Shown: positions 1 to 64,000 of the stretch, piece after piece
Layout: every line of letters begins with the position of its first letter
Position numbering within the stretch: the first letter of the stretch is position 1
The notes under the pieces: generated by a model
The model's input: the letters and a program-made list of their open reading frames with translations, nothing else
Database searches by the model: none
What the model was told of the DNA's origin: nothing
From: Mesorhizobium sp. RMAD-H1
Lineage (GTDB): Bacteria; Pseudomonadota; Alphaproteobacteria; Rhizobiales; Rhizobiaceae
Direction: 5' to 3'
Assembly (NCBI RefSeq): GCF_014191375.1
Contig: NZ_JACHWN010000008.1
Location: 186,001-250,000 of the forward strand
Length of the DNA stretch: 64,000 bases
Made by a program: the position numbers and the translations under genes

Positions 1-1
1 G

Positions 2-304
2 GGCCGCGACATCCTGCTGTCGAGCGGTACCGAAGAGGCGTGGCCGATCCTGCCGGGAAAATACAACCCGGATCTGCCCTCGGGGACGCTTTTCAGCATC
101 ATCGGCTTCACGGAACTTCAGGGACTGACGATCACAAGTGCGGAATGGCCGTTAGATAATGTGAAGGTTCCATTCGGTTCATCCCTCACGGTTTCCAATG
201 TCGTCCGTGGAACTCTGGGCGTTTTCCTGCGTTCAGGGTGCGGCGTTCTTGTCGCTACTCTGGAGGGTGAGAGAGACAGGCCTATTGTAAATACAACAAG
301 ATGA
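2..304 (+). CDS. Thiamine pyrophosphokinase, C-terminal part (5' end outside window)
   Basis: An open frame runs from the window edge to a TGA at 302-304, giving the last 100 residues. The fold-defining C-terminal half of thiamine diphosphokinase (COG1564) is recognisable: a G-L-T-I-T-S-A-E-W-P-L-D segment, then P-F-G-S-S-L-T-V-S-N and a final short beta strand ending in a G-V-L-V-A stretch. In the family this part forms the beta sandwich that binds thiamine, and the enzyme converts thiamine plus ATP to thiamine diphosphate in the cytosol. The start and catalytic N-terminal domain are not visible. The match is from remembered family pattern, not alignment, so the exact family call is moderately sure. 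Confidence 0.72.
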   Translation, partial: GRDILLSSGTEEAWPILPGKYNPDLPSGTLFSIIGFTELQGLTITSAEWPLDNVKVPFGSSLTVSNVVRGTLGVFLRSGCGVLVATLEGERDRPIVNTTR

Positions 305-373
305 TGCCACTTTGTCCTGCCGCATTGGGGACGCAACGTTGGCCGCATTTGATTCTTAACGGGAGAGATCTCC

Positions 374-652
374 ATGAAAAAACGTCTATCGATGATTGTA
401 GTCAGCGGGCTGCTCGCTCTTTCGACCGCTGCCTGCACCACTGCCGAACAGCGCACGGCCGGATATGGCGTGGGCGGCGCCGCACTGGGCGGCCTGGCTG
501 GCGGCGCAATCACCGGTAATAGCCGTGGCGCACTGACGGGTGCCGCCATCGGTGCGGTGGCCGGCACGTTGCTCGGTGCCTCGACCTCGCGCCAGGGATA
601 TTGCCGCTACCGTGATCCTTACGGCCGCGTCTACGAAGCGCCCTGCCAATAA
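374..652 (+). CDS. Small glycine-zipper lipoprotein
   Basis: 92 residues. An N-terminal signal peptide (MKKR, then a hydrophobic stretch) ends in a lipobox S-T-A-A-C with Cys21 as the likely lipidated residue. It is followed by a glycine-rich membrane-spanning zipper (repeated GxxxG, about residues 30-68) of the kind seen in 17-kDa surface antigen and SlyB-like lipoproteins, and a short polar C-terminus with two cysteines (CRYRDPYGRVYEAPC). GGGAGAG about 6 bases before the ATG fits a ribosome site. Probably an outer-membrane lipoprotein with a structural role; no specific function can be assigned. A good terminator follows, so it is likely a single-gene unit. Confidence 0.85.
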   Translation: MKKRLSMIVVSGLLALSTAACTTAEQRTAGYGVGGAALGGLAGGAITGNSRGALTGAAIGAVAGTLLGASTSRQGYCRYRDPYGRVYEAPCQ

Positions 653-675
653 GCATCCGCAATATCAGACGACGA

Positions 676-706
676 CAGGCCGGAAAATTTCCGGCCTGTT
701 TTGTTT
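676..706 (+). terminator. Rho-independent terminator after the lipoprotein gene
   Basis: Near-perfect inverted repeat CAGGCCGGAAA/TTTCCGGCCTG followed directly by TTTTGTTT, 24 bases after the lipoprotein stop. Confidence 0.85.
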
Positions 707-796
707 GGGCGCCTTCTGCCTATTTGACATGAGCACCGTTCTCGCAGACAAGCGCGTGCAATCTCCTTTCAAGTAACGGTACCGACGCTCAGTCCC

Positions 797-2614
797 ATGG
801 CCCCTCCGCTTCTTCGACTCGACCAGATAAGGCTCACCTTCGGCGGCACGCCGCTCCTGGAGAATGCGGCGCTTTCCGTCGGTGAGGGCGAGCGGATCGC
901 GCTCGTCGGGCGCAACGGCTCGGGCAAATCGACACTGCTCAAGATTGCCGCCGGTTTCGTCGAGCCGACGGCGGGCGAGGTGTTCCGTCATCCGGGCGCG
1001 ACCATCCGCTATCTCGCGCAATCGCCCGACATGGAAGGCTTCGCCGACGTGCAGGCCTATGTCGAAGCTGGATTGGGGCCCGCCGACGATCCCTATCGTG
1101 TCACCTATCTGCTCGAACATCTCGGGCTGACCGGCAATGAAAAGCCGGGCCAGCTTTCCGGCGGGGAGGCGCGGCGCGCAGCGCTGGCGCGCGTGCTCGC
1201 GCCACAGCCCGACATCCTGCTTCTTGACGAGCCGACCAACCATCTCGATCTCACCACCATCGAATGGCTGGAGGACGAGCTGCGGCAGATCCGCTCCAGC
1301 CTCGTGGTCATTTCGCACGATCGCCGCTTCCTGGAAAATGTCAGCCGCTCCACCATCTGGCTCGACCGGGGCGTGACACGCAGGCTGGAACAGGGCTTCG
1401 GCCATTTCGAGGAATGGCGCGACAAGATCCTGGAGGAGGAGGAGCGCGACCTGCACAAGCTCGGACGCCAAATCGTGCGCGAGGAGCACTGGCTGCGCTA
1501 TGGCGTGACCGCGCGGCGCAAGCGCAACATGCGGCGTCTGGGCGAGTTGCAGGCGATGCGCAATGAATTCCGCACGCATCGCCGCGCGCAGGGCACGGCC
1601 GTGCTTGCCGCCAGCGACAGCAAGGAATCGGGCAAGCTCGTCATAGAGGCGAAAGGCCTGAGCAAGGCTTATGACGGGCGCGTGCTGGTCAAGGATTTCT
1701 CCACCCGCATCATGCGCGGCGACCGCGTCGGCCTGGTCGGCCCCAACGGCGCGGGCAAGACGACGCTGCTCTCCATGCTGACGGGCATGCTTCCACCCGA
1801 CGAGGGAACCCTGAGGCTCGGTGTCAATCTGGAGATGGCGGTGCTCGACCAGAAGCGCGAGAGCCTCAACCCGGACGAGACGCTGGCGCACTATCTGACC
1901 GACGGGCGCGGGGAAAACGTCGTCGTCAATGGCGAGCAGCGCCATGTCGTCTCCTATATGAAGGACTTCCTGTTCCAGCCGGAACAGGCGCGCACGCCGA
2001 TCCGCGAATTGTCGGGCGGCGAGAAGGCGCGGCTGATGCTGGCCCGCGTGCTGGCCCGCCCGGCCAATCTGCTGATCCTCGACGAGCCGACCAACGATCT
2101 CGACATGGAGACGCTCGATCTCCTTCAGGAACTGGTGACCGGATTTGCCGGGACGGTCATCCTGGTGAGCCACGACCGCGATTTTCTCGACCGCACGGTG
2201 ACGTCGGTGATCGCGCCGGAGGGCGACGGGCGCTGGCTCGAATATGCCGGCGGCTATGCGGACATGATGGCGCAGCGGCGCGAGGCGGCGCTCGTGAAGC
2301 GCGAGACGAAGGCGCCGGGCTCCCGCGGCCCGTCGCAGGCCGAAACGGCTTCACCGGAGCCGAAACGCGAGGAAAAGCGCAAGCTCTCCTACAAGCAGAA
2401 ATTCGCGCTCGAGACGCTGCCCGGCAAGATCGAGGCGCTGGCCGCCGAGATCGCCGGGCTGGAAGCCAAGCTCGCCGATCCCGAGCTCTATGCGAAGAAT
2501 CCCGATCAATTCGCCAAAACCGCTGCGGAACTGGAGAAGAAACGGGAAGCGCGTTCCGCCATGGAAGAGGAATGGCTGGAACTGGAGATGCTGCGCGAGG
2601 AGATCGAAGGCTGA
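797..2614 (+). CDS. uup: ABC-F family ATPase, Uup type
   Basis: 605 residues, soluble, no membrane segments. Two ABC domains in one chain: Walker A GRNGSGKST at about 38-46 with signature LSGGE at about 120 and Walker B LLLDEP at about 141; second Walker A GPNGAGKTT at about 315-323 with its own LSGGE and LILDEP. The inter-domain linker has the Arg-rich WLRYGVTARRKRN segment typical of Uup, and a charged C-terminal extension (about 515-605) should form the Uup coiled coil. ABC-F proteins bind the ribosome or DNA junctions; Uup is tied to ribosome/translation quality and to precise excision of transposons. No strong ribosome site is seen before the ATG, so the start is the least certain part. 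Confidence 0.92.
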   Translation: MAPPLLRLDQIRLTFGGTPLLENAALSVGEGERIALVGRNGSGKSTLLKIAAGFVEPTAGEVFRHPGATIRYLAQSPDMEGFADVQAYVEAGLGPADDPYRVTYLLEHLGLTGNEKPGQLSGGEARRAALARVLAPQPDILLLDEPTNHLDLTTIEWLEDELRQIRSSLVVISHDRRFLENVSRSTIWLDRGVTRRLEQGFGHFEEWRDKILEEEERDLHKLGRQIVREEHWLRYGVTARRKRNMRRLGELQAMRNEFRTHRRAQGTAVLAASDSKESGKLVIEAKGLSKAYDGRVLVKDFSTRIMRGDRVGLVGPNGAGKTTLLSMLTGMLPPDEGTLRLGVNLEMAVLDQKRESLNPDETLAHYLTDGRGENVVVNGEQRHVVSYMKDFLFQPEQARTPIRELSGGEKARLMLARVLARPANLLILDEPTNDLDMETLDLLQELVTGFAGTVILVSHDRDFLDRTVTSVIAPEGDGRWLEYAGGYADMMAQRREAALVKRETKAPGSRGPSQAETASPEPKREEKRKLSYKQKFALETLPGKIEALAAEIAGLEAKLADPELYAKNPDQFAKTAAELEKKREARSAMEEEWLELEMLREEIEG

Positions 2615-2629
2615 TCGCGGGCTATTTGC

Positions 2630-3583
2630 CTATTTTGACCAGGCGCTCGCCTCGTCCAGCACCTTGATCGACCGCCCCAGATCGAGCCGGGTGGCGGCGA
2701 TCAGCTCTTCCAGCTGGCTGAGCTTCGTCGCGCTGGCGATAGGCGCGGTGACCGAGGGGCGCGCCATCAGCCAGGCAAGCGCCACCTGCGCCGGCGTGGC
2801 ATTATGCTCGGCCGCTACCTGATCGAGGGCAGCGAGAATCTTCCAGCCGCGATCGTCCAGATATTTGGCAACGCCCTGGCCGCGGGCGCTCTGGCCGAGA
2901 TCGTCCCGCGAGCGGTACTTCCCGGTCAGGAAGCCGCTTGCCAGGGAATAATAGGAGATAACGCCGAGCCCGTTTGCGACGCAGACGGATTCCAGCCCTT
3001 CCTCGAAATCCTTTCGCTCGTAGAGATTATAGAGCGGCTGCAGGGTTTCATAGCGCGGCAGGCCGGTGCGTTTGGCAATATCGAGCGCTTCGGTGAGCCT
3101 TGCAGCCGTCAGGTTGGATGCGCCGATCGCCCGTACCTTGCCGGCGTCGATCAGTTCCTTATAGACGCCGAGCGTTTCCTCGAAGGGTGTTTCCGGGTCG
3201 TCCCAATGCGACTGGTAGAGATCGATGTAATCGGTCTGAAGGCGCTTGAGCGAGGCATCCACCGCCTGGCGGATATAGGCCGCGGAAAGGCCTTTCTGGC
3301 CGGGGCCCATCTCGGAGCCGACCTTGGTGGCGATCACCACCCGGTCGCGTCCGCCGCGCTGCTTCAGCCAGTTGCCGATGATCGTTTCCGATTCGCCGCC
3401 GGTATTGCCCGGCGCCCATGACGAATAGGCATCGGCCGTGTCGATGAAATTGAGCCCGGCGTCGACGAAACGGTCGAGAAGCGAAAATGAGGTCGCCTCA
3501 TCGGCCGTCCAGCCGAAGACATTGCCGCCGAAACACAGTTTCGAAACTTCGATTTCGGTGCGTCCAAGCTTCTTGCGGGCCAT
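2630..3583 (-). CDS. Aldo/keto reductase
   Basis: 317 residues from an ATG with AAGGAG eight bases upstream. A longer frame upstream of this start is rejected because it is Arg/Ser rich and overlaps the gapR gene. Family marks: N-terminal LGRTEIEVSKLCFGGNVFG, the catalytic Asp and Tyr in FIDTADAY, Lys in VIATKVG, His in LYQSHWDD, and the C-terminal NADPH-binding region. It resembles YajO/Tas-like or voltage-channel-beta-like AKRs that reduce aldehydes or ketones with NADPH in the cytosol. The substrate cannot be told from sequence. It is convergent with uup, with only 15 bases between the stop codons. Confidence 0.88.
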   Translation of the reverse strand: MARKKLGRTEIEVSKLCFGGNVFGWTADEATSFSLLDRFVDAGLNFIDTADAYSSWAPGNTGGESETIIGNWLKQRGGRDRVVIATKVGSEMGPGQKGLSAAYIRQAVDASLKRLQTDYIDLYQSHWDDPETPFEETLGVYKELIDAGKVRAIGASNLTAARLTEALDIAKRTGLPRYETLQPLYNLYERKDFEEGLESVCVANGLGVISYYSLASGFLTGKYRSRDDLGQSARGQGVAKYLDDRGWKILAALDQVAAEHNATPAQVALAWLMARPSVTAPIASATKLSQLEELIAATRLDLGRSIKVLDEASAWSK

Positions 3584-3638
3584 CGGCGTGCTCCTTTTCC
3601 TTCGGGTCCGTTGCCTCGTGGAAGGAAGCCCGCGACGG

Positions 3639-3899
3639 TCAGCCCATGCCGAGGGCGTCCTTGTAGAGCTGGATGATCGCCTCTTCTTCCTGGCGCTCAT
3701 GCTCTTCCTTCTTACGCAGACGGATGATGGTGCGCACAGCCTTGGTGTCAAACCCGGTGCCCTTCAATTCTGCGTAAACTTCCTTGATATCTTCGGAAAT
3801 GGTCTTCTTTTCTTCCTCGAGCCGCTCGATGCGCTCGATGAAAGCACGCAACTGTCCGACGGCTACGGTCTGTGCGGTATCGCTGGTGATGTCGTCCAC
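3639..3899 (-). CDS. gapR: GapR / DUF2312 nucleoid-associated protein
   Basis: 86 residues, starting at GTG with GGAG nine bases upstream; an extension to an ATG at 4103 lacks family similarity and overlaps the next gene. The whole chain is helical: [19 protein letters not shown], then [16 protein letters not shown] and the basic [13 protein letters not shown] helix, which is the UPF0335/DUF2312 pattern. In Caulobacter GapR binds overtwisted, AT-rich DNA ahead of replication and transcription complexes and helps topoisomerases. It is essential or near-essential in several alphaproteobacteria. The length fits the family (about 75-90). Function is by family inference. Confidence 0.9.
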
Positions 3900-4027
3900 G
3901 GATTCGTTCTCCAGAATGATGGGAAGGGGAAGGCTTGCGACTCGCGAGCCAAGGGTTGGGGCAATTCGATGCCCGACACGGTGCGGATGGTCAAGACGGC
4001 AACATGCGTCATCCGGAAACGAATGTT

Positions 4028-4333
4028 TCAGTGCTGCGGCTTGCCGGCCTCGAAGGCGGCTTTCTGCGCGTCGGACGCTTCGGTCTGGTGCCTGGCGCGC
4101 CATTCCTCATACGGCATGCCATAGATGATCTCGCGCGCCTCCTCCTTGGAAAGACCGACACCGGCGGCATCGGCTGCATCCTTCATCCAGTTGGCGAGGC
4201 AGTTGCGGCAGAAGCCGGCGAGATTCATCAGATCGATGTTCTGCACATCGCTGCGGTTGCGCAGATGCTCCACCAGGGTGCGGAAGGCCGCAGCCTCCAA
4301 TTCGATGCGCTGGCATTCCTCAAGCTGCTTCAT
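4028..4333 (-). CDS. DUF1244 family protein
   Basis: 101 residues starting at an ATG with AAAGGAG ten bases upstream. It begins inside the last 14 bases of the upstream amidohydrolase gene, so the two are translationally coupled. The DUF1244 pattern is clear: a helical N-terminus, [29 protein letters not shown] with paired cysteines, then a helix with the motif [14 protein letters not shown]. Structures exist for this small alpha-helical family, but no molecular function is established to my knowledge. The conserved Cys pair could bind metal or be redox active; that is inference. Confidence 0.88.
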
Positions 4334-5150
4334 GCGCTTTCTCCTTTTCGACGATCGGTCCGGTCCGCGAACCGAAATGCCCGATCTGATGAATATCGGG
4401 CAGGGCATTCACGGCCGCAAGCATCGGCGCGAGCCTTTCCGCCCAGCTTTCGGCCCCCGCAGCATCCCGGATCAGATCCTGCCGCACCTCGATCAGGGCG
4501 TGGGCATAGCCGGCGACGACGCAATGGCGGAACATCGTGTCGTTGCGCAGCGCGCCGTCATAGGGCTCGTTATCGCCCACCACAAGCGCCGGGTCTGCAC
4601 GCAGCATGTCCAAGAGCGGTTTGACGGCACGCGGATCGCTGTCCCAGAGCAGGCTGGCGTGCCATGGCCGCTCCCTCGTCTTCCAGAACGGGGTGAAGGA
4701 GTGGATCGAGATCACCAGCGGCGGCTTGCCGGTCTCCGCCATGACCCTGCCGATCGCGGCCGCCACGGCCGCATCATAGGGGCGGTAGTAAAGGTTCAGG
4801 CGCTTTTCGCGCTCCGCTTCGCTCAGCGGATGGTTGCCCGGTATGACCGCACCGTCCGAAAGCCGCATGATCAGCGTCGGATCGTCCTCGCCGCGATTGG
4901 GATCGATCAACAGGCGGGAAAAGCCGCCGAGCACCGCCGGAACGCCCAGGCGCCGGGCAAGGCCGCGGGTCAGTGCCTCGACGCCGATGTCATAGGCTAT
5001 ATGCCGTTCGAATTGCTCTGCGGCGAGCCCGAGCGAGCCGTATTCCGGCGGAAGGTCGCGCCGCGCGTGATCGGCGATCAGGAGCAGACCGAAGCCATAA
5101 TCTCCCTCGACATGATGCACGGGTGAAAACTGCATGAAGACGGGATCCAT
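4320..5150 (-). CDS. N-formylglutamate amidohydrolase
   Basis: 276 residues from ATG at 5150; an in-frame GTG at 5180 would add ten residues and cannot be excluded. Family features: LLLIADHARRDLP near the N-terminus, GGFSRLLIDPNR, a VISIHSFTP motif with the conserved His, then GDNEPYDG. The family hydrolyses N-formyl-glutamate (final step of one histidine degradation route) or related N-acyl amino acids. No hut genes lie nearby, so the substrate in this organism is unproven. It is coupled with the downstream DUF1244 gene by a 14-base overlap. Confidence 0.86.
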   Translation of the reverse strand: MDPVFMQFSPVHHVEGDYGFGLLLIADHARRDLPPEYGSLGLAAEQFERHIAYDIGVEALTRGLARRLGVPAVLGGFSRLLIDPNRGEDDPTLIMRLSDGAVIPGNHPLSEAEREKRLNLYYRPYDAAVAAAIGRVMAETGKPPLVISIHSFTPFWKTRERPWHASLLWDSDPRAVKPLLDMLRADPALVVGDNEPYDGALRNDTMFRHCVVAGYAHALIEVRQDLIRDAAGAESWAERLAPMLAAVNALPDIHQIGHFGSRTGPIVEKEKAHEAA

Positions 5151-5351
5151 GATTTCTGAGGGGAGATTTCGGTTTCTCACGCGGGCGGTCGGATTGCAAC
5201 CGTCATTCTTTTGCCATCAGGAGCGGTGGAGATTTCGCGAGGGTGGCGAGGGACTTCGGCGAAATTGCTTGCCGCCGGCCGTTTCTCATTCAACAAAGCC
5301 TTCCGGCGCGTTGACATCACCTGCGAAACTGCCGAAAAGAGGGCAACAAAA

Positions 5352-5864
5352 ATGGGATTTCCAAGCGTGACAGACCCGCACATGTGCGCTGAAAGGTTTC
5401 GGCGGATGCGCTCTAAACACCCCCTGGTTTTCTTCAGCATTTTCGTCATGGGCATGATGTTCATGGCGGCGGAGGCCCGTGCCGATTTCCGCGTCTGCAA
5501 TTCGACGCAGAATCTGGTGGGCGTCGCCATCGGCTATCGCGCCAAGACCGGATGGGTCACCGAGGGCTGGTGGCACATCAACGGCTCGAGCTGCAAGACG
5601 CTGATCGAGGGGCCGCTCTCGCAACGCTATTATTATCTCTATGCGGAGGACGCCGAGGGCGGCGGACGCTGGGACGGCCCGATCAACATGTGCGTGGCCG
5701 AAAAGGAATTCAAGATCGCCGGCGTCAACGACTGCTTTGCGCGCGGCTTCCAGCGCGCCGGCTTCCAGGAATACGACACGGGCGAGCAATCGAGCTGGAT
5801 GGTCCAGCTGACCGATGAGGCACCGCCCGAAAATCCGACTGTGACAGGAACAAACAATCCATGA
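5352..5864 (+). CDS. DUF1036 family exported protein
   Basis: 170 residues from an ATG with GAGGG seven bases upstream; further in-frame starts exist upstream (5211) and downstream. A hydrophobic segment (HPLVFFSIFVMGMMFM, then EARA) acts as signal peptide or anchor. The mature part begins DFRVCNSTQNLVGVAIGYR and has the GWWHINGSSC and YYLYAE elements typical of DUF1036, with conserved cysteines likely forming disulfides in the periplasm. Function unknown. Its last four bases, ATGA, contain the start of the pyruvate kinase gene, so the two are translationally coupled. Confidence 0.85.
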   Translation: MGFPSVTDPHMCAERFRRMRSKHPLVFFSIFVMGMMFMAAEARADFRVCNSTQNLVGVAIGYRAKTGWVTEGWWHINGSSCKTLIEGPLSQRYYYLYAEDAEGGGRWDGPINMCVAEKEFKIAGVNDCFARGFQRAGFQEYDTGEQSSWMVQLTDEAPPENPTVTGTNNP

Positions 5865-7297
5865 GACGTAGCCGCAAGGTCAAAATTCTCGCAACGCTGG
5901 GCCCCGCATCTTCCGAAGAGGCGACGATCCGCAAGCTCTTCGAGGCCGGCGCGGATGTTTTCCGCATCAACATGAGTCACGCCGACCATGACCTGATGCG
6001 TTCGCTCGTCCGCCGCATCCGAAATGTGGAGCGGGAATTGGGGCGCCCCATCGGCATTCTCGCCGACCTGCAGGGGCCGAAGCTGCGCGTCGGCAAGTTC
6101 AAGGACACCAAGGTCACCCTGACGCCCGGCCAGACCTTTACGCTCGATGATCAGGACGTGCCCGGCGACAATACCCGTGTTTTCCTGCCGCATCCGGAGA
6201 TCCTGCAGGCGGTCGAGCCGGGGCATCGGCTGCTCATCGATGACGGCCGCCTTGCGCTGGTCGCCGAGGCTGCCGACGGCAAGTCGATCCGCTGCCGCGT
6301 CGTTTCCGGCACCGTGATTTCCGACCGCAAGGGCGTTAGCCTTCCCGATACGACGCTGGGCGTCAGCGCGCTTACGAGCAAGGACCGCAAGGATCTCGAT
6401 GCGGTGCTGCAGGAGGAGATCGACTGGGTGGCGCTTTCCTTCATCCAGCGTCCGGAAGATCTGGCGGAGGTGCGCAAGATCGCGCGCGGCCGGGTCGGCC
6501 TCCTCTCAAAGATCGAGAAGCCGCAGGCGGTCGCCCGCCTCGACGAGATCATCGAATTGTCGGATGCGCTGATGGTGGCGCGCGGCGATCTCGGCGTGGA
6601 AATGCCGCTCGAATCCGTGCCCGGCATCCAGAAGCAGATCACGCGCGCGGCGCGGCGCGCCGGAAAGCCTGTCGTCGTTGCCACGCAGATGCTGGAATCG
6701 ATGATCTCCGCGCCGGTGCCGACCCGCGCCGAAGTCTCGGATGTCGCCACTGCCGTGTTCGAGGGCGCGGACGCCATCATGCTGTCGGCGGAATCGGCGG
6801 CAGGGCAATATCCGGTAGAGGCCGTCGCCACCATGGCGCGGATCGCCGAGAAGGTGGAGCGTGACCCCACCTATCCCGGCATCATCTATGCGCAGCGCTC
6901 CGAGCCGGAAGCGACAGGCGCCGATGCGATTTCGCTCGCGGCGCGCCAGATCGCCGAAACGCTCCGGCTTTCGGCGATCATCACCTATACGGCCTCGGGA
7001 ACGACGGGCCTGCGCGCGGCGCGCGAGCGCCCGCAGACCGCGATCATCGCGCTTTCGCCGATCGTGGAGACGGCGCGGCGGCTTTCCATCGTCTGGGGAC
7101 TGCACTGCGTCGTCACCGAGGATGCGCGCGATCTGGACGACATGGTCGACCGGGCCTGCAACATCGCCTTCCGCGAGGGGTTCGCCAAGCCGGGCGACCG
7201 CGTGATCATCACCGCCGGCGTGCCGCTGCGCACCCCCGGCGCCACCAACATGCTGCGCATCGCCTATATCGGCACGGACGGGCTGACGGGGATTTAA
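5861..7297 (+). CDS. pyk: Pyruvate kinase
   Basis: 478 residues, the usual length. It converts phosphoenolpyruvate and ADP to pyruvate and ATP, the last step of glycolysis. Visible motifs: KILATLGPASS at the N-terminus, FRINMSH, the B domain after about residue 70, SKIEKPQAV with the catalytic lysine, MVARGDLGVEMP (Mg binding), and ATQMLESM; the C-terminal domain runs from about 345. The start overlaps the DUF1036 stop by ATGA. A 12-base-spaced palindrome without a T-run follows the gene. Confidence 0.96.
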   Translation: MRRSRKVKILATLGPASSEEATIRKLFEAGADVFRINMSHADHDLMRSLVRRIRNVERELGRPIGILADLQGPKLRVGKFKDTKVTLTPGQTFTLDDQDVPGDNTRVFLPHPEILQAVEPGHRLLIDDGRLALVAEAADGKSIRCRVVSGTVISDRKGVSLPDTTLGVSALTSKDRKDLDAVLQEEIDWVALSFIQRPEDLAEVRKIARGRVGLLSKIEKPQAVARLDEIIELSDALMVARGDLGVEMPLESVPGIQKQITRAARRAGKPVVVATQMLESMISAPVPTRAEVSDVATAVFEGADAIMLSAESAAGQYPVEAVATMARIAEKVERDPTYPGIIYAQRSEPEATGADAISLAARQIAETLRLSAIITYTASGTTGLRAARERPQTAIIALSPIVETARRLSIVWGLHCVVTEDARDLDDMVDRACNIAFREGFAKPGDRVIITAGVPLRTPGATNMLRIAYIGTDGLTGI

Positions 7298-7315
7298 TTT
7301 TTCGAAGAAAAGGTT

Positions 7316-7345
7316 CCATGGCCTCCGCATAGGGGCAGGCCATGG
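7316..7345. other. Palindrome between convergent pyk and TPR gene
   Basis: CCATGGCCT and AGGCCATGG arms separated by 12 bases, in the 65-base gap between two convergent genes. There is no T-run on either side, so it may only protect or weakly end both transcripts. Confidence 0.4.
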
Positions 7346-7362
7346 CCGGAGGGTGCAGCGGG

Positions 7363-7998
7363 TCAGGTCCGGGTGCCGGCCAGCTCGTCGGCGATCTCGC
7401 CCACTTCCTTCTGCGCCTCGCGCAGCATCGGATAGACGGTCAGGGCGCGTTCATAGGCGCGCAGGGCCATCTCCTTGCGCCCCGTCTCCTTCAGGATCGA
7501 GCCCATGCCCGTCAGGGCCGCGAAATGCCGCGGCTCCAGCTGCAGCGTCCTGTTGATGTCGCGCATGGCGCTGCCATAATCGTTCATCAGAAAGAAGAGC
7601 GTGGCGCGGCGGTTCCAGCCTTCGGCATAATCCGGCTGAAGCACGATGACCTCGTTGAGGAAATCCATGGCCACCGGATATTTCTTCTCGTGAATGGCGG
7701 CATTCGCCCACTGCATCATCAGATCGACCGTGGCGCTGCCCGACTGGTTCCACAGCCCGTATATCTGGGTGGCGATGCGTTTCGCCTTGGCCTCGTCATG
7801 CGCCTTGCGCAATTCGAGAAAGAGACTGTCCAGCTCGGCCGTGCGCTTCTGCGCAACGGTGGCTCCGCCGTCCGGCAGCTTTGCCGGGGAGGCGGTAGGC
7901 GTCCGTTCCTGCTGCGCCATGGCGGCGACAGGCATCGCCGCCGAGGCTGCGGGAAATGCGAGGAGTGTGAGAACAGCAAAAACGTTCCGCATGTGCAT
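7363..7998 (-). CDS. Exported TPR-repeat protein
   Basis: 211 residues from an ATG at 7998 (another ATG two codons on); the longer frame to 8118 is rejected as it lacks a signal peptide at its N-terminus. A Sec-type signal peptide (VFAVLTLLAFPAASA...AMAQQ) is followed by about four tetratricopeptide helical pairs, with consensus-like A-x-x-D-x-N-E-V-I-V-L-Q-P-D-Y-A-E-G-W-N-R-R-A and L-Q-L-E-P-R-H-F-A-A-L elements at about 110-180. It probably acts as a periplasmic or envelope scaffold. No partner is apparent next to it. Confidence 0.85.
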   Translation of the reverse strand: MHMRNVFAVLTLLAFPAASAAMPVAAMAQQERTPTASPAKLPDGGATVAQKRTAELDSLFLELRKAHDEAKAKRIATQIYGLWNQSGSATVDLMMQWANAAIHEKKYPVAMDFLNEVIVLQPDYAEGWNRRATLFFLMNDYGSAMRDINRTLQLEPRHFAALTGMGSILKETGRKEMALRAYERALTVYPMLREAQKEVGEIADELAGTRT

Positions 7999-8092
7999 AA
8001 GGGTAGCCCTGCACAGCGAAACGTCAAATGCAAATTTCAGTGAACCGCGTTTTGTGAAGCGGACGTCCATCCGCTTCAGCATAAGGCTATCG

Positions 8093-8135
8093 CATGGTCT
8101 TGTCCGAAAAGTCTGCAACTTTCCGGGGTCATGCT
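8093..8135. repeat. Palindromic extragenic element, copy 1
   Basis: A CATGGTC...GTCATGC outer inverted repeat enclosing TCCGAAAAGT and ACTTTCCGG arms. It is directly downstream of rpmJ and nearly the same as the element at 8430-8475 in the same orientation. It fits the abundant short palindromes of Brucella/Ochrobactrum genomes. Confidence 0.7.
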
Positions 8136-8261
8136 TCAGCCCTGGCGCGCCTTGAAGCGCGGAGCGGTCTTGTTGATGATGTAGATACGGCCCTTGCGGC
8201 GAACCATGCGGTTGTCGCGATGACGGCCCTTGAGCGCTTTGAGCGAATTCTTGATCTTCAT
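8136..8261 (-). CDS. rpmJ: 50S ribosomal protein L36
   Basis: 41 residues: [18 protein letters not shown], then [23 protein letters not shown]. This is the longer, cysteine-free L36 type common in alphaproteobacteria, with the zinc-binding Cys/His set of classical L36 missing. It sits in the large ribosomal subunit. The gene is isolated from other ribosomal genes, as often found in Rhizobiales, and is flanked on both sides by copies of the same palindromic repeat. Confidence 0.93.
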
Positions 8262-8429
8262 GTCAGTCACCGGTCTGGTTGGCCCGTCGCCGGGCATCAA
8301 TGAAGGCACGCGCGAGGCACGCCGTAAAAGGTTGGCGCGAAATAGCCAAGGAATGGGTCGATTGTCAACTCCCGAGGCGCAAAGATACGCGTCAACCGAC
8401 TCTATTTATTGGGTTTCATTCTTTTCCGG

Positions 8430-8475
8430 ATGATCTTGTCCGAAAGTCTACAACTTTTCGGGATCGTGCCTGAGC
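8430..8475. repeat. Palindromic extragenic element, copy 2, overlapping the end of purK
   Basis: GATCTTGTCCGAAAGTCTAC followed by AACTTTTCGGGATCGTGC; aligns closely with copy 1 at 8093-8135. On the minus strand it supplies the last codons (H-D-P-E-K-L) and the TAG stop of purK. Confidence 0.7.
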
Positions 8476-9536
8476 CGGGTGACATGGCCCATCTTGCGGC
8501 CGGGGCGCGCTTCCGCCTTGCCATAGAGATGGACCACCGCGGCAGGTTCCTTCAAGAGCTCCGGCACGCGGGCTATATCGTCGCCGATCAGATTCTCCAT
8601 CACGCAATCGCTATGACGGGCGGTATCGCCGAGCGGCAGGCCGGCAACGGCGCGGATATGCTGCTCGAACTGCGATATGGCGCAGGCGGCTTCCGTCCAA
8701 TGGCCTGAGTTGTGGACGCGCGGCGCGAATTCATTGGCCAGCAGCGTGCCATCGGGCAGCACGAAGAATTCGAGCCCCAGCACGCCGACATAGTCGAGCG
8801 CGCGCATGAGCTTTTCGGCTGCTCGGGCCGCGCCTTCGGCGGTCGCGGGGGCAATGGCGGCGGGCACGGTGGAGGTGGCGAGAATGCCGTTGGAATGGAC
8901 GTTCTCGGCAATGTCATAGGTGCGGACATTGCCTTCGCGATCGCGCGCCGCGATCACGGAGATCTCGCGCTCGAAGGCGACGAAGCCTTCCAGGATGGCG
9001 GGCGCATTGCCGATGGACGCGAGCGCTCCGGCGACATCGTCTCTGCCGTCGCCGCGGAAGCGCACCTGACCCTTGCCGTCATAGCCGAGGTGCCGCGTCT
9101 TCAGGATGGCACGGCCATCGAACTGGGCGAGCCCCGCGACCAGACCTGCGGTATCGTTGACCAGATGCCACTGCGCGGTTTCGATCCCGCAATCGTTGAG
9201 GAAGGCCTTCTCGCGAAAGCGGTCCTGCGAGACCTCAAGCGCGATGGGAGGCGGATAGACCCGCGTTTCTTCCGCGAGCTTCTGCGCGGCTGCGACCGGG
9301 ACGTTCTCGAACTCATAGGTGATGACGTCGCAGAGCTGGGCGAGTTCGGCCAGCGCGTCCGTGTCGTCATAGGGGGCGGCGATCTGCCGGTTGGCCACCT
9401 GCGCGGCTGGGCAGCCGGCCTGCGGTTCCAGAATGATGGTGTGGAAGCCGAGCCTGGCCGCCGCCACGGCAAGCATCCTGCCAAGCTGGCCCCCGCCGAT
9501 GATGCCGATCGTCGATCCTGGTTGCAGCATGGTCAC
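8448..9536 (-). CDS. purK: N5-carboxyaminoimidazole ribonucleotide synthase
   Basis: 362 residues. ATP-grasp enzyme that carboxylates AIR with bicarbonate and ATP in de novo purine synthesis. N-terminal [13 protein letters not shown] nucleotide-binding motif, then [27 protein letters not shown] (ATP-grasp loop), and [12 protein letters not shown]. The start is a GTG overlapping the purE TGA as GTGA, with an ATG two codons on as an alternative; both imply coupling with purE. The last residues LRHDPEKL come from a palindromic repeat that overlaps the stop. Confidence 0.95.
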
Positions 9537-10030
9537 GCCTCGTCCGACGGGCGTTCGGCAACGGCTGCGCTCTGCTTCGCGCGCCAGGCGTCGAGCCGTT
9601 CGGCGAGGGCAGGATCGGCAAGGGCGAGGACGGCGGCGGCGAGCAGCGCGGCATTGACCGCGCCGGAACGGCCGATGGCGAGTGTGCCGACGGGAATGCC
9701 GGCCGGCATCTGGACGATGGAGAGAAGCGAATCCTGGCCGGAAAGGGCCTTCGACTGCACCGGCACGCCGAAGACGGGGAGCGATGTCATCGACGCTGCC
9801 ATCCCGGGCAGGTGGGCGGCCCCTCCAGCGCCGGCGATGATCACCTTGAAACCTTCGGCCTTGGCGCCCTTGGCGAAGGCGACGAGGCGGTCCGGCGTGC
9901 GATGGGCGGAGATGATGCGGGCGTCATAGGCGACGCCCAGGGCATCGAGCGTCTCGGCTGCATGGCGCATCGTCGGCCAGTCGGACTGGCTGCCCATGAT
10001 GATCGCAACTTCGGCGGATGTTTCGGCCAT
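9533..10030 (-). CDS. purE: N5-carboxyaminoimidazole ribonucleotide mutase
   Basis: 165 residues from an ATG with AGGGG eight bases upstream; a longer frame to 10060 lacks a ribosome site. Class I PurE, which moves the carboxyl group of N5-CAIR to give CAIR. Motifs: [12 protein letters not shown] at the N-terminus, [10 protein letters not shown] with the catalytic His, and [14 protein letters not shown]. It forms an operon with purK, which starts within its stop codon. Confidence 0.96.
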
Positions 10031-10174
10031 CGCCAATTCCCCTTCGCTGTTCCAGATCATAAGCCCACGACGGTTATTCCGCCGTTTCCGGCGCCGTTCG
10101 ATATGAACTTACGACCTGGGGGCACTTAGCCGAAAAGCGGAGGGCCCGCAAGGCAAGGCCGCGGCGGTTGCCGG

Positions 10175-10378
10175 TCAGGCGATGATATCGGGAATGATCT
10201 TGTCTTCCAGTTCCTGGAGCTTGTCCTTGATGACCAGCTTCTTCTTCTTCATGCGCTGGATGCGAAGCTGATCGCAGCCGACCTGGATCATGGCGTTGAT
10301 GGCGGCGTCGAAATCCGCGTGTTCCTGTTTCAGACGTGCGACAGCCAGTCGTATCTCTGCCTGTTCCTGATCGGACAT
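10175..10378 (-). CDS. DUF465 (YdcH-like) small coiled-coil protein
   Basis: 67 residues from ATG at 10378. The chain is one helical hairpin: RLAVARLKQEHADFDAAI, then CDQLRIQRMKKKKLVIKD and KLQELEDKIIPDIIA. The KKKKLxxKDKL pattern is the DUF465 mark. Members occur widely in proteobacteria with no firm function. A second family member lies divergently at 10764. Confidence 0.88.
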   Translation of the reverse strand: MSDQEQAEIRLAVARLKQEHADFDAAINAMIQVGCDQLRIQRMKKKKLVIKDKLQELEDKIIPDIIA

Positions 10379-10763
10379 ACGGTTCGTCCCGTTTCTGATT
10401 ATCTGCTTTGGGATCGTCCAGGAAAGCGCGAGGATCGCGTTTCGACTCCGGGCGGAGCCCATATCACATTTTTGCGCGATAGAAAATGCTACTATTCCGA
10501 AATCGACTTCCAGACAAAGTCATGGCAGACTGTCATCACTCTGTCACGAAGTCTTCCGGCAGGGTTAGGTCTAGGCTCTCGTTTATTTGATCGAATGACG
10601 CCTGAAACGGCAGAAAAATGCCTGATTACCGCTCGAGTGTGCGTTTGCGGAGCCCAACGGGCATAGGCTGTTCCGCGGCCCTTGCCGATCGTCGTCTGTC
10701 GATCGGATTTACGAGCCATGGCCTGAAGCCTTTATGAGGAAAACAACCGAAGGAGATGCAATC
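10379..10763. other. 385-base intergenic region between divergent DUF465 genes
   Basis: Must hold promoters for both small genes. No hairpin terminator, operator palindrome or CtrA box is seen. Two tiny frames inside (about 75 codons on minus, 39 on plus) have Arg-rich composition and no ribosome site and were not called. A stretch around 10475-10530 is less GC-rich than its surroundings and is the most likely promoter area. Confidence 0.5.
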
Positions 10764-10949
10764 ATGGCCATTGAGTCCCATCTTGCAACGCTGGAGAAGA
10801 AGCACGGCGCGCTCGAAAAGGAGATCACCGAAGCAATGTCTTGTCCGGCAATCGCAATGGACAATCTCCATATTGCAGACCTCAAGCGCAAGAAACTGAT
10901 GCTCAAGGACCAGATTGAAAGGCTCAAATCCCAGGCTACCCACCATTGA
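10764..10949 (+). CDS. DUF465 (YdcH-like) small protein, second copy
   Basis: 61 residues from an ATG with AAGGAG eight bases upstream; an upstream in-frame ATG at 10734 has no such site. Sequence SHLATLEKKHGALEKEI, then NLHIADLKRKKLMLKDQIERL; same KRKKLxLKDQI signature as its divergent neighbour at 10175 but only loosely similar elsewhere, so the pair is an old duplication. Function unknown. Confidence 0.88.
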   Translation: MAIESHLATLEKKHGALEKEITEAMSCPAIAMDNLHIADLKRKKLMLKDQIERLKSQATHH

Positions 10950-11079
10950 ACCTTCCTGAATCAGACCCCAAGAGGCGGGCGCCTTTAGCAAATCTATAGG
11001 CGTCCTCCCCGGTTTTTAAAGTTCCCCGCAATGTTCGCAGGCCCCAAGCAATATTGCCGCGTATTGCCCGCCAGAGGCG

Positions 11080-12324
11080 TCAGTCTTCTCCGCTGTCGGC
11101 GCGCGGAACGAGCTTGAGCCCTTCCGGCGTGGCCGCGCGCTCGGCCGGCAGGCTCTGGAAGGTATCCTTTTCTTCCGCCGTAGGGGCAGCGCGCTGGCGC
11201 GAGCGGACGATGGCATAGGCGGTTATCGAGATATGGGCGAGCGCGGTCACGGCGAACAATCCCGATGGCCGGAGATATTCCATGGCGACGGCGGCGAGCA
11301 GGGGGCCGATCATGGTGCCGAAGCCGTAGAGCAGAAGCAGCCCGCCGGAAATCTTGACGAAATTCTCCGACGCCGCGAAATCATTGGCATGGGCGACGGC
11401 GACGGGATAGAGCGCATAGGCCAGTCCGCCGTAAAGCGCGGTCAGGATGAGAATGGCAATCGCATTGGTCGGCGCGATCAGGAAGATGGCAAGCCCGACG
11501 ATGGATGACGCCCCGGCCACGCCTGCGAGCACGAAACGCCGGTCCGTCCTGTCGGAGAAACGGCCGACGGGGATCTGCGTGAGGGCGCCGGCCAGAATGG
11601 TGAAGCTCACCATCAGGGCGATGTTGGTGGTATCGATCCCCGTTTCGGCACCGAACACGGCGCCGAGCGTGCCCCAGGCGCCATTGGCAATGCCGATCAG
11701 GATGCAGCTGGCGAAGGATACGGGCGAATTCCTGTAGAGCGCCTTGAGATCGAGCTGCACCTCGCTGAGCGGTTTCGGGCTCATGGCGGTCGATACTGCA
11801 GTGGGGATCAGCGCCAGGCAGAAGAAGATGCCGGTCACCATGAAAAGGTTCGCGGTGTGCACGTCTCCGGCGGCGACGATCATCTGGCCGCTCATCACCG
11901 CGCCGTAGTTCACCATCATGTAAAGGCCGAAGATCTGGCCACGGGTCTCATTGGTGGCGCGCTCGTTCAGCCAGCTTTCGATGACCATGAAAGCACCCGC
12001 CATGGTGAAGCCGGTGAAGGCGCGCAGCACGATCCAGACGGTCGAATCGATGAAGAGGCCGGTCAGGAGGGCGATGATCGCGGCGGAGGACGCGAAGAAG
12101 CCGAAGGCGCGGACATGGCCGACCCGGCGCACGAGCCGCGGCGCGAGCAGGCAGCCGGTGATGAAGCCGCCCGCCCAGGCAGTGCCGAGAAGGCCGAGGG
12201 AGCTCAGCGCAAAACCTTCGCTGCCGCCACGCAGGGGCAGGAGAAGACCATGGAGACCGGAGCCCGCCAGAAGAAATGCCGTGCCGCAGAGAAGCGCAAA
12301 GACCTGGACGAAAGAGCTGAACAA
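11080..12324 (-). CDS. MFS transporter
   Basis: 414 residues with about twelve hydrophobic segments and the loop between TM2 and TM3 carrying APRLVRRVGHVRAFG, the MFS motif A variant; a second copy, GRFSDRTDRRFVLAG, lies in the C-terminal half. The pattern (WLNERATNETRGQIFGLY) matches the YcaD/MFS_1-like group. The inner-membrane substrate cannot be predicted. The C-terminal 35 residues are a charged cytoplasmic tail. It stands alone. Confidence 0.87.
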   Translation of the reverse strand: MFSSFVQVFALLCGTAFLLAGSGLHGLLLPLRGGSEGFALSSLGLLGTAWAGGFITGCLLAPRLVRRVGHVRAFGFFASSAAIIALLTGLFIDSTVWIVLRAFTGFTMAGAFMVIESWLNERATNETRGQIFGLYMMVNYGAVMSGQMIVAAGDVHTANLFMVTGIFFCLALIPTAVSTAMSPKPLSEVQLDLKALYRNSPVSFASCILIGIANGAWGTLGAVFGAETGIDTTNIALMVSFTILAGALTQIPVGRFSDRTDRRFVLAGVAGASSIVGLAIFLIAPTNAIAILILTALYGGLAYALYPVAVAHANDFAASENFVKISGGLLLLYGFGTMIGPLLAAVAMEYLRPSGLFAVTALAHISITAYAIVRSRQRAAPTAEEKDTFQSLPAERAATPEGLKLVPRADSGED

Positions 12325-12419
12325 AATGATCCCCGAATCTATGGAAATTCTATCGAAGGAAGGAAGCGCCCGTGGCTGAATAATGGCGGAAGGTAAAAAT
12401 GGTTGCGCAGATGGACAAT

Positions 12420-12536
12420 CCCCTCACCGGTCCTTGCGCCCACCTCTCCCCCGCGGACGGGGGCGAGGAAACGCAGCGGCAAAGCCCGGCATCCCCTGCG
12501 AAACGGGAAGAGTTGGCCCGAAGGGCCGATGAGGGT
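12420..12536. repeat. REPIN-like inverted pair of GC-rich repeats
   Basis: Forward copy at about 12420-12466 begins CCCTCACCGGTCCTT; a second copy at about 12504-12536 reads on the minus strand CCCTCATCGGCCCTT. Over about 31 bases some 24 match, and each arm can fold on itself (CCCCCGCGGACGGGGG; GGCCCGAAGGGCC). It lies between the MFS and DUF1192 genes. Confidence 0.6.
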
Positions 12537-12551
12537 CATCTTTTTGTGAGA

Positions 12552-12740
12552 TCACCGAAACAGCGCTTCCGCCGCCGCCTTGCTGTCGCTTTTCCTGTCG
12601 CGATCGGCTTTCAGCCGCTCGATCTCTGCATGCAGGGTGGCAATGCGTTCGTCCAGTTCCGATACCGACAGCAGGGACAGATCCTGTCCGATTTCGTGAA
12701 CGGTCTTCTTGACCTGCGGCTCGTCATCGAAAAGCGCCAT
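12552..12740 (-). CDS. DUF1192 family small protein
   Basis: 62 residues: MALFDDEPQ start, a VHEIGQDLSLLSVSELDERI core and a helical LHAEIERLKADRDRK tail that can form a coiled coil. This is the DUF1192 pattern found across Rhizobiales. GAGGAG lies nine bases before the ATG. Function unknown; it is small, soluble and probably dimeric. Confidence 0.9.
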   Translation of the reverse strand: MALFDDEPQVKKTVHEIGQDLSLLSVSELDERIATLHAEIERLKADRDRKSDSKAAAEALFR

Positions 12741-12845
12741 TGCTGTTCTCCTCTCGCTTCCCCCGACCCCATTGCCAGATACGGGTCAAAAGATACATTC
12801 CAATGGCCCTGACATGCAAATCATTCGAAAAAGGAGCGTACCTCC

Positions 12846-13850
12846 ATGGCTCTGCAGATTCCCTCGCAGATGACCGCCGTCGAGATCACCCAACCGGGTG
12901 GTCCGCGTGCATTGAAACCGGTGAAACGGCCCGTGCCGAGGCCTGCGGCAAGCGAAATCCTGGTGCGTGTGAAGGCGGCCGGCGTCAATCGTCCCGACGT
13001 TTTGCAAAGGCAGGGCCATTATCCGCCGCCGCCCGGCGCGTCCGACATTCCGGGGCTGGAAATCGCCGGCGAAGTGGCAGCGGTGGGCGAGCGGGTCCAG
13101 CGTTTCCGGGTTGGCGACCAGGTGATGGCGCTCGTTGCCGGCGGCGGCTATGCCGAATTCGCCGTTGTGGACGAGAGCAACGCCCTGCCGCTTCCCTCAG
13201 GCTTCGGCTATGCCGAATCGGCGGCCATCCCGGAGACCTTCTTCACCGTCTGGCACAATGTCTTCGAGCGGGGAGGGCTGAAGCCGGGCGAGACGCTTCT
13301 GGTGCATGGCGGCTCCTCGGGCATCGGCACGGCTGCGATCCAGCTTGCCAGCGCCTTCGGCGCCTATGTGATCACGACCGTCGGCTCGGCGGAGAAATGC
13401 GAGGCCTGCCTGCGGATCGGCGCGGACAGGGCGATCAATTATCGTGAGGAGGATTTCGTCAAGGTCGTGGGGGAGGCGACGGACGGCAAGGGCGCCAACG
13501 TCATTCTCGACATGGTGGGCGGCGATTATATCGACCGCAATTACGATGCGGCGGCGATCGACGGGCGCATCGTGCAGATCGCCTTTCTGAACGGCGCCAA
13601 GGCGACCGCCAATTTCGCGAAGCTGATGACCAAGCGCCTGACGCATACGGGTTCGACCTTGCGCTCGCGCCCGGTGGAGTTCAAGGCGGGAATCGCCCAG
13701 GAGCTCGAAAGCAGGGTCTGGCCGCTGCTCGCGGAAAGGCGCGTCTCGCCCGTCATGGACATGATCTTCCCGCTGCGCGATGCCTGGCGGGCGCATGAGC
13801 GCATGGAGGACGGCCAGCACATCGGCAAAATCGTGCTCGACGTCGCTTGA
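12846..13850 (+). CDS. NAD(P)H-quinone oxidoreductase, zinc-less MDR family
   Basis: 334 residues. Medium-chain dehydrogenase/reductase of the quinone-oxidoreductase/PIG3 type: N-terminal GroES-like domain with VKAAGVNRPDVLQRQGHYPPPPG, then the Rossmann motif VHGGSSGIGTAAIQLA at about 155 and a C-terminal MDMIFPLRDAW region. The catalytic zinc ligands of alcohol dehydrogenases are absent. It likely reduces quinones or enones with NADPH in the cytosol. It runs convergently to the phytase-like gene with a shared terminator. Confidence 0.9.
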   Translation: MALQIPSQMTAVEITQPGGPRALKPVKRPVPRPAASEILVRVKAAGVNRPDVLQRQGHYPPPPGASDIPGLEIAGEVAAVGERVQRFRVGDQVMALVAGGGYAEFAVVDESNALPLPSGFGYAESAAIPETFFTVWHNVFERGGLKPGETLLVHGGSSGIGTAAIQLASAFGAYVITTVGSAEKCEACLRIGADRAINYREEDFVKVVGEATDGKGANVILDMVGGDYIDRNYDAAAIDGRIVQIAFLNGAKATANFAKLMTKRLTHTGSTLRSRPVEFKAGIAQELESRVWPLLAERRVSPVMDMIFPLRDAWRAHERMEDGQHIGKIVLDVA

Positions 13851-13854
13851 ATGA

Positions 13855-13885
13855 AAAAGGCCGCGCCCATAGCGCGGCCTTTTCC
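13855..13885. terminator. Bidirectional terminator
   Basis: AAGGCCGCGC-CCATA-GCGCGGCCTT with A-run before and T-run after, between convergent genes, so usable from both sides. Confidence 0.88.
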
Positions 13886-13911
13886 TGCTTGGGAGGCAAG
13901 GCGGGATCAGC

Positions 13912-16113
13912 TCAGTTCAGGGCCTGAACATTGCCGATGGTGAAGAACAGCGTCTCGCCCGAGGAATCGTCCACGCCATCGTTGTCGGTGACGGCATAGG
14001 CCTTGCCGTCGCTGCCGATGGCGAAGCCTTCGAGCTTGTCGAGAACATAGCCGTTCGCCGCCTTCAGGTCGGGCATGAAATCATGGGCGAGCGTCTTCTG
14101 AACCACCGGCAGCTCGCCGCCGAGCTTGGCAGGCTTCAGCCCATCGAGGGAGACGCGGTAGAGCTTCTTCAGCGCCGCCTTGTCGCCGACCTGGTTGTCG
14201 CGCTCGACGATATAGAGCTGGCCGTCATGGGCGGTGATCTCCGACAGGCCGACCCAGCCGGCTTCCGTTTTGTCGAGCGGGTAGCGCACGGCGGCCCATT
14301 CCTTGGCCTTCGGCTTATAGGCGAGAAGCTTGACCGTGCCCTTGGGATCATCCGCCCATTCGCGTTGCACGGCCATCCACAGGGTCTCGTCGTCGCCTTC
14401 GCCGACGCGGGTGATGCCTTCCAGGCCGAAGCGCGTCTGGCCGGCCAGGATCTCCTCGGGCAGAGAGATTTCCTGCTTGATCTCGCCCTTTTCGTTCACC
14501 TGCAGGATGGCATGCGGAACGAGTTTCTTGGCGTCACCCTCATTGGCGAGCCAGAAGCCGCCATTGCCATCAGTGGTGATGCCTTCGAGATCGAGCTTCT
14601 GTGCGGGCTGGCCGCCGCGCGTGACGACGAGCGCATTGGTGATCTGCGCCGGCTCCTTGTCGGCATCGATGGTGAAGATCGTGGGCGCCGACGAATAGAA
14701 GGAATCGGAGACGGCGAAGAGCCTGCCGGGTTGCTCAGGATCGGCGACGAGACCGGAGAGAGCGCCCCAGCCGAGCGGCGACCCGTCTTCCTTGTCGACG
14801 GAGGCGATCTGCGGATAGGCGGGTTTGCCCTCTTCGAGCCGGTAGATCATGACATGCGAGCGGGCACCGCCATCCTCAACCAGATCGGTCTCATTGGCGG
14901 TGACGAGAAGATTGCGTGCCGGTATGGCGACGAGCCCCTCCGGGCCAATGCCGGAGGGCAGGAGCTGGACGAATTCCGGTTCGCCGCCGGTATCCTTGTA
15001 AACGCCGATGATGGAAGAGCGCTCGGTGGCGACGAAGATATATTTGGCGTCACCGAAGGTCGCGACTTCGATGCCTTCCGGCTCGATGCCCTTCTTGCCC
15101 GAGCGCTTCTCCGGGTAATGGCCGATCTGGGCAATCCTGCGCTCCAGCGAAGCGCCGGATTCATAGAGCACCTTGCCGTCACGGGCGAAGATGGTGAAGC
15201 CGCGCGAGCCGCCCTTGTAGTCGCCCTCATTGGCGGTGACGAGACGCTCGTCATCGAGCCACTTCACCGCGTCCGGCTCGCGCAGGGCGCCCTTCAGGCT
15301 CTTGTCGAAGGTCAGCGCGCCATCGGACTTGGTATCGATGCCGTCGAGATCAACGCTGCCGGCGGTGAAATGCGAGACGACCTTGCCGCTCGCCGCATCG
15401 ACGATGGCGATGTGGTTGTTCTCCTGCAGCGTCACGGCGATCTCGTTCCTAGCGTTGAACGAGACGAATTCCGGCTCCGGATCCTCGGGCGCAACCTCGG
15501 CAAGGCCGGTCAGCGCGACGGTCTTCATGCTGGTGCAATCGGGCGCGCCGTCCTTCAGCGAAAAGATCTTGAGGTCACCCGCGGGAAGCTGCGGCAGCTC
15601 GCCATCGTTCAGCTCCTCGTCGCGCTCGTTCTCGATCGCCACGGCGAGGAACGCCTTGTCCGGCGAGACGGCGACGGAATCGGGCTGGCCGCCGAGATCA
15701 CAGCTCGCTTCCGCCTTGCGGGTGGCAAGATCGATGACATAGAGGCGGCCGGACGGGTTGGTCTTGCTCTCCGAGGTGTTGACCCCGGCCAGGATTTTGC
15801 CGTTCACCACCGCAACCGATGTCGGTTCGCCGTCGAGCTTGATGCTGCCGCCTGCCTTGGGCTCGGCCGGATCGGTGATGTCGACGAAGCCGACGCCGCC
15901 ATAGGGGCTGTCGGAATAGACGAGCGTACTGCCGTCTTCCGAAACTGCGATGATCTCGGACGAGGTCGGGGTCGCCTTGTCGGCATCGGCCGGCAGGTTA
16001 TTGGCGACGGGGAAGGTGGCGATGCGGTTGAAGACCGGCTCGGCGGCCGCGGGAAAAGCGGCGGAGGCGGTGAGGGCGGCGAAGAGGGCGAGATAGACGG
16101 AACGGCGTTGCAT
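13912..16113 (-). CDS. Secreted esterase-like/phytase-like propeller protein
   Basis: 733 residues from an ATG with GGGAG seven bases upstream. A clear signal peptide (SVYLALFAALTASAAFPAAAEP). The N-terminal half is a beta-propeller of WD/YVTN-like blades (VAVVNGKILAGVNTS, DSVAVSPDKAFLAVAIENERD, PEFVSFNARNEIAVTLQEN). The C-terminal part (about 440-730) fits the esterase-like activity of phytase domain (PF13449), with DLEGIT, RFGLEGITRV and KLEGFAIGSDGKAYAVTDND. Such proteins are periplasmic or secreted and may release phosphate from esters. Three PhoB half-sites just upstream support a phosphate-starvation role. The substrate is not known. Confidence 0.87.
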   Translation of the reverse strand: MQRRSVYLALFAALTASAAFPAAAEPVFNRIATFPVANNLPADADKATPTSSEIIAVSEDGSTLVYSDSPYGGVGFVDITDPAEPKAGGSIKLDGEPTSVAVVNGKILAGVNTSESKTNPSGRLYVIDLATRKAEASCDLGGQPDSVAVSPDKAFLAVAIENERDEELNDGELPQLPAGDLKIFSLKDGAPDCTSMKTVALTGLAEVAPEDPEPEFVSFNARNEIAVTLQENNHIAIVDAASGKVVSHFTAGSVDLDGIDTKSDGALTFDKSLKGALREPDAVKWLDDERLVTANEGDYKGGSRGFTIFARDGKVLYESGASLERRIAQIGHYPEKRSGKKGIEPEGIEVATFGDAKYIFVATERSSIIGVYKDTGGEPEFVQLLPSGIGPEGLVAIPARNLLVTANETDLVEDGGARSHVMIYRLEEGKPAYPQIASVDKEDGSPLGWGALSGLVADPEQPGRLFAVSDSFYSSAPTIFTIDADKEPAQITNALVVTRGGQPAQKLDLEGITTDGNGGFWLANEGDAKKLVPHAILQVNEKGEIKQEISLPEEILAGQTRFGLEGITRVGEGDDETLWMAVQREWADDPKGTVKLLAYKPKAKEWAAVRYPLDKTEAGWVGLSEITAHDGQLYIVERDNQVGDKAALKKLYRVSLDGLKPAKLGGELPVVQKTLAHDFMPDLKAANGYVLDKLEGFAIGSDGKAYAVTDNDGVDDSSGETLFFTIGNVQALN

Positions 16114-16163
16114 GAGGAGGCTCCCTATTTTTTCGGAACACTCCTTGTCGAATTGCATTGCAG

Positions 16164-16194
16164 TGAGATGACGCTTTCATGACAGTTCGATGAA
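16164..16194 (-). promoter_or_regulatory. Pho box: three tandem PhoB half-sites
   Basis: On the minus strand TCAT occurs three times at exact 11-base steps (plus-strand ATGA at 16168, 16179, 16190); the core CTGTCATGAAAGCGTCATC fits the rhizobial Pho box CTGTCAT-N4-CTGTCAT. It ends about 50 bases before the phytase-like ATG, a suitable position for PhoB activation. Confidence 0.75.
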
Positions 16195-16230
16195 AAGCGG
16201 AAGCAGCGTCGAACAATCCGCACCGATTTC

Positions 16231-16259
16231 TTGCTCCCTGGCGAAAAGATCGCTATATA
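16231..16259 (+). promoter_or_regulatory. Sigma-70-type promoter for the TrcR-like gene
   Basis: TTGCTC at 16231-16236 and TATATA at 16254-16259, 17 bases apart. Transcription would start near 16266, which argues against the in-frame start at 16264 and for the ATG at 16336. Confidence 0.6.
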
Positions 16260-16335
16260 GGCCGTGATTTCCCGGAAATTTGTGGTTTACCACGGCCCGC
16301 GCCCCCGGAGCGGACGAACGAGAGGATTATATCTA

Positions 16336-17034
16336 ATGGCCACCCAGCTTCTTATGCCGAAAGCAACGGCCGTCTGGCTTGTCGACAATACCGCGTTGTC
16401 CTTCGACCAGATCGCGAATTTCTGCAAGCTGCATCCGCTGGAAGTGAAGGCGATCGCCGATGGCGAATCCGCGCAAGGCATCAAAGGGCTTGATCCCGTC
16501 ATCACCGGCCAGCTTTCCCGCGAGGAGATCGCCAGGGGCGAGAAGGATCCCAATTACAAGCTGAAGCTCTCGGAGCCGAAGGTCCGCGTGCCGGAAACCA
16601 AGCGCAAGGGACCGCGCTATACACCGCTGTCGAAGCGCCAGGACCGTCCGAACGCCATCCTCTGGCTGGTGCGCAACCATCCTGAACTGAAGGATGCGCA
16701 GATCTCGCGCCTGATCGGCACGACGAAATCGACCATCGAGCAGATCCGCAACCGCACCCATTGGAATTCGGCCAATCTCCAGCCGATGGACCCGGTGACG
16801 CTCGGCCTGTGCTCGCAGATCGATCTCGATCTCGAAGTCGAACGCGCCTCGCGCAACCGGCCGGCGACGCCGGCGGAGACCGGGGACACGCTGCTCCCGG
16901 CCTCGGCGACGGAGAATCTCGATTACCGCGACCAGCCGTCCGCCAGCGATGAGGAAGAGCTTGACGCGGACAAGGTGTTCGCCAAGCTCTCGTCGCTGAA
17001 GGGCTCGCGCCACGAGGACGAAGACGAGGAATAG
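16336..17034 (+). CDS. trcR: DUF1013 / TrcR-like transcriptional regulator
   Basis: 232 residues, ATG preceded by GAGAGG. The DUF1013 pattern is clear: LMPKATAVWLVDNTALSFDQIA, FCKLHPLEVKAIADGE, then a second helix-turn-helix-like part with RPNAILWLVRNHPELKDAQISRLIGTT split by a short loop and RNRTHWNSANLQPMDPV. The acidic C-terminus (DEEELDADKVF...EDEDEE) is also typical. The family is annotated as cell-cycle transcriptional regulator TrcR in alphaproteobacteria and is thought to act with RNA polymerase. A promoter and a terminator frame it as a single-gene unit. Confidence 0.88.
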   Translation: MATQLLMPKATAVWLVDNTALSFDQIANFCKLHPLEVKAIADGESAQGIKGLDPVITGQLSREEIARGEKDPNYKLKLSEPKVRVPETKRKGPRYTPLSKRQDRPNAILWLVRNHPELKDAQISRLIGTTKSTIEQIRNRTHWNSANLQPMDPVTLGLCSQIDLDLEVERASRNRPATPAETGDTLLPASATENLDYRDQPSASDEEELDADKVFAKLSSLKGSRHEDEDEE

Positions 17035-17056
17035 GCCCGTTCAATCCGCGAATTGA

Positions 17057-17092
17057 AGAACCCGGCGTGGAGGAATCCGCGCCGGGTTTTTC
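17057..17092. terminator. Terminator after trcR
   Basis: AACCCGGCG and CGCCGGGTT arms with a 12-base loop followed by TTTT; A-run on the other side, so it may also serve the convergent WYL-regulator gene. Confidence 0.82.
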
Positions 17093-17122
17093 ATGTGCGG
17101 CTTTCAAGTCGCCTTGGGGGGA

Positions 17123-17830
17123 TCAGTACTGGTCCTTGTAAGCGTTGAACTCCCGCATCTCCATCTGCCGGTAGAAATCCGCCAGCGTCTTGCCGCGCTC
17201 GGGCCGGAAGCGGCGGCCTGAATCCGCGGCAAGCGAGATGCGGTCGGTGCGGAAGGTGCGGAAGGCGGTGCGCAACTCGCACCAGCCGATGACAGTCCAG
17301 ACCTTGCCCCAGAACCAGAGGCCGAGCGGACGGATGTCGCGGCCGCTCTCGCGCCCTTCCAGATCCCGGTAGCGTATGGTCAGCACATTGCCGCCATCGA
17401 CCGCGCGCTCGACGATATCGATGATCTGCCTCTCATGCTCGGTGAGATAGGCGGCGGGCGCATGGATTTGGGTGTTGGCGATACGGGAGCGATCCTCCTT
17501 GGGGAGTACCGCCTCGATCTTGATCAGCGCTTCTTCCGCGCCGCGCGCCATGGAAGCCCCGCCCCAGGCGCGGATCAGCCTGGCGCCGGCCACGAGGGCG
17601 ACGATCTCGTCACGCGTGAACATCAGCGGCGGCAGGTCGAAACCTTCCCGCAATATATAGCCGACGCCGGCCTCGCCATCGATGGGAACGCCTGTCGACT
17701 GCAGGTCGGCGATGTCGCGATAGATGGTGCGCTCGGAAACCTCCAGCCGTTCGGCCAATTGCCGGGCGGTCACCAGCCTGCCTCCGCGCAGGCGTTGCAC
17801 GATCTGGAAAAGACGGTCAGCGCGCCGCAT
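17123..17830 (-). CDS. YafY/PafC-type WYL-domain transcriptional regulator
   Basis: 235 residues from ATG at 17830. N-terminal HTH_11 domain: RADRLFQIVQRLRGGRLV, then TARQLAERLEVSERTIYRDI, followed by a linker and the WYL domain (about 135-205: VLTIRYRDLEGRES, RPLGLWFWGKVWTVIGWCEL). WYL regulators sense small ligands or nucleic acids. It starts five bases after the stop of the DJ-1-like gene, so it is co-transcribed with it and probably regulates it. A longer frame extending over the neighbour is a shadow. Confidence 0.88.
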   Translation of the reverse strand: MRRADRLFQIVQRLRGGRLVTARQLAERLEVSERTIYRDIADLQSTGVPIDGEAGVGYILREGFDLPPLMFTRDEIVALVAGARLIRAWGGASMARGAEEALIKIEAVLPKEDRSRIANTQIHAPAAYLTEHERQIIDIVERAVDGGNVLTIRYRDLEGRESGRDIRPLGLWFWGKVWTVIGWCELRTAFRTFRTDRISLAADSGRRFRPERGKTLADFYRQMEMREFNAYKDQY

Positions 17831-17835
17831 GGACC

Positions 17836-18441
17836 TCAGATGCTCCCATATTCGCGGGCCATGAACTGGCGCATTTGCCCGACGTCCTCGGCCCTTGCGG
17901 GGAAAAGTGTTTCGAGAAAGGTTGCGGCGAAGGTTCCAGGCGCCGCGCCCGATGCACTGACGACAGGGCCGTCGCTGACGGCGAAGGGGACATCGCGGTA
18001 GCGGTCCGCGCCTTCGTAGCTGCCGATCTTTCCCTCTATCCATCCCGCGCCATTGCTGGTGTGGGCCCGGCCGGAGAAGAGGTCGGCGCGGGCGAGCGGC
18101 AGCGTGCCGGCACAGATGCCGCCGACCGTTCCGCCGCACGTGTGGACTGACAGGATCAGCGGCGCGATGTCAGGAGGAGCATCGGAAAACCAGCCCTCCG
18201 ATCCGATGACGGCCATGGCGTCGAGATCGGCGTTCTCGTCAGCGGAGATACCGCGTTCCGGTGTCAGGACCAGCCCACCGATGGATGTGACGGATTTGGC
18301 TTCCGGCGCGAGGGAGATGATGCGCGCGCCGAAATATTCGACGGCGGACGCGGAAAGGAAGCCGAATTCCCAATCGGCATATCCTTCGATGAAAACGAGG
18401 CCGATTGACTTTTTCGCCGCCATTTTCGCGTCCGCCATCAT
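17836..18441 (-). CDS. DJ-1/PfpI family protein
   Basis: 201 residues. Class I glutamine-amidotransferase-like fold: GLVFIEGYADWEFG at the N-terminus, then VGGICAGTLPLARADL with the nucleophile-elbow Cys in a G-x-C-A-G context, and the region HTSNGAGWIEG near the usual His site. Members include deglycase-like, isonitrile hydratase and stress proteins; the specific reaction is not clear. It is the first gene of a two-gene unit with the WYL regulator. GGGAAAAT lies just before two adjacent ATG codons. Confidence 0.83.
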   Translation of the reverse strand: MMADAKMAAKKSIGLVFIEGYADWEFGFLSASAVEYFGARIISLAPEAKSVTSIGGLVLTPERGISADENADLDAMAVIGSEGWFSDAPPDIAPLILSVHTCGGTVGGICAGTLPLARADLFSGRAHTSNGAGWIEGKIGSYEGADRYRDVPFAVSDGPVVSASGAAPGTFAATFLETLFPARAEDVGQMRQFMAREYGSI

Positions 18442-18472
18442 ATTTTCCCAGCTATTTTACAGTTTTTGCGCA

Positions 18473-18658
18473 TCAGAGAACAGCCTTCCACCAGTCCGCC
18501 CTGCGCTTGGCATAGACGTCCGGCCAGCCTATGTCCTTCTGGATGGAGCGCGGCAGGTCATTGATCATGCGCTCGGTGCGGATCTGCTCGCGCCTTTCCC
18601 TGATCTTCCGGCGATAGTGCTGAAGCACGCTCAAAATCGGCGGTATGACGATACCCAT
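18473..18658 (-). CDS. DUF1127-like small protein
   Basis: 61 residues, with AAGGGAG seven bases before the ATG. A basic N-terminal helix (LQHYRRKIRERREQIRTER) is followed by MINDLPRSIQKDIGWP, close to the DUF1127/YjiS core D-L-x-D-I-G-x-x-R. Rhizobial DUF1127 proteins are short, basic and often RNA-linked or involved in phosphate/carbon metabolism. The motif here is slightly off the consensus (KDIGWP), so the family call is moderately sure. Confidence 0.75.
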   Translation of the reverse strand: MGIVIPPILSVLQHYRRKIRERREQIRTERMINDLPRSIQKDIGWPDVYAKRRADWWKAVL

Positions 18659-18746
18659 GACGTTTCTCCCTTAGTTTCAGGAGAGCATCATCGCATACCC
18701 CTCCTGACAGCTATCTGTCAGGAGCCTGGAGAAAATGACCGGCCGA

Positions 18747-19532
18747 TCACGCCTTGACCGGGACGGTGTAGTTGAGCGGCAGCCGTCCGCCATCGGCATA
18801 GATCGTCTGCCCGGTCACGTAGCTCGCATCGGGAGAGGCAAGGAAGGCCGCTATTCCGGCGATCTCTGATGGATTGCCGATGCGCCCCATCGGCGTGCGC
18901 GACAGGATACGGTCCCTGGCGCCGGGATCGGCATTCACATTGGCCAGCATGTCGGTGTCGATCGAGCCGGGCCCGATGGCATTGACGCGGATGCCGTGCG
19001 GCGCAAGCGAAACGGCCATGACGCGGGTGAGCTGGTTCACGCCACCCTTGGAGATCGAATAGGGCACCTGGCTTTCCAGCCCGTACAGCGCGTTGACCGA
19101 GGACATGTTGATGATGGTGCCCGCCGGTCCGCCTGCCTTGACCCTCGCCACCATCAGGCGGGCCACGGCCTGGGCACAAAGGAACGCGCCTTTCAGATTG
19201 ATCCGCAGCACACGGTCGAAATCCTCCTCCTTCAGCGAGAGGAAATCCGCGTTATGGACGATCCCGGCATTGTTCACCAGAATGTCGATGTCGCCGAAGG
19301 TATCAGTCGCAAAGGCCACCAGATTGTGCACGTCGAGCTTCTGGCCGACATCGGCCGGCGTGAAGTGCACGGGCCCCAGCCGCGACAGGTCTTTCTCAGC
19401 CGCTTCGCCCTTTTTCTCATCGATATCGGCGATCACCACGCTTGCGCCGTCCATCAGGTAGCGTTTGGCGATGGCATATCCGATCCCCTGCGCGCCGCCC
19501 GTCACGATCGCGGTTTTGCCTTCCAGCGCCAT
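18747..19532 (-). CDS. Short-chain dehydrogenase/reductase
   Basis: 261 residues from the ATG at 19532, which has GGGAGG eight bases upstream. Classical SDR: cofactor motif TGGAQGIG at about 12-19, NNAG at about 87, catalytic Ser in NMSSVNA, Tyr and Lys in YSISK, and the C-terminal YADGG. An acidic residue at the end of beta 2 (ADIDE) suggests NAD preference. Many such enzymes act on sugars, polyols or 3-oxoacyl compounds; the substrate is not given by sequence. It lies 54 bases after prpE on the same strand, so co-transcription is possible but not required. Confidence 0.9.
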   Translation of the reverse strand: MALEGKTAIVTGGAQGIGYAIAKRYLMDGASVVIADIDEKKGEAAEKDLSRLGPVHFTPADVGQKLDVHNLVAFATDTFGDIDILVNNAGIVHNADFLSLKEEDFDRVLRINLKGAFLCAQAVARLMVARVKAGGPAGTIINMSSVNALYGLESQVPYSISKGGVNQLTRVMAVSLAPHGIRVNAIGPGSIDTDMLANVNADPGARDRILSRTPMGRIGNPSEIAGIAAFLASPDASYVTGQTIYADGGRLPLNYTVPVKA

Positions 19533-19586
19533 AGCGCTTCCTCCCTGCATCGACTGGTCGGAGATTGGACCGGGCAGGGGCAGGGG

Positions 19587-21485
19587 TCAACCGCCGATGC
19601 CGCGCTGCTTCAACGCCTCGGCAATTTCCGTCAGGATTGCCGGATCGTCGATCGTGGCGGGCATCGCCCATTGCTCGCTGTTGGCGATCTTCTGCATCGT
19701 GCCGCGCAATATCTTGCCGGAGCGGGTTTTCGGCAGCCGCTTGACGGCAAGCGCCTGCTTGAAGGCGGCGACAGGGCCGATCGCCTCGCGCACCCGGGCG
19801 ATGCAATCGGTCTCGATATCGCAGGCGTCGCGCGTCACGCCGGACTTGAGGACCAGGAAACCGCAGGGAACCTGCCCCTTCAGCGGATCGGCAACGCCGA
19901 TGACGGCACATTCGGCGACATCCGGATGGCCGGCGATGATTTCCTCCATCGCGCCGGTGGAGAGGCGGTGGCCGGCGACGTTGATGATGTCGTCGGTGCG
20001 GCTCATGATGTAGAGATAGCCGTCCTCGTCCATATAGCCCGCATCCGCCGTCTTGTAGTAGCCGGGGAAATCGGCGAGATAGGCGTCGCGGAAGCGCTGG
20101 TCGGCATTCCAGAGCGTCGGCAGGCAACCGGGGGCAAGCGGCAGCTTGATGACGATATTGCCGAGTTCGCCGCGCTTTACCTCGCGTCCGGCATCGTCCA
20201 CCACATGGATCTCATAGCCGGGAAGCGTTTTGGTGGGAGAACCGTATTTGACCGGCAGGATGCCGAGACCGACGGGATTGGCCACCATGGGCCAGCCCGA
20301 TTCAGTCTGCCACCAATGGTCGATCACCGGCACGCCGAGCTTTTTCTCCGCCCATTTGATCGTATCCGGGTCGGCGCGCTCGCCGGCGAGGAAGAGATAG
20401 CGGAAACGCGAGAGATCGTGCCGCTTGACGTAATCGCCGCCCGGGTCCTCCTTCTTGATGGCGCGGAAGGCGGTCGGGGCGGTGAACATCGTCTTCACAT
20501 TGTGCTCGTCGATGATGCGCCAGTAGACGCCGGGGTCTGGCGTGCCGACCGGCTTGCCTTCGAAGAGGATGCTGGTGGCGCCGATCAGCAGCGGGCCATA
20601 GACGATATAGGAATGGCCGACGACCCAGCCGACATCGGATGCGGCCCAGAAGACATCGCCCGGCGCGATGTCGAAGACCGCACCCATCGACCAGGCGAGC
20701 GCCACCATGTGTCCGCCATTGTCGCGCACGACGCCCTTGGGCTGTCCCGTCGTGCCGGAGGTGTAGAGCACATAGAGCGGATCGGTGGCGGCGACGGGCG
20801 TGCACGGCACGCTGCGCCCGCGTGCGGCGGCGACAGCGGAGGCATAGTCGATGTCGCGGCCAGGCACCGGATCATAGGCAAGCTCCGGCCGTTCGAGAAC
20901 GATGCAGCGCGTGACCTTGTGCCTTGCCATCTCGATCGCCCTGTCGAGCATGGGCTTGTAGGCGATGACGCGGCCGGGCTCCAGGCCGCAGGACGCGGCG
21001 ATGATCATGACCGGCGCTGCGTCATCGATGCGGCTGGCAAGCTCATTGGCGGCAAAGCCGCCGAAGACGACCGAGTGGATCGCGCCGATGCGGGCGCAGG
21101 CGAGCATGGCGACCGCCGCTTCGGGCACCATCGGCATGTAGATGATGACGCGGTCGCCGGCCTTCACGCCATTGTCGAGCATCACCGCGGCAAGCGCCTG
21201 AACCTCTTCGAGGAGATCGCGATAGGTCAGCTTGCGCTTTCTGCCGGTGATGGGGCTGTCATAGATGATGGCGGGCTGGTCGGCGCGGCCGTTTTCGACC
21301 TGGCGATCGACGGCGTTATAGCAGGTGTTGCACAGCGCTCCCGGAAACCACCGCCCATAGACGCCCAGACCGGGATCGAAGACCTTGTCCCATGGCTTGA
21401 CCCAGTCGATGGCGCGGGCGGCATCGGCCCAGAAGGCTTCCGGGTCGCATTTCCACGAATCATAGGTGGCGGCGTAGCGCGACAT
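19587..21485 (-). CDS. prpE: Propionyl-CoA synthetase
   Basis: 632 residues, the usual length for PrpE. Adenylate-forming enzyme that activates propionate (or acetate) to the acyl-CoA. Motifs: VLYTSGTTGQPKG (A3), HWWQTESGWP (A5-like), GYYKTADAGYMDEDGY, SRTDDIINVAGHRL (A8) and the acetylatable Lys in TRSGKILRG (A10). The N-terminus DSWKCDPEAFW is closer to PrpE than to Acs. GGGAGG precedes the ATG. No prpBCD genes are in the window. Confidence 0.93.
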   Translation of the reverse strand: MSRYAATYDSWKCDPEAFWADAARAIDWVKPWDKVFDPGLGVYGRWFPGALCNTCYNAVDRQVENGRADQPAIIYDSPITGRKRKLTYRDLLEEVQALAAVMLDNGVKAGDRVIIYMPMVPEAAVAMLACARIGAIHSVVFGGFAANELASRIDDAAPVMIIAASCGLEPGRVIAYKPMLDRAIEMARHKVTRCIVLERPELAYDPVPGRDIDYASAVAAARGRSVPCTPVAATDPLYVLYTSGTTGQPKGVVRDNGGHMVALAWSMGAVFDIAPGDVFWAASDVGWVVGHSYIVYGPLLIGATSILFEGKPVGTPDPGVYWRIIDEHNVKTMFTAPTAFRAIKKEDPGGDYVKRHDLSRFRYLFLAGERADPDTIKWAEKKLGVPVIDHWWQTESGWPMVANPVGLGILPVKYGSPTKTLPGYEIHVVDDAGREVKRGELGNIVIKLPLAPGCLPTLWNADQRFRDAYLADFPGYYKTADAGYMDEDGYLYIMSRTDDIINVAGHRLSTGAMEEIIAGHPDVAECAVIGVADPLKGQVPCGFLVLKSGVTRDACDIETDCIARVREAIGPVAAFKQALAVKRLPKTRSGKILRGTMQKIANSEQWAMPATIDDPAILTEIAEALKQRGIGG

Positions 21486-21625
21486 TCTGTTCCTCCCAAA
21501 ACAGCTCCTCCATTCCTGTTCTAGCTCCTTGGGCGGCTAAACGTCCATGAGACTAAAGCATCGGCGGAAAAGGCGTGGCGCTCCAGCGGGCTGCACTGTA
21601 AGAAATTTGCCAAAGGACCCGGCTT

Positions 21626-21793
21626 TTGACCAAGATCTTACCCGTTCTGCTTCTCATCCTGATGGCGCTGCATCTCGTCAAGCCGCTGGGGCTGCCGGGT
21701 CTCAGGCGGCGCAGCGATTTCTGGAAAATCGCCGTGCTGGCGATCGGGCTGATGTTTTTCGTCGTCGCCCTGCACGCCGGGGCCGTGCTTTGA
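21626..21793 (+). CDS. Small two-helix membrane protein with TTG start
   Basis: 55 residues from a TTG with AAGGAC eight bases upstream; no ATG start gives the whole frame. Two hydrophobic helices (KILPVLLLILMALHLV; KIAVLAIGLMFFVVALHAGAVL) are joined by a basic loop (GLPGLRRRSDFW), so it is an inner-membrane hairpin with a cytoplasmic or periplasmic loop. No family recognised. Support comes from the ribosome site, the clean hydrophobic pattern and the terminator directly after the stop. Expressed convergently to fba. Confidence 0.72.
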   Translation: MTKILPVLLLILMALHLVKPLGLPGLRRRSDFWKIAVLAIGLMFFVVALHAGAVL

Positions 21794-21795
21794 AC

Positions 21796-21830
21796 AAAAA
21801 AGCCCGGATCGCGTGATCCGGGCTTTTCTT
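21796..21830. terminator. Bidirectional terminator between the small membrane protein gene and fba
   Basis: AAAAAAGCCCGGATC-GCGT-GATCCGGGCTTTTCTT; strong stem with A-run and T-run. Confidence 0.9.
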
Positions 21831-21850
21831 GCTTGTCGATCCCGTCAGGC

Positions 21851-22876
21851 TCAAGCGGCCTTTTCCAGATCCTCTTTCCAGCCGCCGGTTGCGGCAAGGG
21901 CGTTCATGCGAGCGCGATGGGCAAAGGCGCGCTGCCCGGCTGCAACATTTTCCGGCTTGCCGCCCCAGGCCTTCAGCGCCGCCGCCTGCAAGGCGCGGCC
22001 ATAGGAGAAGGTGAGCTTCCACGGCATGTCGAAGGCGGCGTTCATGGCGGAGAGATGCGCCGTCGCCTCCTCGTCGGACTGGCCGCCGGAGAGGAAGGCG
22101 ATGCCCGGCACGGTGGCCGGCACGGTCGATTTCAGGCAGCGCACGGTCTTTTCCGCCACTTCCTCGACGGAGGCCTTGCGGGCATTCTTGCCGTCGATGA
22201 CCATGTTCGGCTTGAGGATCATGCCTTCCAGCACGACGCGCGCGTCATAGAGCTCGGCGAAGACCGTCTTCAGCACCCATTCGGTGACCTCGTAGCAGCG
22301 GTCGATGGAGTGATCGCCGGGCTTGCCGTCCATCAGCACCTCAGGCTCGACGATCGGGACGATATTGGCCTCCTGGCAGAGTGCTGCATAGCGGGCGAGC
22401 GCCTGGGCGTTCTGCTTGACCGCGCCCCAGCTCGGCAGACCGTCGGAGATGGAGATCACGCCGCGCCATTTAGCGAAACGGGCGCCGAGCCCGTAATATT
22501 CGGCAAGGCGCTCGCGCAGGCCGTCGAGTCCCTCAGTGATGGTCTCGCCGGGGAAGCCGGCCAGCGGCTTTGCGCCCGCATCGACCTTGATGCCGGGAAT
22601 GCCGCCCGTCTGCCTGATGATTTCGGTAAGCGGCGTGCCGTCGGCCGCGTTCTGACGGATGGTTTCGTCGTAAAGGATGACGCCGGAGATGTAGTTCTTC
22701 ATCGCGTCTTCTGACCGGAACAGCATCTCGCGATAGTCACGGCGGTTCTCTTCCGTGGAGGCGAGGCCTATCGTGTCGAACCGCTTCTTGATCGTTCCCG
22801 AACTTTCATCGGCGGCAAGAAGACCCTTGCCTTCGGCAACCATGGCAATCGCAATATCTTCGAGACGTTCAGTCAT
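21851..22876 (-). CDS. fba: Fructose-bisphosphate aldolase, class I
   Basis: 341 residues from the ATG at 22876, with GGAG eight bases upstream. Class I (Schiff-base) aldolase: AEGKGLLAADESSGTI near the N-terminus, IVPIVEPEVL, and the active-site lysine in LEGMILKPNMV, followed by the family C-terminus. It cleaves fructose-1,6-bisphosphate to the triose phosphates in the cytosol. It follows pgk, gap and tkt on the same strand but is separated from pgk by a terminator and a 300-base region, so it has its own promoter. Confidence 0.95.
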   Translation of the reverse strand: MTERLEDIAIAMVAEGKGLLAADESSGTIKKRFDTIGLASTEENRRDYREMLFRSEDAMKNYISGVILYDETIRQNAADGTPLTEIIRQTGGIPGIKVDAGAKPLAGFPGETITEGLDGLRERLAEYYGLGARFAKWRGVISISDGLPSWGAVKQNAQALARYAALCQEANIVPIVEPEVLMDGKPGDHSIDRCYEVTEWVLKTVFAELYDARVVLEGMILKPNMVIDGKNARKASVEEVAEKTVRCLKSTVPATVPGIAFLSGGQSDEEATAHLSAMNAAFDMPWKLTFSYGRALQAAALKAWGGKPENVAAGQRAFAHRARMNALAATGGWKEDLEKAA

Positions 22877-22901
22877 AGATGGGGCTCCAACTCTTCGTTT
22901 C

Positions 22902-22969
22902 ACGCAGGTGCCGGGAAAAAGCAGCTATCGCTCTTCCCGAGGAAACCGGCTGCCCATAGGGGCCTCTCC
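22902..22969. repeat. Extragenic repeat family B, copy 1
   Basis: ACGCA, CCGGG, GGAAACCGGCT and GGCCT blocks occur in the same order and near-equal spacing as at 42591-42660. It lies 26 bases upstream of the fba start codon. Confidence 0.45.
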
Positions 22970-23125
22970 AGCTTTCGTCTGCGCATAACAAAAGAGTGCG
23001 ACAAACAAAACGACAGTGCAAATCTTTGAAACGATTGAATTTATTTCAAACGATTTAGAACAATGACTTTTTTCGCCGCACGGTTAAGGAGCGAGAGCGC
23101 GGCGGGGCTTTTCCACATCCTGAAC

Positions 23126-23165
23126 GCAAAAAGCCCCGGCTGCGACCGGCCGGGGCTTTTTTTGC
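23126..23165 (-). terminator. Terminator after pgk
   Basis: AAAAAGCCCCGGC and GCCGGGGCTTTTTT arms with an 8-base loop; 15 bases beyond the pgk stop on the minus strand. Confidence 0.9.
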
Positions 23166-23179
23166 ATCTTTCAAGAATC

Positions 23180-24373
23180 TCACGAGCGCTTCAGCACGTC
23201 GACGCCCGGAAGCGGCTTGCCTTCCATCCATTCGAGGAAGGCGCCACCGGCGGTCGACACATAGCTGAAATCACCGGCTACGCCCGCATGGTTGAGGGCC
23301 GCGACCGTATCGCCACCACCGGCCACGGAGACGAGCTTGCCTGCCTTCGTGCGGGCCGCGACATGGCGCGCGGCGGCAACCGTCGCCTTGTCGAAGGGGC
23401 GGAGCTCGAAAGCGCCGAGCGGGCCGTTCCAGACGAGCGTCGCCGCGTCGTCGATCGCGCCCTCGATGCGTTCGATCGATTGCGATCCGACATCGAGGAT
23501 CATGCCGTCGGCGGGAATGGCATCGATGCCATAGGCATGATTGGGCGCATCTTCCTGGAAATGCCAGGCGACGATGGCATCGATGGGCAGGATGATCGCG
23601 CATTTGGCCGCTTCGGCCTTGACCATGATCTGGAGCGCCGTCTCGGCCAGGTCGTGTTCGCAAAGGGATTTGCCGACGCCGATGCCGCGCGCGGCAAGAA
23701 AGGTATTGGCCATGCCGCCGCCGATGACAAGCGCATCGACCTTCTCGACAAGATTGTTCAGGAGATCGATCTTGGAGGAAACCTTTGCGCCGCCGACAAT
23801 CGCCACCACCGGACGGGCAGGATTGCCAAGACCCTTTTCCAGCGCCTCGAGCTCGGCCTGCATGGCGCGGCCGGCATAGGCGGGAAGCAGGTGGGCGAGC
23901 CCTTCCGTCGAGGCATGGGCGCGGTGGGCGGCCGAAAAGGCGTCGTTGACATAGATATCGCCGTTGGCGGCAAGCGCCTTGACGAATTCGGGATCGTTCT
24001 TCTCCTCGCCCTTGTGGAAACGGGTGTTCTCCAGAAGCAGGATATCGCCGTCCTTCATGGCCGCGACGGCGCTTGCCGCCTTCTCGCCGATGCAATCCTC
24101 GGCAAAATGCACGGGATGGCGGAGATGCTTCTCCAGCGCCTTCACCACTTGACGCAGCGAGAATTCAGGGGAGGGGGCGCCCTTCGGCCGGCCGAAATGC
24201 GCCAGCAGGATGACCTTCGCCCCCTTGTTCGACAATTCGGAGATGGTTCCGGCGACGCGCTCGATGCGGGTTGCGTCCGTCACCTCGCCATCGGCCATGG
24301 GAACGTTCAGGTCGACCCGGAGGAGAACGCGCTTGGATGTGACATCTGCATCATCGAGGGTACGGAAATTCAT
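23180..24373 (-). CDS. pgk: Phosphoglycerate kinase
   Basis: 397 residues, standard length. Transfers phosphate from 1,3-bisphosphoglycerate to ADP. Motifs: [12 protein letters not shown] at the N-terminus, [45 protein letters not shown], and the nucleotide-binding [12 protein letters not shown] near the end. GGAGAG precedes the ATG. It is the last gene of the tkt-gap-DUF1089-pgk run, ending at a strong terminator. Confidence 0.97.
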
Positions 24374-24422
24374 CAGTTTTCTCTCCGGTCGGTGTTGGCG
24401 CGTGCTGCCAGGGACGGCCAGT

Positions 24423-24992
24423 TCACGCTCTCAGCCTTTCGAACAGGCCTGGATAATCGATAACGAGGCCGTCTTCGTCGACAGGAAGATCGGCGCTGAA
24501 ACTGCGGTCCTCGGCCGCATAGCGGTAGAGCCGGTCCGCTTCGAGGCAGGTATAGTGCTGTCCGTCGCGGAACGGCTCGAAGCGATCGAACGGCACGTAA
24601 AGCATGGTGAGCTTCGCCGTTTCTGATTGCGGCGTCAGGCCGAGGCGTCTGATGGGTATTGTATTGGTGAAAGGCGTTGCCGCAAGGTCGATGTCGACGC
24701 AGCCGTCGAATTCGGGCAGGGCATTGCCCTCTTCGTCGCGCCAGTGTCCTTTCCCGTCGGAAAGGAGCGCAAGCCGCTGCCCCGCCATGGTTTCGATCCA
24801 GAAGCGGCGGACATGCCAGCGCGCATCGCAGTCGATGCGGTAGCGCACGCCGTAAGGAATGCCGCCCCGCTCGCCGATGACCACGCTATCGGCACGAATC
24901 CCGCCATCATGTGGCGCGATTACGAGATGTTCGAGACCCTCTCCCTCGAGCGGGCGCCAGCGCACCGTTCTCTGGGAGAGGGACCTGAACAT
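24423..24992 (-). CDS. Putative glycolipid-binding protein (DUF1089)
   Basis: 189 residues, starting 4 bases after the gap stop, so co-translated with gap. Pattern of the DUF1089/glycolipid-binding family: [54 protein letters not shown] split around D, then [19 protein letters not shown] and YVPFDRFEP, and a [11 protein letters not shown]-terminus. The fold is all-beta and cytosolic here (no signal peptide). The function is unproven; the location between gap and pgk is unusual and hints at a link with carbohydrate metabolism. Confidence 0.82.
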
Positions 24993-24996
24993 TGGC

Positions 24997-26007
24997 TTAC
25001 ATCACCTTGGCAAAGGCGACGGCCGTGTCGGCCATGCGGTTGGAGAAGCCCCATTCATTGTCATACCAGGTGAGGATACGGACGAAATTGCCATCCATCA
25101 CCTTGGTCTGGTCGATCGCGAAGATCGAGGAATGCGGGTCGTGGTTGAAGTCGCGCGAGACGAGCGGCTCCTCGGTGTAGCCCAGAATGCCCTTGAGCGC
25201 GCCGTTGGACGCGGCCTTGATGGCGTCGTTGATTTCCTGAACGCTCGTGTTGCGCTTGGCGACGAACTTGAAATCGACGACCGAGACGTTCGGGGTCGGC
25301 ACGCGGATCGAGGTGCCGTCGAGCTTGCCCTTGAGATGCGGCAGCACGAGGCCGACGGCCTTTGCCGCGCCGGTCGACGTCGGGATCATCGACAGCGCCG
25401 CGGCGCGGGCGCGGTAAAGATCCTTGTGCATCTGGTCGAGCGAGGGCTGATCGTTGGTATAGGAGTGGATGGTGGTCATGAAGCCGTGCTCGATGCCGAC
25501 GGCGTCATCCAGCACCTTGACAACCGGAACCAGGCAGTTCGTGGTGCACGAGGCGTTGGAGATGACCATGTGGTCCTTGGTCAGCTTGTCACTGTTGACG
25601 CCATAGACGACCGTGAGGTCGGCGCCCTCCGCCGGGGCGGAGACGATGACGCGCTTGGCGCCGGCGGTGAGGTGAGCGGCAGCCTTTTCACGCGAGGTGA
25701 AGATGCCGGTGCACTCCATGGCGATGTCGACGCCGAGCTCCTTGTGCGGCAGCGTCGCCGGATCCTTGATCGCCGTCACCTTGATCGGCGTGCGGCCGTC
25801 GATGACGATAGTGTCGCCCTCAACCTTGACCTCTGCCGGGAAGCGGCCGTGAACGGAATCATAACGCAGCAGATGCGCATTGGTCTCCACCGGGCCGAGG
25901 TCGTTGATCGCCACGACTTCGATGTCGGTGCGGCCGGATTCGACGATGGCGCGAAGGATGTTGCGGCCGATCCGGCCAAACCCGTTGATTGCGACGCGAA
26001 CTGCCAT
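24997..26007 (-). CDS. gap: Glyceraldehyde-3-phosphate dehydrogenase
   Basis: 336 residues from the ATG at 26007, with GGGAGAG eight bases upstream. N-terminal [12 protein letters not shown] (NAD binding), catalytic cysteine in [10 protein letters not shown], then [20 protein letters not shown] and the C-terminal [12 protein letters not shown]. It oxidises glyceraldehyde-3-phosphate to 1,3-bisphosphoglycerate. Second gene of the tkt-gap-pgk block. Confidence 0.97.
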
Positions 26008-26058
26008 TTTCAATTCTCTCCCTGACTAGCGAGTAAAGGTGCCCTGGTACGCAGCCGC

Positions 26059-28053
26059 TTACGCGGCCTGCTGCAACTTGGCTTCCGCAGCCTGGACGAC
26101 AGCCTCTGCGGTGATGCCGAAATGCTTGTAGAGATCCTCGATGCGCCCGCTGGCGCCGAAACCCTTCATGCCGATGAAGACGCCGTCATCGCCGATGAAG
26201 CGTTCCCAACCGAGCGAAATCGCCGCCTCGACCGCGATCTTGACGGGGGCGTCGCCGATCAGCGCCTGCTGATAGGCCGGGGTCTGTTCCTCGAACAGCT
26301 CGAAGCAGGGCACGGAGACGACACGCGTCGGGACGCCTTTCTTCTCGAGCGCCGCGCGGGCATTCAGCGCGATCTCGACTTCCGATCCCGTGGCGAAGAT
26401 CGTCACCTTGGCGTCGTCGCTGGCGGTGGCCAGCTCATAGGCGCCGTAGGCACAGAGATTTTCCTCGATGTGGTCGGTGCGCACCGTCGGCAGGTTCTGC
26501 CGGGTGAGCGCCAGGGTCGACGGCGTCTTCACCGATTTCAGCGCCAGTTCCCAGCACTCGGCCGTCTCCACCGCGTCGGCGGGACGGAATACGAAATGGT
26601 TCGGGATGGCACGCAGGGCCGCGAGCTGCTCGACCGGCTGGTGCGTCGGACCGTCCTCGCCGAGGCCGATGGAATCATGCGTCATCACATAGGCCACGCG
26701 AATGCCCATCAGCGACGACAGGCGCATGGCCGGGCGGCAATAATCGGAGAAGGTCAGGAAGGTGCCGCCATAGGGAATGATGCCGCCGTGCAGGGACAGG
26801 CCGTTCATCGCCGCGGCCATGCCGTGTTCGCGGATGCCGTAGTGGATATAGCGGCCGCTGTAATCATCCGGCGTGATCGGCTTGGTCTGGCTCGTCTTGG
26901 TGTTGTTGGAGCCGGTCAGATCGGCGGAACCGCCGATGGTCTCCGGCACAACGCCGTTGATGAGCTCCAGCGCCATTTCCGACGCCTTGCGGGTGGCGAC
27001 GTTCGGCTTCTCGGCCGAGAGCTTCTTCTTGTAATCAATGATCGCCTGCTCGAAGGTGCCAGGCAGATCGCCACGGATGCGGCGCTCGAACTCGGCGCGG
27101 GTGTCGGCATCGGCGGCGGTCAGGCGCTTTTCCCACTCCTGGCGCTTGCGCGCCGCGTTCAGGCCGGCGAGACGCCAGGCGTCGAGGATGTCGGCAGGAA
27201 CGACGAAGGGGGCCTCTTCCCAGCCGAGCGCCTTGCGGGTGGCTGCGATCTCCTCGGCGCCGAGCGGCGAGCCGTGAACCTTGTTGGTGCCGGCCTTGTT
27301 CGGCGCGCCGAAGCCGATGGTCGTCTTGCAGGCGATCATCGTCGGCTTGTCGGAGGCGCGGGCTTCTTCGATCGCCTGGGCGATGGCTTCCTGGTCGTGC
27401 CCGTCGATGCTGAGCGTGTTCCAGCCGGAGGCGGCGAAACGGGCGGCCTGATCGGTGTTATCGGCCAGCGAGACAGGGCCGTCGATTGAGATGTTGTTGT
27501 CGTCCCAGAAGACGATGAGCTTGTTGAGCTTCAGATGGCCGGCAAGCGAGATGGCTTCCTGGCTGATGCCTTCCATCAGGCAGCCGTCGCCGGCAAGCAC
27601 ATAGGTGTAGTGATTGACGAGATCGTCGCCGAACTGCGCGTTCAGGATGCGCTCGCCGAGCGCCATGCCGACGGCATTGGCAAGGCCCTGGCCGAGCGGG
27701 CCGGTCGTCGTCTCGATCCCGGCCGCATGGCCATATTCGGGATGACCCGCGGTCCGTGAACCCAACTGACGGAAATTCTTGATCTCGTCGATGGTGATAT
27801 CCTCGTAGCCCGAGAGATAGAGCACGGAATAAAGCAGCATCGAGCCATGGCCGGCGGACAGCACGAAACGGTCGCGGTCGGGCCAGTGCGGGTTCTTGGG
27901 ATCATGCTTGAGAAAACGGGTGTAGAGAACCGTGGCGATATCGGCCGCGCCCATCGGCAGACCGGGGTGGCCGGAGTTGGCCTTCTCGACCGCGTCCATC
28001 GACAGGAAGCGGATCGCGTTTGCCATTCTGTTGTGTTTTTCGGAATTGGTCAT
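26059..28053 (-). CDS. tkt: Transketolase
   Basis: 664 residues from the ATG at 28053; extension to 28107 has no family match. Thiamine-diphosphate enzyme of the pentose phosphate and Calvin-type sugar rearrangements. Motifs: [16 protein letters not shown], the ThDP motif [13 protein letters not shown] with [25 protein letters not shown], and [15 protein letters not shown]. It is the first gene of the glycolytic run, transcribed from a 316-base region that carries a Pho box-like sequence. Confidence 0.97.
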
Positions 28054-28369
28054 GGTCTCGGCCGTCTTTCGAAAGGGACTTGCGCGCGGGAAAAGCAGGC
28101 GACACATAGCAGGTGCACATGTGGAGTCAACAAAGCCGTGCCCCGCGATTCGGGTGCCGGCCGGATGGCCGGGCTCGCATGCGGAACTTGTGCATTGTCA
28201 GCAAAAGGCCATAATGCAGTCGATAACCGCTGTATGACTTTTTCATGACTGCCTTGATTTGTTGCGTGCAATCAAAGCAGGCACTAATATTCAAATGAAA
28301 TACCGCCCATTGGCAATGCGATTCGTCGCTTTTGAAAAATGCCATGAGCGGTCAGGGGATTAACCAGGG
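28054..28369. other. Divergent promoter region of tkt and DUF4164/zapA
   Basis: 316 bases without a gene. Contains a Pho box-like direct repeat at 28234-28251 (minus orientation) and AT-richer sequence at 28255-28345, where the plus-strand promoter is expected. No terminator seen. Confidence 0.5.
28234..28251 (-). promoter_or_regulatory. Pho box-like sequence upstream of tkt
   Basis: Minus strand CAGTCATGAAAAAGTCAT: two GTCAT units at 11-base spacing, three mismatches to CTGTCAT-N4-CTGTCAT. About 180 bases before the tkt start codon. Confidence 0.45.
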
Positions 28370-28642
28370 ATGGCACCGGACACGACCCTCAGACAAGTCT
28401 TGGACAGGCTGGACCGGGCGCTCAACGCGCTTGAAGAGGCGGTCGATCTGAGGCTTGAAAAAGAGGGTGATTACGCGGAGGCCGAGGAAGAAGTGCAGCG
28501 CATGAACACCGACCGCAGCCGGTTGGCGCAGGAGCTGGACACATCCGAATCCCGTGCCGAGCGTCTCGAATCCGCCAACCGCGAAGTGTCGCGGCGTCTT
28601 GTCACAGCGATGGAAACGATCCGCGCCGTGCTGGACCGGTAA
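28370..28642 (+). CDS. DUF4164 family coiled-coil protein
   Basis: 90 residues, nearly all predicted helix: LRQVLDRLDRALNALEEAVD, EAEEEVQRMNTDRSRLAQEL, then SRAERLESANREVSRRL, with heptad-like spacing of Leu. The DUF4164 family typically lies next to zapA in Rhizobiales, as here (20-base gap). It may assist ZapA at the division site, as ZapB-like proteins do, but that is inference from neighbourhood and shape. Confidence 0.83.
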   Translation: MAPDTTLRQVLDRLDRALNALEEAVDLRLEKEGDYAEAEEEVQRMNTDRSRLAQELDTSESRAERLESANREVSRRLVTAMETIRAVLDR

Positions 28643-28662
28643 CCCTCTAGGAGAGACAGCGC

Positions 28663-29031
28663 ATGGCAACGGTGACGGTTACGATCGACGGCAAAGCCTA
28701 CCGCATGGCCTGCGACGAGGGCCAGGAGCAGCATCTGACCGGGCTTGCCGAGCGCTTCGACCGCTACGTCACCCATCTGAAATCCTCCTTCGGCGAGATC
28801 GGCGACCAGCGCCTGACGGTGATGGCCGGCATCATGGTGATGGACGAGCTTGTCGAGATGCAGAAGCGTCTGAAGGGGCTGGAGAACGAGGCGGAGACGC
28901 TGCGCCGGTCGCGCGATGAAGCCTTGAGCAATGCCGACAGGAACGAGGCGGCGCTGACGGGGACACTCTCCGAAGTGACGCAGCGCATCGAGACGCTTGC
29001 GGTCAAGCTGGCGATGAAGCCGGGTGCGTGA
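28663..29031 (+). CDS. zapA: Cell division protein ZapA
   Basis: 122 residues with AGGAGAG eight bases before the ATG. N-terminal ZapA head: VTVTIDGKAYRMACDEGQE, then HLTGLAERFDRYVTHLK and IGDQRLTVMAGIMVMDEL; the rest is a long helix for the coiled-coil dimer. ZapA crosslinks FtsZ filaments at the division ring. It is followed by a 6S RNA candidate and the 5-FTHF cyclo-ligase gene, the same order known from gammaproteobacteria. Confidence 0.92.
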   Translation: MATVTVTIDGKAYRMACDEGQEQHLTGLAERFDRYVTHLKSSFGEIGDQRLTVMAGIMVMDELVEMQKRLKGLENEAETLRRSRDEALSNADRNEAALTGTLSEVTQRIETLAVKLAMKPGA

Positions 29032-29138
29032 GCGCGCCGGTGCCGTTCTCGCGAACGCGTTCAGGTGCCCATATAATTTTCTTCAAAAACCATGAGGCAG
29101 GCAGGCCCACCCCTCTGGCGCAGCGGGACACGGCGTCC

Positions 29139-29144
29139 TATATT
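29139..29144 (+). promoter_or_regulatory. -10 element of the 6S RNA candidate
   Basis: TATATT six bases before the expected RNA 5' end; a weak TGGCGC lies 17 bases upstream as possible -35. Confidence 0.45.
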
Positions 29145-29149
29145 GGCCT

Positions 29150-29310
29150 TCGGCGTACTGCGCTTCACGACAGGAGTAACTTATCCCCGGGGCCTTAATT
29201 GATCTCAAGGGAGCTGTCCCTGGAAAGGCTCGTGGGCTTTTCCACACGGCGCCCACCTACTTTGTAGGTTCCCGGGATCAATCTCTCCATCGGTCGTCGT
29301 GGTCGCCACT
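29150..29310 (+). ncRNA. ssrS: 6S RNA candidate
   Basis: In the 347-base gap between zapA and the 5-FTHF cyclo-ligase gene, the conserved place of ssrS. The sequence can fold as one long interrupted hairpin: closing helices GGCG (29152)/CGCC (29304) and CACGAC (29166)/GTCGTG (29296), inner helix TTGATC.../...GATCAA, and a terminal stem around 29232-29250. The size of about 160 bases is right. 6S RNA mimics an open promoter and holds RNA polymerase in stationary phase. Ends are estimates. Confidence 0.72.
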
Positions 29311-29378
29311 TCTCTCATTTGTCCGCTCCCCTTACTTGACCTCATGCACGAGTCGCGCTTGTCTGCGGCGGTACAGCC

Positions 29379-29984
29379 ATGGAGCCGCCGGTGGAGCAGA
29401 AAATCCAAGACCGCAAGGAACAGAAACGAACGCTGCGGCTGCAGGCGCTCGCCCGGCGCGATGCGCTCGATCCCGGCTATCGCGCCGAAGCGTCGCTGGC
29501 CGCCGCGCGGCATGGCGAGGCCATCAGCTTTTCGCCGGGAACCGTGATCTCCGGCTTCTGGCCGATCCGCTCCGAGATCGATCCGCGTCCGCTGCTCTTC
29601 GCGCTGCGTGAGCGCGGCGCCAGGCTCTGCCTTCCCGTCGTGCTCGACCGCGAGACGATCGGCTTCCGCGAATTGCTGCGCGATGCGCCGCTGGTCGATA
29701 CCGGCTTCGGGACGGTGGGACCGGGGCCGGAAGCACCGATGGTGGATCCTGAATTGATGCTGGTGCCGCTCGCCGCCTTCGACAGCCGTGGCAGGCGCAT
29801 CGGCTATGGCGCCGGGCATTACGACCGCGTGCTGGCGCGGCTTGCCGAAAAGGGGCTGCGTCCGCTGCTGACAGGCTTCGCTTTCGATTGCCAGGAAGTG
29901 GCGGAAGTCCCCGACGAGCCGCATGATGTGCGGCTTCACCACATGCTCACCGAGAGCGGCTTGCGCGCGGTTGTCTCCGCCTGA
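29379..29984 (+). CDS. 5-formyltetrahydrofolate cyclo-ligase
   Basis: 201 residues. Converts 5-formyl-THF to 5,10-methenyl-THF with ATP. Family marks: KRTLRLQALARRDAL at the basic N-terminus, ISGFWPIRSEIDPRPL, and the strongly conserved LMLVPLAAFDSRGRRIGYGAG with HYDRVL. The gene follows the 6S RNA as ygfA does in E. coli, and is 12 bases upstream of the YmdB-like gene. Confidence 0.92.
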   Translation: MEPPVEQKIQDRKEQKRTLRLQALARRDALDPGYRAEASLAAARHGEAISFSPGTVISGFWPIRSEIDPRPLLFALRERGARLCLPVVLDRETIGFRELLRDAPLVDTGFGTVGPGPEAPMVDPELMLVPLAAFDSRGRRIGYGAGHYDRVLARLAEKGLRPLLTGFAFDCQEVAEVPDEPHDVRLHHMLTESGLRAVVSA

Positions 29985-29996
29985 TAAAGGCAGGCG

Positions 29997-30821
29997 ATGA
30001 GATTTCTGTTTCTGGGCGATATGGTGGGCCGGTCGGGGCGCACGGCGGTCTATGAAAAACTGCCGGGGCTGATTGCCGACCTGAAGCTGGATTTTGTCGT
30101 GGTGAATGGCGAGAACGCGGCAGGCGGTTTCGGCATCACCGAGGAGATTTTCAACCAGACGGTCGAGGCCGGCGCGGATGTCGTGACGACCGGCAACCAT
30201 GTCTGGGACCAGCGCGAGGCGCTCGAGTTCGCCGGCCGGCAGGAGCGCTTCCTGCGCCCGGCCAATTTTCCCAAAGGCACCGCCGGCAAGGGCTCCGGTG
30301 TCTATCTAGCCCGCAACGGCGCGCGCGTGCTCGTCTCCAATATCATGGGCCGGGTGTTCATGCATCCCGATCTCGACGACCCGTTCCAGGCGGCGGAGGA
30401 AATCCTCGCCGCCTGCCCGCTGGGCGAGCAGGCCGATGCGGTGATCTTCGATTTCCATGCCGAGGCCACCAGCGAGAAGCAATGTTTCGGCCATTTCGTC
30501 GACGGCCGGGCGAGCCTCGTCGTCGGAACCCATACCCATGTGCCGACCGCCGACTGGCAGATCCTCAACGGCGGGACGGGCTATATGTCCGATGCCGGCA
30601 TGTGCGGCGATTACGATTCCTCGCTGGGGATGGACAAGGAAGAGCCGCTCAACCGTTTCCTGTCGAAGGTGCCGAAAGGACGTTTCGAGGCGGCTGGCGG
30701 CCCGGCGACGCTCTCCGGCGTCTGCGTGGAGATATCCGACCGCACCGGGCTTGCCGAAAAGATCGCGCCGCTGCGCATCGGCCCCAGGCTGCAGGAGAGC
30801 GTTCCCGACTTCTGGTCCTGA
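29997..30821 (+). CDS. YmdB-family metallophosphoesterase
   Basis: 274 residues (TIGR00282 pattern). Metal-binding motifs: [11 protein letters not shown] at the N-terminus, [31 protein letters not shown] and [10 protein letters not shown]. Relatives in Bacillus (YmdB) hydrolyse 2',3'-cAMP and affect biofilm and motility. Forms an operon with the cyclo-ligase gene (12-base gap). Confidence 0.92.
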
Positions 30822-30837
30822 TCTTTGCGCTAGCCGA

Positions 30838-30866
30838 TTGACGCCGGGCGGTGTTCTCCCTACCTA
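30838..30866 (+). promoter_or_regulatory. Possible promoter of the TerC-like gene
   Basis: TTGACG at 30838-30843 and TACCTA at 30861-30866, 17 bases apart. No yybP-ykoY riboswitch fits in the 82-base gap. Confidence 0.4.
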
Positions 30867-30903
30867 CCGATCTGCTGCGCAATCATTTGAGGGGACATCG
30901 GAC

Positions 30904-31650
30904 ATGGATATCATTGCTGAGCATCTGGCATTTCTTTCCAGTCCCGCCGGCTGGGCGGCGCTCGCCACGCTGGTCGTCATGGAAGTCGTGCTTGGCATCG
31001 ACAACCTGATCTTCATCTCGATCCTTACCAACAAACTGCCGCCGGAACAGCAGACCCGGGCGCGGCGGCTCGGCATCGGTGCCGCTCTCGTCCTGCGGCT
31101 GGCGCTGCTCTTCACCATTTCGATCATCGTCCAGCTCACCGCGCCGATTTTCGAGCTGTTCGGCCACGGCTTCTCCTGGCGCGACCTCATCCTGATCGCC
31201 GGCGGGCTGTTCCTGGTGTGGAAAGCGACGAAGGAAATCCATCACTCCGTCGATCCGGAAGATCACAAGGACACCATGGTCGGCGGCGCGGTGCAGCTGA
31301 CGATGGGGGCGGCGATCAGCCAGATCCTGCTGCTCGATCTGGTCTTCTCCATCGATTCGATCATCACGGCGGTCGGCATGACCGACGAGATGGCCATCAT
31401 GGTGATCGCGGTGATCTCCGCCGTCACCGTGATGCTGCTGGCCGCCGATCCGCTGTCGCGGTTCATCGCCGCCAACCCGACCATCGTCATGCTGGCGCTG
31501 GGCTTCCTCCTGATGATCGGCATGACGCTGATCGCCGACGGCTTCGGCTTCCATGTGCCGAAGGGTTATATCTACGCGGCGATGGGTTTCTCCGCGCTGG
31601 TCGAGGCGCTGAACATGCTGGCCCGGCGCAAGAGGAAAGCGGCGAAATAG
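30904..31650 (+). CDS. TerC family integral membrane protein
   Basis: 248 residues with GAGGGGAC before the ATG; a longer overlapping frame upstream is a shadow. About seven membrane segments. Family motifs with acidic residues in the membrane: [16 protein letters not shown] and [17 protein letters not shown], as in TerC/Alx. Members are tied to tellurite resistance, Mn export and metalation of exported enzymes. It ends 3 bases from the convergent DUF1284 gene. Confidence 0.9.
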
Positions 31651-31653
31651 CGG

Positions 31654-32079
31654 CTACCGGATAGCAATCCGCGCCCCGGCATAGCCGCTTGCCGCCACGT
31701 TTGAACAAAGCTCGAACCATTCGCAAGCCTGGCATGCCTGCCGGGCTTGCCCCGAGGCGAAAGCGGCATGCATGAGCTCGAGCATCTGCCTGTCGAGGGC
31801 TATCCGGCTGCCGGGGCTCAAGGGGCGGCCAAGGAGGCCCGAGACAGCTTCCATGGCTTTGGCGTCGCGCTCAGTGACGCTTTCATAAAAGCAATGACAC
31901 TCTGTCGTGCCGATGAGCGGGGCGCAGATGTCGTCCGGCCCCGCCACCAATAGAATATCCTCTCCCGCGGCAAGCCGCCCCGCTATCGCATCGTAATTGG
32001 CGATGAAAGCGGGACTGTAGCCCTTGCCGACATAGGTCAGCATGCAGAGAAGATGATGCGCGCGCAGGCGGATCGTCAT
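31654..32079 (-). CDS. DUF1284 family protein
   Basis: 141 residues, 9 bases after the bioY stop. Begins TIRLRAHHLLCMLTYVGKGY, the DUF1284 signature; seven cysteines (C12, one in DDICAP, CHC, and the CQACEWFELC cluster) could hold an iron-sulfur cluster or zinc. Function unknown. Co-transcription with bioY under the BioR box suggests a part in biotin metabolism or uptake; this rests on location only. Confidence 0.83.
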   Translation of the reverse strand: MTIRLRAHHLLCMLTYVGKGYSPAFIANYDAIAGRLAAGEDILLVAGPDDICAPLIGTTECHCFYESVTERDAKAMEAVSGLLGRPLSPGSRIALDRQMLELMHAAFASGQARQACQACEWFELCSNVAASGYAGARIAIR

Positions 32080-32088
32080 GGACGAGGC

Positions 32089-32670
32089 TTACGCGCTTTT
32101 CTCGCGGAACGAGGCCTTGAGGATGGCCGCGCCCAACGCCGACTTGATGAGGGCGCCGATAAGGAAAGGCGTGACGCCGAAGGCGACAGCCTTTTCGATG
32201 CCGATCAGCGGGGAAAGCCATATGGCGCCCAAGGCCAGGCAGATGGCATTGGCGAGGAGAAAAGAGGTGATGGCAAGGAGCAGGTTGCGCCCGTTCCAGC
32301 CTCGCTCGGCCAGCCAGCCGCTCAGGGCGGCGATGATGGGGAAGGAAACGAGATAGCCCGCGGTGGGGCCGGCGAAATGGTGCAGGCCGCCTGCGCCGCC
32401 CGCCAGGACCGGCAGGCCCATTGCTGCTTCAACCAGCCAGGCGAGAACGGTCAGCGCGCCGAGACGCCAGCCATAGAGCGCGCCGATCAGGGGAATGACG
32501 AGGGTGTGCAGCGTGATCGGCACCGGCACCATCGGCACCTCGACCTGCGAGGCGATGGCCAGAACAAGCGTGCCGCCCAGAACGGCACCGATTTGTACGC
32601 CGGTCGAGCGGCTGTCGAGACGCAGCGGGCTGAACGAGGGGTGAAGGGTCGGGGATGTCATGTCGCTCAT
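32089..32670 (-). CDS. bioY: BioY biotin transporter
   Basis: 193 residues with about six membrane segments. The S-component of ECF-type biotin uptake: QVEVPMVPVPITLHTLVIPL near the N-terminus, then LAGGAGGLHHFAGPTAGYLVSF split over TM3-4, the most conserved BioY region. No bioM or bioN genes are in the window; solitary BioY can work alone or with shared energising units. A BioR box lies 22 bases upstream of the start codon. Leads an operon with DUF1284. Confidence 0.93.
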   Translation of the reverse strand: MSDMTSPTLHPSFSPLRLDSRSTGVQIGAVLGGTLVLAIASQVEVPMVPVPITLHTLVIPLIGALYGWRLGALTVLAWLVEAAMGLPVLAGGAGGLHHFAGPTAGYLVSFPIIAALSGWLAERGWNGRNLLLAITSFLLANAICLALGAIWLSPLIGIEKAVAFGVTPFLIGALIKSALGAAILKASFREKSA

Positions 32671-32691
32671 CAGGTTCTCCTCAGTTTCAAT

Positions 32692-32701
32692 TTATAGATA
32701 A
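32692..32701. promoter_or_regulatory. BioR box upstream of bioY
   Basis: TTATAGATAA, identical to the box before bioR and to the published BioR half palindrome TTATmTATAA on the other strand. Confidence 0.85.
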
Positions 32702-32741
32702 AATATGGCTTCGATCTATTTATGAGTCCACATCTCGCGAC

Positions 32742-32775
32742 AAAAAACAAGCACCGGTTTTCCACCGGTGCTTTC
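32742..32775 (-). terminator. Terminator after bioR
   Basis: AAGCACCGGT-TTTCC-ACCGGTGCTT with a T-rich run (TTGTTTTTTG) on the minus strand, 32 bases past the bioR stop. Confidence 0.85.
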
Positions 32776-32804
32776 ATCGGTTCAGATGAGCGGAAAAAGC
32801 AGCG

Positions 32805-33473
32805 TCAGCCGACGATGGCGAAGCTTTCGCGCACGGCGCCCGAAGCGGTTTTGACAGGCTTGCGACCGATCCGCTGCACATGGCGGGCAAGGATGGAGGC
32901 AGCGTTTTCTATGTCGCCTTGTCGAAGTGCTGCCAGAATGGCGCGATGATCGTGGTCCGTTGTCGCTTCCCATTCCGAGCGCCAGGTGCTGAACAGGAAG
33001 CGGGCACTGGCGGCGTGAAGATCGTCGATGGTGGCAAGCAGCCGCGGCATGGCGCATGGCGTGATGATCAGGCGATGAAAGCGGCGATTGGCCTCTTCCC
33101 AGGAGCGGACATCGCGGGATTTGTCGGCGGCCCGGGTCGCTTCTTCCGCCTCGTCGAGAATGGCCTTGGTGAGATGCGGCGCGGCATGCTGCAGCGCCAG
33201 CACTTCCAGTGCGGCGCGCATTTCCGCCACTTCCCTTATCTCGCTGAGATCAAAAGAGGCGACGCGTACCCCCCGGCGCGGTTCGCTGACGGCGAGCCCC
33301 TGGGCCTCGAGGCGGCGGAAGGCCTCGCGCACCGGCACATGGCTGGTGCCGAATTCCTCCGCTATATGGTCCTGCCGCAGCCTGGTGCCGGGATCGATCT
33401 CCCCGGCTATGATCCGGTCCGCCAGAGTGCGGCTGATCCTGATTGCTATGGTGTCGTCTTTTTCCTTGGCCAT
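32805..33473 (-). CDS. bioR: GntR-family biotin regulator BioR
   Basis: 222 residues. N-terminal winged helix of the GntR/FadR group: LADRIIAGEIDPGTRLRQD, then EFGTSHVPVREAFRRLEAQG, followed by a helical FCD domain (MRAALEVLALQHAAPHLT, EANRRFHRLI, HDHRAILAAL with metal-binding-type His). BioR of Agrobacterium and Brucella represses biotin genes. The call rests on its neighbour bioY and on identical TTATAGATAA boxes before bioY and four bases before its own start, implying autoregulation. Confidence 0.9.
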   Translation of the reverse strand: MAKEKDDTIAIRISRTLADRIIAGEIDPGTRLRQDHIAEEFGTSHVPVREAFRRLEAQGLAVSEPRRGVRVASFDLSEIREVAEMRAALEVLALQHAAPHLTKAILDEAEEATRAADKSRDVRSWEEANRRFHRLIITPCAMPRLLATIDDLHAASARFLFSTWRSEWEATTDHDHRAILAALRQGDIENAASILARHVQRIGRKPVKTASGAVRESFAIVG

Positions 33474-33476
33474 GAA

Positions 33477-33486
33477 TTATAGATAA
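33477..33486. promoter_or_regulatory. BioR box upstream of bioR
   Basis: TTATAGATAA ending three bases upstream of the bioR ATG; fits negative autoregulation. Confidence 0.82.
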
Positions 33487-33541
33487 TTTATGGCCGATCG
33501 CCTGTCGAGGCGATATGCGGCTTGGACACAGGGAAGTTCGC

Positions 33542-34426
33542 TCACGTGCCCTGCAGCACCACGACGGTCGGCCGTCGCGGCAGGGTGGAAAGCGATATTT
33601 CCATGGTGTCGCTATCGCGATAATCGGCGGTGAAGCCCTCGCCCATCAGCGCGATGAACCGGTCCATCGGCATGGCGAAGCGGTGCATGGGCAGCACGAT
33701 CGATGCCTGCAACCGCTTCATGACCTCGCTCATGCGCTCCTGGCTCATCGTCAGGCCGCCATCGACCGGCACCATGACGATATCCAGACGCCCGATCGCG
33801 GCGAAGTGCTGCGGTGTCAGCGGATGGTGCAGATGGCCGAGATGGCCGATGCAGAGATTGGCCGTTTCGAAAATGAAAATGGAGTTGCCGTCCTTCTCCA
33901 TGCCGGCGCCGGAGCGGATATCGGTGGTGACGTTGCGGATATAGACATCGCCGACGGTCAGCGCATGTCTGGCCGGCCCGCCTTCCGGGTTCCAGCCGCG
34001 CAGCACATGCTTGATGGCGGGATCGGGATAGTCCGTATTGTGCGATGAGTGGGCCTTGTTCATGGTCGCGACATCGGGCGCAGGGCCTTCGCCGGCCCAG
34101 CCCGCATAATCCGTGGCGATCCTTATGCCTTCCGGCGTCTCGATCAGATAGGTGGAATGGGTGACATAGGTGATGCGCACCACGCCGGGCTCCCCCGCGA
34201 TCTTCAGCGGCTTGAGCGTATCGGCGGGCGGATCGAAGCGGGCATAAATGGCGCCGGGCAGCGATTGCGCCATGGCGAGACACTGGCTCGGCACCGGATC
34301 GCCTTCGGTTCCAAGCGGCTGGGTGCGGACACTGGCCGTGCCCGCGGCGGCGAGCGCCAGGGCCATCAGGGCCGGTCGCCATTTCTGCCGGATCTGCTGC
34401 AGAACTGCTTTCAGGATATTCGGCAT
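33542..34426 (-). CDS. MBL-fold (UlaG-like) metallohydrolase, likely exported
   Basis: 294 residues from the ATG with GGAGTG eight bases upstream. A hydrophobic segment after a basic N-terminus (RPALMALALAAAGTAS) suggests signal peptide or anchor. The beta-lactamase fold is visible in ITYVTHSTYLIETPEGIRI split before ATDYAG, then the metal loop, which is KAHSSHNTD instead of the usual HxHxDH, GHLGHLHHPL, VMVPVDGG and LPMHRF. The changed loop leaves the metal number uncertain. Substrate unknown. Confidence 0.82.
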   Translation of the reverse strand: MPNILKAVLQQIRQKWRPALMALALAAAGTASVRTQPLGTEGDPVPSQCLAMAQSLPGAIYARFDPPADTLKPLKIAGEPGVVRITYVTHSTYLIETPEGIRIATDYAGWAGEGPAPDVATMNKAHSSHNTDYPDPAIKHVLRGWNPEGGPARHALTVGDVYIRNVTTDIRSGAGMEKDGNSIFIFETANLCIGHLGHLHHPLTPQHFAAIGRLDIVMVPVDGGLTMSQERMSEVMKRLQASIVLPMHRFAMPMDRFIALMGEGFTADYRDSDTMEISLSTLPRRPTVVVLQGT

Positions 34427-34690
34427 TGCAGTCACTCCATCAAGCGGGGGGCCGATAGGATGCGGCGGCACTGAGCCATGAGAGCCTATGAGCAGCGGCA
34501 AGTCCTGCGCAAGTCACACTTGCTTGTCAGCCCGCTTTTCCGGGCTTTGCAGCGTTGCGGATCGCCTTTCTCTGGACGCGGGCGCCCATTTTCCCTATAA
34601 GGCCGGCATTCCACACGGATTGCACAATGGCGCGGGAGGGCGCGCCTTCGGCAGATCCGTGCTGCCGCAATCAAACGTGACAGGGGTGCC

Positions 34691-35440
34691 ATGGCTGGCC
34701 ATTCACAATTCAAGAACATCATGCACCGCAAGGGCAGGCAAGATGCCGTGCGGTCGAAAATATTTTCGAAGCTCGGGCGCGAGATCACGGTTGCCGCCAA
34801 GCAGGGCCTGCCCGACCCGGCGATGAACCCGCGTCTGCGTCTGGCGATCCAGAATGCCAAGGCGCAATCGATGCCGAAGGACAATATCGAGCGCGCCATC
34901 AAGAAGGCATCGGGCGGCGATGCCGAGAACTATGATGAAGTGCGCTATGAGGGCTATGGGCCGGGTGGCGTCGCCGTCATCGTCGAGGCACTGACGGACA
35001 ACCGCAACCGCACCGCCTCCAACGTGCGCGCCGCCTTCACCAAGGCTGGCGGGGCAATGGGCGAAACCGGTTCTGTATCCTTCATGTTCAACCGCGTCGG
35101 CGAGATCGTTTATTCGCTGAGCGCGGGCGATGCCGACAAGGTGATGGAAGCGGCGATCGAGGCGGGTGCCGACGATGTGCAGTCGGATGAGAACGGCCAT
35201 GTGATCATCTGCGCTTTCGAGAGTATCGGCGAGGTATCCAAGGCGCTGGAAGCATCGCTCGGCGAAGCCGAATCCATCAAGACCGTCTGGAAGCCGCAGA
35301 CCGGCGCGCCGGTGGATGAGGAGAAGGCGCAGTCGATCCTGAAGCTCATCGCCACGCTCGAGGACGATGACGACGTGCAGAACGTCTATGCGAATTTCGA
35401 GGTGAGCGACGAAGTGCTGGCAAAGCTCAGCGCGGCGTAA
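34691..35440 (+). CDS. yebC: YebC/PmpR family protein
   Basis: 249 residues, usual length. N-terminus [18 protein letters not shown] (family start), then [20 protein letters not shown] and [15 protein letters not shown], the most conserved core. Once called a transcription regulator; recent work on YebC/TACO1 links the family to relief of ribosome stalling at proline stretches. efp lies 7 kb away. Two terminators follow. Confidence 0.95.
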
Positions 35441-35459
35441 GCCATTTTGATATTTCCAA

Positions 35460-35502
35460 CGAAAAATCCCCGGAGGCTGGCGGCCTCCGGGGATTTTCCT
35501 TT
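35460..35502 (+). terminator. Terminator after yebC
   Basis: AAAAATCCCCGGAGGC-TGGCG-GCCTCCGGGGATTTTCC, 20 bases past the stop. Confidence 0.9.
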
Positions 35503-35516
35503 TGCGGCATCTGCAA

Positions 35517-35548
35517 CGAAAAAGCCCCGCAGGCGCGGGGCTTTTGAC
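35517..35548. terminator. Terminator between yebC and rpmE, mainly for rpmE
   Basis: AAAAAGCCCCGC-AGG-CGCGGGGCTTTT; works on the minus strand 20 bases after the rpmE stop. Confidence 0.88.
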
Positions 35549-35568
35549 ATTCTTCGCTAGGGTCCGGC

Positions 35569-35790
35569 TTAGATGCCGAGATTGCCGAAACGGTTCTTGA
35601 ACTTGGAAACGCGGCCGCCGCGGTCGACGAGCGTCTGTGAGCCGCCGGTCCAGGCCGGATGAGTGGTCGGGTCGATGTCGAGGTTCATCGTGTCGCCTTC
35701 CTTGCCCCAGGTCGAGCGGGTCGTATATTCGGTGCCATCGGTCATCACGACCTTGATGGTGTGGTAATCGGGATGGATATTGGCTTTCAT
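35569..35790 (-). CDS. rpmE: 50S ribosomal protein L31
   Basis: 73 residues: [19 protein letters not shown], then [19 protein letters not shown] and HPAWTGG, ending in [10 protein letters not shown]. It lacks the zinc-binding cysteines (C-minus type), as is usual in this bacterial group. It sits at the subunit interface of the ribosome. No Zur-like palindrome is seen upstream. Divergent from the ABC transporter gene. Confidence 0.95.
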
Positions 35791-35965
35791 CGGTCACATT
35801 CCTGAAGAATTCTGGCGAGAACCACGTCCCGATGCGCATCGAAACTGCGGCACTTCCGCCCAATGGCAAACTTGAAGCCGCAGACCTTGCGGCTACGGCT
35901 TCCAAAAGCGTTGGCGAGCCTATACATCAGCCGGACGGCAATAACAAGGGTAATCCCAGGAAACG

Positions 35966-37798
<1,833 letters not shown>

Positions 37799-37800
37799 AA

Positions 37801-39459
37801 TCAGGTGTCCTTTGCCGCCGCCCTGCCTGCCGAGCGGCCGGAAAAGATGCAGCCGCCGAGGAAGGTGCCTTCCAGCGCGTTATAGCCATGATAGCCGCCG
37901 CCTCCGAAGCCCGCGGCTTCACCGGCCGCATAGAGGCCCGGAACCGGCTTGCCCGAGCCGTCCAGCACCTGTGACTGCAGATTGGTATGCAGGCCGCCGA
38001 GCGTCTTGCGGGTCAATATATGCAGGCGGACGGCGATCAACGGCCCGGCCGCCGGATCGAGGATGCGGTGCGGCTTTGCCGTGCGCACCAGCCTGTCGCC
38101 GATATAGCTGCGCGTGCCGCGCAGCGCGATGACCTGTGCGTCCTTGGAAAATTTATTGGCGATCTCGCGGTCGCGTGCTTCGATCTGCGTGCGCAGATGA
38201 TCGAGATCGATCCGCTTTTCGCCGACGAGCGCGTTCATTCCCTCGACCAGTTCGGGGAGTGTCTTGCGGACGATGAAATCCTCGCCATGCTGCTTGAACG
38301 CCTCGACAGGCGGTGGCGCGCCCTTGCCGAGCCGGCTTTTCAGGAGCAGCTTCCAGTCCTTGCCCGTCAAGTCCGGGTTCTGCTCGGAGCCCGAGAGCGC
38401 GAATTCCTTTTCGATGATCTTCTGGGTCAGCACGAACCAGGAATAATCATGGCCGGTGGAAAGAATGTGCTTCAGCGTGGCGAGCGTATCGAAGCCGGGC
38501 AGGCAGGGGGCGGGGAGGCGATTGCCCAAAGCGTCGAACCAGAGGGAGGAGGGGCCGGGCAGGATCCGGATGCCGTGATTGGTCCAGATCGGGGCCCAGT
38601 TCTTCAGGCCCTCGGTATAGTGCCACATGCGATCGGTGTTGATCGTCGCGCCACCGGCGGCGACCGCAATGCCGATCATCCGGCCGTCGACATGATCGGG
38701 GACACCGGCGACCATATGGGCCGGCGGCTCGCCCAGCCGGTCGCGCGGCCAGTTCCTGCGCACCAGGTCGAAATTGCCGCCGATGCCACCGGAGGCGATG
38801 ATGACCGCGCCGGCCGAGAGCTCAAAGGAACCGATGGCCTGCCGGCTCGATTTCTCTCCCGGCCCGACGGTGGTGGGCTCCAGTATCTCACCGGCAACAC
38901 CGGTGACGGCGCCGTCCGTCTTGAGAATGTGGCTCACACGATGGCGGCATTTGATGGCGATCAGCCCCTTGGCAACCGCCTCGCGCACCCGGCGTTCGAA
39001 TGGTTCGAGCACGCCGGGACCGGTTCCCCAGGTGATATGGAAGCGCGGCACGGAATTGCCATGTCCCGTCGCCAGGCTGCCGCCGCGCTCGGCCCAGCCA
39101 ACGACCGGAAACCAGCGCATACCCAGCGAGTGGAGCCAGGCGCGCTTTTCGCCCGCGGCGAATTGCAGATAGGCCTCCGCCCATTGCCGGGGCCAGTGAT
39201 CCTCGGGCCGGTCGAAGCCGGCGGAGCCCAGCCAGTCCTGCCGGGCGAGCTCGAAGCTGTCCCTGATCCCAAGGCGCCGCTGCTCGGGCGAGTCGATCAG
39301 GAAGAGGCCGCCCAGCGACCAGAAGGCCTGCCCGCCGATGCCGTTCTCGCCTTCCTGCTCGACGATGATGACGCGTTTCCCGGCGTCTGCCAGTTCGGCC
39401 GCGGCGACAAGCCCGGCCAGACCCGCGCCAACGACGATGACATCCGCATCGGTTGCCAT
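37801..39459 (-). CDS. FAD-binding dehydrogenase (flavoprotein of KstD/FrdA type)
   Basis: 552 residues. N-terminal FAD motif VIVVGAGLAGLVAAAELADAG, with GGQAFWSLGG after it, then a substrate cap and a C-terminal FAD-binding segment PVPGLYAAGEAAGFGGGGYHG just before the end. The group includes 3-ketosteroid dehydrogenase-like and fumarate-reductase-like proteins; the long CHxx-free cap makes a steroid link uncertain. No signal peptide, so cytosolic. The substrate is unknown. Confidence 0.86.
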   Translation of the reverse strand: MATDADVIVVGAGLAGLVAAAELADAGKRVIIVEQEGENGIGGQAFWSLGGLFLIDSPEQRRLGIRDSFELARQDWLGSAGFDRPEDHWPRQWAEAYLQFAAGEKRAWLHSLGMRWFPVVGWAERGGSLATGHGNSVPRFHITWGTGPGVLEPFERRVREAVAKGLIAIKCRHRVSHILKTDGAVTGVAGEILEPTTVGPGEKSSRQAIGSFELSAGAVIIASGGIGGNFDLVRRNWPRDRLGEPPAHMVAGVPDHVDGRMIGIAVAAGGATINTDRMWHYTEGLKNWAPIWTNHGIRILPGPSSLWFDALGNRLPAPCLPGFDTLATLKHILSTGHDYSWFVLTQKIIEKEFALSGSEQNPDLTGKDWKLLLKSRLGKGAPPPVEAFKQHGEDFIVRKTLPELVEGMNALVGEKRIDLDHLRTQIEARDREIANKFSKDAQVIALRGTRSYIGDRLVRTAKPHRILDPAAGPLIAVRLHILTRKTLGGLHTNLQSQVLDGSGKPVPGLYAAGEAAGFGGGGYHGYNALEGTFLGGCIFSGRSAGRAAAKDT

Positions 39460-39493
39460 TTCCCCCTCCCTTTGCCCCTCCCACGGAGGACTG

Positions 39494-40525
39494 TTACCGC
39501 TCCGTCAGCTTCAGCTCGATACGGCGGTTGCGGCTTCTTGCCTCGGGCGTATCGGCCGGGTCGAGCGGCTGGTACTCGCCGAAGCCGGCCGCCACCAGAC
39601 GATTGGCCGGAACGCCATTGGCGATCAGGAATTTCACGACCGCTGTGGCGCGCGCCGAGGACAGCTCCCAATTGTCGCGGAAGCGCCCCGTGCCGGCGAG
39701 CGGGACATTGTCCGTATGTCCGTCGACGCGCAGGACCCAGTTTATGTCTTCCGGGATTTCCTTGTTCAGCTCGATCAGCGCGCCGGCAAGCTTTTTCAGC
39801 TCATCCTGGCCGGCGGGATTGATATCCGCCGATCCGGTGGGAAACAGCACTTCGGACTGGAAGACGAACCGGTCGCCGACGATGCGGATGTTCTCGCGGT
39901 CGGAGAGGATGGTGCGCAGGCGCCCGAAGAAATCGGAGCGATAGCGGTTGAGTTCCTGCACGCGCTGAGCGAGCGCCACATTCAGCCGCTTGCCGAGATC
40001 GGCAATCTTGGCGTTGGATTCCTTGTCGCGCGCTTCGGAGGCATCGAGGGCGGATTCAAGCGCGGCGATCTGGCGACGCAGCGCGCCGATCTGCTGGTTG
40101 AGGAGCTCGACCTGCGACAGCGCCCGGGCGCTGACCTGTTTCTCCGCTTCGAGGTTACTCGAGAGTTCGCCGATGCGGCCTTCGGCTGCAGCGCCCGCGC
40201 CGGCGCCTTCGTTCAAAAGCGACTGCAGGCGGGAGCGCTCGCTCTCTGCCTGGGCCAGCGAGGCCTGCAGATTGGCGATGTTGTCCTGCAGATCCTGCGT
40301 GTTGCTGCGCTCCAGCGACAGGAGCTGCGTCAATTCGTTGATCTGGCTGTTGAGGCGGTTCAGCACCGTGTCCTTGCTGGTCACCTCCTGGCTCAGGAGA
40401 AACTGCGCCAGCACGAAGACCGACAGCAGGAACATGATGGCGAGCAACAGCGTCGACAGGGCATCGACGAACCCCGGCCAGTAGTCGATCGTGCGGTTCT
40501 GGCGGCGGCCGCGGGCAAGTGCCAT
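39494..40525 (-). CDS. TolR/MotB-like protein with coiled coil and OmpA peptidoglycan-binding domain
   Basis: 343 residues. One N-terminal membrane helix (about 20-45) begins with PGFVDALSTLLLAIMF, matching the proton-binding Asp region of TolR ([13 protein letters not shown]). A long coiled coil follows (about 50-190: rich in Q, L, E, S), then an OmpA-C domain (about 215-343) with VDGHTDNVPLAG and SRNRRIELKL, which binds peptidoglycan. Four bases after the stop of the MotA-like gene, so one operon. It is not flagellar MotB, as no motility genes lie nearby. Function unknown. Confidence 0.88.
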   Translation of the reverse strand: MALARGRRQNRTIDYWPGFVDALSTLLLAIMFLLSVFVLAQFLLSQEVTSKDTVLNRLNSQINELTQLLSLERSNTQDLQDNIANLQASLAQAESERSRLQSLLNEGAGAGAAAEGRIGELSSNLEAEKQVSARALSQVELLNQQIGALRRQIAALESALDASEARDKESNAKIADLGKRLNVALAQRVQELNRYRSDFFGRLRTILSDRENIRIVGDRFVFQSEVLFPTGSADINPAGQDELKKLAGALIELNKEIPEDINWVLRVDGHTDNVPLAGTGRFRDNWELSSARATAVVKFLIANGVPANRLVAAGFGEYQPLDPADTPEARSRNRRIELKLTER

Positions 40526-40529
40526 AATT

Positions 40530-41567
40530 CTATTTCACCTCGCGATGCTGCTGTTGTCTGGCGATGGCGGTGCCCAGCTTGTCGAGCGTCGTGCGGATCG
40601 CCTTCTGCTCCTCCGCCTGCTTTTCCACCCAGTCGCGCATCAGCTGCTGCTCGTTGCGCATGTTCTTGACCAGGCCCTGAATGCCTTCGGCAAGATTGGC
40701 GAGCGCGGCGGTGGTGCGCTGGCTGGGAGCGCCGGCCTCGTGCATGGACTGCAGACGCTCGGCCAGGATCCGGATCTCTTCCGTCGAGCCGGTAGCGCCT
40801 TCCTGGGCGATGAGGTCCGAGCCGAGATCGGTAACGGAGGAAAGCCAGTTCTCCAGTTCCGTATAGAAGCGGTTCTGCGCGCGCCCCGCCTGCAGGTCGA
40901 GAAAACCGAGAATGAGCGAGCCCGAGAGACCGAAAAGCGAGGAGGAAAACGCCGTCCCCATGCCGCGCAGCGGCGATTGCAGCCCGGTCTTCAGCGCATC
41001 CAGCATATCATTGGCATCGCCGCCCCGGGGGTCGAGGGACTGGATCGTCTGGCTGATGGAGCCGATGGTTTCAAGCAGGCCCCAGAAGGTGCCGAGCAGG
41101 CCGAGAAAGACCAGAAGCCCGATGAGGTAGCGCGAAATATCACGGCTCTCGTCAAGACGGGTGGCGATGGAATCGAGGATCGAGCGCATCGAACTCGTGG
41201 AAAGCGCCATCGACTGGCGGCGGCCGATCAGCGCCCGCATGGGCGCCAGAAGCACCGGCTCCCGGCCGCTCTTTTCCTCGAAGCCGCCGCGAAAGGAATT
41301 CACCCAGCGGATTTCCGGAAAAAGCCGCAGCACCTGGCCGAAGGCGAGCAGGATGCCGACCAAGAGGACGCCCAGGATGAGCCCGTTCAATCCGGGATTC
41401 GTGACAAAGAAGGTCTGTATCTGGCGAAACAGGATGGCGGCGAGAAAGGCCACGATGATCAGGAAGATCACCATCGAAAGAACGACGATACGGGGGCTCG
41501 ACAGCCTGTAGGGATCGAAATCCTCTCCGATGTCCAGATCCGTCCTTGATGCTTTCGATCTCGCCAT
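40530..41567 (-). CDS. MotA/TolQ/ExbB-like proton channel protein
   Basis: 345 residues from the ATG at 41567, with GGGA ten bases before; a longer start is unlikely. Four membrane segments: IVVLSMVIFLIIVAFLAAIL, LILGVLLVGILLAFGQVL, YLIGLLVFLGLLGTFWGLLE and GMGTAFSSSLFGLSGSLILG. The last two with GTFWGLLETIG and GTAFSSSLFG are the MotA/TolQ core. The C-terminal 100 residues are coiled coil (LAERLQSMHEAG..., QLMRDWVEKQAEEQK). With its partner downstream it likely forms an ion-driven complex in the inner membrane. Confidence 0.88.
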   Translation of the reverse strand: MARSKASRTDLDIGEDFDPYRLSSPRIVVLSMVIFLIIVAFLAAILFRQIQTFFVTNPGLNGLILGVLLVGILLAFGQVLRLFPEIRWVNSFRGGFEEKSGREPVLLAPMRALIGRRQSMALSTSSMRSILDSIATRLDESRDISRYLIGLLVFLGLLGTFWGLLETIGSISQTIQSLDPRGGDANDMLDALKTGLQSPLRGMGTAFSSSLFGLSGSLILGFLDLQAGRAQNRFYTELENWLSSVTDLGSDLIAQEGATGSTEEIRILAERLQSMHEAGAPSQRTTAALANLAEGIQGLVKNMRNEQQLMRDWVEKQAEEQKAIRTTLDKLGTAIARQQQHREVK

Positions 41568-41732
41568 AAATTCCCACTCCCGGCCAAATCCGCGCCTGCC
41601 TGCCTTAAACAACGCCATGGGGCGTTGCTATTGGATGCGGAGCCTAACCGAAATTGCGGCGAAATTGAAAGGACGAAACGAAGGCTTTGCCCGTCGTTGC
41701 CGTACTATCTTCAAATGGAGCCTGATCTCATC

Positions 41733-41760
41733 CATGCGCCGAGCGTACCGGCGGCGCATG
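41733..41760. other. Palindrome just after the inositol monophosphatase gene
   Basis: CATGCGCC and GGCGCATG arms with about 12 bases between, three bases beyond the stop codon; no T-run, so a weak terminator or 3' end protector. Confidence 0.4.
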
Positions 41761-41763
41761 CCG

Positions 41764-42564
41764 TCATGCGGGCTTGACGGGTTTCTTCAGCACTTTCAGC
41801 AGCGCGGAATGGATGGCCTCATTGCCGGCGACGATGGATTTCGTCCCGAATATGTCCTGTCCGCCATTCTTGTCGGAGAGAAAGCCGCCCGCCTCGCGGA
41901 TGAGGAGCATGCCGGCGGCGATATCCCAGGGCGAAAGCGCGTCTTCCCAGAAGCCGTCGAACCGTCCGGCGGCGACATAGGCGAGATCCAGCGCGGCGGA
42001 GCCAAGGCGGCGGATGCCTGCCGTCTCGCCCATCACATTGCGCAGTTCGAGCAGATAGTTGCCGTGATGGCCGCGGCCGAGGTGCGGCACGCCGGTGCCG
42101 ATGACCGCGTCCTGCAGCTTGGCTCTGGCGGCAACACGCAGCCGGCGGTCGTTCAGGAAGGCGCCGCCGCCACGCTCCGCAGTATAGAGCTCGTCCATGG
42201 CCGGGTTGTAGATGACGCCGGCGACGATCTGCCCCTGGCGCTCCAGCGCGATGGAGACGGCGAACATCGGAATGCCATGCAGGAAATTGGTCGTGCCGTC
42301 GAGCGGGTCGACCAGCCAGCGGTGCTGGCTGTCGCTGCCTTCGATCTCGCCTCTTTCCTCCATCAGGAAGCTGTAGTCGGGCCTTGCCCGCTTCAGCTCC
42401 GCATAGACGATCTCCTCGGCCCGCCTGTCCGCCTGGCTCACATAATCGCCGGGGCCCTTCAGGGAGACCTGAAGGTTCTGCACCTCGCCGAAATCGCGCG
42501 CCAGAGAACGTCCGGCCTTCATCGCGGCCTGGACCATGACATTGAGTATCGCCGAACGCGCCAT
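41764..42564 (-). CDS. suhB: Inositol monophosphatase family protein
   Basis: 266 residues, typical SuhB length. Metal-binding motifs: FLMEERGE (E), WLVDPLDGTTNFLHG (the main DPxDGT site) and WDIAAGMLLIREAGG (D). Hydrolyses inositol-1-phosphate or related sugar phosphates; E. coli SuhB also aids rRNA transcription. It is followed upstream by a family B repeat 27 bases from the start codon and then efp. Confidence 0.92.
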   Translation of the reverse strand: MARSAILNVMVQAAMKAGRSLARDFGEVQNLQVSLKGPGDYVSQADRRAEEIVYAELKRARPDYSFLMEERGEIEGSDSQHRWLVDPLDGTTNFLHGIPMFAVSIALERQGQIVAGVIYNPAMDELYTAERGGGAFLNDRRLRVAARAKLQDAVIGTGVPHLGRGHHGNYLLELRNVMGETAGIRRLGSAALDLAYVAAGRFDGFWEDALSPWDIAAGMLLIREAGGFLSDKNGGQDIFGTKSIVAGNEAIHSALLKVLKKPVKPA

Positions 42565-42590
42565 TCCGCTTCAGTCCTTATTCTTCTTTT

Positions 42591-42660
42591 ACGCAAGTCC
42601 GGGCAGAAAATGGCCCCATTTCCCCGGGGAAACCGGCTCGCACTTTCCTGGGCCTGCTCT
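42591..42660. repeat. Extragenic repeat family B, copy 2
   Basis: Contains ACGCA, CCGGG, GGAAACCGGCT and GGCCT in the same order as at 22902-22969, and a loose inverted repeat at its ends (CCGGGCAGAAA / TTTCCTGGGCC). Lies between suhB and efp. Confidence 0.45.
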
Positions 42661-42675
42661 ATTGCCGCTTCACGC

Positions 42676-43239
42676 TCAGTCGGCGCGGCGGATATAGGTG
42701 ATCTCGTTGGTGTCGACGAGGATGCGCTCACCCGACTCGATGAAGGGCGGAACCAGGATACGGATGCCGTTTTCGAGGATCGCGGGCTTGTAGGAGGAAG
42801 CCGCCGTCTGCCCCTTCACGACCGGATCGGCCTCGGTGATCGTCAGCGTCACCTGGTCCGGCAGCGAGATGCCGATCGGCTTTTCCTCGTAGAGTTCCAC
42901 GGTGACGGTCATGCCGTCCTGCAGGAAGGCGGCGCGATCGCCGACGAAGTCCTTCTGCAGTTCGAGCTGCTCATAGGTCTCGGAATCCATGAAGACCAGC
43001 GCGTCGCCCTGTTCATAGAGGAAGGTGAAGTCCTTCTGCTCGAGGCGGACCTTCTCGACGGTCTCGGCGGCGCGGAAGCGTTCGTTGAGCTTGGTGCCGT
43101 CGATGAGGTTCTTCAACTCGACCTGATTATAGGCGCCGCCCTTGCCGGGCTTCACCGCGTTGGTCTTCACCGCGACCCAGAGGCCGCCATTATGCTCGAT
43201 GACATTGCCGGGGCGGATTTCATTGCCGTTGATCTTCAT
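42676..43239 (-). CDS. efp: Translation elongation factor P
   Basis: 187 residues from the ATG at 43239; a longer frame lacks family match. Three beta-barrel domains, with the modified lysine in the loop KPGKGGAYN (position about 34) and the C-terminal signature [14 protein letters not shown] replaced partly; TSYKPAIL as SSYKPAIL. It helps peptide-bond formation at proline runs. A lysine-modifying partner (EpmA) is not in the window. Confidence 0.94.
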
Positions 43240-43338
43240 TGGGTTATTCCGGATCGTTCCTGAAAGAAGGGGCGCGGTGGTGCCGGGGAGGGCATGAGCC
43301 GCAGCAATCGGGCTCCCAAGACCATAAAACGGGAGTTT

Positions 43339-43380
43339 ACGCAAGACTTAGGCGCAAATTCCCCCGGGGCAACCGGGGTT
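43339..43380. repeat. Truncated copy of repeat family B
   Basis: ACGCAAG followed by CCCCGGGGCAACCGG; shares two blocks with the other copies but is shorter. Lies 5 bases after the Sel1 gene stop. Confidence 0.3.
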
Positions 43381-43386
43381 TGGTGG

Positions 43387-44376
43387 TCAGCGCAGCCTGT
43401 TGGCGCGCTCCATGGCCCGCTTGATCTGATCCTCGGCAAGCCCGTCCATGAAGGAATCGAGATCATGGGCGGAAAGTCCGGCGCGCCGCGCGACGATGTA
43501 CCAGGCTGCCGCCTCGATGGAATCGCCGTCCGTGCCGATGCCGTCGCGGTAGAGCCGGGCAAGACGGGCCTGGGCCGCTACATTGCCGCTCACCGCAGCA
43601 CGATGCATCCAGCGGAAGCCGACCTTGTAATCGCGGGGGCCGCCACGCCCTTCTATATACCAGGTGGCGAGATCGAGCTGTGCCGTATCGTAGCCCTGCT
43701 TCGCCGCCCGCTCGAGGTACTCTCTCGCCCGTTTGTCGTCGCGCGGAATTTTCAGCGTGCCGTTGGCGTAGATCTGGCTGACGGCATATTCGCCATCGGG
43801 AAGCCTTGCTTCGGCTGCCTTCATGAACCAGGGAAAGGCCTTGTCGAGGCCGGTATCGCCAGGATGATCCATCATCATCAGCTGGCCGTAATTGAACTGC
43901 GCCATGCGGTTGCCGTCCTCCGCGGCGGCTTTCATCAGCTTTTCGGCTTTTGCCTTGTCGCGCGGCACATATCTGCCCTGAAGCAGCATGGCGCCGTAGC
44001 GGAACTGCGCTTCGGTCACGCCCTGCTCGGCGGCTTTCTCGTACCAGCGCGCGGCCTCGGTCTGATTGATCGGCACGCCAAGCCCGCGCGCATAGATCTC
44101 GGCGGCGAGCGTCTGGGCGGCGGCGTCACCCTTTTCCGCGCGCGGAAGCGCCAGATGGAGCGCGGTGAGGTAAAGCCCGCGCTGGTAGGCGCCGAAGGCC
44201 TCGTCGGCGGGTTTCTCGCCGAAGCGGCTCGGGTCGACAGCGGGCGGGGCTTCGGTCGAAGCCGGCTGCTTCAGCATGGCCGGCTTGTCGTCCTTGTCCG
44301 TGAGGGCCTCGGCCTGGGCGAATGCGCCCGGCAGGGCGGAGATCGCAAGAGCTAGAACGGTTCCGATTTTTCTCAT
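43387..44376 (-). CDS. Exported Sel1-repeat protein
   Basis: 329 residues. Signal peptide (GTVLALAISALPGAFAQA), then five to six Sel1-like repeats (about 85-310), with A-x-x-W-Y-x-x-A-A-x-x-G motifs such as AARWYEKAAEQGVTEAQFRYG. Such repeats bind other proteins in envelope regulation, as in exopolysaccharide regulator ExoR. Three bases after the ThiE-like gene stop, so one operon. Its partner is unknown. Confidence 0.88.
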   Translation of the reverse strand: MRKIGTVLALAISALPGAFAQAEALTDKDDKPAMLKQPASTEAPPAVDPSRFGEKPADEAFGAYQRGLYLTALHLALPRAEKGDAAAQTLAAEIYARGLGVPINQTEAARWYEKAAEQGVTEAQFRYGAMLLQGRYVPRDKAKAEKLMKAAAEDGNRMAQFNYGQLMMMDHPGDTGLDKAFPWFMKAAEARLPDGEYAVSQIYANGTLKIPRDDKRAREYLERAAKQGYDTAQLDLATWYIEGRGGPRDYKVGFRWMHRAAVSGNVAAQARLARLYRDGIGTDGDSIEAAAWYIVARRAGLSAHDLDSFMDGLAEDQIKRAMERANRLR

Positions 44377-44379
44377 CGT

Positions 44380-45036
44380 TCAATTCTCGAAACGCGATGC
44401 TGTTTCGTCAAGCAGCCGATTTGCCTCGCGCATGGCGTCAGCCGGATCGGCGCTGTCGAAAACGGCGGCGCCGAGGGCCACGAACTCCGCCCCCGTGGCG
44501 GCCGCCTGTCCGACGCTCGCCAGCGCGTTGCCGGCTTGCACGATGCAGGGAATCTCGACCATGGCCGCCCACCATTCGGCAAGGCCGATATTGCGCGTGT
44601 GCGGCTCTGGCTTCTTGTCGGCGCCGATCTTGCCGAACATGACATAGTCGGGCTGCAGTTCGCCCACCTCCAACGCGCCGTGGCGGTCGCGCAGATTGCC
44701 CATCCCGACGATCAGCCTGGGGGCGTGGCGCTCGATGGCCTCGGCAAGATCGGCGATCCTGCCTTCGATGTGCACGCCGTCAGCGCCCACCCGACCGGCA
44801 ATGCGGGTATCATTGAGGATGAGCGCCGCCGCTCCCGCGTCCTGTATGACGGGCACGGCCTGTTCCGCGGCCGCTTGGAACGTCGCCTCGTCCAGGCCGG
44901 TGGGGTCAAGGATCACGCTTGCCGCGTCGCCGCCGGAAAGCGCCTTGCGAAGAAGGTCGGCCAGGGCACCGCCCTCGCCGAGCGGCGGGGCGACGAGAAC
45001 GATACGGCAGCGGTCGGCTTGGTTCGGCGTGGTCAT
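44380..45036 (-). CDS. ThiE-like (TMP synthase/TenI family) protein
   Basis: 218 residues. TIM-barrel pattern of ThiE/TenI: VPVIQDAGAAALILNDTRIAG split after N, GADGVHIEG, then IVGMGNL, DYVMFGKIGADKKPE, IPCIVQAGNALASVGQ and GAEFVALGAAVF. Key ThiE segments (HxGQxD, the GPxxxTxTK loop and AIGGI) are changed to HIEG, GKIGADKKP and VQAGN, so true thiamine-phosphate synthase activity is doubtful. Operon with the Sel1 gene downstream. Confidence 0.8.
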   Translation of the reverse strand: MTTPNQADRCRIVLVAPPLGEGGALADLLRKALSGGDAASVILDPTGLDEATFQAAAEQAVPVIQDAGAAALILNDTRIAGRVGADGVHIEGRIADLAEAIERHAPRLIVGMGNLRDRHGALEVGELQPDYVMFGKIGADKKPEPHTRNIGLAEWWAAMVEIPCIVQAGNALASVGQAAATGAEFVALGAAVFDSADPADAMREANRLLDETASRFEN

Positions 45037-45158
45037 GGGTGAAGCCTAAAACGGAAGAAAGTGATCGAATTCGGGCATAAAAGGGGATGAGATCGGATGG
45101 CAACAGCGCCATTTTCGTCCGGCCTCATCCCGCTCTAGAGCATGGCTTGCGGATTGAA

Positions 45159-45178
45159 CAGTCCCCTTCATCGAAAGG
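45159..45178. other. Small hairpin upstream of the TauE/SafE gene
   Basis: CCCCTT-CATCGA-AAGGGG, in the divergent gap before the permease gene. It lies next to CTCTAGAGCATGG, possibly a decayed palindromic element. No function is apparent. Confidence 0.35.
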
Positions 45179-45261
45179 GGTGAACGACGCGTTTCGTGAA
45201 AACATGTCTCGCCATCGGCGCGGCGGAGGGGTATGAGAGCGCGTTCCTCAAGAGTCTCTTC

Positions 45262-46029
45262 ATGCACGATCTCCTCGCCAATCCCTGGTTCTATGCGACC
45301 GCCATTCCGGCGGTCATTCTCGTAGGCCTTTCCAAGGGCGGGCTCGGCGGGGCCATGGGCCAGCTCGGCGTGCCGCTGATGACGCTGGTGATGCCGCCAT
45401 TGCAGGCAGCGGCGATCATGCTGCCGATCCTCCTGGTGATGGATGTGGCGAGCCTGTGGACGTGGCGCGGCTATCATGACGCGAAGACGCTCAGATACAT
45501 GCTGCCGGGCGGTATGATCGGCATCGCCATCGGCTGGCTCATGTCAGAGTCGGTGACCGATGACATGGTCAAGCTGATTGTGGGCGCGATCGCGGTGCTG
45601 TTCGTGCTGCGCTATATCCTTGCCGGCGCAGCGGGGCGGGCGAAGGCAAAGCCGCAGAATTTAGCGGCCGCGACCGGCTGGTCGACGGTGGCGGGCTTCA
45701 CGAGCTATGTCGCCCATGCCGGCGGCCCGCCCTATCAAATCTACGCGCTGCCGCTCAGGCAGGACCCCAAGATCTACAACGGCACCAGCGTCATCTTCTT
45801 CGCCATCATAAACGCGCTCAAGGTCATTCCCTATTTCGCCCAAGGCCAGTTCGACGCGACCAATCTGTCGGCCTCCGGCGTGCTCGCGCCGCTGGCGTTT
45901 GCGGCGCCCTTCGCCGGAGCCTGGATCGTGCGGCGGATGAAACCGGAAGTCTTCTATCCCTTCATATATGCCATGGTCTTCCTGACGGGCCTCAAGCTCG
46001 TCTATGACGGCGTTGCCAAGATGTTTTGA
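45262..46029 (+). CDS. TauE/SafE family (TSUP) permease
   Basis: 255 residues from the ATG at 45262; a GTG at 45196 would add 22 residues without family match. About eight membrane segments; family motif VGLSKGGLGGAMGQLGVPLM near the N-terminus and YVAHAGGPPYQIYALPL in the second half. Exports or imports sulfur-containing organic ions such as sulfite or sulfoacetate. The substrate is not clear here. Confidence 0.88.
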   Translation: MHDLLANPWFYATAIPAVILVGLSKGGLGGAMGQLGVPLMTLVMPPLQAAAIMLPILLVMDVASLWTWRGYHDAKTLRYMLPGGMIGIAIGWLMSESVTDDMVKLIVGAIAVLFVLRYILAGAAGRAKAKPQNLAAATGWSTVAGFTSYVAHAGGPPYQIYALPLRQDPKIYNGTSVIFFAIINALKVIPYFAQGQFDATNLSASGVLAPLAFAAPFAGAWIVRRMKPEVFYPFIYAMVFLTGLKLVYDGVAKMF

Positions 46030-46199
46030 AATGGAACGAAAGTTGATCATTCCGATACGGAATTCGGGCTCTTTTGACGGGAATATGATCTACGCCGGCT
46101 TCGCGGAAGCCGATAAATGATCTATCTAGCTGGCTATGGGTTCAACCAAGGGTTGGCAAATAAAACCGGGATCTTTTCTCGGCCTTTACAGGAACGAAC

Positions 46200-47396
46200 A
46201 TGCAGGCTCCAAATAAGCGGGATACCCGCATCGATGTGTTCAGGGCGCTGGCGCTGTTGACGATCTTCGTCAATCACGTGCCGGGTACGATCTACGAGCA
46301 CATGACCCACAGAAATCTGGGCTTCTCCGATGCGGCGGAAGCCTTCGTGCTCATTTCGGGCATCGCGGTCGGACTTGCCTACGGGGCGAAATTCCAGCCC
46401 GGTAACCGTCTGCTGATGGGATTGAAGATGTGGCGGCGGGCAGGCGTGCTCTATATCACGCACATCATGACGACGATGGCGACGCTTGCCATCTTCTGCG
46501 GTGCGGCGATCTTTTTCAGGCGGCCGGAGTTCCTGTCCCACATCAATATCGAGCCGTTGATCAAGCATCCGGCCGAGGCGCTTTTCGGCATCGTCACGCT
46601 CGGCCATCAGCTCGGCTATAACAACATCCTGTCGATGTATGCGGTGCTTCTCCTGATGACGCCGGCTTTCCTGCTGCTGGCGCGTGCAAGCCTGCGCCTG
46701 ATGGTCGGCGTCTCGGGCCTCCTCTGGCTTCTCGCCGGCATCTATCGAATCGCGCCCCATAATTATCCCACCGACGGGGTCTGGTTCCTTAACCCTCTGT
46801 CATGGCAGTTCCTGTTCGTCATCGGCATCGCCGGTGTCCTGCATGTGCGCCGTGGCGGGCGCATTCCGGCCAATCCATGGCTGGTGGGGGCATCGGTGGC
46901 CTATCTGCTCCTGGCTCTCGCCTGGGTGCGCCTGCCTTTGTGGGGCATCAATACTTCGATGGGCCTGCCTGCCGTCCTGACGGGTTTCGACAAGACCTTC
47001 CTGTCGGCGCCGCGGCTCCTGCACGTGCTGGCGGCGAGCTATCTGATCGTGGCGATCCCGGCGCTCTCCAATGTGGCGCGCCTGGCGCCCGACCATCCGC
47101 TGGCGATCCTCGGCAAGCATTCACTGCCGATCTTCGTCGCGGGCACGATCCTCGCCATGGCGGCCCAGGTGATGAAGCTCGTCAATCCCGGCGGTCTTCC
47201 CTATGACACGCTCTTGATCGCCACCGGCATCGTGGTGCAGTTCGCGCTGGCCTATTATCTGGAATGGCTGCCGCGCCTCGGCTGGGGCGGCAAGGGCTCC
47301 GCGAAGCCGGCTACCCCGGCCTTGCCCGCCGCCGCGCCGGATCCGTTGCCCGGCAATGATTTTCCGGCAGGAAAGCCGGTGCTCCAGCCTGTCTGA
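46200..47396 (+). CDS. opgC: OpgC family membrane protein
   Basis: 398 residues with AGGAACG eight bases before the ATG. About ten membrane segments; the start RDTRIDVFRALALLTIFVNH and NLGFSDAAEAFVLISG are the OpgC_C pattern. OpgC adds succinyl groups to osmoregulated periplasmic glucans (cyclic glucans in Brucellaceae). The last 30 residues are Pro/Ala rich and likely cytoplasmic. No glucan synthase gene is in the window. Confidence 0.92.
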   Translation: MQAPNKRDTRIDVFRALALLTIFVNHVPGTIYEHMTHRNLGFSDAAEAFVLISGIAVGLAYGAKFQPGNRLLMGLKMWRRAGVLYITHIMTTMATLAIFCGAAIFFRRPEFLSHINIEPLIKHPAEALFGIVTLGHQLGYNNILSMYAVLLLMTPAFLLLARASLRLMVGVSGLLWLLAGIYRIAPHNYPTDGVWFLNPLSWQFLFVIGIAGVLHVRRGGRIPANPWLVGASVAYLLLALAWVRLPLWGINTSMGLPAVLTGFDKTFLSAPRLLHVLAASYLIVAIPALSNVARLAPDHPLAILGKHSLPIFVAGTILAMAAQVMKLVNPGGLPYDTLLIATGIVVQFALAYYLEWLPRLGWGGKGSAKPATPALPAAAPDPLPGNDFPAGKPVLQPV

Positions 47397-47495
47397 TCGA
47401 TTGGGGGCGGCGCCTGGCAGAGATGCCGGCGCCGCTTTCGGTCATGGGAGGCCGGTTCAGAAACGACACAGATGGTTCGACAATTCTTAACCGGG

Positions 47496-47510
47496 TTAAC
47501 CCTTCATTAA
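47496..47510. promoter_or_regulatory. CtrA box upstream of the sRNA candidate
   Basis: TTAACCCTTCATTAA: perfect TTAA-N7-TTAA. TTAAAT at 47522-47527 could be the -10. Confidence 0.7.
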
Positions 47511-47532
47511 TCCTAAGCGTGTTAAATGCTTG

Positions 47533-47631
47533 ATATCCAGTTCGTCTGGATACTTACCGAGTGGTTTTGCCACTCTGTTTGACGCCTCCCTGTTAAACTC
47601 CTGAGAGCCGCCTTTGCGGCTCTTTTTTTGT
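47533..47631 (+). ncRNA. Candidate small RNA with three hairpins
   Basis: Three clean stems follow one another: TATCCAG-TTCGT-CTGGATA (47534-47552), GAGTGG-TTTTG-CCACTC (47559-47575) and the terminator AGAGCCGC-CTTT-GCGGCTCT with seven T (47604-47630). The single-stranded stretch between stems 2 and 3 carries CCTCCC (47585-47590), able to pair with ribosome sites. A perfect CtrA box and a -10-like TTAAAT lie upstream. The size of about 98 bases is typical of trans-acting sRNAs. It is not matched here to a named family. Confidence 0.65.
47602..47631 (+). terminator. Terminator of the sRNA candidate
   Basis: AGAGCCGC-CTTT-GCGGCTCT followed by TTTTTTTG. Confidence 0.9.
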
Positions 47632-47661
47632 TCACAATTTTTTGGGAAAGGGTGGATTGCA

Positions 47662-47676
47662 TTAACCCTTTCTTAA
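47662..47676. promoter_or_regulatory. CtrA box upstream of the RcdA-like gene
   Basis: TTAACCCTTTCTTAA: perfect TTAA-N7-TTAA; a TGTATT at 47696-47701 may be the -10, giving a leader of about 140 bases. Confidence 0.7.
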
Positions 47677-47850
47677 ACATAACCTTGCGCGACAGTGTAT
47701 TGCGAGGCAGTTTGCGGTGGAATTCATGGCCCAGCCTGTTTCGTCCGCTTCCGGTTCGTGGTGGAACCGGGGCAACGACGGACAGGCTTTGTCGGTTAAC
47801 TGAACGATATCCGCCGTGAACAATGGCGATGCGGGGTTGCGAAGAGTATC

Positions 47851-48375
47851 ATGATTGAACATGAGTGCCGGAACGACAATACCATTCGGTTGGCCGAGCG
47901 CGTCGTCTTCTCCGATTCGTTCAAACCCCTCTACAAGGAAGGCATGGGCCTGGTCGAGGAAGCCGCGGCCTATCTCGACGGTGCCGGTCGTGATGAATCG
48001 AAAGCCCTGTCGCGCTCCGCGGCGACCTTCTATGCCGCCGAATCGATGCGCCTGACGACGCGCTTGATGCAGATCGCCTCCTGGCTTCTCCTGCAGCGTG
48101 CCGCGCGCAACGGCGAACTGACCCGCGAGCAGGTGGCGCTGGAAAAATCCAAGGTCCGCCTCGATACGCCTTCGGCCGCGGATACCCTGCCGGGCTGGGC
48201 GGAAATGCCTGCGGATTTCGTCGATCTCATCGAACGGTCGCTGCGGCTGCAGGATCGCGTGCGGCGCATGGATGACGAGATTTATGGCGAGCACAGCCCG
48301 TCGCGTGCGGCGGCGAACAGCAATCCGGTATCGGACCAGCTGGTGCTTCTGCAGACGGCCTTCGGCGGACGCTAG
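47851..48375 (+). CDS. rcdA: DUF1465 / RcdA-like regulator of CtrA degradation
   Basis: 174 residues. The DUF1465 pattern: LAERVVFSDSFKPLYKEGM, EEAAAYLDGAGRDE, LTTRLMQIASWLLLQRA, and LPGWAEMPADFVDLIERSL. RcdA of Caulobacter, the studied member, is an adaptor that helps ClpXP degrade CtrA and TacA. The length is close to RcdA, and a perfect CtrA box stands upstream, the same control known for Caulobacter rcdA. The symbol is by family and context and not by alignment. Confidence 0.8.
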   Translation: MIEHECRNDNTIRLAERVVFSDSFKPLYKEGMGLVEEAAAYLDGAGRDESKALSRSAATFYAAESMRLTTRLMQIASWLLLQRAARNGELTREQVALEKSKVRLDTPSAADTLPGWAEMPADFVDLIERSLRLQDRVRRMDDEIYGEHSPSRAAANSNPVSDQLVLLQTAFGGR

Positions 48376-48505
48376 ATTCCAGAGTGAGACGGTAAGCAGC
48401 GGGACAGTGGGCAGAGAAGCTGCTGCTCGCTGAGCTGCGAAGGTTGTTTCCCTTTTGTTCACATTTCTGCTGTCAAGTGCGCCTGTCAAACGATAAGGTC
48501 TGCAC

Positions 48506-49021
48506 ATGAAGGAAGCGATTCGGATCATCGGCATAGACCCGGGGCTCAGGCGCACGGGCTGGGGCGTGGTGGAAACGCTTGGCAACAGCTTGCGCTTCAT
48601 TGCCGCCGGCACGGTGAAATCGGACGACAAGATGGATCTGGCCTCCCGCCTTTGCCAGTTGCATGAAGGGCTTTCAACGATCTTCCATCAGCACATGCCG
48701 CATGAGGCGGCGGTGGAGCATACATTCGTCAACAAGGATGCCTCCGCGACGCTGAAGCTCGGTCAGGCGCGCGGCATCGCCATGCTCGTGCCCGCGCAGG
48801 CGGGCCTGAGGGTGGCCGAATATGCGCCCAATGCGGTCAAGAAGGCGGTGATCGGCGTCGGGCATGGCGAAAAGCAGCAGATCCACATGATGGTCAAGGT
48901 GCTGATGCCGAAGGCCGCCTTCGACACCAGCGACGCCGCGGACGCGCTGGCCATCGCCATCTGTCATGCCCATAACAGGCAAAGTTTTCTTGGAAGCGGG
49001 AGGCTCGCGGCAATCGCATGA
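48506..49021 (+). CDS. ruvC: Holliday junction resolvase RuvC
   Basis: 171 residues. Catalytic acids in [14 protein letters not shown] (Asp), [11 protein letters not shown] (Glu) and [15 protein letters not shown] (two Asp). Cuts Holliday junctions symmetrically after RuvAB branch migration. Its last four bases, ATGA, hold the ruvA start. First gene of ruvCAB. Confidence 0.96.
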
Positions 49022-49635
49022 TCGGCAAGCTCAAGGGGACTGTCGATGAAATCGACGAGGATCATGTGGTCATCGATGTGCATGGCGTCGGCTATATCGC
49101 CTATTGCTCGACGCGCACGCTCGGCAATCTGCCGGGGCCGGGCGAGGCGGCGACGCTGCTGATCGAGACCTATGTGCGCGAGGACGTGATCCGGCTCTAT
49201 GGCTTCGCGACAAGGCTGGAGCGCGAATGGTTCCGCCTTCTGCAGAACGTGCAGGGGGTCGGCGCCAAGGTGGCGCTGGCAGTGCTCGGCACGCTTACGC
49301 CCTCCGATCTCGCCAATGCGATCGCGCTGCGCGATATCGCCATGGTCAGCCGCGCGCCGGGTGTCGGCAAGAAGGTGGCGGAGCGGATCGTCACCGAATT
49401 GAAGAACAAGGCGCCTGCCTTTGCCGGCGAAGCCTCGGGAACCATCGGGCTGAAGCAGGAGTTGGGCGAGGGCGTGGCGTCCGCGCCTGTCGCCGATGCC
49501 GTTTCCGCGCTCAGCAATCTCGGCTATTCGCGCGACCAGGCGGCCAATGCGGTGGCGGCGGCGCTGAAGCAGGCGGGCGAGGATGCGGATTCGGCGAAGC
49601 TCATTCGCCTGGGGCTCAAGGAACTGGCGCGGTGA
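49018..49635 (+). CDS. ruvA: Holliday junction DNA helicase subunit RuvA
   Basis: 205 residues. N-terminal [22 protein letters not shown]-fold, then the two HhH motifs ([27 protein letters not shown]) and the C-terminal domain III with [15 protein letters not shown]. It binds the junction as tetramers and loads RuvB. ATGA overlap with ruvC; ruvB follows after 88 bases. Confidence 0.96.
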
Positions 49636-49723
49636 CGACCTGCCCAACGGGTTTTGCCTGCCTGACAGGCTTTGTCGGTTGTTCCGGATTGCCTGAGGTC
49701 GCGCCTCGTGCGAGGAGAGCGGC

Positions 49724-50761
49724 ATGAACGATGCCAACCGCCTGATTTCCGCCGACAAGCGCGGCGAGGATGTCGACAACACGCTGCGGCCGCAGACGCT
49801 GGACGATTTCGTCGGCCAGGCGGCGGCGCGCGCCAATCTGAAAGTGTTCATCGAGGCCGCGAAGACCCGCGGCGAAGCCTTGGACCATGTGCTCTTCGTC
49901 GGCCCCCCGGGGCTCGGCAAGACGACGCTGGCGCAGATCATGGCGAAGGAGCTGGGCGTCAATTTCCGTTCGACCTCCGGTCCGGTCATCGCCAAGGCAG
50001 GTGATCTGGCCGCCCTTCTGACCAATCTCGAAGATCGCGATGTGCTGTTCATCGACGAGATCCACCGGCTCAACCCGGCGGTGGAGGAAATCCTCTATCC
50101 GGCGATGGAGGATTTCCAGCTCGACCTCATCATCGGCGAGGGGCCGGCGGCGCGCTCCGTGAAGATCGACCTCGCACGGTTCACCCTGGTCGCGGCCACC
50201 ACCCGTCTGGGTCTTCTGACGACGCCGCTGCGCGACCGCTTCGGCATTCCCGTCCGACTCAATTTCTATACGGTGGAGGAGCTGGAGCATATCGTGCGGC
50301 GCGGCGCGCGCATCATGCAATTGGGCATCGCCGACGACGGGGCGCTGGAGATCGCACGCCGCGCCCGCGGCACGCCGCGCATTGCCGGGCGGCTATTGAG
50401 AAGGGTGCGCGATTTCGCGCTCGTCGCAGGTGCCGACACGGTCGACCGCAGGGTCGCCGACGAGGCGCTGCAGCGGCTCGAGGTCGACAGCCTCGGCCTC
50501 GACCAGCTCGACCGGCGCTATCTCAACATGATCGCCCGGAATTTCGGTGGCGGTCCCGTCGGTATCGAGACCATCGCCGCCGGTCTTTCCGAGCCGCGCG
50601 ACGCGATCGAAGACATCATCGAACCCTATCTGATCCAGCAGGGCTTCATCCAGCGCACGCCGCGCGGGCGGCTCCTGACCGTCAATGCATGGAAACATCT
50701 GGGCCTGACTGCGCCCTCCGACCTCGCCCAGGCGCAAATCGGGCTGTTCGACGAGGATTGA
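49724..50761 (+). CDS. ruvB: Holliday junction DNA helicase subunit RuvB
   Basis: 345 residues. AAA+ ATPase: [12 protein letters not shown], Walker [15 protein letters not shown], Walker [12 protein letters not shown], sensor 1 LVAATTRLG, arginine finger region [11 protein letters not shown], and a C-terminal winged helix ([16 protein letters not shown]). It drives branch migration. Convergent with the GH5 gene, 21 bases away. Confidence 0.97.
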
Positions 50762-50782
50762 CGCCGGTCTTCGTCAAGAGAG

Positions 50783-52048
50783 CTATTTCAAACCCACGCC
50801 TTTCAGGATGACAGGGTCGAGCGTGCCGCTTTCATCATCGGTGGTGATGCCGAAGGCGCCGCCCCACGACCAGACGGCCCAGGCATAGCCATAGCGCTCC
50901 GCCAGCGCAGTGACGTCATGCAGATAGGCGGCGCGCCATTCAACCGGCATCCTGAAGGGATTGCCATATTCCTGCCGGATCATGCCGAATTCGCCGAGAA
51001 AGATGTCTTGCGGGGCGATGCCGTATGTCTTCGCCCAGGCATGCACGGTCCTGAACGGAGCTTCCATGGTCTTCGAAAGCTTCTCCGGCGTATCGATGAG
51101 CGCATATTGCTCATCGAGATAGGCGAGAAGGCCGGCTTTGCGTTCCCGCGGCGCCTCATCCCCGATCCGTTGCCGGATATGTTCGAGGATCTGCTGCTGC
51201 TGCTGCGGCTTCGGAACGCTGTAGGGCGGATAGGGAATGCCGGTGACGTAGCGGATGAAATCGCCGGCCCATTGCGCGCCCTGATGGGTCAGGAGGAAGG
51301 GCTCATAGCTATGAAAGGTCCAGATGATGTTGTCGTCCGGAATGTCGCGCGGATCAAGGCGCGCCAGCAAATCGGCCCTTCCCCAGCAGCCGCCTGAAAG
51401 AACCAGGGTCAGCCGCGTGGCCGAAGACCGGGCGGCGGCGAAGAGCTTGTGCAGCTTCGGCGGCCATTCTCCGGATTGTGCCGGATCGCAATCGATCACC
51501 GGTTCGTTCATCAGTTCGAACGCCACCTGTTCCGGCGGTTCCCTGGAAAGCGTGCGGCCCATCGTGCGGACCACTTCCAGATAGCGGTCGAAGAGGGCGG
51601 GATCCGCCATGACTTCGGTCATGCCGGCGCTGCGGTTGTCGCCGGCAGGGAAGAGGTGGAGATCGACGACAGCCTTCAGCCCAGCCTGGTTGACGAGGCG
51701 GACAGACTGCAGCACGCTTTCATAGAGGCGGTCGCGGAACGCCGCCGTCCGGCCGGAAAGGAAAGGCGAGGGGTCGACGGGGATGCGGACGAAATCGAAA
51801 CCGGCCTTCTTCAGGGCGCGCAGATCCCCTTCATCGAGGGTCTTGCGCCATTCCGGATAAGGCAGGAGCACGTTCTCGTCATTCCAGCGGCTTTCATCGG
51901 GCCAGGTCGTCCAGATATCGAGATTGACGCCGCGCTTCATCTTGAACGTGGCTGCGGCAACCGGAAAGCAGAGCGCTACGGCGACTGCGAGGCCCAATGA
52001 CAGCCTCGGCATCAACAGCTTCTTGAACATCATCGGCAAGGTTGCCAT
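50783..52048 (-). CDS. Secreted glycoside hydrolase family 5 protein (cellulase-like)
   Basis: 421 residues. GAGGAAG precedes the ATG. Signal peptide: LSLGLAVAVALCFPVAAA. GH5 fold: GVNLDIW, FDFVRIPVDPSPF, VVDLHLFPA, the acid/base Glu in FELMNEPVI, TFHSYEPFLLTHQG, and the nucleophile Glu in FLGEFGMI. It may cut beta-1,4-glucans or act on the cell's own exopolysaccharide. It lies alone between ruvB and ybgC on the opposite strand. Confidence 0.88.
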   Translation of the reverse strand: MATLPMMFKKLLMPRLSLGLAVAVALCFPVAAATFKMKRGVNLDIWTTWPDESRWNDENVLLPYPEWRKTLDEGDLRALKKAGFDFVRIPVDPSPFLSGRTAAFRDRLYESVLQSVRLVNQAGLKAVVDLHLFPAGDNRSAGMTEVMADPALFDRYLEVVRTMGRTLSREPPEQVAFELMNEPVIDCDPAQSGEWPPKLHKLFAAARSSATRLTLVLSGGCWGRADLLARLDPRDIPDDNIIWTFHSYEPFLLTHQGAQWAGDFIRYVTGIPYPPYSVPKPQQQQQILEHIRQRIGDEAPRERKAGLLAYLDEQYALIDTPEKLSKTMEAPFRTVHAWAKTYGIAPQDIFLGEFGMIRQEYGNPFRMPVEWRAAYLHDVTALAERYGYAWAVWSWGGAFGITTDDESGTLDPVILKGVGLK

Positions 52049-52106
52049 CGCTTCCTCATCGCCAGTAATGGGTTGCAGGAAAATGCTTCCAACGAAAGGA
52101 ACGCGG

Positions 52107-52595
52107 ATGAGCGAACGAGACGGGCCGGCCGAGCATAATGCAAAGGCAGAGGAAGAAAAGGGGCTTTCCGGCGTCCTGGCGGAGGGCGGTCACCGGCTTC
52201 TGGCGCGGGTTTACTATGCGGATACGGATTTTTCCGGCGTGGTCTATCACGGCCGCTATCTCGAATTTCTCGAACGCGGCCGCACGGATTTCCTGCGTCT
52301 GACCGGCATTTACCATTCGGAGCTGGCGGACGGACTGCATGGCGAGCAACTCGTTTGGGTCGTCCGGCGCATGGAGATCGATTTTCGGGCGCCGGCGCGG
52401 ATCGATGACGTCCTGGTGATCGAAACCCGGGTGGAGGATGTTTCGGGAGCGCGTATCCACATGCGGCAGGCGATCTTCCGGGGCGATGCGCTGTTGGTCG
52501 CGGCGAAGGTCGAGGCGGCACTGATAAACAGTGAAGGGCGGCCACGCCGCTTCCCCAAGGAATGGAAAGACGTTTTCCTGGCCAAGGCCCCATAA
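52107..52595 (+). CDS. ybgC: Tol-Pal system acyl-CoA thioesterase YbgC
   Basis: 162 residues with AAGGAAC seven bases before the ATG. Hot-dog fold with the 4HBT signature RVYYADTDFSGVVYHGRYLE (catalytic Asp in ADTDFSG), FLERGRTDFLR after it, and VVRRMEIDFRAPARIDD. Hydrolyses acyl-CoA esters and binds phospholipid-synthesis enzymes. First in the tol-pal cluster, 249 bases ahead of tolQ. Confidence 0.94.
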   Translation: MSERDGPAEHNAKAEEEKGLSGVLAEGGHRLLARVYYADTDFSGVVYHGRYLEFLERGRTDFLRLTGIYHSELADGLHGEQLVWVVRRMEIDFRAPARIDDVLVIETRVEDVSGARIHMRQAIFRGDALLVAAKVEAALINSEGRPRRFPKEWKDVFLAKAP

Positions 52596-52739
52596 ATGTC
52601 GGACGGCTGTCAGAATTGTCCGGAATCCTAACTCATCCTTAACCATAACAATCCATTAAATGGCGAAGTAGGGAACCAGGGGAACGGCCGTTTTACTCAA
52701 GCGCCTTCCTTTTACCAAATTTAGCCGCAAGAAGCCGCG

Positions 52740-52754
52740 TTAGGGGGTAGTTAA
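52740..52754. promoter_or_regulatory. Near-consensus CtrA box upstream of tolQ
   Basis: TTAGGGGGTAGTTAA: TTAA-N7-TTAA with one mismatch, about 90 bases before the tolQ start. A TTAACCAT half-site is also present near 52632. Confidence 0.45.
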
Positions 52755-52844
52755 CCCTAAAACAGAAGCGGCGATTGCGACAACGAATGCGACCCTTGCC
52801 GCCCGGTCACAAGCCGGGCGTTTGGATTCGAGGATGGTGGACTT

Positions 52845-53558
52845 ATGGAAAACATTGCGCTTGCGGCACCCAGCGCTGACGTCACTCTCTGGGGCCTGTT
52901 CATGCAGGCGAACTGGGTGGTCAAGCTCGTCATGCTCGGCCTTCTCGGCGCGTCGGTCTGGACCTGGGCGATTATCGTCGACAAGACGCTCGGCTTCGGC
53001 CGGGCGCGGCGCGCGCTCGACCGTTTCGAGCAGGTATTCTGGTCGGGGCAGTCGCTCGAGGAGCTCTACCGAAACTTGAGCGATCGCCGCGCCACGGGCA
53101 TGAGCGCCATCTTCATGGCGGCCATGCGCGAGTGGAAGAAGTCGTTCGAGAAGGGCGCCCGCTCGCCGATCGCCCTGCAGATGCGCATCGACAAGGCGAT
53201 GGACGTGGCGCTGGCGCGCGAGAACGACAAGCTGGAAGCCCGGCTCGGCTTCCTGGCGACGATCGGTTCGGCCGCTCCCTTCATCGGTCTTTTCGGCACG
53301 GTCGTCGGCATCATGACATCGTTTCAGGCGATCGCCGCCTCGAAATCCACCAATCTGGCGGTGGTTGCGCCGGGTATCGCAGAAGCGTTGCTTGCCACGG
53401 CCATCGGCCTTCTGGCGGCTATTCCGGCGGTTATCGCCTACAACAAGCTCTCCAGCGACGCGGGCAAGATCAGCGCGCGCATGGAGGGCTTCGCCGACGA
53501 GTTTTCCGCCATACTCTCGCGGCAAATCGATGAGAAGCTGGCGCCGCGTAACCAGTAA
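52845..53558 (+). CDS. tolQ: Tol-Pal protein TolQ
   Basis: 237 residues. Three membrane helices: WVVKLVMLGLLGASVWTWAI (about 22-42), GSAAPFIGLFGTVVGIMTSF and LLATAIGLLAAIPAVIAY. MotA/TolQ/ExbB family; five copies form the proton channel around TolR in the inner membrane. TolQ drives outer-membrane constriction at division. Start of the tolQRAB operon, 30 bases from tolR. Confidence 0.97.
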   Translation: MENIALAAPSADVTLWGLFMQANWVVKLVMLGLLGASVWTWAIIVDKTLGFGRARRALDRFEQVFWSGQSLEELYRNLSDRRATGMSAIFMAAMREWKKSFEKGARSPIALQMRIDKAMDVALARENDKLEARLGFLATIGSAAPFIGLFGTVVGIMTSFQAIAASKSTNLAVVAPGIAEALLATAIGLLAAIPAVIAYNKLSSDAGKISARMEGFADEFSAILSRQIDEKLAPRNQ

Positions 53559-53588
53559 AAGCAGGTTCTAAACGCAGGAAGTTATGCC

Positions 53589-54038
53589 ATGGGCATGTCG
53601 GTGGGAAATCAGGGGCTGCAGTCGGGACGTCGCCGGCGGAGCCGCAAGAAAGCGCTGATAAGCGAGATCAACGTCACGCCCTTCGTGGACGTGATGCTGG
53701 TGCTGCTCATCATCTTCATGGTCGCGGCACCGCTCCTGACGGTCGGCGTGCCCATCGATCTGCCCGAGACCCAGGCGAAGGCGATGAACACGCAGACCAC
53801 GCCCATCACCGTCTCGGTCAACGACAAGGGGCAGATCTATCTGCAGGAAACCGAGGTGGGGATCGACGAGGTGGTGCCCAAGCTCGAGGCGATCGCCAAG
53901 ACCGGCTATGAGGAACGCATCTTCGTGCGCGGCGACAAATCGGCAGATTACGGCACCGTCATGAGGGTGATGGCGCGCATTTCGGCGGCCGGCTTCAAGA
54001 ATCTCGGTCTTGTGACACTCCAGGAGCAGGATAGCTGA
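53589..54038 (+). CDS. tolR: Tol-Pal protein TolR
   Basis: 149 residues. Basic N-terminus ([20 protein letters not shown]), then the single helix [19 protein letters not shown] with the proton-binding Asp, and a periplasmic domain. Pairs with TolQ as ExbD-type subunit. It ends 7 bases before the tolA start. Confidence 0.97.
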
Positions 54039-54045
54039 CGCCATC

Positions 54046-55110
54046 ATGAAGGCTGGCCTGACATCCTCTGCGATCTTGCATGCTATCGTCATCGGGTGGG
54101 GATTGTTCTCCTTCTCGTCGCCGAAGAGCTTTGACGTGTCCGACGCCGAGGCGCTGCCGGTGGATATCGTGCCGATCGAGTCGATCACGCAGGTGCAGCA
54201 GGGCGACAAGAAAGCGGCGATGAAGGAGAAGCCGGCGCCGAAGCCGACGAGCAAGCCGCAAACGGTCGAGAACGCCGAGAATGCCGGCGACAACGAAGTG
54301 GACCTGAAGACGCCGCCCAAACCGGATGCGAAGCCCAAGCCGGTCGAGACGGCGGAGGCTGCCAAGCCGGAACCCAAACCCGTGGAAAAGCCCGAGCCGC
54401 TTCCCGATCCCAAGCCCGAGCCGAAACCGGAACCCGCCAAGGTTCCGGCCACGGAAGTTCAACCGCAGCCTCAGCCCAAACAGGAAGTGAAGCCTGACCC
54501 TGTGGCTGAAGCGATCGAAAAGCAGACGGAAAGTCCTGACGCAGAGGCCGTCAAGCTTCCCGACAAGGTGCCAGCGCCTGATGCCAAGCCGAAGCCGCCG
54601 CAGGCGCAGACGGCCAAGACGCCGGATCGCAAGCCGACCGAGCAGAAGGAAAAGACGGCATCGGCAGCGAAGGCCTCCTCGCAGGAGAAGGACGCCATCG
54701 CCGACGAGGTGAGAGCGCTTCTGAACCGGGAGAAGGCAGCGGGCGGCGGTGCGAAGCGTTCGTCGGAACAGGCTTCGCTCGGCGGCGAAAGGAATACCGG
54801 CGGCTCGAAGCTCAGCCAGAGCGAGATGGACGCGCTGCGCGGCCAGATCGCCCGGTGCTGGAACGTGCCGGCCGGGGCGGCCGACGCCAAGGGATTGCGC
54901 GTCACGGTGAAGATGAGGCTCACCGAGGCGGGCGAGATCGAAGGTGCGCCCGAGGTCGTTTCCGGCGGTGGCGATTCCGGCATAGGCAGGGTTGCCGCCG
55001 AGAGCGCCCGGCGTGCCGTCATCCGCTGCGCGCCCTACAATCTGCCACGCGACAAATACGACGCCTGGGCCGACGTGATCGTCAATTTCGACCCCAGCGA
55101 GATGTTCTGA
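54046..55110 (+). CDS. tolA: Tol-Pal protein TolA
   Basis: 354 residues. N-terminal membrane helix ([17 protein letters not shown]), a Pro/Lys/Glu/Ala-rich spacer at about 60-210 (repeated KPEPKP, PKPVE), and a globular C-terminal TonB/TolA-type domain (about 260-354: [29 protein letters not shown]). Links the inner-membrane TolQR motor with TolB/Pal. The spacer replaces the alpha-helical repeat of the E. coli protein by proline-rich repeats. Confidence 0.95.
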
Positions 55111-55165
55111 CGGTTTCAACAATTTTGCCAATCGAGTGCCAAGGACAAACGAGGTCCCCGACATT

Positions 55166-56479
55166 ATGAAGACAATGATCCGGACGTTTCTTTCGGCTTT
55201 TGCCATGTTCGTGGCGGTGAGCGCGGCGGCGGTCCTGCCCGCTCACGCCGTCGTCGAGATCGACATCAACAAGGGCAATGTGGAGCCGCTGCCGATCGCG
55301 ATCACCGATTTTCTGTCGGGCGACCAACTCGGTACGAACATTTCCTCGATCATTGCCGCGGACCTGGAACGCTCCGGCCTGTTCGCGCCGATCGACAAGG
55401 GCGCGTTCATCGAGAAGATCTCCAATCCCGACGCCGCGCCGCGCTTCGAGGACTGGAAGGTCATCAATGCGCAGGCGTTGGTGACGGGCCGCGTCACGAA
55501 GGAGGCGGACGGGCGGCTGAAGGCCGAGTTCCGCCTGTGGGACACTTTTGCCGGGCAGCAGCTTGCCGGCCAGCAGTTCTATACCTCGCCCGACAACTGG
55601 CGCCGCATCGCGCATATCATCGCCGATGCCATTTACGAGCGCCTGACCGGCGAGAAGGGCTATTTCGATACGCGCATCGTCTTCGTCGATGAATCGGGAT
55701 CGAAGGAAAACCGGGTGAAGCGCCTCGCCATCATGGACCAGGACGGCGCCAACGTCATTTACCTGACCGACGGGCGCGATCTGGTGCTCACCCCGCGCTT
55801 CTCGCCCAACAGGCAGGAAATCACCTATATGTCGTTCGCCGGCGGCAGGCCGCGCGTCTATCTCCTGCAGCTCGATACGGGCCAGCGCGAGATCGTCGGC
55901 AATTTTCCCGGCATGACCATCGCGCCGCGCTTCTCGCCTGACGGACAGAAGGTCATCATGAGCCTGCTGCAGGATGACGGCAGCGCCAACATCTATACGA
56001 TGGACCTGCGCAGCCGCATGACGACGCGCCTCACCAGCAGCTCGGCCATCGATACCGCGGCCTCCTATTCGCCTGACGGCACGCAGATCGTGTTCGAGTC
56101 CGACCGTGGCGGCCGGCCGCAAATCTATGTGATGGGCGCCGACGGCTCCAATCCGCGCCGCATCTCCTTCGGCGACGGCAATTATTCGACGCCTGTCTGG
56201 TCGCCGCGCGGTGATCTGATCGCCTTCACCAAGCAGTCCGGCGGCCAGTTCTCCATCGGCGTGATGAAGCCGGACGGCTCGGGCGAGCGGCTCCTGACGA
56301 CGGGCTTTCACAATGAGGGCCCCACCTGGGCGCCCAACGGCCGGGTCCTGATGTTCTTCCGCCAGCCGCCCGGCGCGGGTTCGCGTCTTTACACGATCGA
56401 CCTGACCGGCCGCAACGAGCGCCAGATCCAGACCCCGAACTTCGCTTCGGATCCCGCCTGGTCGCCCCTTCTCGACTAA
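55166..56479 (+). CDS. tolB: Tol-Pal protein TolB
   Basis: 437 residues from the ATG at 55166; an upstream GTG at 55136 precedes the signal peptide by ten residues. Signal peptide [21 protein letters not shown]. TolB N-terminal domain ([17 protein letters not shown]), then the six-bladed propeller with repeats such as [32 protein letters not shown] and [14 protein letters not shown]. Periplasmic partner of Pal and TolA. Confidence 0.96.
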
Positions 56480-56535
56480 GCGGACCGGATGGCAAAGGCT
56501 TTGTTTCCGGCTCGTCCGGAACGCTGAAACAATCT

Positions 56536-56574
56536 GGCCAGAGAGCGGCGGAAATCCGCCGCTGGCCGTCTTTC
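56536..56574 (+). terminator. Terminator-like hairpin after tolB
   Basis: GGCC-AGAG-AGCGGCGG-AAAT-CCGCCGCT-GGCC followed by GTCTTT; pal likely has its own promoter downstream. Confidence 0.6.
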
Positions 56575-56728
56575 CGCCGCATTGTCTTTTAATCTGCGGA
56601 CAAGAAAGCCGCCGGGGACGGGAATGGCGTTCAAGAAACTGTTAACCACGTTTCTTGGGCGCGTCTTAACCTCGATATGGTTACTGGTTGTTCACCGCAA
56701 CATTTCAAATTTCAAGGAGTTCCGGCCC

Positions 56729-57241
56729 ATGCGCCGTATCCAGTCGATTGCACGCAGCCCGATCGCCGTCGCCCTTTTCATGTCGCTTGCCGTTGCCGGA
56801 TGCGCCTCCAAGAAAAATCTTCCGAACAATGCCGGTGATCTTGGATTGGGCGCGGGTGCGAACGGAGCCGTCGCCGGTTCCGCCCAGGATTTCACGGTCA
56901 ATGTCGGCGACCGTATCTTCTTCGACACCGATTCCTCGGTGATCCGCGCCGATGCGCAGCAGACGCTCGCCAAGCAGGCCCAGTGGCTGCAGCGCTATCC
57001 GAACTACCAGATCACCATCGAGGGCCATGCCGACGAACGCGGCACGCGCGAGTACAACCTCGCCCTCGGCCAGCGCCGTGCCGCCGCCACGCGCGACTAT
57101 CTCGCTTCGCTCGGCGTGCCGGCCAGCCGCATGCGCACCATTTCCTACGGCAAGGAGCGTCCGGTCGCGGTCTGCGACGATATCTCCTGCTGGTCGCAGA
57201 ACCGCCGCGCGGTCACCGTTCTGGGCGGCGCGGGCAGCTAA
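56729..57241 (+). CDS. pal: Peptidoglycan-associated lipoprotein Pal (Omp16)
   Basis: 170 residues, AAGGAG nine bases before the ATG; the longer frame to 56582 is rejected. The lipobox SLAVAGC gives lipidated Cys24. OmpA-type domain: VGDRIFFDTDSSVIRADAQ, ITIEGHADERGTREYNLALG, QRRAAATRDYL, ISYGKERPVAVC and QNRRAVTVL. Anchors the outer membrane to peptidoglycan. The N-terminal half (MRRIQSIARSPIA..., KKNLPNNAGDLGLGAG) closely resembles Brucella Omp16 as I remember it. Confidence 0.97.
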   Translation: MRRIQSIARSPIAVALFMSLAVAGCASKKNLPNNAGDLGLGAGANGAVAGSAQDFTVNVGDRIFFDTDSSVIRADAQQTLAKQAQWLQRYPNYQITIEGHADERGTREYNLALGQRRAAATRDYLASLGVPASRMRTISYGKERPVAVCDDISCWSQNRRAVTVLGGAGS

Positions 57242-57304
57242 AGCCGGAAGCCGCCGATGCCGGAGGCAGACGGCAGGACTTGCAAAAAAGCCACATATGG
57301 ATAA

Positions 57305-57336
57305 AGAAAAGCGGCCGTATCGGCCGCTTTTTCGTT
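57305..57336 (+). terminator. Terminator after pal
   Basis: AAAAGCGGCC-GTATC-GGCCGCTTTTT, 65 bases past the pal stop. Confidence 0.87.
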
Positions 57337-57474
57337 TTGTCCATCCCACCCAACAAATTTTGGCCGAACTCGCTGCCTCCAAATAGGGCATGGACTCATA
57401 AATGAGCAAACCGGCCGGGTATGGCGGTGTTTTCTTCTCACGGGCATAGGGGCCGACAAAGGGGCCAAAGAGGA

Positions 57475-58521
57475 ATGAACGGACCATTGAAAAGATTGAT
57501 ATTGGGCATGGCTATGCTGCCGCTGCTTGCCGGAGGACCGGCACTCGCCTCGAGCGCCGATCAGGGGAGCAGGGAAGTCGTGCAGGCGCCGCGCGCCACC
57601 CTTGCGGACAAGCTCCTGCCGTCGTGGATGACGCAGAAAGCGGAAGCGCCGGCAGAGGCGCCGGTGCAATATGCGCAGGTGGCCGATCCGCGGGTGCGGC
57701 AGCTCGAGGAGCAGGTGCGCAACCTGACAGGCAAGATCGAGGAGCTCAACTTCCAGATCCTCCAGATGCAGGAGCAGATGCGCAAGGTTCAGGAGGACAA
57801 CGAGTTCCGGTTCGAGGAACTTGAGAAGAGCAAGCGCTCGGATGCCGGCGGACGTCAGGACAGGGCGGTGGCATCCGCGGCGCGTGGGAGCAATGTCGAG
57901 GCATCGGGAGATGCCTCTTCGACCGCTTCGATCTCCACGCCCGCGCCGAGCGACAAGTCCGCTCGCGCCGATTCCACTGCCATTGGACCGCAAAGCACGT
58001 CGATGGAGCAGGGCGTTCCTCCCCGTTCGCTCGGCACGATCCGTTTTGACGCCAATGGCAATGCAATCGGCGGGACGATCGAAGCGCCTGTGGCGGTGCC
58101 GAAAGGCGGCAACAACATTGCCGCGCTGCCCCAGACGGATGACCCGCGGGAACTCTATCAGCTCGCCTATCAATACGTATTGTCGGGCGATTACCGCGCG
58201 GCGGAAACCGCGTTCCGCGAGCACGTCAGCCGGTTCCCCAGTGACCCCATGACCGCCGATGCGCGGTTCTGGCTGGGGGAATCGCTCTATGCCCAGGAAC
58301 GCTACCCGGAAGCTGCGACGGTCTTCATCGATACGCAGCGCGACTTTCCGGACTCCAAGCGCGGGGCTGAGAATCTGCTGAAGCTCGGCATGACGCTGTC
58401 GAAGATGAAGGATCACGACGTCGCCTGCGCGACATTCGCCCAGGTTCCGACACGCTACCCCAATGCGCCGCCTGCCGTCCTGGAACGGGTTACGGATGAG
58501 CGTACCAGAAACCGCTGCTAA
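57475..58521 (+). CDS. cpoB: Tol-Pal associated protein CpoB (YbgF)
   Basis: 348 residues. Signal peptide LILGMAMLPLLAGGPALASS, an N-terminal coiled coil (VRQLEEQVRNLTGKIEELN, then EQMRKVQEDNEF) for trimerisation, a Ser/Ala-rich linker and C-terminal TPR repeats (about 225-340: YQLAYQYVLSGDYRAAE, DARFWLGESLYAQERYPEAA). CpoB ties Tol-Pal work to septal peptidoglycan synthesis. Its 3' end overlaps tilS by 26 bases. Confidence 0.94.
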   Translation: MNGPLKRLILGMAMLPLLAGGPALASSADQGSREVVQAPRATLADKLLPSWMTQKAEAPAEAPVQYAQVADPRVRQLEEQVRNLTGKIEELNFQILQMQEQMRKVQEDNEFRFEELEKSKRSDAGGRQDRAVASAARGSNVEASGDASSTASISTPAPSDKSARADSTAIGPQSTSMEQGVPPRSLGTIRFDANGNAIGGTIEAPVAVPKGGNNIAALPQTDDPRELYQLAYQYVLSGDYRAAETAFREHVSRFPSDPMTADARFWLGESLYAQERYPEAATVFIDTQRDFPDSKRGAENLLKLGMTLSKMKDHDVACATFAQVPTRYPNAPPAVLERVTDERTRNRC

Positions 58522-59902
58522 GCCAGTTTCCCGGCGAGGCTCTTCGACGGCCGATCCGGCGCGTGTGTTCGCGTCCATCGATTTCGGCAGGGAGCGCGCG
58601 GTTATCGCGGCGGTTTCCGGCGGCAGCGATTCGCTGGCCCTGCTTTTTCTGCTCAAGGATCATCTCTCGCGAATCGGCAAGGCGCCGGCGCTGATCGCCG
58701 TCACCGTCGATCACGGGCTGCGCCCGGAATCCGCCGACGAAGCAGCCGCGGTAGCGCAGCTTTGCAGGCGTCATGGCATCGTCCATCGCATTCTGCGCTG
58801 GGAGGGCCGCAAGCCGGAGACGGGGATTCCGGCGGCGGCGCGCGAGGCACGCTACCGTCTCCTGGTGGAAGCCGCGCGGCAGGCCGGCGCGGGCCTCATC
58901 TTCACCGGCCATACGCAGGACGACCAGATCGAGACTTTCCTGATGCGCAGGGCGCGCGGCGACGGACGCGGTCTGGCGGGAATGGCCAATCTGACCCTGC
59001 TCGATGGCGCGGTCTGGCTCCTGCGCCCATTGCTGGAGACACGCAGGGATGATCTGCGCGCATTCCTCTCTGAACGGCGGATCGCGTGGTTCGACGATCC
59101 CACCAATGAGAACATGGCGTTCGAGCGTCCGCGCATCCGCAGCCGCGCAGGCGGGGCGGAAACGGGCGCCATTCTCGAGGAGATTGCGGCACGAGCGGCG
59201 GAGCGGCGAGCGCGCGGCATGGCGGCGGCGGGATTCCTTTCCGCAGGAGGCGTCCATGTCGAGCCCGGCGATGCCATCGCGATCGATGCCGGCCGGCTGG
59301 CGGATGCCGGACAAGATGTCGCGGGGCTGGCGCTCGGTGTGCTTGTCGCCCTCGTCGGCGGGCGCAGCTTCCTGCCGGGCGAGGCGGAGCGCGAACGGCT
59401 TTTCGTGCATCTTGCCCAGGAGGATAGCGGGCCGGCCAGGCTCAGTCTCTGCGGCTGCATCGTCCAGCGCGGGGCCAGGCGGCACCGCATCTGGCGCGAG
59501 GCGCGCGGGCTGCCGGATGTGACGCTCGCTCCCGGCGCATGTGCGGTCTGGGATGGCCGATACCGGATCGCCAACAGCATTTCAGGCCAGGCCAGCATAC
59601 GGATCACGGCGCCGACCGCTGCGGAATGCAATGCGTTTTGCGAGCAGAAAGGCCTTGAGCGGCGGGATTTCCACCGTGCCGCCGTGCTGACGGGCCCCGC
59701 CGTGCATGCGGGGGGTGGAATCATCGATATTCCGGCGCTGACGGGCGGCCGTTTCCTGCCTGCCGGGCTGGCGGTGACGCGGTATGTCGCCCTCTACGAC
59801 AAGGTGTTGCCGGGGCATGATCTCGCGCTGGCGAACGCCGCCGCGCGCCTGATCGGGCGGGACCTCTATCCGGAGCCGCCAATATTGCTGAATATGTTGT
59901 AA
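58496..59902 (+). CDS. tilS: tRNA(Ile)-lysidine synthetase
   Basis: 468 residues from the ATG at 58496 that overlaps cpoB; an ATG at 58463 would overlap more. PP-loop motif VSGGSDSLAL at about 40-46, VTVDHGLRPESADEA and FTGHTQDDQIETFLMR. It adds lysine to C34 of tRNA-Ile(CAU) so that it reads AUA, and is essential. The C-terminal substrate-binding domain is less conserved but of normal size. Confidence 0.95.
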   Translation: MSVPETAAKPVSRRGSSTADPARVFASIDFGRERAVIAAVSGGSDSLALLFLLKDHLSRIGKAPALIAVTVDHGLRPESADEAAAVAQLCRRHGIVHRILRWEGRKPETGIPAAAREARYRLLVEAARQAGAGLIFTGHTQDDQIETFLMRRARGDGRGLAGMANLTLLDGAVWLLRPLLETRRDDLRAFLSERRIAWFDDPTNENMAFERPRIRSRAGGAETGAILEEIAARAAERRARGMAAAGFLSAGGVHVEPGDAIAIDAGRLADAGQDVAGLALGVLVALVGGRSFLPGEAERERLFVHLAQEDSGPARLSLCGCIVQRGARRHRIWREARGLPDVTLAPGACAVWDGRYRIANSISGQASIRITAPTAAECNAFCEQKGLERRDFHRAAVLTGPAVHAGGGIIDIPALTGGRFLPAGLAVTRYVALYDKVLPGHDLALANAAARLIGRDLYPEPPILLNML

Positions 59903-60030
59903 ACCAGAGCGATAAGAATCGCCGCGGCACGTCTGGTCTGCCTTGGCAATGCCTTGCTTCGATCCTATGTTAGCGGAGATTGCCATTCCGGGTTTTCCGG
60001 GATGGGGTGTGATGACCGATTGGACCCGTT

Positions 60031-61962
<1,932 letters not shown>

Positions 61963-62280
61963 CGCGGGGCAGTTCTTCATTCCCAGAAAAAAGCAGCCGG
62001 GCAATGCCCGGCTGTATCATCTGAGCCGCACTATTCTCCAGGTGCGAAACCCCATTGAAAGCCTCGGTTAAGGAATCCCGGTCCATTATCAGGGGATGGT
62101 GAGGTCAGGTCGTAAACCCATATTCTCTCCGGTATCCGGACAGATGGCATCGTATTTTATGAGGAGCGCATCCTTTGCTCCTCACAAGGACAGGTAGACC
62201 ACTTACAAAAGGTTAAATTGCGCAGGGTCACTGTTTCTGCGATAAAACAGCCCGAAGCCGGCATAAGATAAGGCACAATC
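61963..62280. other. 318-base intergenic region between ftsH and glmM
   Basis: Holds a GC-rich hairpin CAGCCGGGC-AAT-GCCCGGCTG at 61994-62014 with only TATCAT after it (weak ftsH terminator) and a second hairpin GAGGAGC...GCTCCTC at about 62160-62183. The glmM promoter must lie here; no operator was recognised. Confidence 0.5.
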
Positions 62281-63633
62281 ATGAGTCGCAAATATTTCGG
62301 AACGGACGGCATCCGCGGAAAAGCCAACAGCTCCCCCATGACACCGGATATCGCCATGAAGGTCGGCATGGCGGTCGGGCTCATCTTCAAGAAATCGGGC
62401 CAGGGCAAGCGCGTCGTGATCGGCAAGGATACCCGCCTTTCCGGCTACATGCTGGAGAATGCGCTGGTGGCCGGCTTCACTGCGACCGGCATGGATGTCT
62501 TCCTGCTCGGCCCCATTCCGACGCCTGCTGTGGCGATGCTGTGCCGGTCGTTGCGCGCCGATATCGGCGTCATGATCTCGGCTTCGCACAATCCCTATTA
62601 CGACAACGGCATCAAGCTTTTCGGTCCTGACGGCTTCAAGCTTTCCGACGAGATGGAACTCGAAATCGAAAGGCTGATAGAGGAAGACATGAGCGGCATG
62701 CTGGCCAGCAATGGCGAGATCGGCCGGGCCAAGCGCGTCGAGGGCGACATCTACCGCTATATCGAGTTCGCCAAGCGTACCCTGCCGCGCAATCTTTCGC
62801 TTTCGGGCCTGCGCATCGTCGTCGACTGCGCGCACGGCGCCGCCTACAAGGTCGCCCCCTCGGCGCTTTGGGAACTCGGCGCGGAGGTGGTCACCATCAA
62901 CAACGAGCCGAACGGCACAAACATCAATGAGGATTGCGGATCGACCCATCCGATCGGCCTGATGAAGAAGGTGCACGAGGTCAGGGCCGATCTCGGCATC
63001 GCGCTCGATGGCGATGCCGATCGTGTGCTGATGGTCGATGAGCATGGCAATGTGATCGACGGCGACCAGCTGATGGCGGTGATCGCCGAGTCCTGGGCCA
63101 ATACCGGCCGGCTGACCGGCGGCGGCATCGTCGCCACCATCATGTCCAATCTCGGGCTCGAGCGCTTCCTCAACGGCATGGGGCTGTCGCTGGCGCGCAC
63201 CAAGGTGGGCGACCGCTATGTCGTCGAACATATGCGCGAGCACGGCTTCAACGTCGGCGGCGAGCAGTCCGGCCACATCGTCCTTTCCGATTTCTCGACC
63301 ACGGGCGACGGTCTCGTCTCCGCCCTGCAGATCCTTGCCGTGATGCAGGAGCAGCAGCGGCCGTTGAGCGAGGTCTGCCAGAAATTCGAGCCGGTGCCGC
63401 AGCTTTTGAAGAATGTGCGCACCACCGGCGGCAAGCCGCTCGAGGACAAGAGCGTCAAGAGCGCGATCAACGATGCCCGCGACCGGCTGGGCAACGCTGG
63501 ACGGCTGGTCATCCGGCCCTCGGGCACCGAGCCGCTGATCCGCGTCATGGCGGAGGGTGATGACCGCAATCTGGTCGAAGCCGTCGTCAACGACATCGTC
63601 AACGTGATTTCAGGCGCGCGTACGGCTGCCTGA
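62281..63633 (+). CDS. glmM: Phosphoglucosamine mutase
   Basis: 450 residues, standard length. Turns glucosamine-6-phosphate into glucosamine-1-phosphate for peptidoglycan and LPS precursors. Motifs: [13 protein letters not shown] at the start, the phosphoserine loop [15 protein letters not shown], the metal loop [29 protein letters not shown] and [15 protein letters not shown] terminator follows. Confidence 0.97.
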
Positions 63634-63663
63634 CCGGCCTCCGCTCCACTGGTCTCGTAATTC

Positions 63664-63693
63664 AAAAGGCTCTGTTCCAGGAGCCTTTTTTCT
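63664..63693 (+). terminator. Terminator after glmM
   Basis: AAAAGGCTC-TGTTCCA-GGAGCCTTTTTTCT, 31 bases past the stop. Confidence 0.9.
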
Positions 63694-63738
63694 TTGGCGC
63701 TTGGCGCAATCCTTAACAAAATTGGTGAAAAAACAGGG

Positions 63739-63753
63739 TTAAGCCGGGCTTAA
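63739..63753. promoter_or_regulatory. CtrA box upstream of the exported protein gene
   Basis: TTAAGCCGGGCTTAA: perfect TTAA-N7-TTAA and fully palindromic; a TCTAAT at 63763-63768 may be the -10. Confidence 0.7.
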
Positions 63754-63833
63754 CTTTTCCCGTCTAATTTGCGCGATTGAAGTCAGTGGGTTTCGGCGCG
63801 CGAGCGCCGGTAAGTTCCGGATGGGAAAGCGAC

Positions 63834-64000
63834 ATGCTCAATCAGTCAAAATCATTCATCGCCGGCGCAGTGTTTCTGATCGTCGCCGGAGCCTCGCAAT
63901 CCGCTCTTGCGGCGGACTTCGTGGAACCGGTGCCGGAAATGCCGGCCGCTCCCGAAGTCGTGGTGCCGCCCTCCGTCGGGGGCTGGTATCTGCGCGGCGA
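63834..64000 (+). CDS. Exported, outer-membrane-like protein, N-terminal part (cut by window end)
   Basis: 55 complete codons run off the window end. Signal peptide (SKSFIAGAVFLIVAGASQSALAA, cleavage before DFVEP), a Pro/Val-rich linker (EPVPEMPAAPEVVVPPSV) and GGWYLRGD, a start seen in small beta-barrel proteins of the Omp25/Omp31/RopB type. GGGAAAG lies three bases before the ATG. The family call rests on a short stretch only. A perfect CtrA box upstream fits outer-membrane genes under cell-cycle control in Brucella. Confidence 0.7.
   Translation, partial: MLNQSKSFIAGAVFLIVAGASQSALAADFVEPVPEMPAAPEVVVPPSVGGWYLRG

What the first reader, a model, noticed from the sequence alone, without database searches (positions are those of the whole stretch)
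47496..47631. CtrA-linked candidate small RNA with three tandem hairpins upstream of an RcdA-like gene
Seen: a perfect TTAA-N7-TTAA box, a -10-like TTAAAT, then three well-separated stems ending in a strong intrinsic terminator, with CCTCCC exposed between stems 2 and 3 (anti-ribosome-site-like). Nothing in the 454-base gap encodes a protein. Known: CtrA binds TTAA-N7-TTAA; cell-cycle-linked sRNAs of about 100 nt exist in Rhizobiales (EcpR1 of Sinorhizobium is one to compare). Inference: a cell-cycle-controlled trans-acting sRNA.
Basis: partly seen in the sequence, partly recalled or inferred. Interest (0 to 1): 0.7.

Follow-up and report, generated by a model that had tools for sequence, protein, structure and literature searches.

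The report
CtrA-linked small RNA beside rcdA
This is a small bacterial RNA of an already catalogued family with no known job; [quoted passage not shown]

Summary
Window 47533-47629 is a member of Rfam RF02356 (BjrC1505; 80.6 bits, cut-off 50) and probably of the rhizobial family sm84/SmelC671/ReC71. It is not EcpR1. The RNA family is known, but I found no published function. The CtrA link, which I did not find in print, is strongly supported by comparison. TTAA-N7-TTAA in the -35 position is present (7 or 8 of 8 letters) in 80 of 80 loci picked by their rcdA gene alone (71 perfect), 40 of 40 order-wide loci, and 29 of 30 class-wide loci found with a promoter-free model; background windows reach this in 0.2-0.5%. 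The half-sites are nearly fixed while the 7-base spacer varies. A second CtrA box lies before rcdA, which seems to have its own -35/-10. This may explain why CtrA binds the S. meliloti rcdA region although rcdA did not respond to CtrA depletion. Likely mechanism (inferred): CtrA switches on a ~97-nt anti-Shine-Dalgarno sRNA. Its CUCCCUG motif is kept in nearly all loci; the longer core UUUGACGCCUCCCUGUU is nearly fixed except in Rhizobium/Sinorhizobium-type loci. Targets are unknown; my target test did not beat its control.

The parts
47496..47510 (.). CtrA box 1, TTAACCCTTCATTAA, in the -35 position of the sRNA promoter; an extra TTAA half-site lies at 47487-47490
   Evidence: 7 or 8 of 8 letters in 80 of 80 rcdA-anchored loci
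47522..47527 (+). -10-like TTAAAT; related loci show ATTACT-like letters 27-32 bases after the start of the box
   Evidence: column counts
47533..47629 (+). sRNA, about 97 nt (5' end predicted, not measured)
   Evidence: with the 5' end set 38 bases after the box start, 96-101 nt in the nine loci printed, against 100 nt reported for SmelC671
47534..47552 (+). hairpin 1
   Evidence: 2 pairs changed on both sides
47559..47575 (+). hairpin 2; most order-wide members carry CUCCUG in this loop, the window and the 18 named loci of the alignment do not
   Evidence: 3 pairs changed on both sides
47577..47598 (+). weak hairpin 3 presenting CCUCCC (47585-47590), part of the core UUUGACGCCUCCCUGUU
   Evidence: no covariation
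47603..47629 (+). intrinsic terminator with seven T
47662..47676 (.). CtrA box 2, TTAACCCTTTCTTAA, upstream of rcdA
   Evidence: 7 or 8 of 8 letters in 75 of 77 loci scored
47684..47713 (+). predicted own promoter of rcdA: CTTGCG, 18 bases, then CAGTTT (majority letters in related loci CATTCT)
   Evidence: column counts in 75 loci
47851..48375 (+). rcdA: DUF1465 / RcdA, which acts in CtrA proteolysis in relatives
   Evidence: PF07323 2.6e-56; PDB 3ctw RcdA 7.1e-37; role

Best explanation
The region encodes a trans-acting sRNA of family RF02356 whose transcription depends on CtrA. Phosphorylated CtrA binds TTAA-N7-TTAA where a -35 hexamer would be and recruits RNA polymerase to a -10 box; transcription starts near 47533 and stops at the terminator (about 97 nt). 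The RNA shows a CCUCCC-containing core that pairs with GGGAGG-type Shine-Dalgarno sequences and represses translation of a set of mRNAs late in the cell cycle. The next gene, rcdA, has its own promoter and a second CtrA box. Shown by comparison: the RNA, most of its structure, its terminator, and selection on the CtrA box at a fixed place. Inferred: that CtrA binds and activates; pairing with ribosome sites; timing. Unknown: the target mRNAs.
For: RF02356 at 80.6 bits over a cut-off of 50; family found in 254 of 297 order genomes. Box 1 at 7 or 8 of 8 letters: 77 of 77 rcdA-anchored loci scored, plus the 3 of 80 that my text pattern missed; 40 of 40 order-wide loci; 29 of 30 class-wide loci found with a promoter-free model. 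Background: 11 of 5048, 3 of 672 and 7 of 1304 windows. Spacing 7 stands out: 29 of 30 against at most 12 for spacings 3-6 and 8-12, 40 of 40 against at most 14. Half-site columns 73-77 of 77 identical, spacer columns 29-66 of 77, 55 distinct spacers in 77 loci. Structure covaries. A CtrA-like regulator, recognised by recalled motifs, is encoded in the same genome.
Against: No expression, binding or depletion data for this organism. In S. meliloti CtrA binds the rcdA promoter region but rcdA did not change on CtrA depletion; small RNAs are not mentioned in that main text. Hairpin 3 has no covariation. The long core is not universal: 42 of 80 rcdA-anchored loci keep only CUCCCUGU, and L029, L032 and L059 differ inside CUCCC itself. 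Ribosome sites that pair with more of the core are rarer than a control with rearranged letters (149 vs 245 in 31 genomes, own genome 5 vs 16), and their share of transport-binding proteins is like the control's.
Confidence: 0.75

Rival explanations
1. The RNA is a terminated leader of rcdA, i.e. a cis-acting attenuator, and box 1 is simply the distal CtrA promoter of rcdA.
For: An RcdA match follows on the same strand in 40 of 40 order-wide loci, and the RNA lies before rcdA in the 80 protein-anchored loci. rcdA of agrobacteria has multiple start sites and CtrA-like sites.
Against: A strong terminator ends the RNA; rcdA has its own conserved CTTGCG-N18-CATTCT promoter after it. Of 30 class-wide loci 11, all outside the order, show no RcdA match (2 of the 11 are cut short by a contig end, and one distant query can miss diverged RcdA), so the RNA does not seem to need rcdA next door.
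Confidence: 0.12
2. CtrA represses rather than activates the sRNA, so that the RNA appears when CtrA is absent.
For: A box covering the promoter could also block polymerase (inference; no call).
Against: A site at the -35 position is the layout of most CtrA-activated promoters in Caulobacter (start of the abstract of PMC11264516 in the listing), and the sRNA promoter has no -35 hexamer of its own, since those columns lie in the variable spacer.
Confidence: 0.12
3. It is the EcpR1 sRNA of Sinorhizobium, or a close relative of it.
For: Similar size; EcpR1 is a rhizobial sRNA acting on cell-cycle genes.
Against: EcpR1 lies downstream of divK-pleD, beside rpmG, with loop UCCGCCGCAUCU, while the SmelC671 family has CUCCCUGU. 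Rfam puts the window in RF02356.
Confidence: 0.01
4. The conserved boxes serve only rcdA, and the sRNA is made constitutively.
For: Published CtrA-site predictions and the ChIP peak are credited to rcdA (passages).
Against: Box 1 keeps 86-96 bases to the sRNA core while its distance to rcdA varies widely, and class-wide it goes with the RNA also where no RcdA was matched.
Confidence: 0.08

Closest known systems
Rfam RF02356 BjrC1505
   Same: Above the gathering score over all 140 model positions; same core; RcdA lies downstream in 40 of 40 order-wide matches examined.
   Different: The model match starts at 47489, so its first ~45 positions fall on the promoter and CtrA box rather than on RNA; the window clade has a shortened hairpin-2 loop without CUCCUG.
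sm84 / SmelC671 (S. meliloti), ReC71 (R. etli)
   Same: 100-nt transcript by RNA-seq; sm84 listed with ~80 nt detected (column heading not seen); CUCCCUGU motif, terminator, relatives from Brucellaceae to Methylobacteriaceae (passages; sections). The same locus in six Sinorhizobium-type loci predicts 98-101 nt.
   Different: Identity rests on motif, length and distribution; the S. meliloti sequence was not in hand, and that SMc03989 is rcdA was not confirmed. Four loci of the Rhizobium/Sinorhizobium type scanned were missed or scored below cut-off by RF02356.
CcnA (Caulobacter)
   Different: Encoded at the replication origin, 182 nt; its authors saw no clear homologue in S. meliloti. RF02356 rings in 0 of 14 control genomes; the control list shown includes Caulobacter vibrioides.
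suhB / MmgR, RF00519
   Same: CCUCCCU before a GCCGC terminator stem.
   Different: 25.9 bits, under its cut-off of 41.
SmelA075/SmelA099 and AbcR1, anti-Shine-Dalgarno sRNAs
   Same: Pairing loops complementary to ribosome sites (passages).
   Different: SmelA075 and SmelA099 have several CCUCCUCCC loops and many copies; here there is one copy in the own genome and, in the window, one such core.

Membership tests
RF02356 BjrC1505 | covariance-model score above the curated cut-off of 50 bits | tested here: met
   80.6 bits, positions 1-140
RF02356 BjrC1505 | conserved structure kept by changes on both sides | tested here: met
   8 of 23 pairs, 0 of 500 shuffles as high; not for hairpin 3; 7 Rhizobium-type sequences were left out of the alignment
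Direct CtrA regulon | TTAA-N7-TTAA at the promoter, conserved beyond chance | tested here: met
Direct CtrA regulon | CtrA bound there in vivo | not testable with these tools
   S. meliloti ChIP-seq has a site in the rcdA promoter region (passages); the text seen does not tell box 1 from box 2
Direct CtrA regulon | RNA level depends on CtrA | not testable with these tools
   no data found; rcdA itself did not respond
EcpR1 | locus downstream of divK-pleD, beside rpmG | tested here: not met
   flanks are opgC and rcdA; EcpR1 context
EcpR1 | loop UCCGCCGCAUCU | tested here: not met
   absent from the sequence by eye; motif
suhB / MmgR RF00519 | score above the cut-off of 41 bits | tested here: not met
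   25.9 bits
Anti-Shine-Dalgarno sRNAs | C-rich core complementary to ribosome sites | tested here: met
   CCUCCC in a core nearly unchanged in 58 sequences; CUCCCUGU alone in 42 of 80 loci
Anti-Shine-Dalgarno sRNAs | defined target mRNAs | tested here: inconclusive
   no enrichment over control

The most novel reading that the evidence does not exclude
RF02356 is an ancient post-transcriptional output of CtrA: an anti-Shine-Dalgarno sRNA paired with rcdA throughout the Hyphomicrobiales and found beyond them in other lineages of the Alphaproteobacteria, and the CtrA peak that has been credited to rcdA mainly drives this RNA.
Probability: 0.55. Interest if true: 0.78.

Novelty: new member of a known kind. 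Interest (0 to 1): 0.62.

Why it matters
It gives an orphan sRNA family, in print since 2008 as sm84, a likely regulator and a place in the cell-cycle circuit. It also offers a simple test of an open puzzle: why CtrA binds upstream of rcdA in S. meliloti although rcdA transcription did not follow CtrA depletion. If true, CtrA has a conserved RNA arm in rhizobia and their relatives, beside CcnA in Caulobacter.

Tried and rejected
EcpR1 identity: rejected by locus and motif.

Small peptide: an 18-codon frame from 47526 exists, but a frame of 12-30 codons from ATG ends at that TGA in only 4 of 29 loci with the same core, and only 7 of 58 transcripts hold any frame of 15 codons or more inside them.

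Targets: the only exact 12-base complement of the core outside the sRNA lies near the 3' end of a 507-codon frame (acyl-CoA-synthetase-like by eye), away from a start. Ribosome-site matches ACAGGGAGG-N3-10-ATG looked rich in transport-binding proteins, but the control CAAGGGAGG is commoner (245 vs 149 sites in 31 genomes, own genome 16 vs 5; my sums). I fetched 40 of 149 and 40 of 245 sites and kept ORFs of 100 aa or more (28 and 31): binding proteins 12 of 28 against 10 of 31 by eye, Fisher p 0.43; Pfam tallies point the same way. Leaders of ctrA (own genome) and gcrA (21 genomes) were run through simple duplex folding, which ignores inner structure and told nothing.

A first structure string had hairpins 1 and 3 in wrong columns, corrected. 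Searches were failed scripts, replaced by 65.

Rows dropped: of 69 sequences tried for the alignment, 4 were not found by my pattern (L125, L059, L072, L042) and 7 Rhizobium-type ones (L037, L045, L046, L049, L053, L064, L070) were left out because their hairpin 2 and core differ; 58 were used.

Literature: the ten searches gave no paper tying this sRNA to CtrA; of the papers opened I saw passages, abstracts or single sections only, and no supplementary files. The original BjrC1505 paper is recalled, not seen.

Full report
What is there. The gap between an opgC-like gene (ends 47396; Pfam OpgC_C) and an RcdA gene (47851-48375; DUF1465, the one PDB match is RcdA 3ctw, E 7.1e-37) holds an sRNA gene on the + strand; ruvC follows rcdA. 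Rfam scanning gives RF02356 BjrC1505 at 80.6 bits over a cut-off of 50. The next family, suhB/MmgR, is below its own cut-off (25.9 against 41). The predicted RNA, about 47533-47629, lies in a stretch that folds with z -7.0 against shuffles, with four hairpins. The own genome has one copy.

Conservation of the RNA. RF02356 matches 254 of 297 genomes of the order at E up to 0.001, 222 of 297 over the cut-off, and 32 of 289 genomes drawn from the class, 3 of those 32 from the same order. I took 40 order-wide loci from 26 handle families, chosen among the better-scoring matches; an RcdA match starts 114-501 bases after the RNA, on the same strand, in 40 of 40. In 58 aligned sequences the core TTTGACGCCTCCCTGTT is almost unchanged. 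That alignment leaves out 7 Rhizobium-type sequences that I had found and 4 that my pattern missed. Over the 80 loci anchored on RcdA, 35 carry the long core (6 of them with GATG for GACG), 42 keep only CUCCCUGU, and 3 differ (L029, L032, L059). On the 58 sequences the four-hairpin structure has 97.8% paired cells, 8 of 23 pairs with changes on both sides and 18 such cells, reached by 0 of 500 shuffles and by no slid version. Hairpin 3, which shows CCUCCC, has no such change, so its support is by energy only. Relatedness of the sequences limits what the shuffles prove.

The CtrA box. The window has TTAACCCTTCATTAA at 47496-47510 and TTAACCCTTTCTTAA at 47662-47676. The whole own genome has 27 sites of the form TTAA-N7-TTAA (the pattern read backwards gives 35, so the motif as such is not enriched genome-wide); about 0.025 pairs this close would be expected by chance. 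Three sets were then scored. (a) 80 named loci, the 80 kept of 287 found, picked only by their RcdA protein: my text pattern found the sRNA in 77; box 1 is present at 7 or 8 of 8 letters in 77 of 77 and perfect in 68, against 11 and 0 of 5048 background windows. The 3 loci it missed (L029, L032, L072) also carry a perfect box, making 71 perfect of 80. (b) The 40 order-wide loci: 40 of 40 at 7 or 8, 17 perfect; background 3 and 0 of 672. These were found with RF02356, whose model includes the promoter, so set (b) alone could be biased. (c) To remove that bias I built a model from the transcribed part only and searched 387 class genomes: 59 of 387 have a match, 64 matches in all. I examined the 30 for which loci were given (27 outside the order): 29 of 30 at 7 or 8 and 12 perfect, against 7 and 3 of 1304 windows; the exception has 6 of 8. 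The same test with spacings of 3-6 and 8-12 gives at most 12 of 30, and in set (b) at most 14 of 40. The background windows come from the flanks of the loci, without regard to genes, so a purely intergenic background may be higher; I did not compute one.

The footprint. In set (a) the eight TTAA letters are identical in 73-77 of 77 loci, while the seven spacer columns reach only 29-66 of 77; there are 55 different spacers. The box keeps 86-96 bases from the CUCCC motif. The -10-like letters ATTACT start 27 bases after the box start, so the box sits where -35 would be and there is no separate -35 hexamer.

The neighbour. Box 2 is at 7 or 8 of 8 letters in 75 of 77 loci. It lies upstream of a conserved CTTGCG, then 18 bases, then CATTCT. 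So rcdA seems to have a complete promoter of its own, while the sRNA promoter appears to depend on CtrA. Pini et al. 2015 (PMC4433202, passages) found CtrA bound at the rcdA promoter region by ChIP-seq but no significant change of rcdA on CtrA depletion. My reading, an inference, is that the bound site serves the sRNA. Earlier predictions of CtrA sites at rcdA (PMC3616915 and PMC2877005, passages) and multiple rcdA start sites in agrobacteria (PMC10469942, one section) fit but do not prove it.

What is known. The family appears as sm84 (PMC2573895, 2008; listed with ~80 nt and a sigma-70 promoter; passages), SmelC671 (PMC2873474 and PMC3927594; passages, sections) with a conserved CUCCCUGU motif, and ReC71. 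The link of SmelC671 to RF02356 rests on motif, length and distribution, not on a direct sequence match, and I could not confirm that SMc03989 is rcdA. EcpR1 is a different RNA (PMC4414408, abstract and passages; PMC12403871, passages). CcnA of Caulobacter is a CtrA-circuit RNA but at the origin of replication (PMC4287350 and PMC8959179, passages). None of my ten paper searches showed this sRNA tied to CtrA.

Mechanism and limits. The most likely function is translation control through the CCUCCC core at ribosome sites. I looked for targets and failed: longer matches at start codons are rarer than a control with the three letters before GGGAGG rearranged (149 vs 245 sites in 31 genomes), and the share of transport-binding proteins is 12 of 28 against 10 of 31 by eye (p 0.43). 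So no target is claimed. Expression, CtrA binding and CtrA dependence are untested in this organism.

Verdict. A known sRNA family with a newly supported regulator. Ordinary as an RNA, interesting as a conserved CtrA output beside rcdA.

Noticed in passing
window 47489-47535 against RF02356 positions 1 to about 47: The Rfam model seems to include promoter DNA with the CtrA box as if it were folded RNA; several of its pairs there are broken in the window. The family boundary may need trimming.
   Followed up: partly
L029 and L032 (two Rhizobiaceae MAGs), upstream of rcdA: Both keep perfect CtrA boxes and the terminator, but the CUCCC motif is changed, a natural core variant.
   Followed up: no
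G472:C10:43-325 and G640:C6:79516-79798 (same handle family, outside the order): Two copies of the sRNA within about 300 bases in each genome.
   Followed up: no
G000:C1:761129-761207: Another pair of TTAA-N7-TTAA sites, starts 64 bases apart, in the same genome; possible strong CtrA target, genes not read.
   Followed up: no
L037, L046, L070, L073 (Ensifer, Pararhizobium, Agrobacterium, Sinorhizobium): The syntenic sRNA has a different hairpin 2 (CAGAC/GTCTG by eye in three of the four) and is missed or scored below cut-off by RF02356, so the family may be undercounted in these genera.
   Followed up: partly
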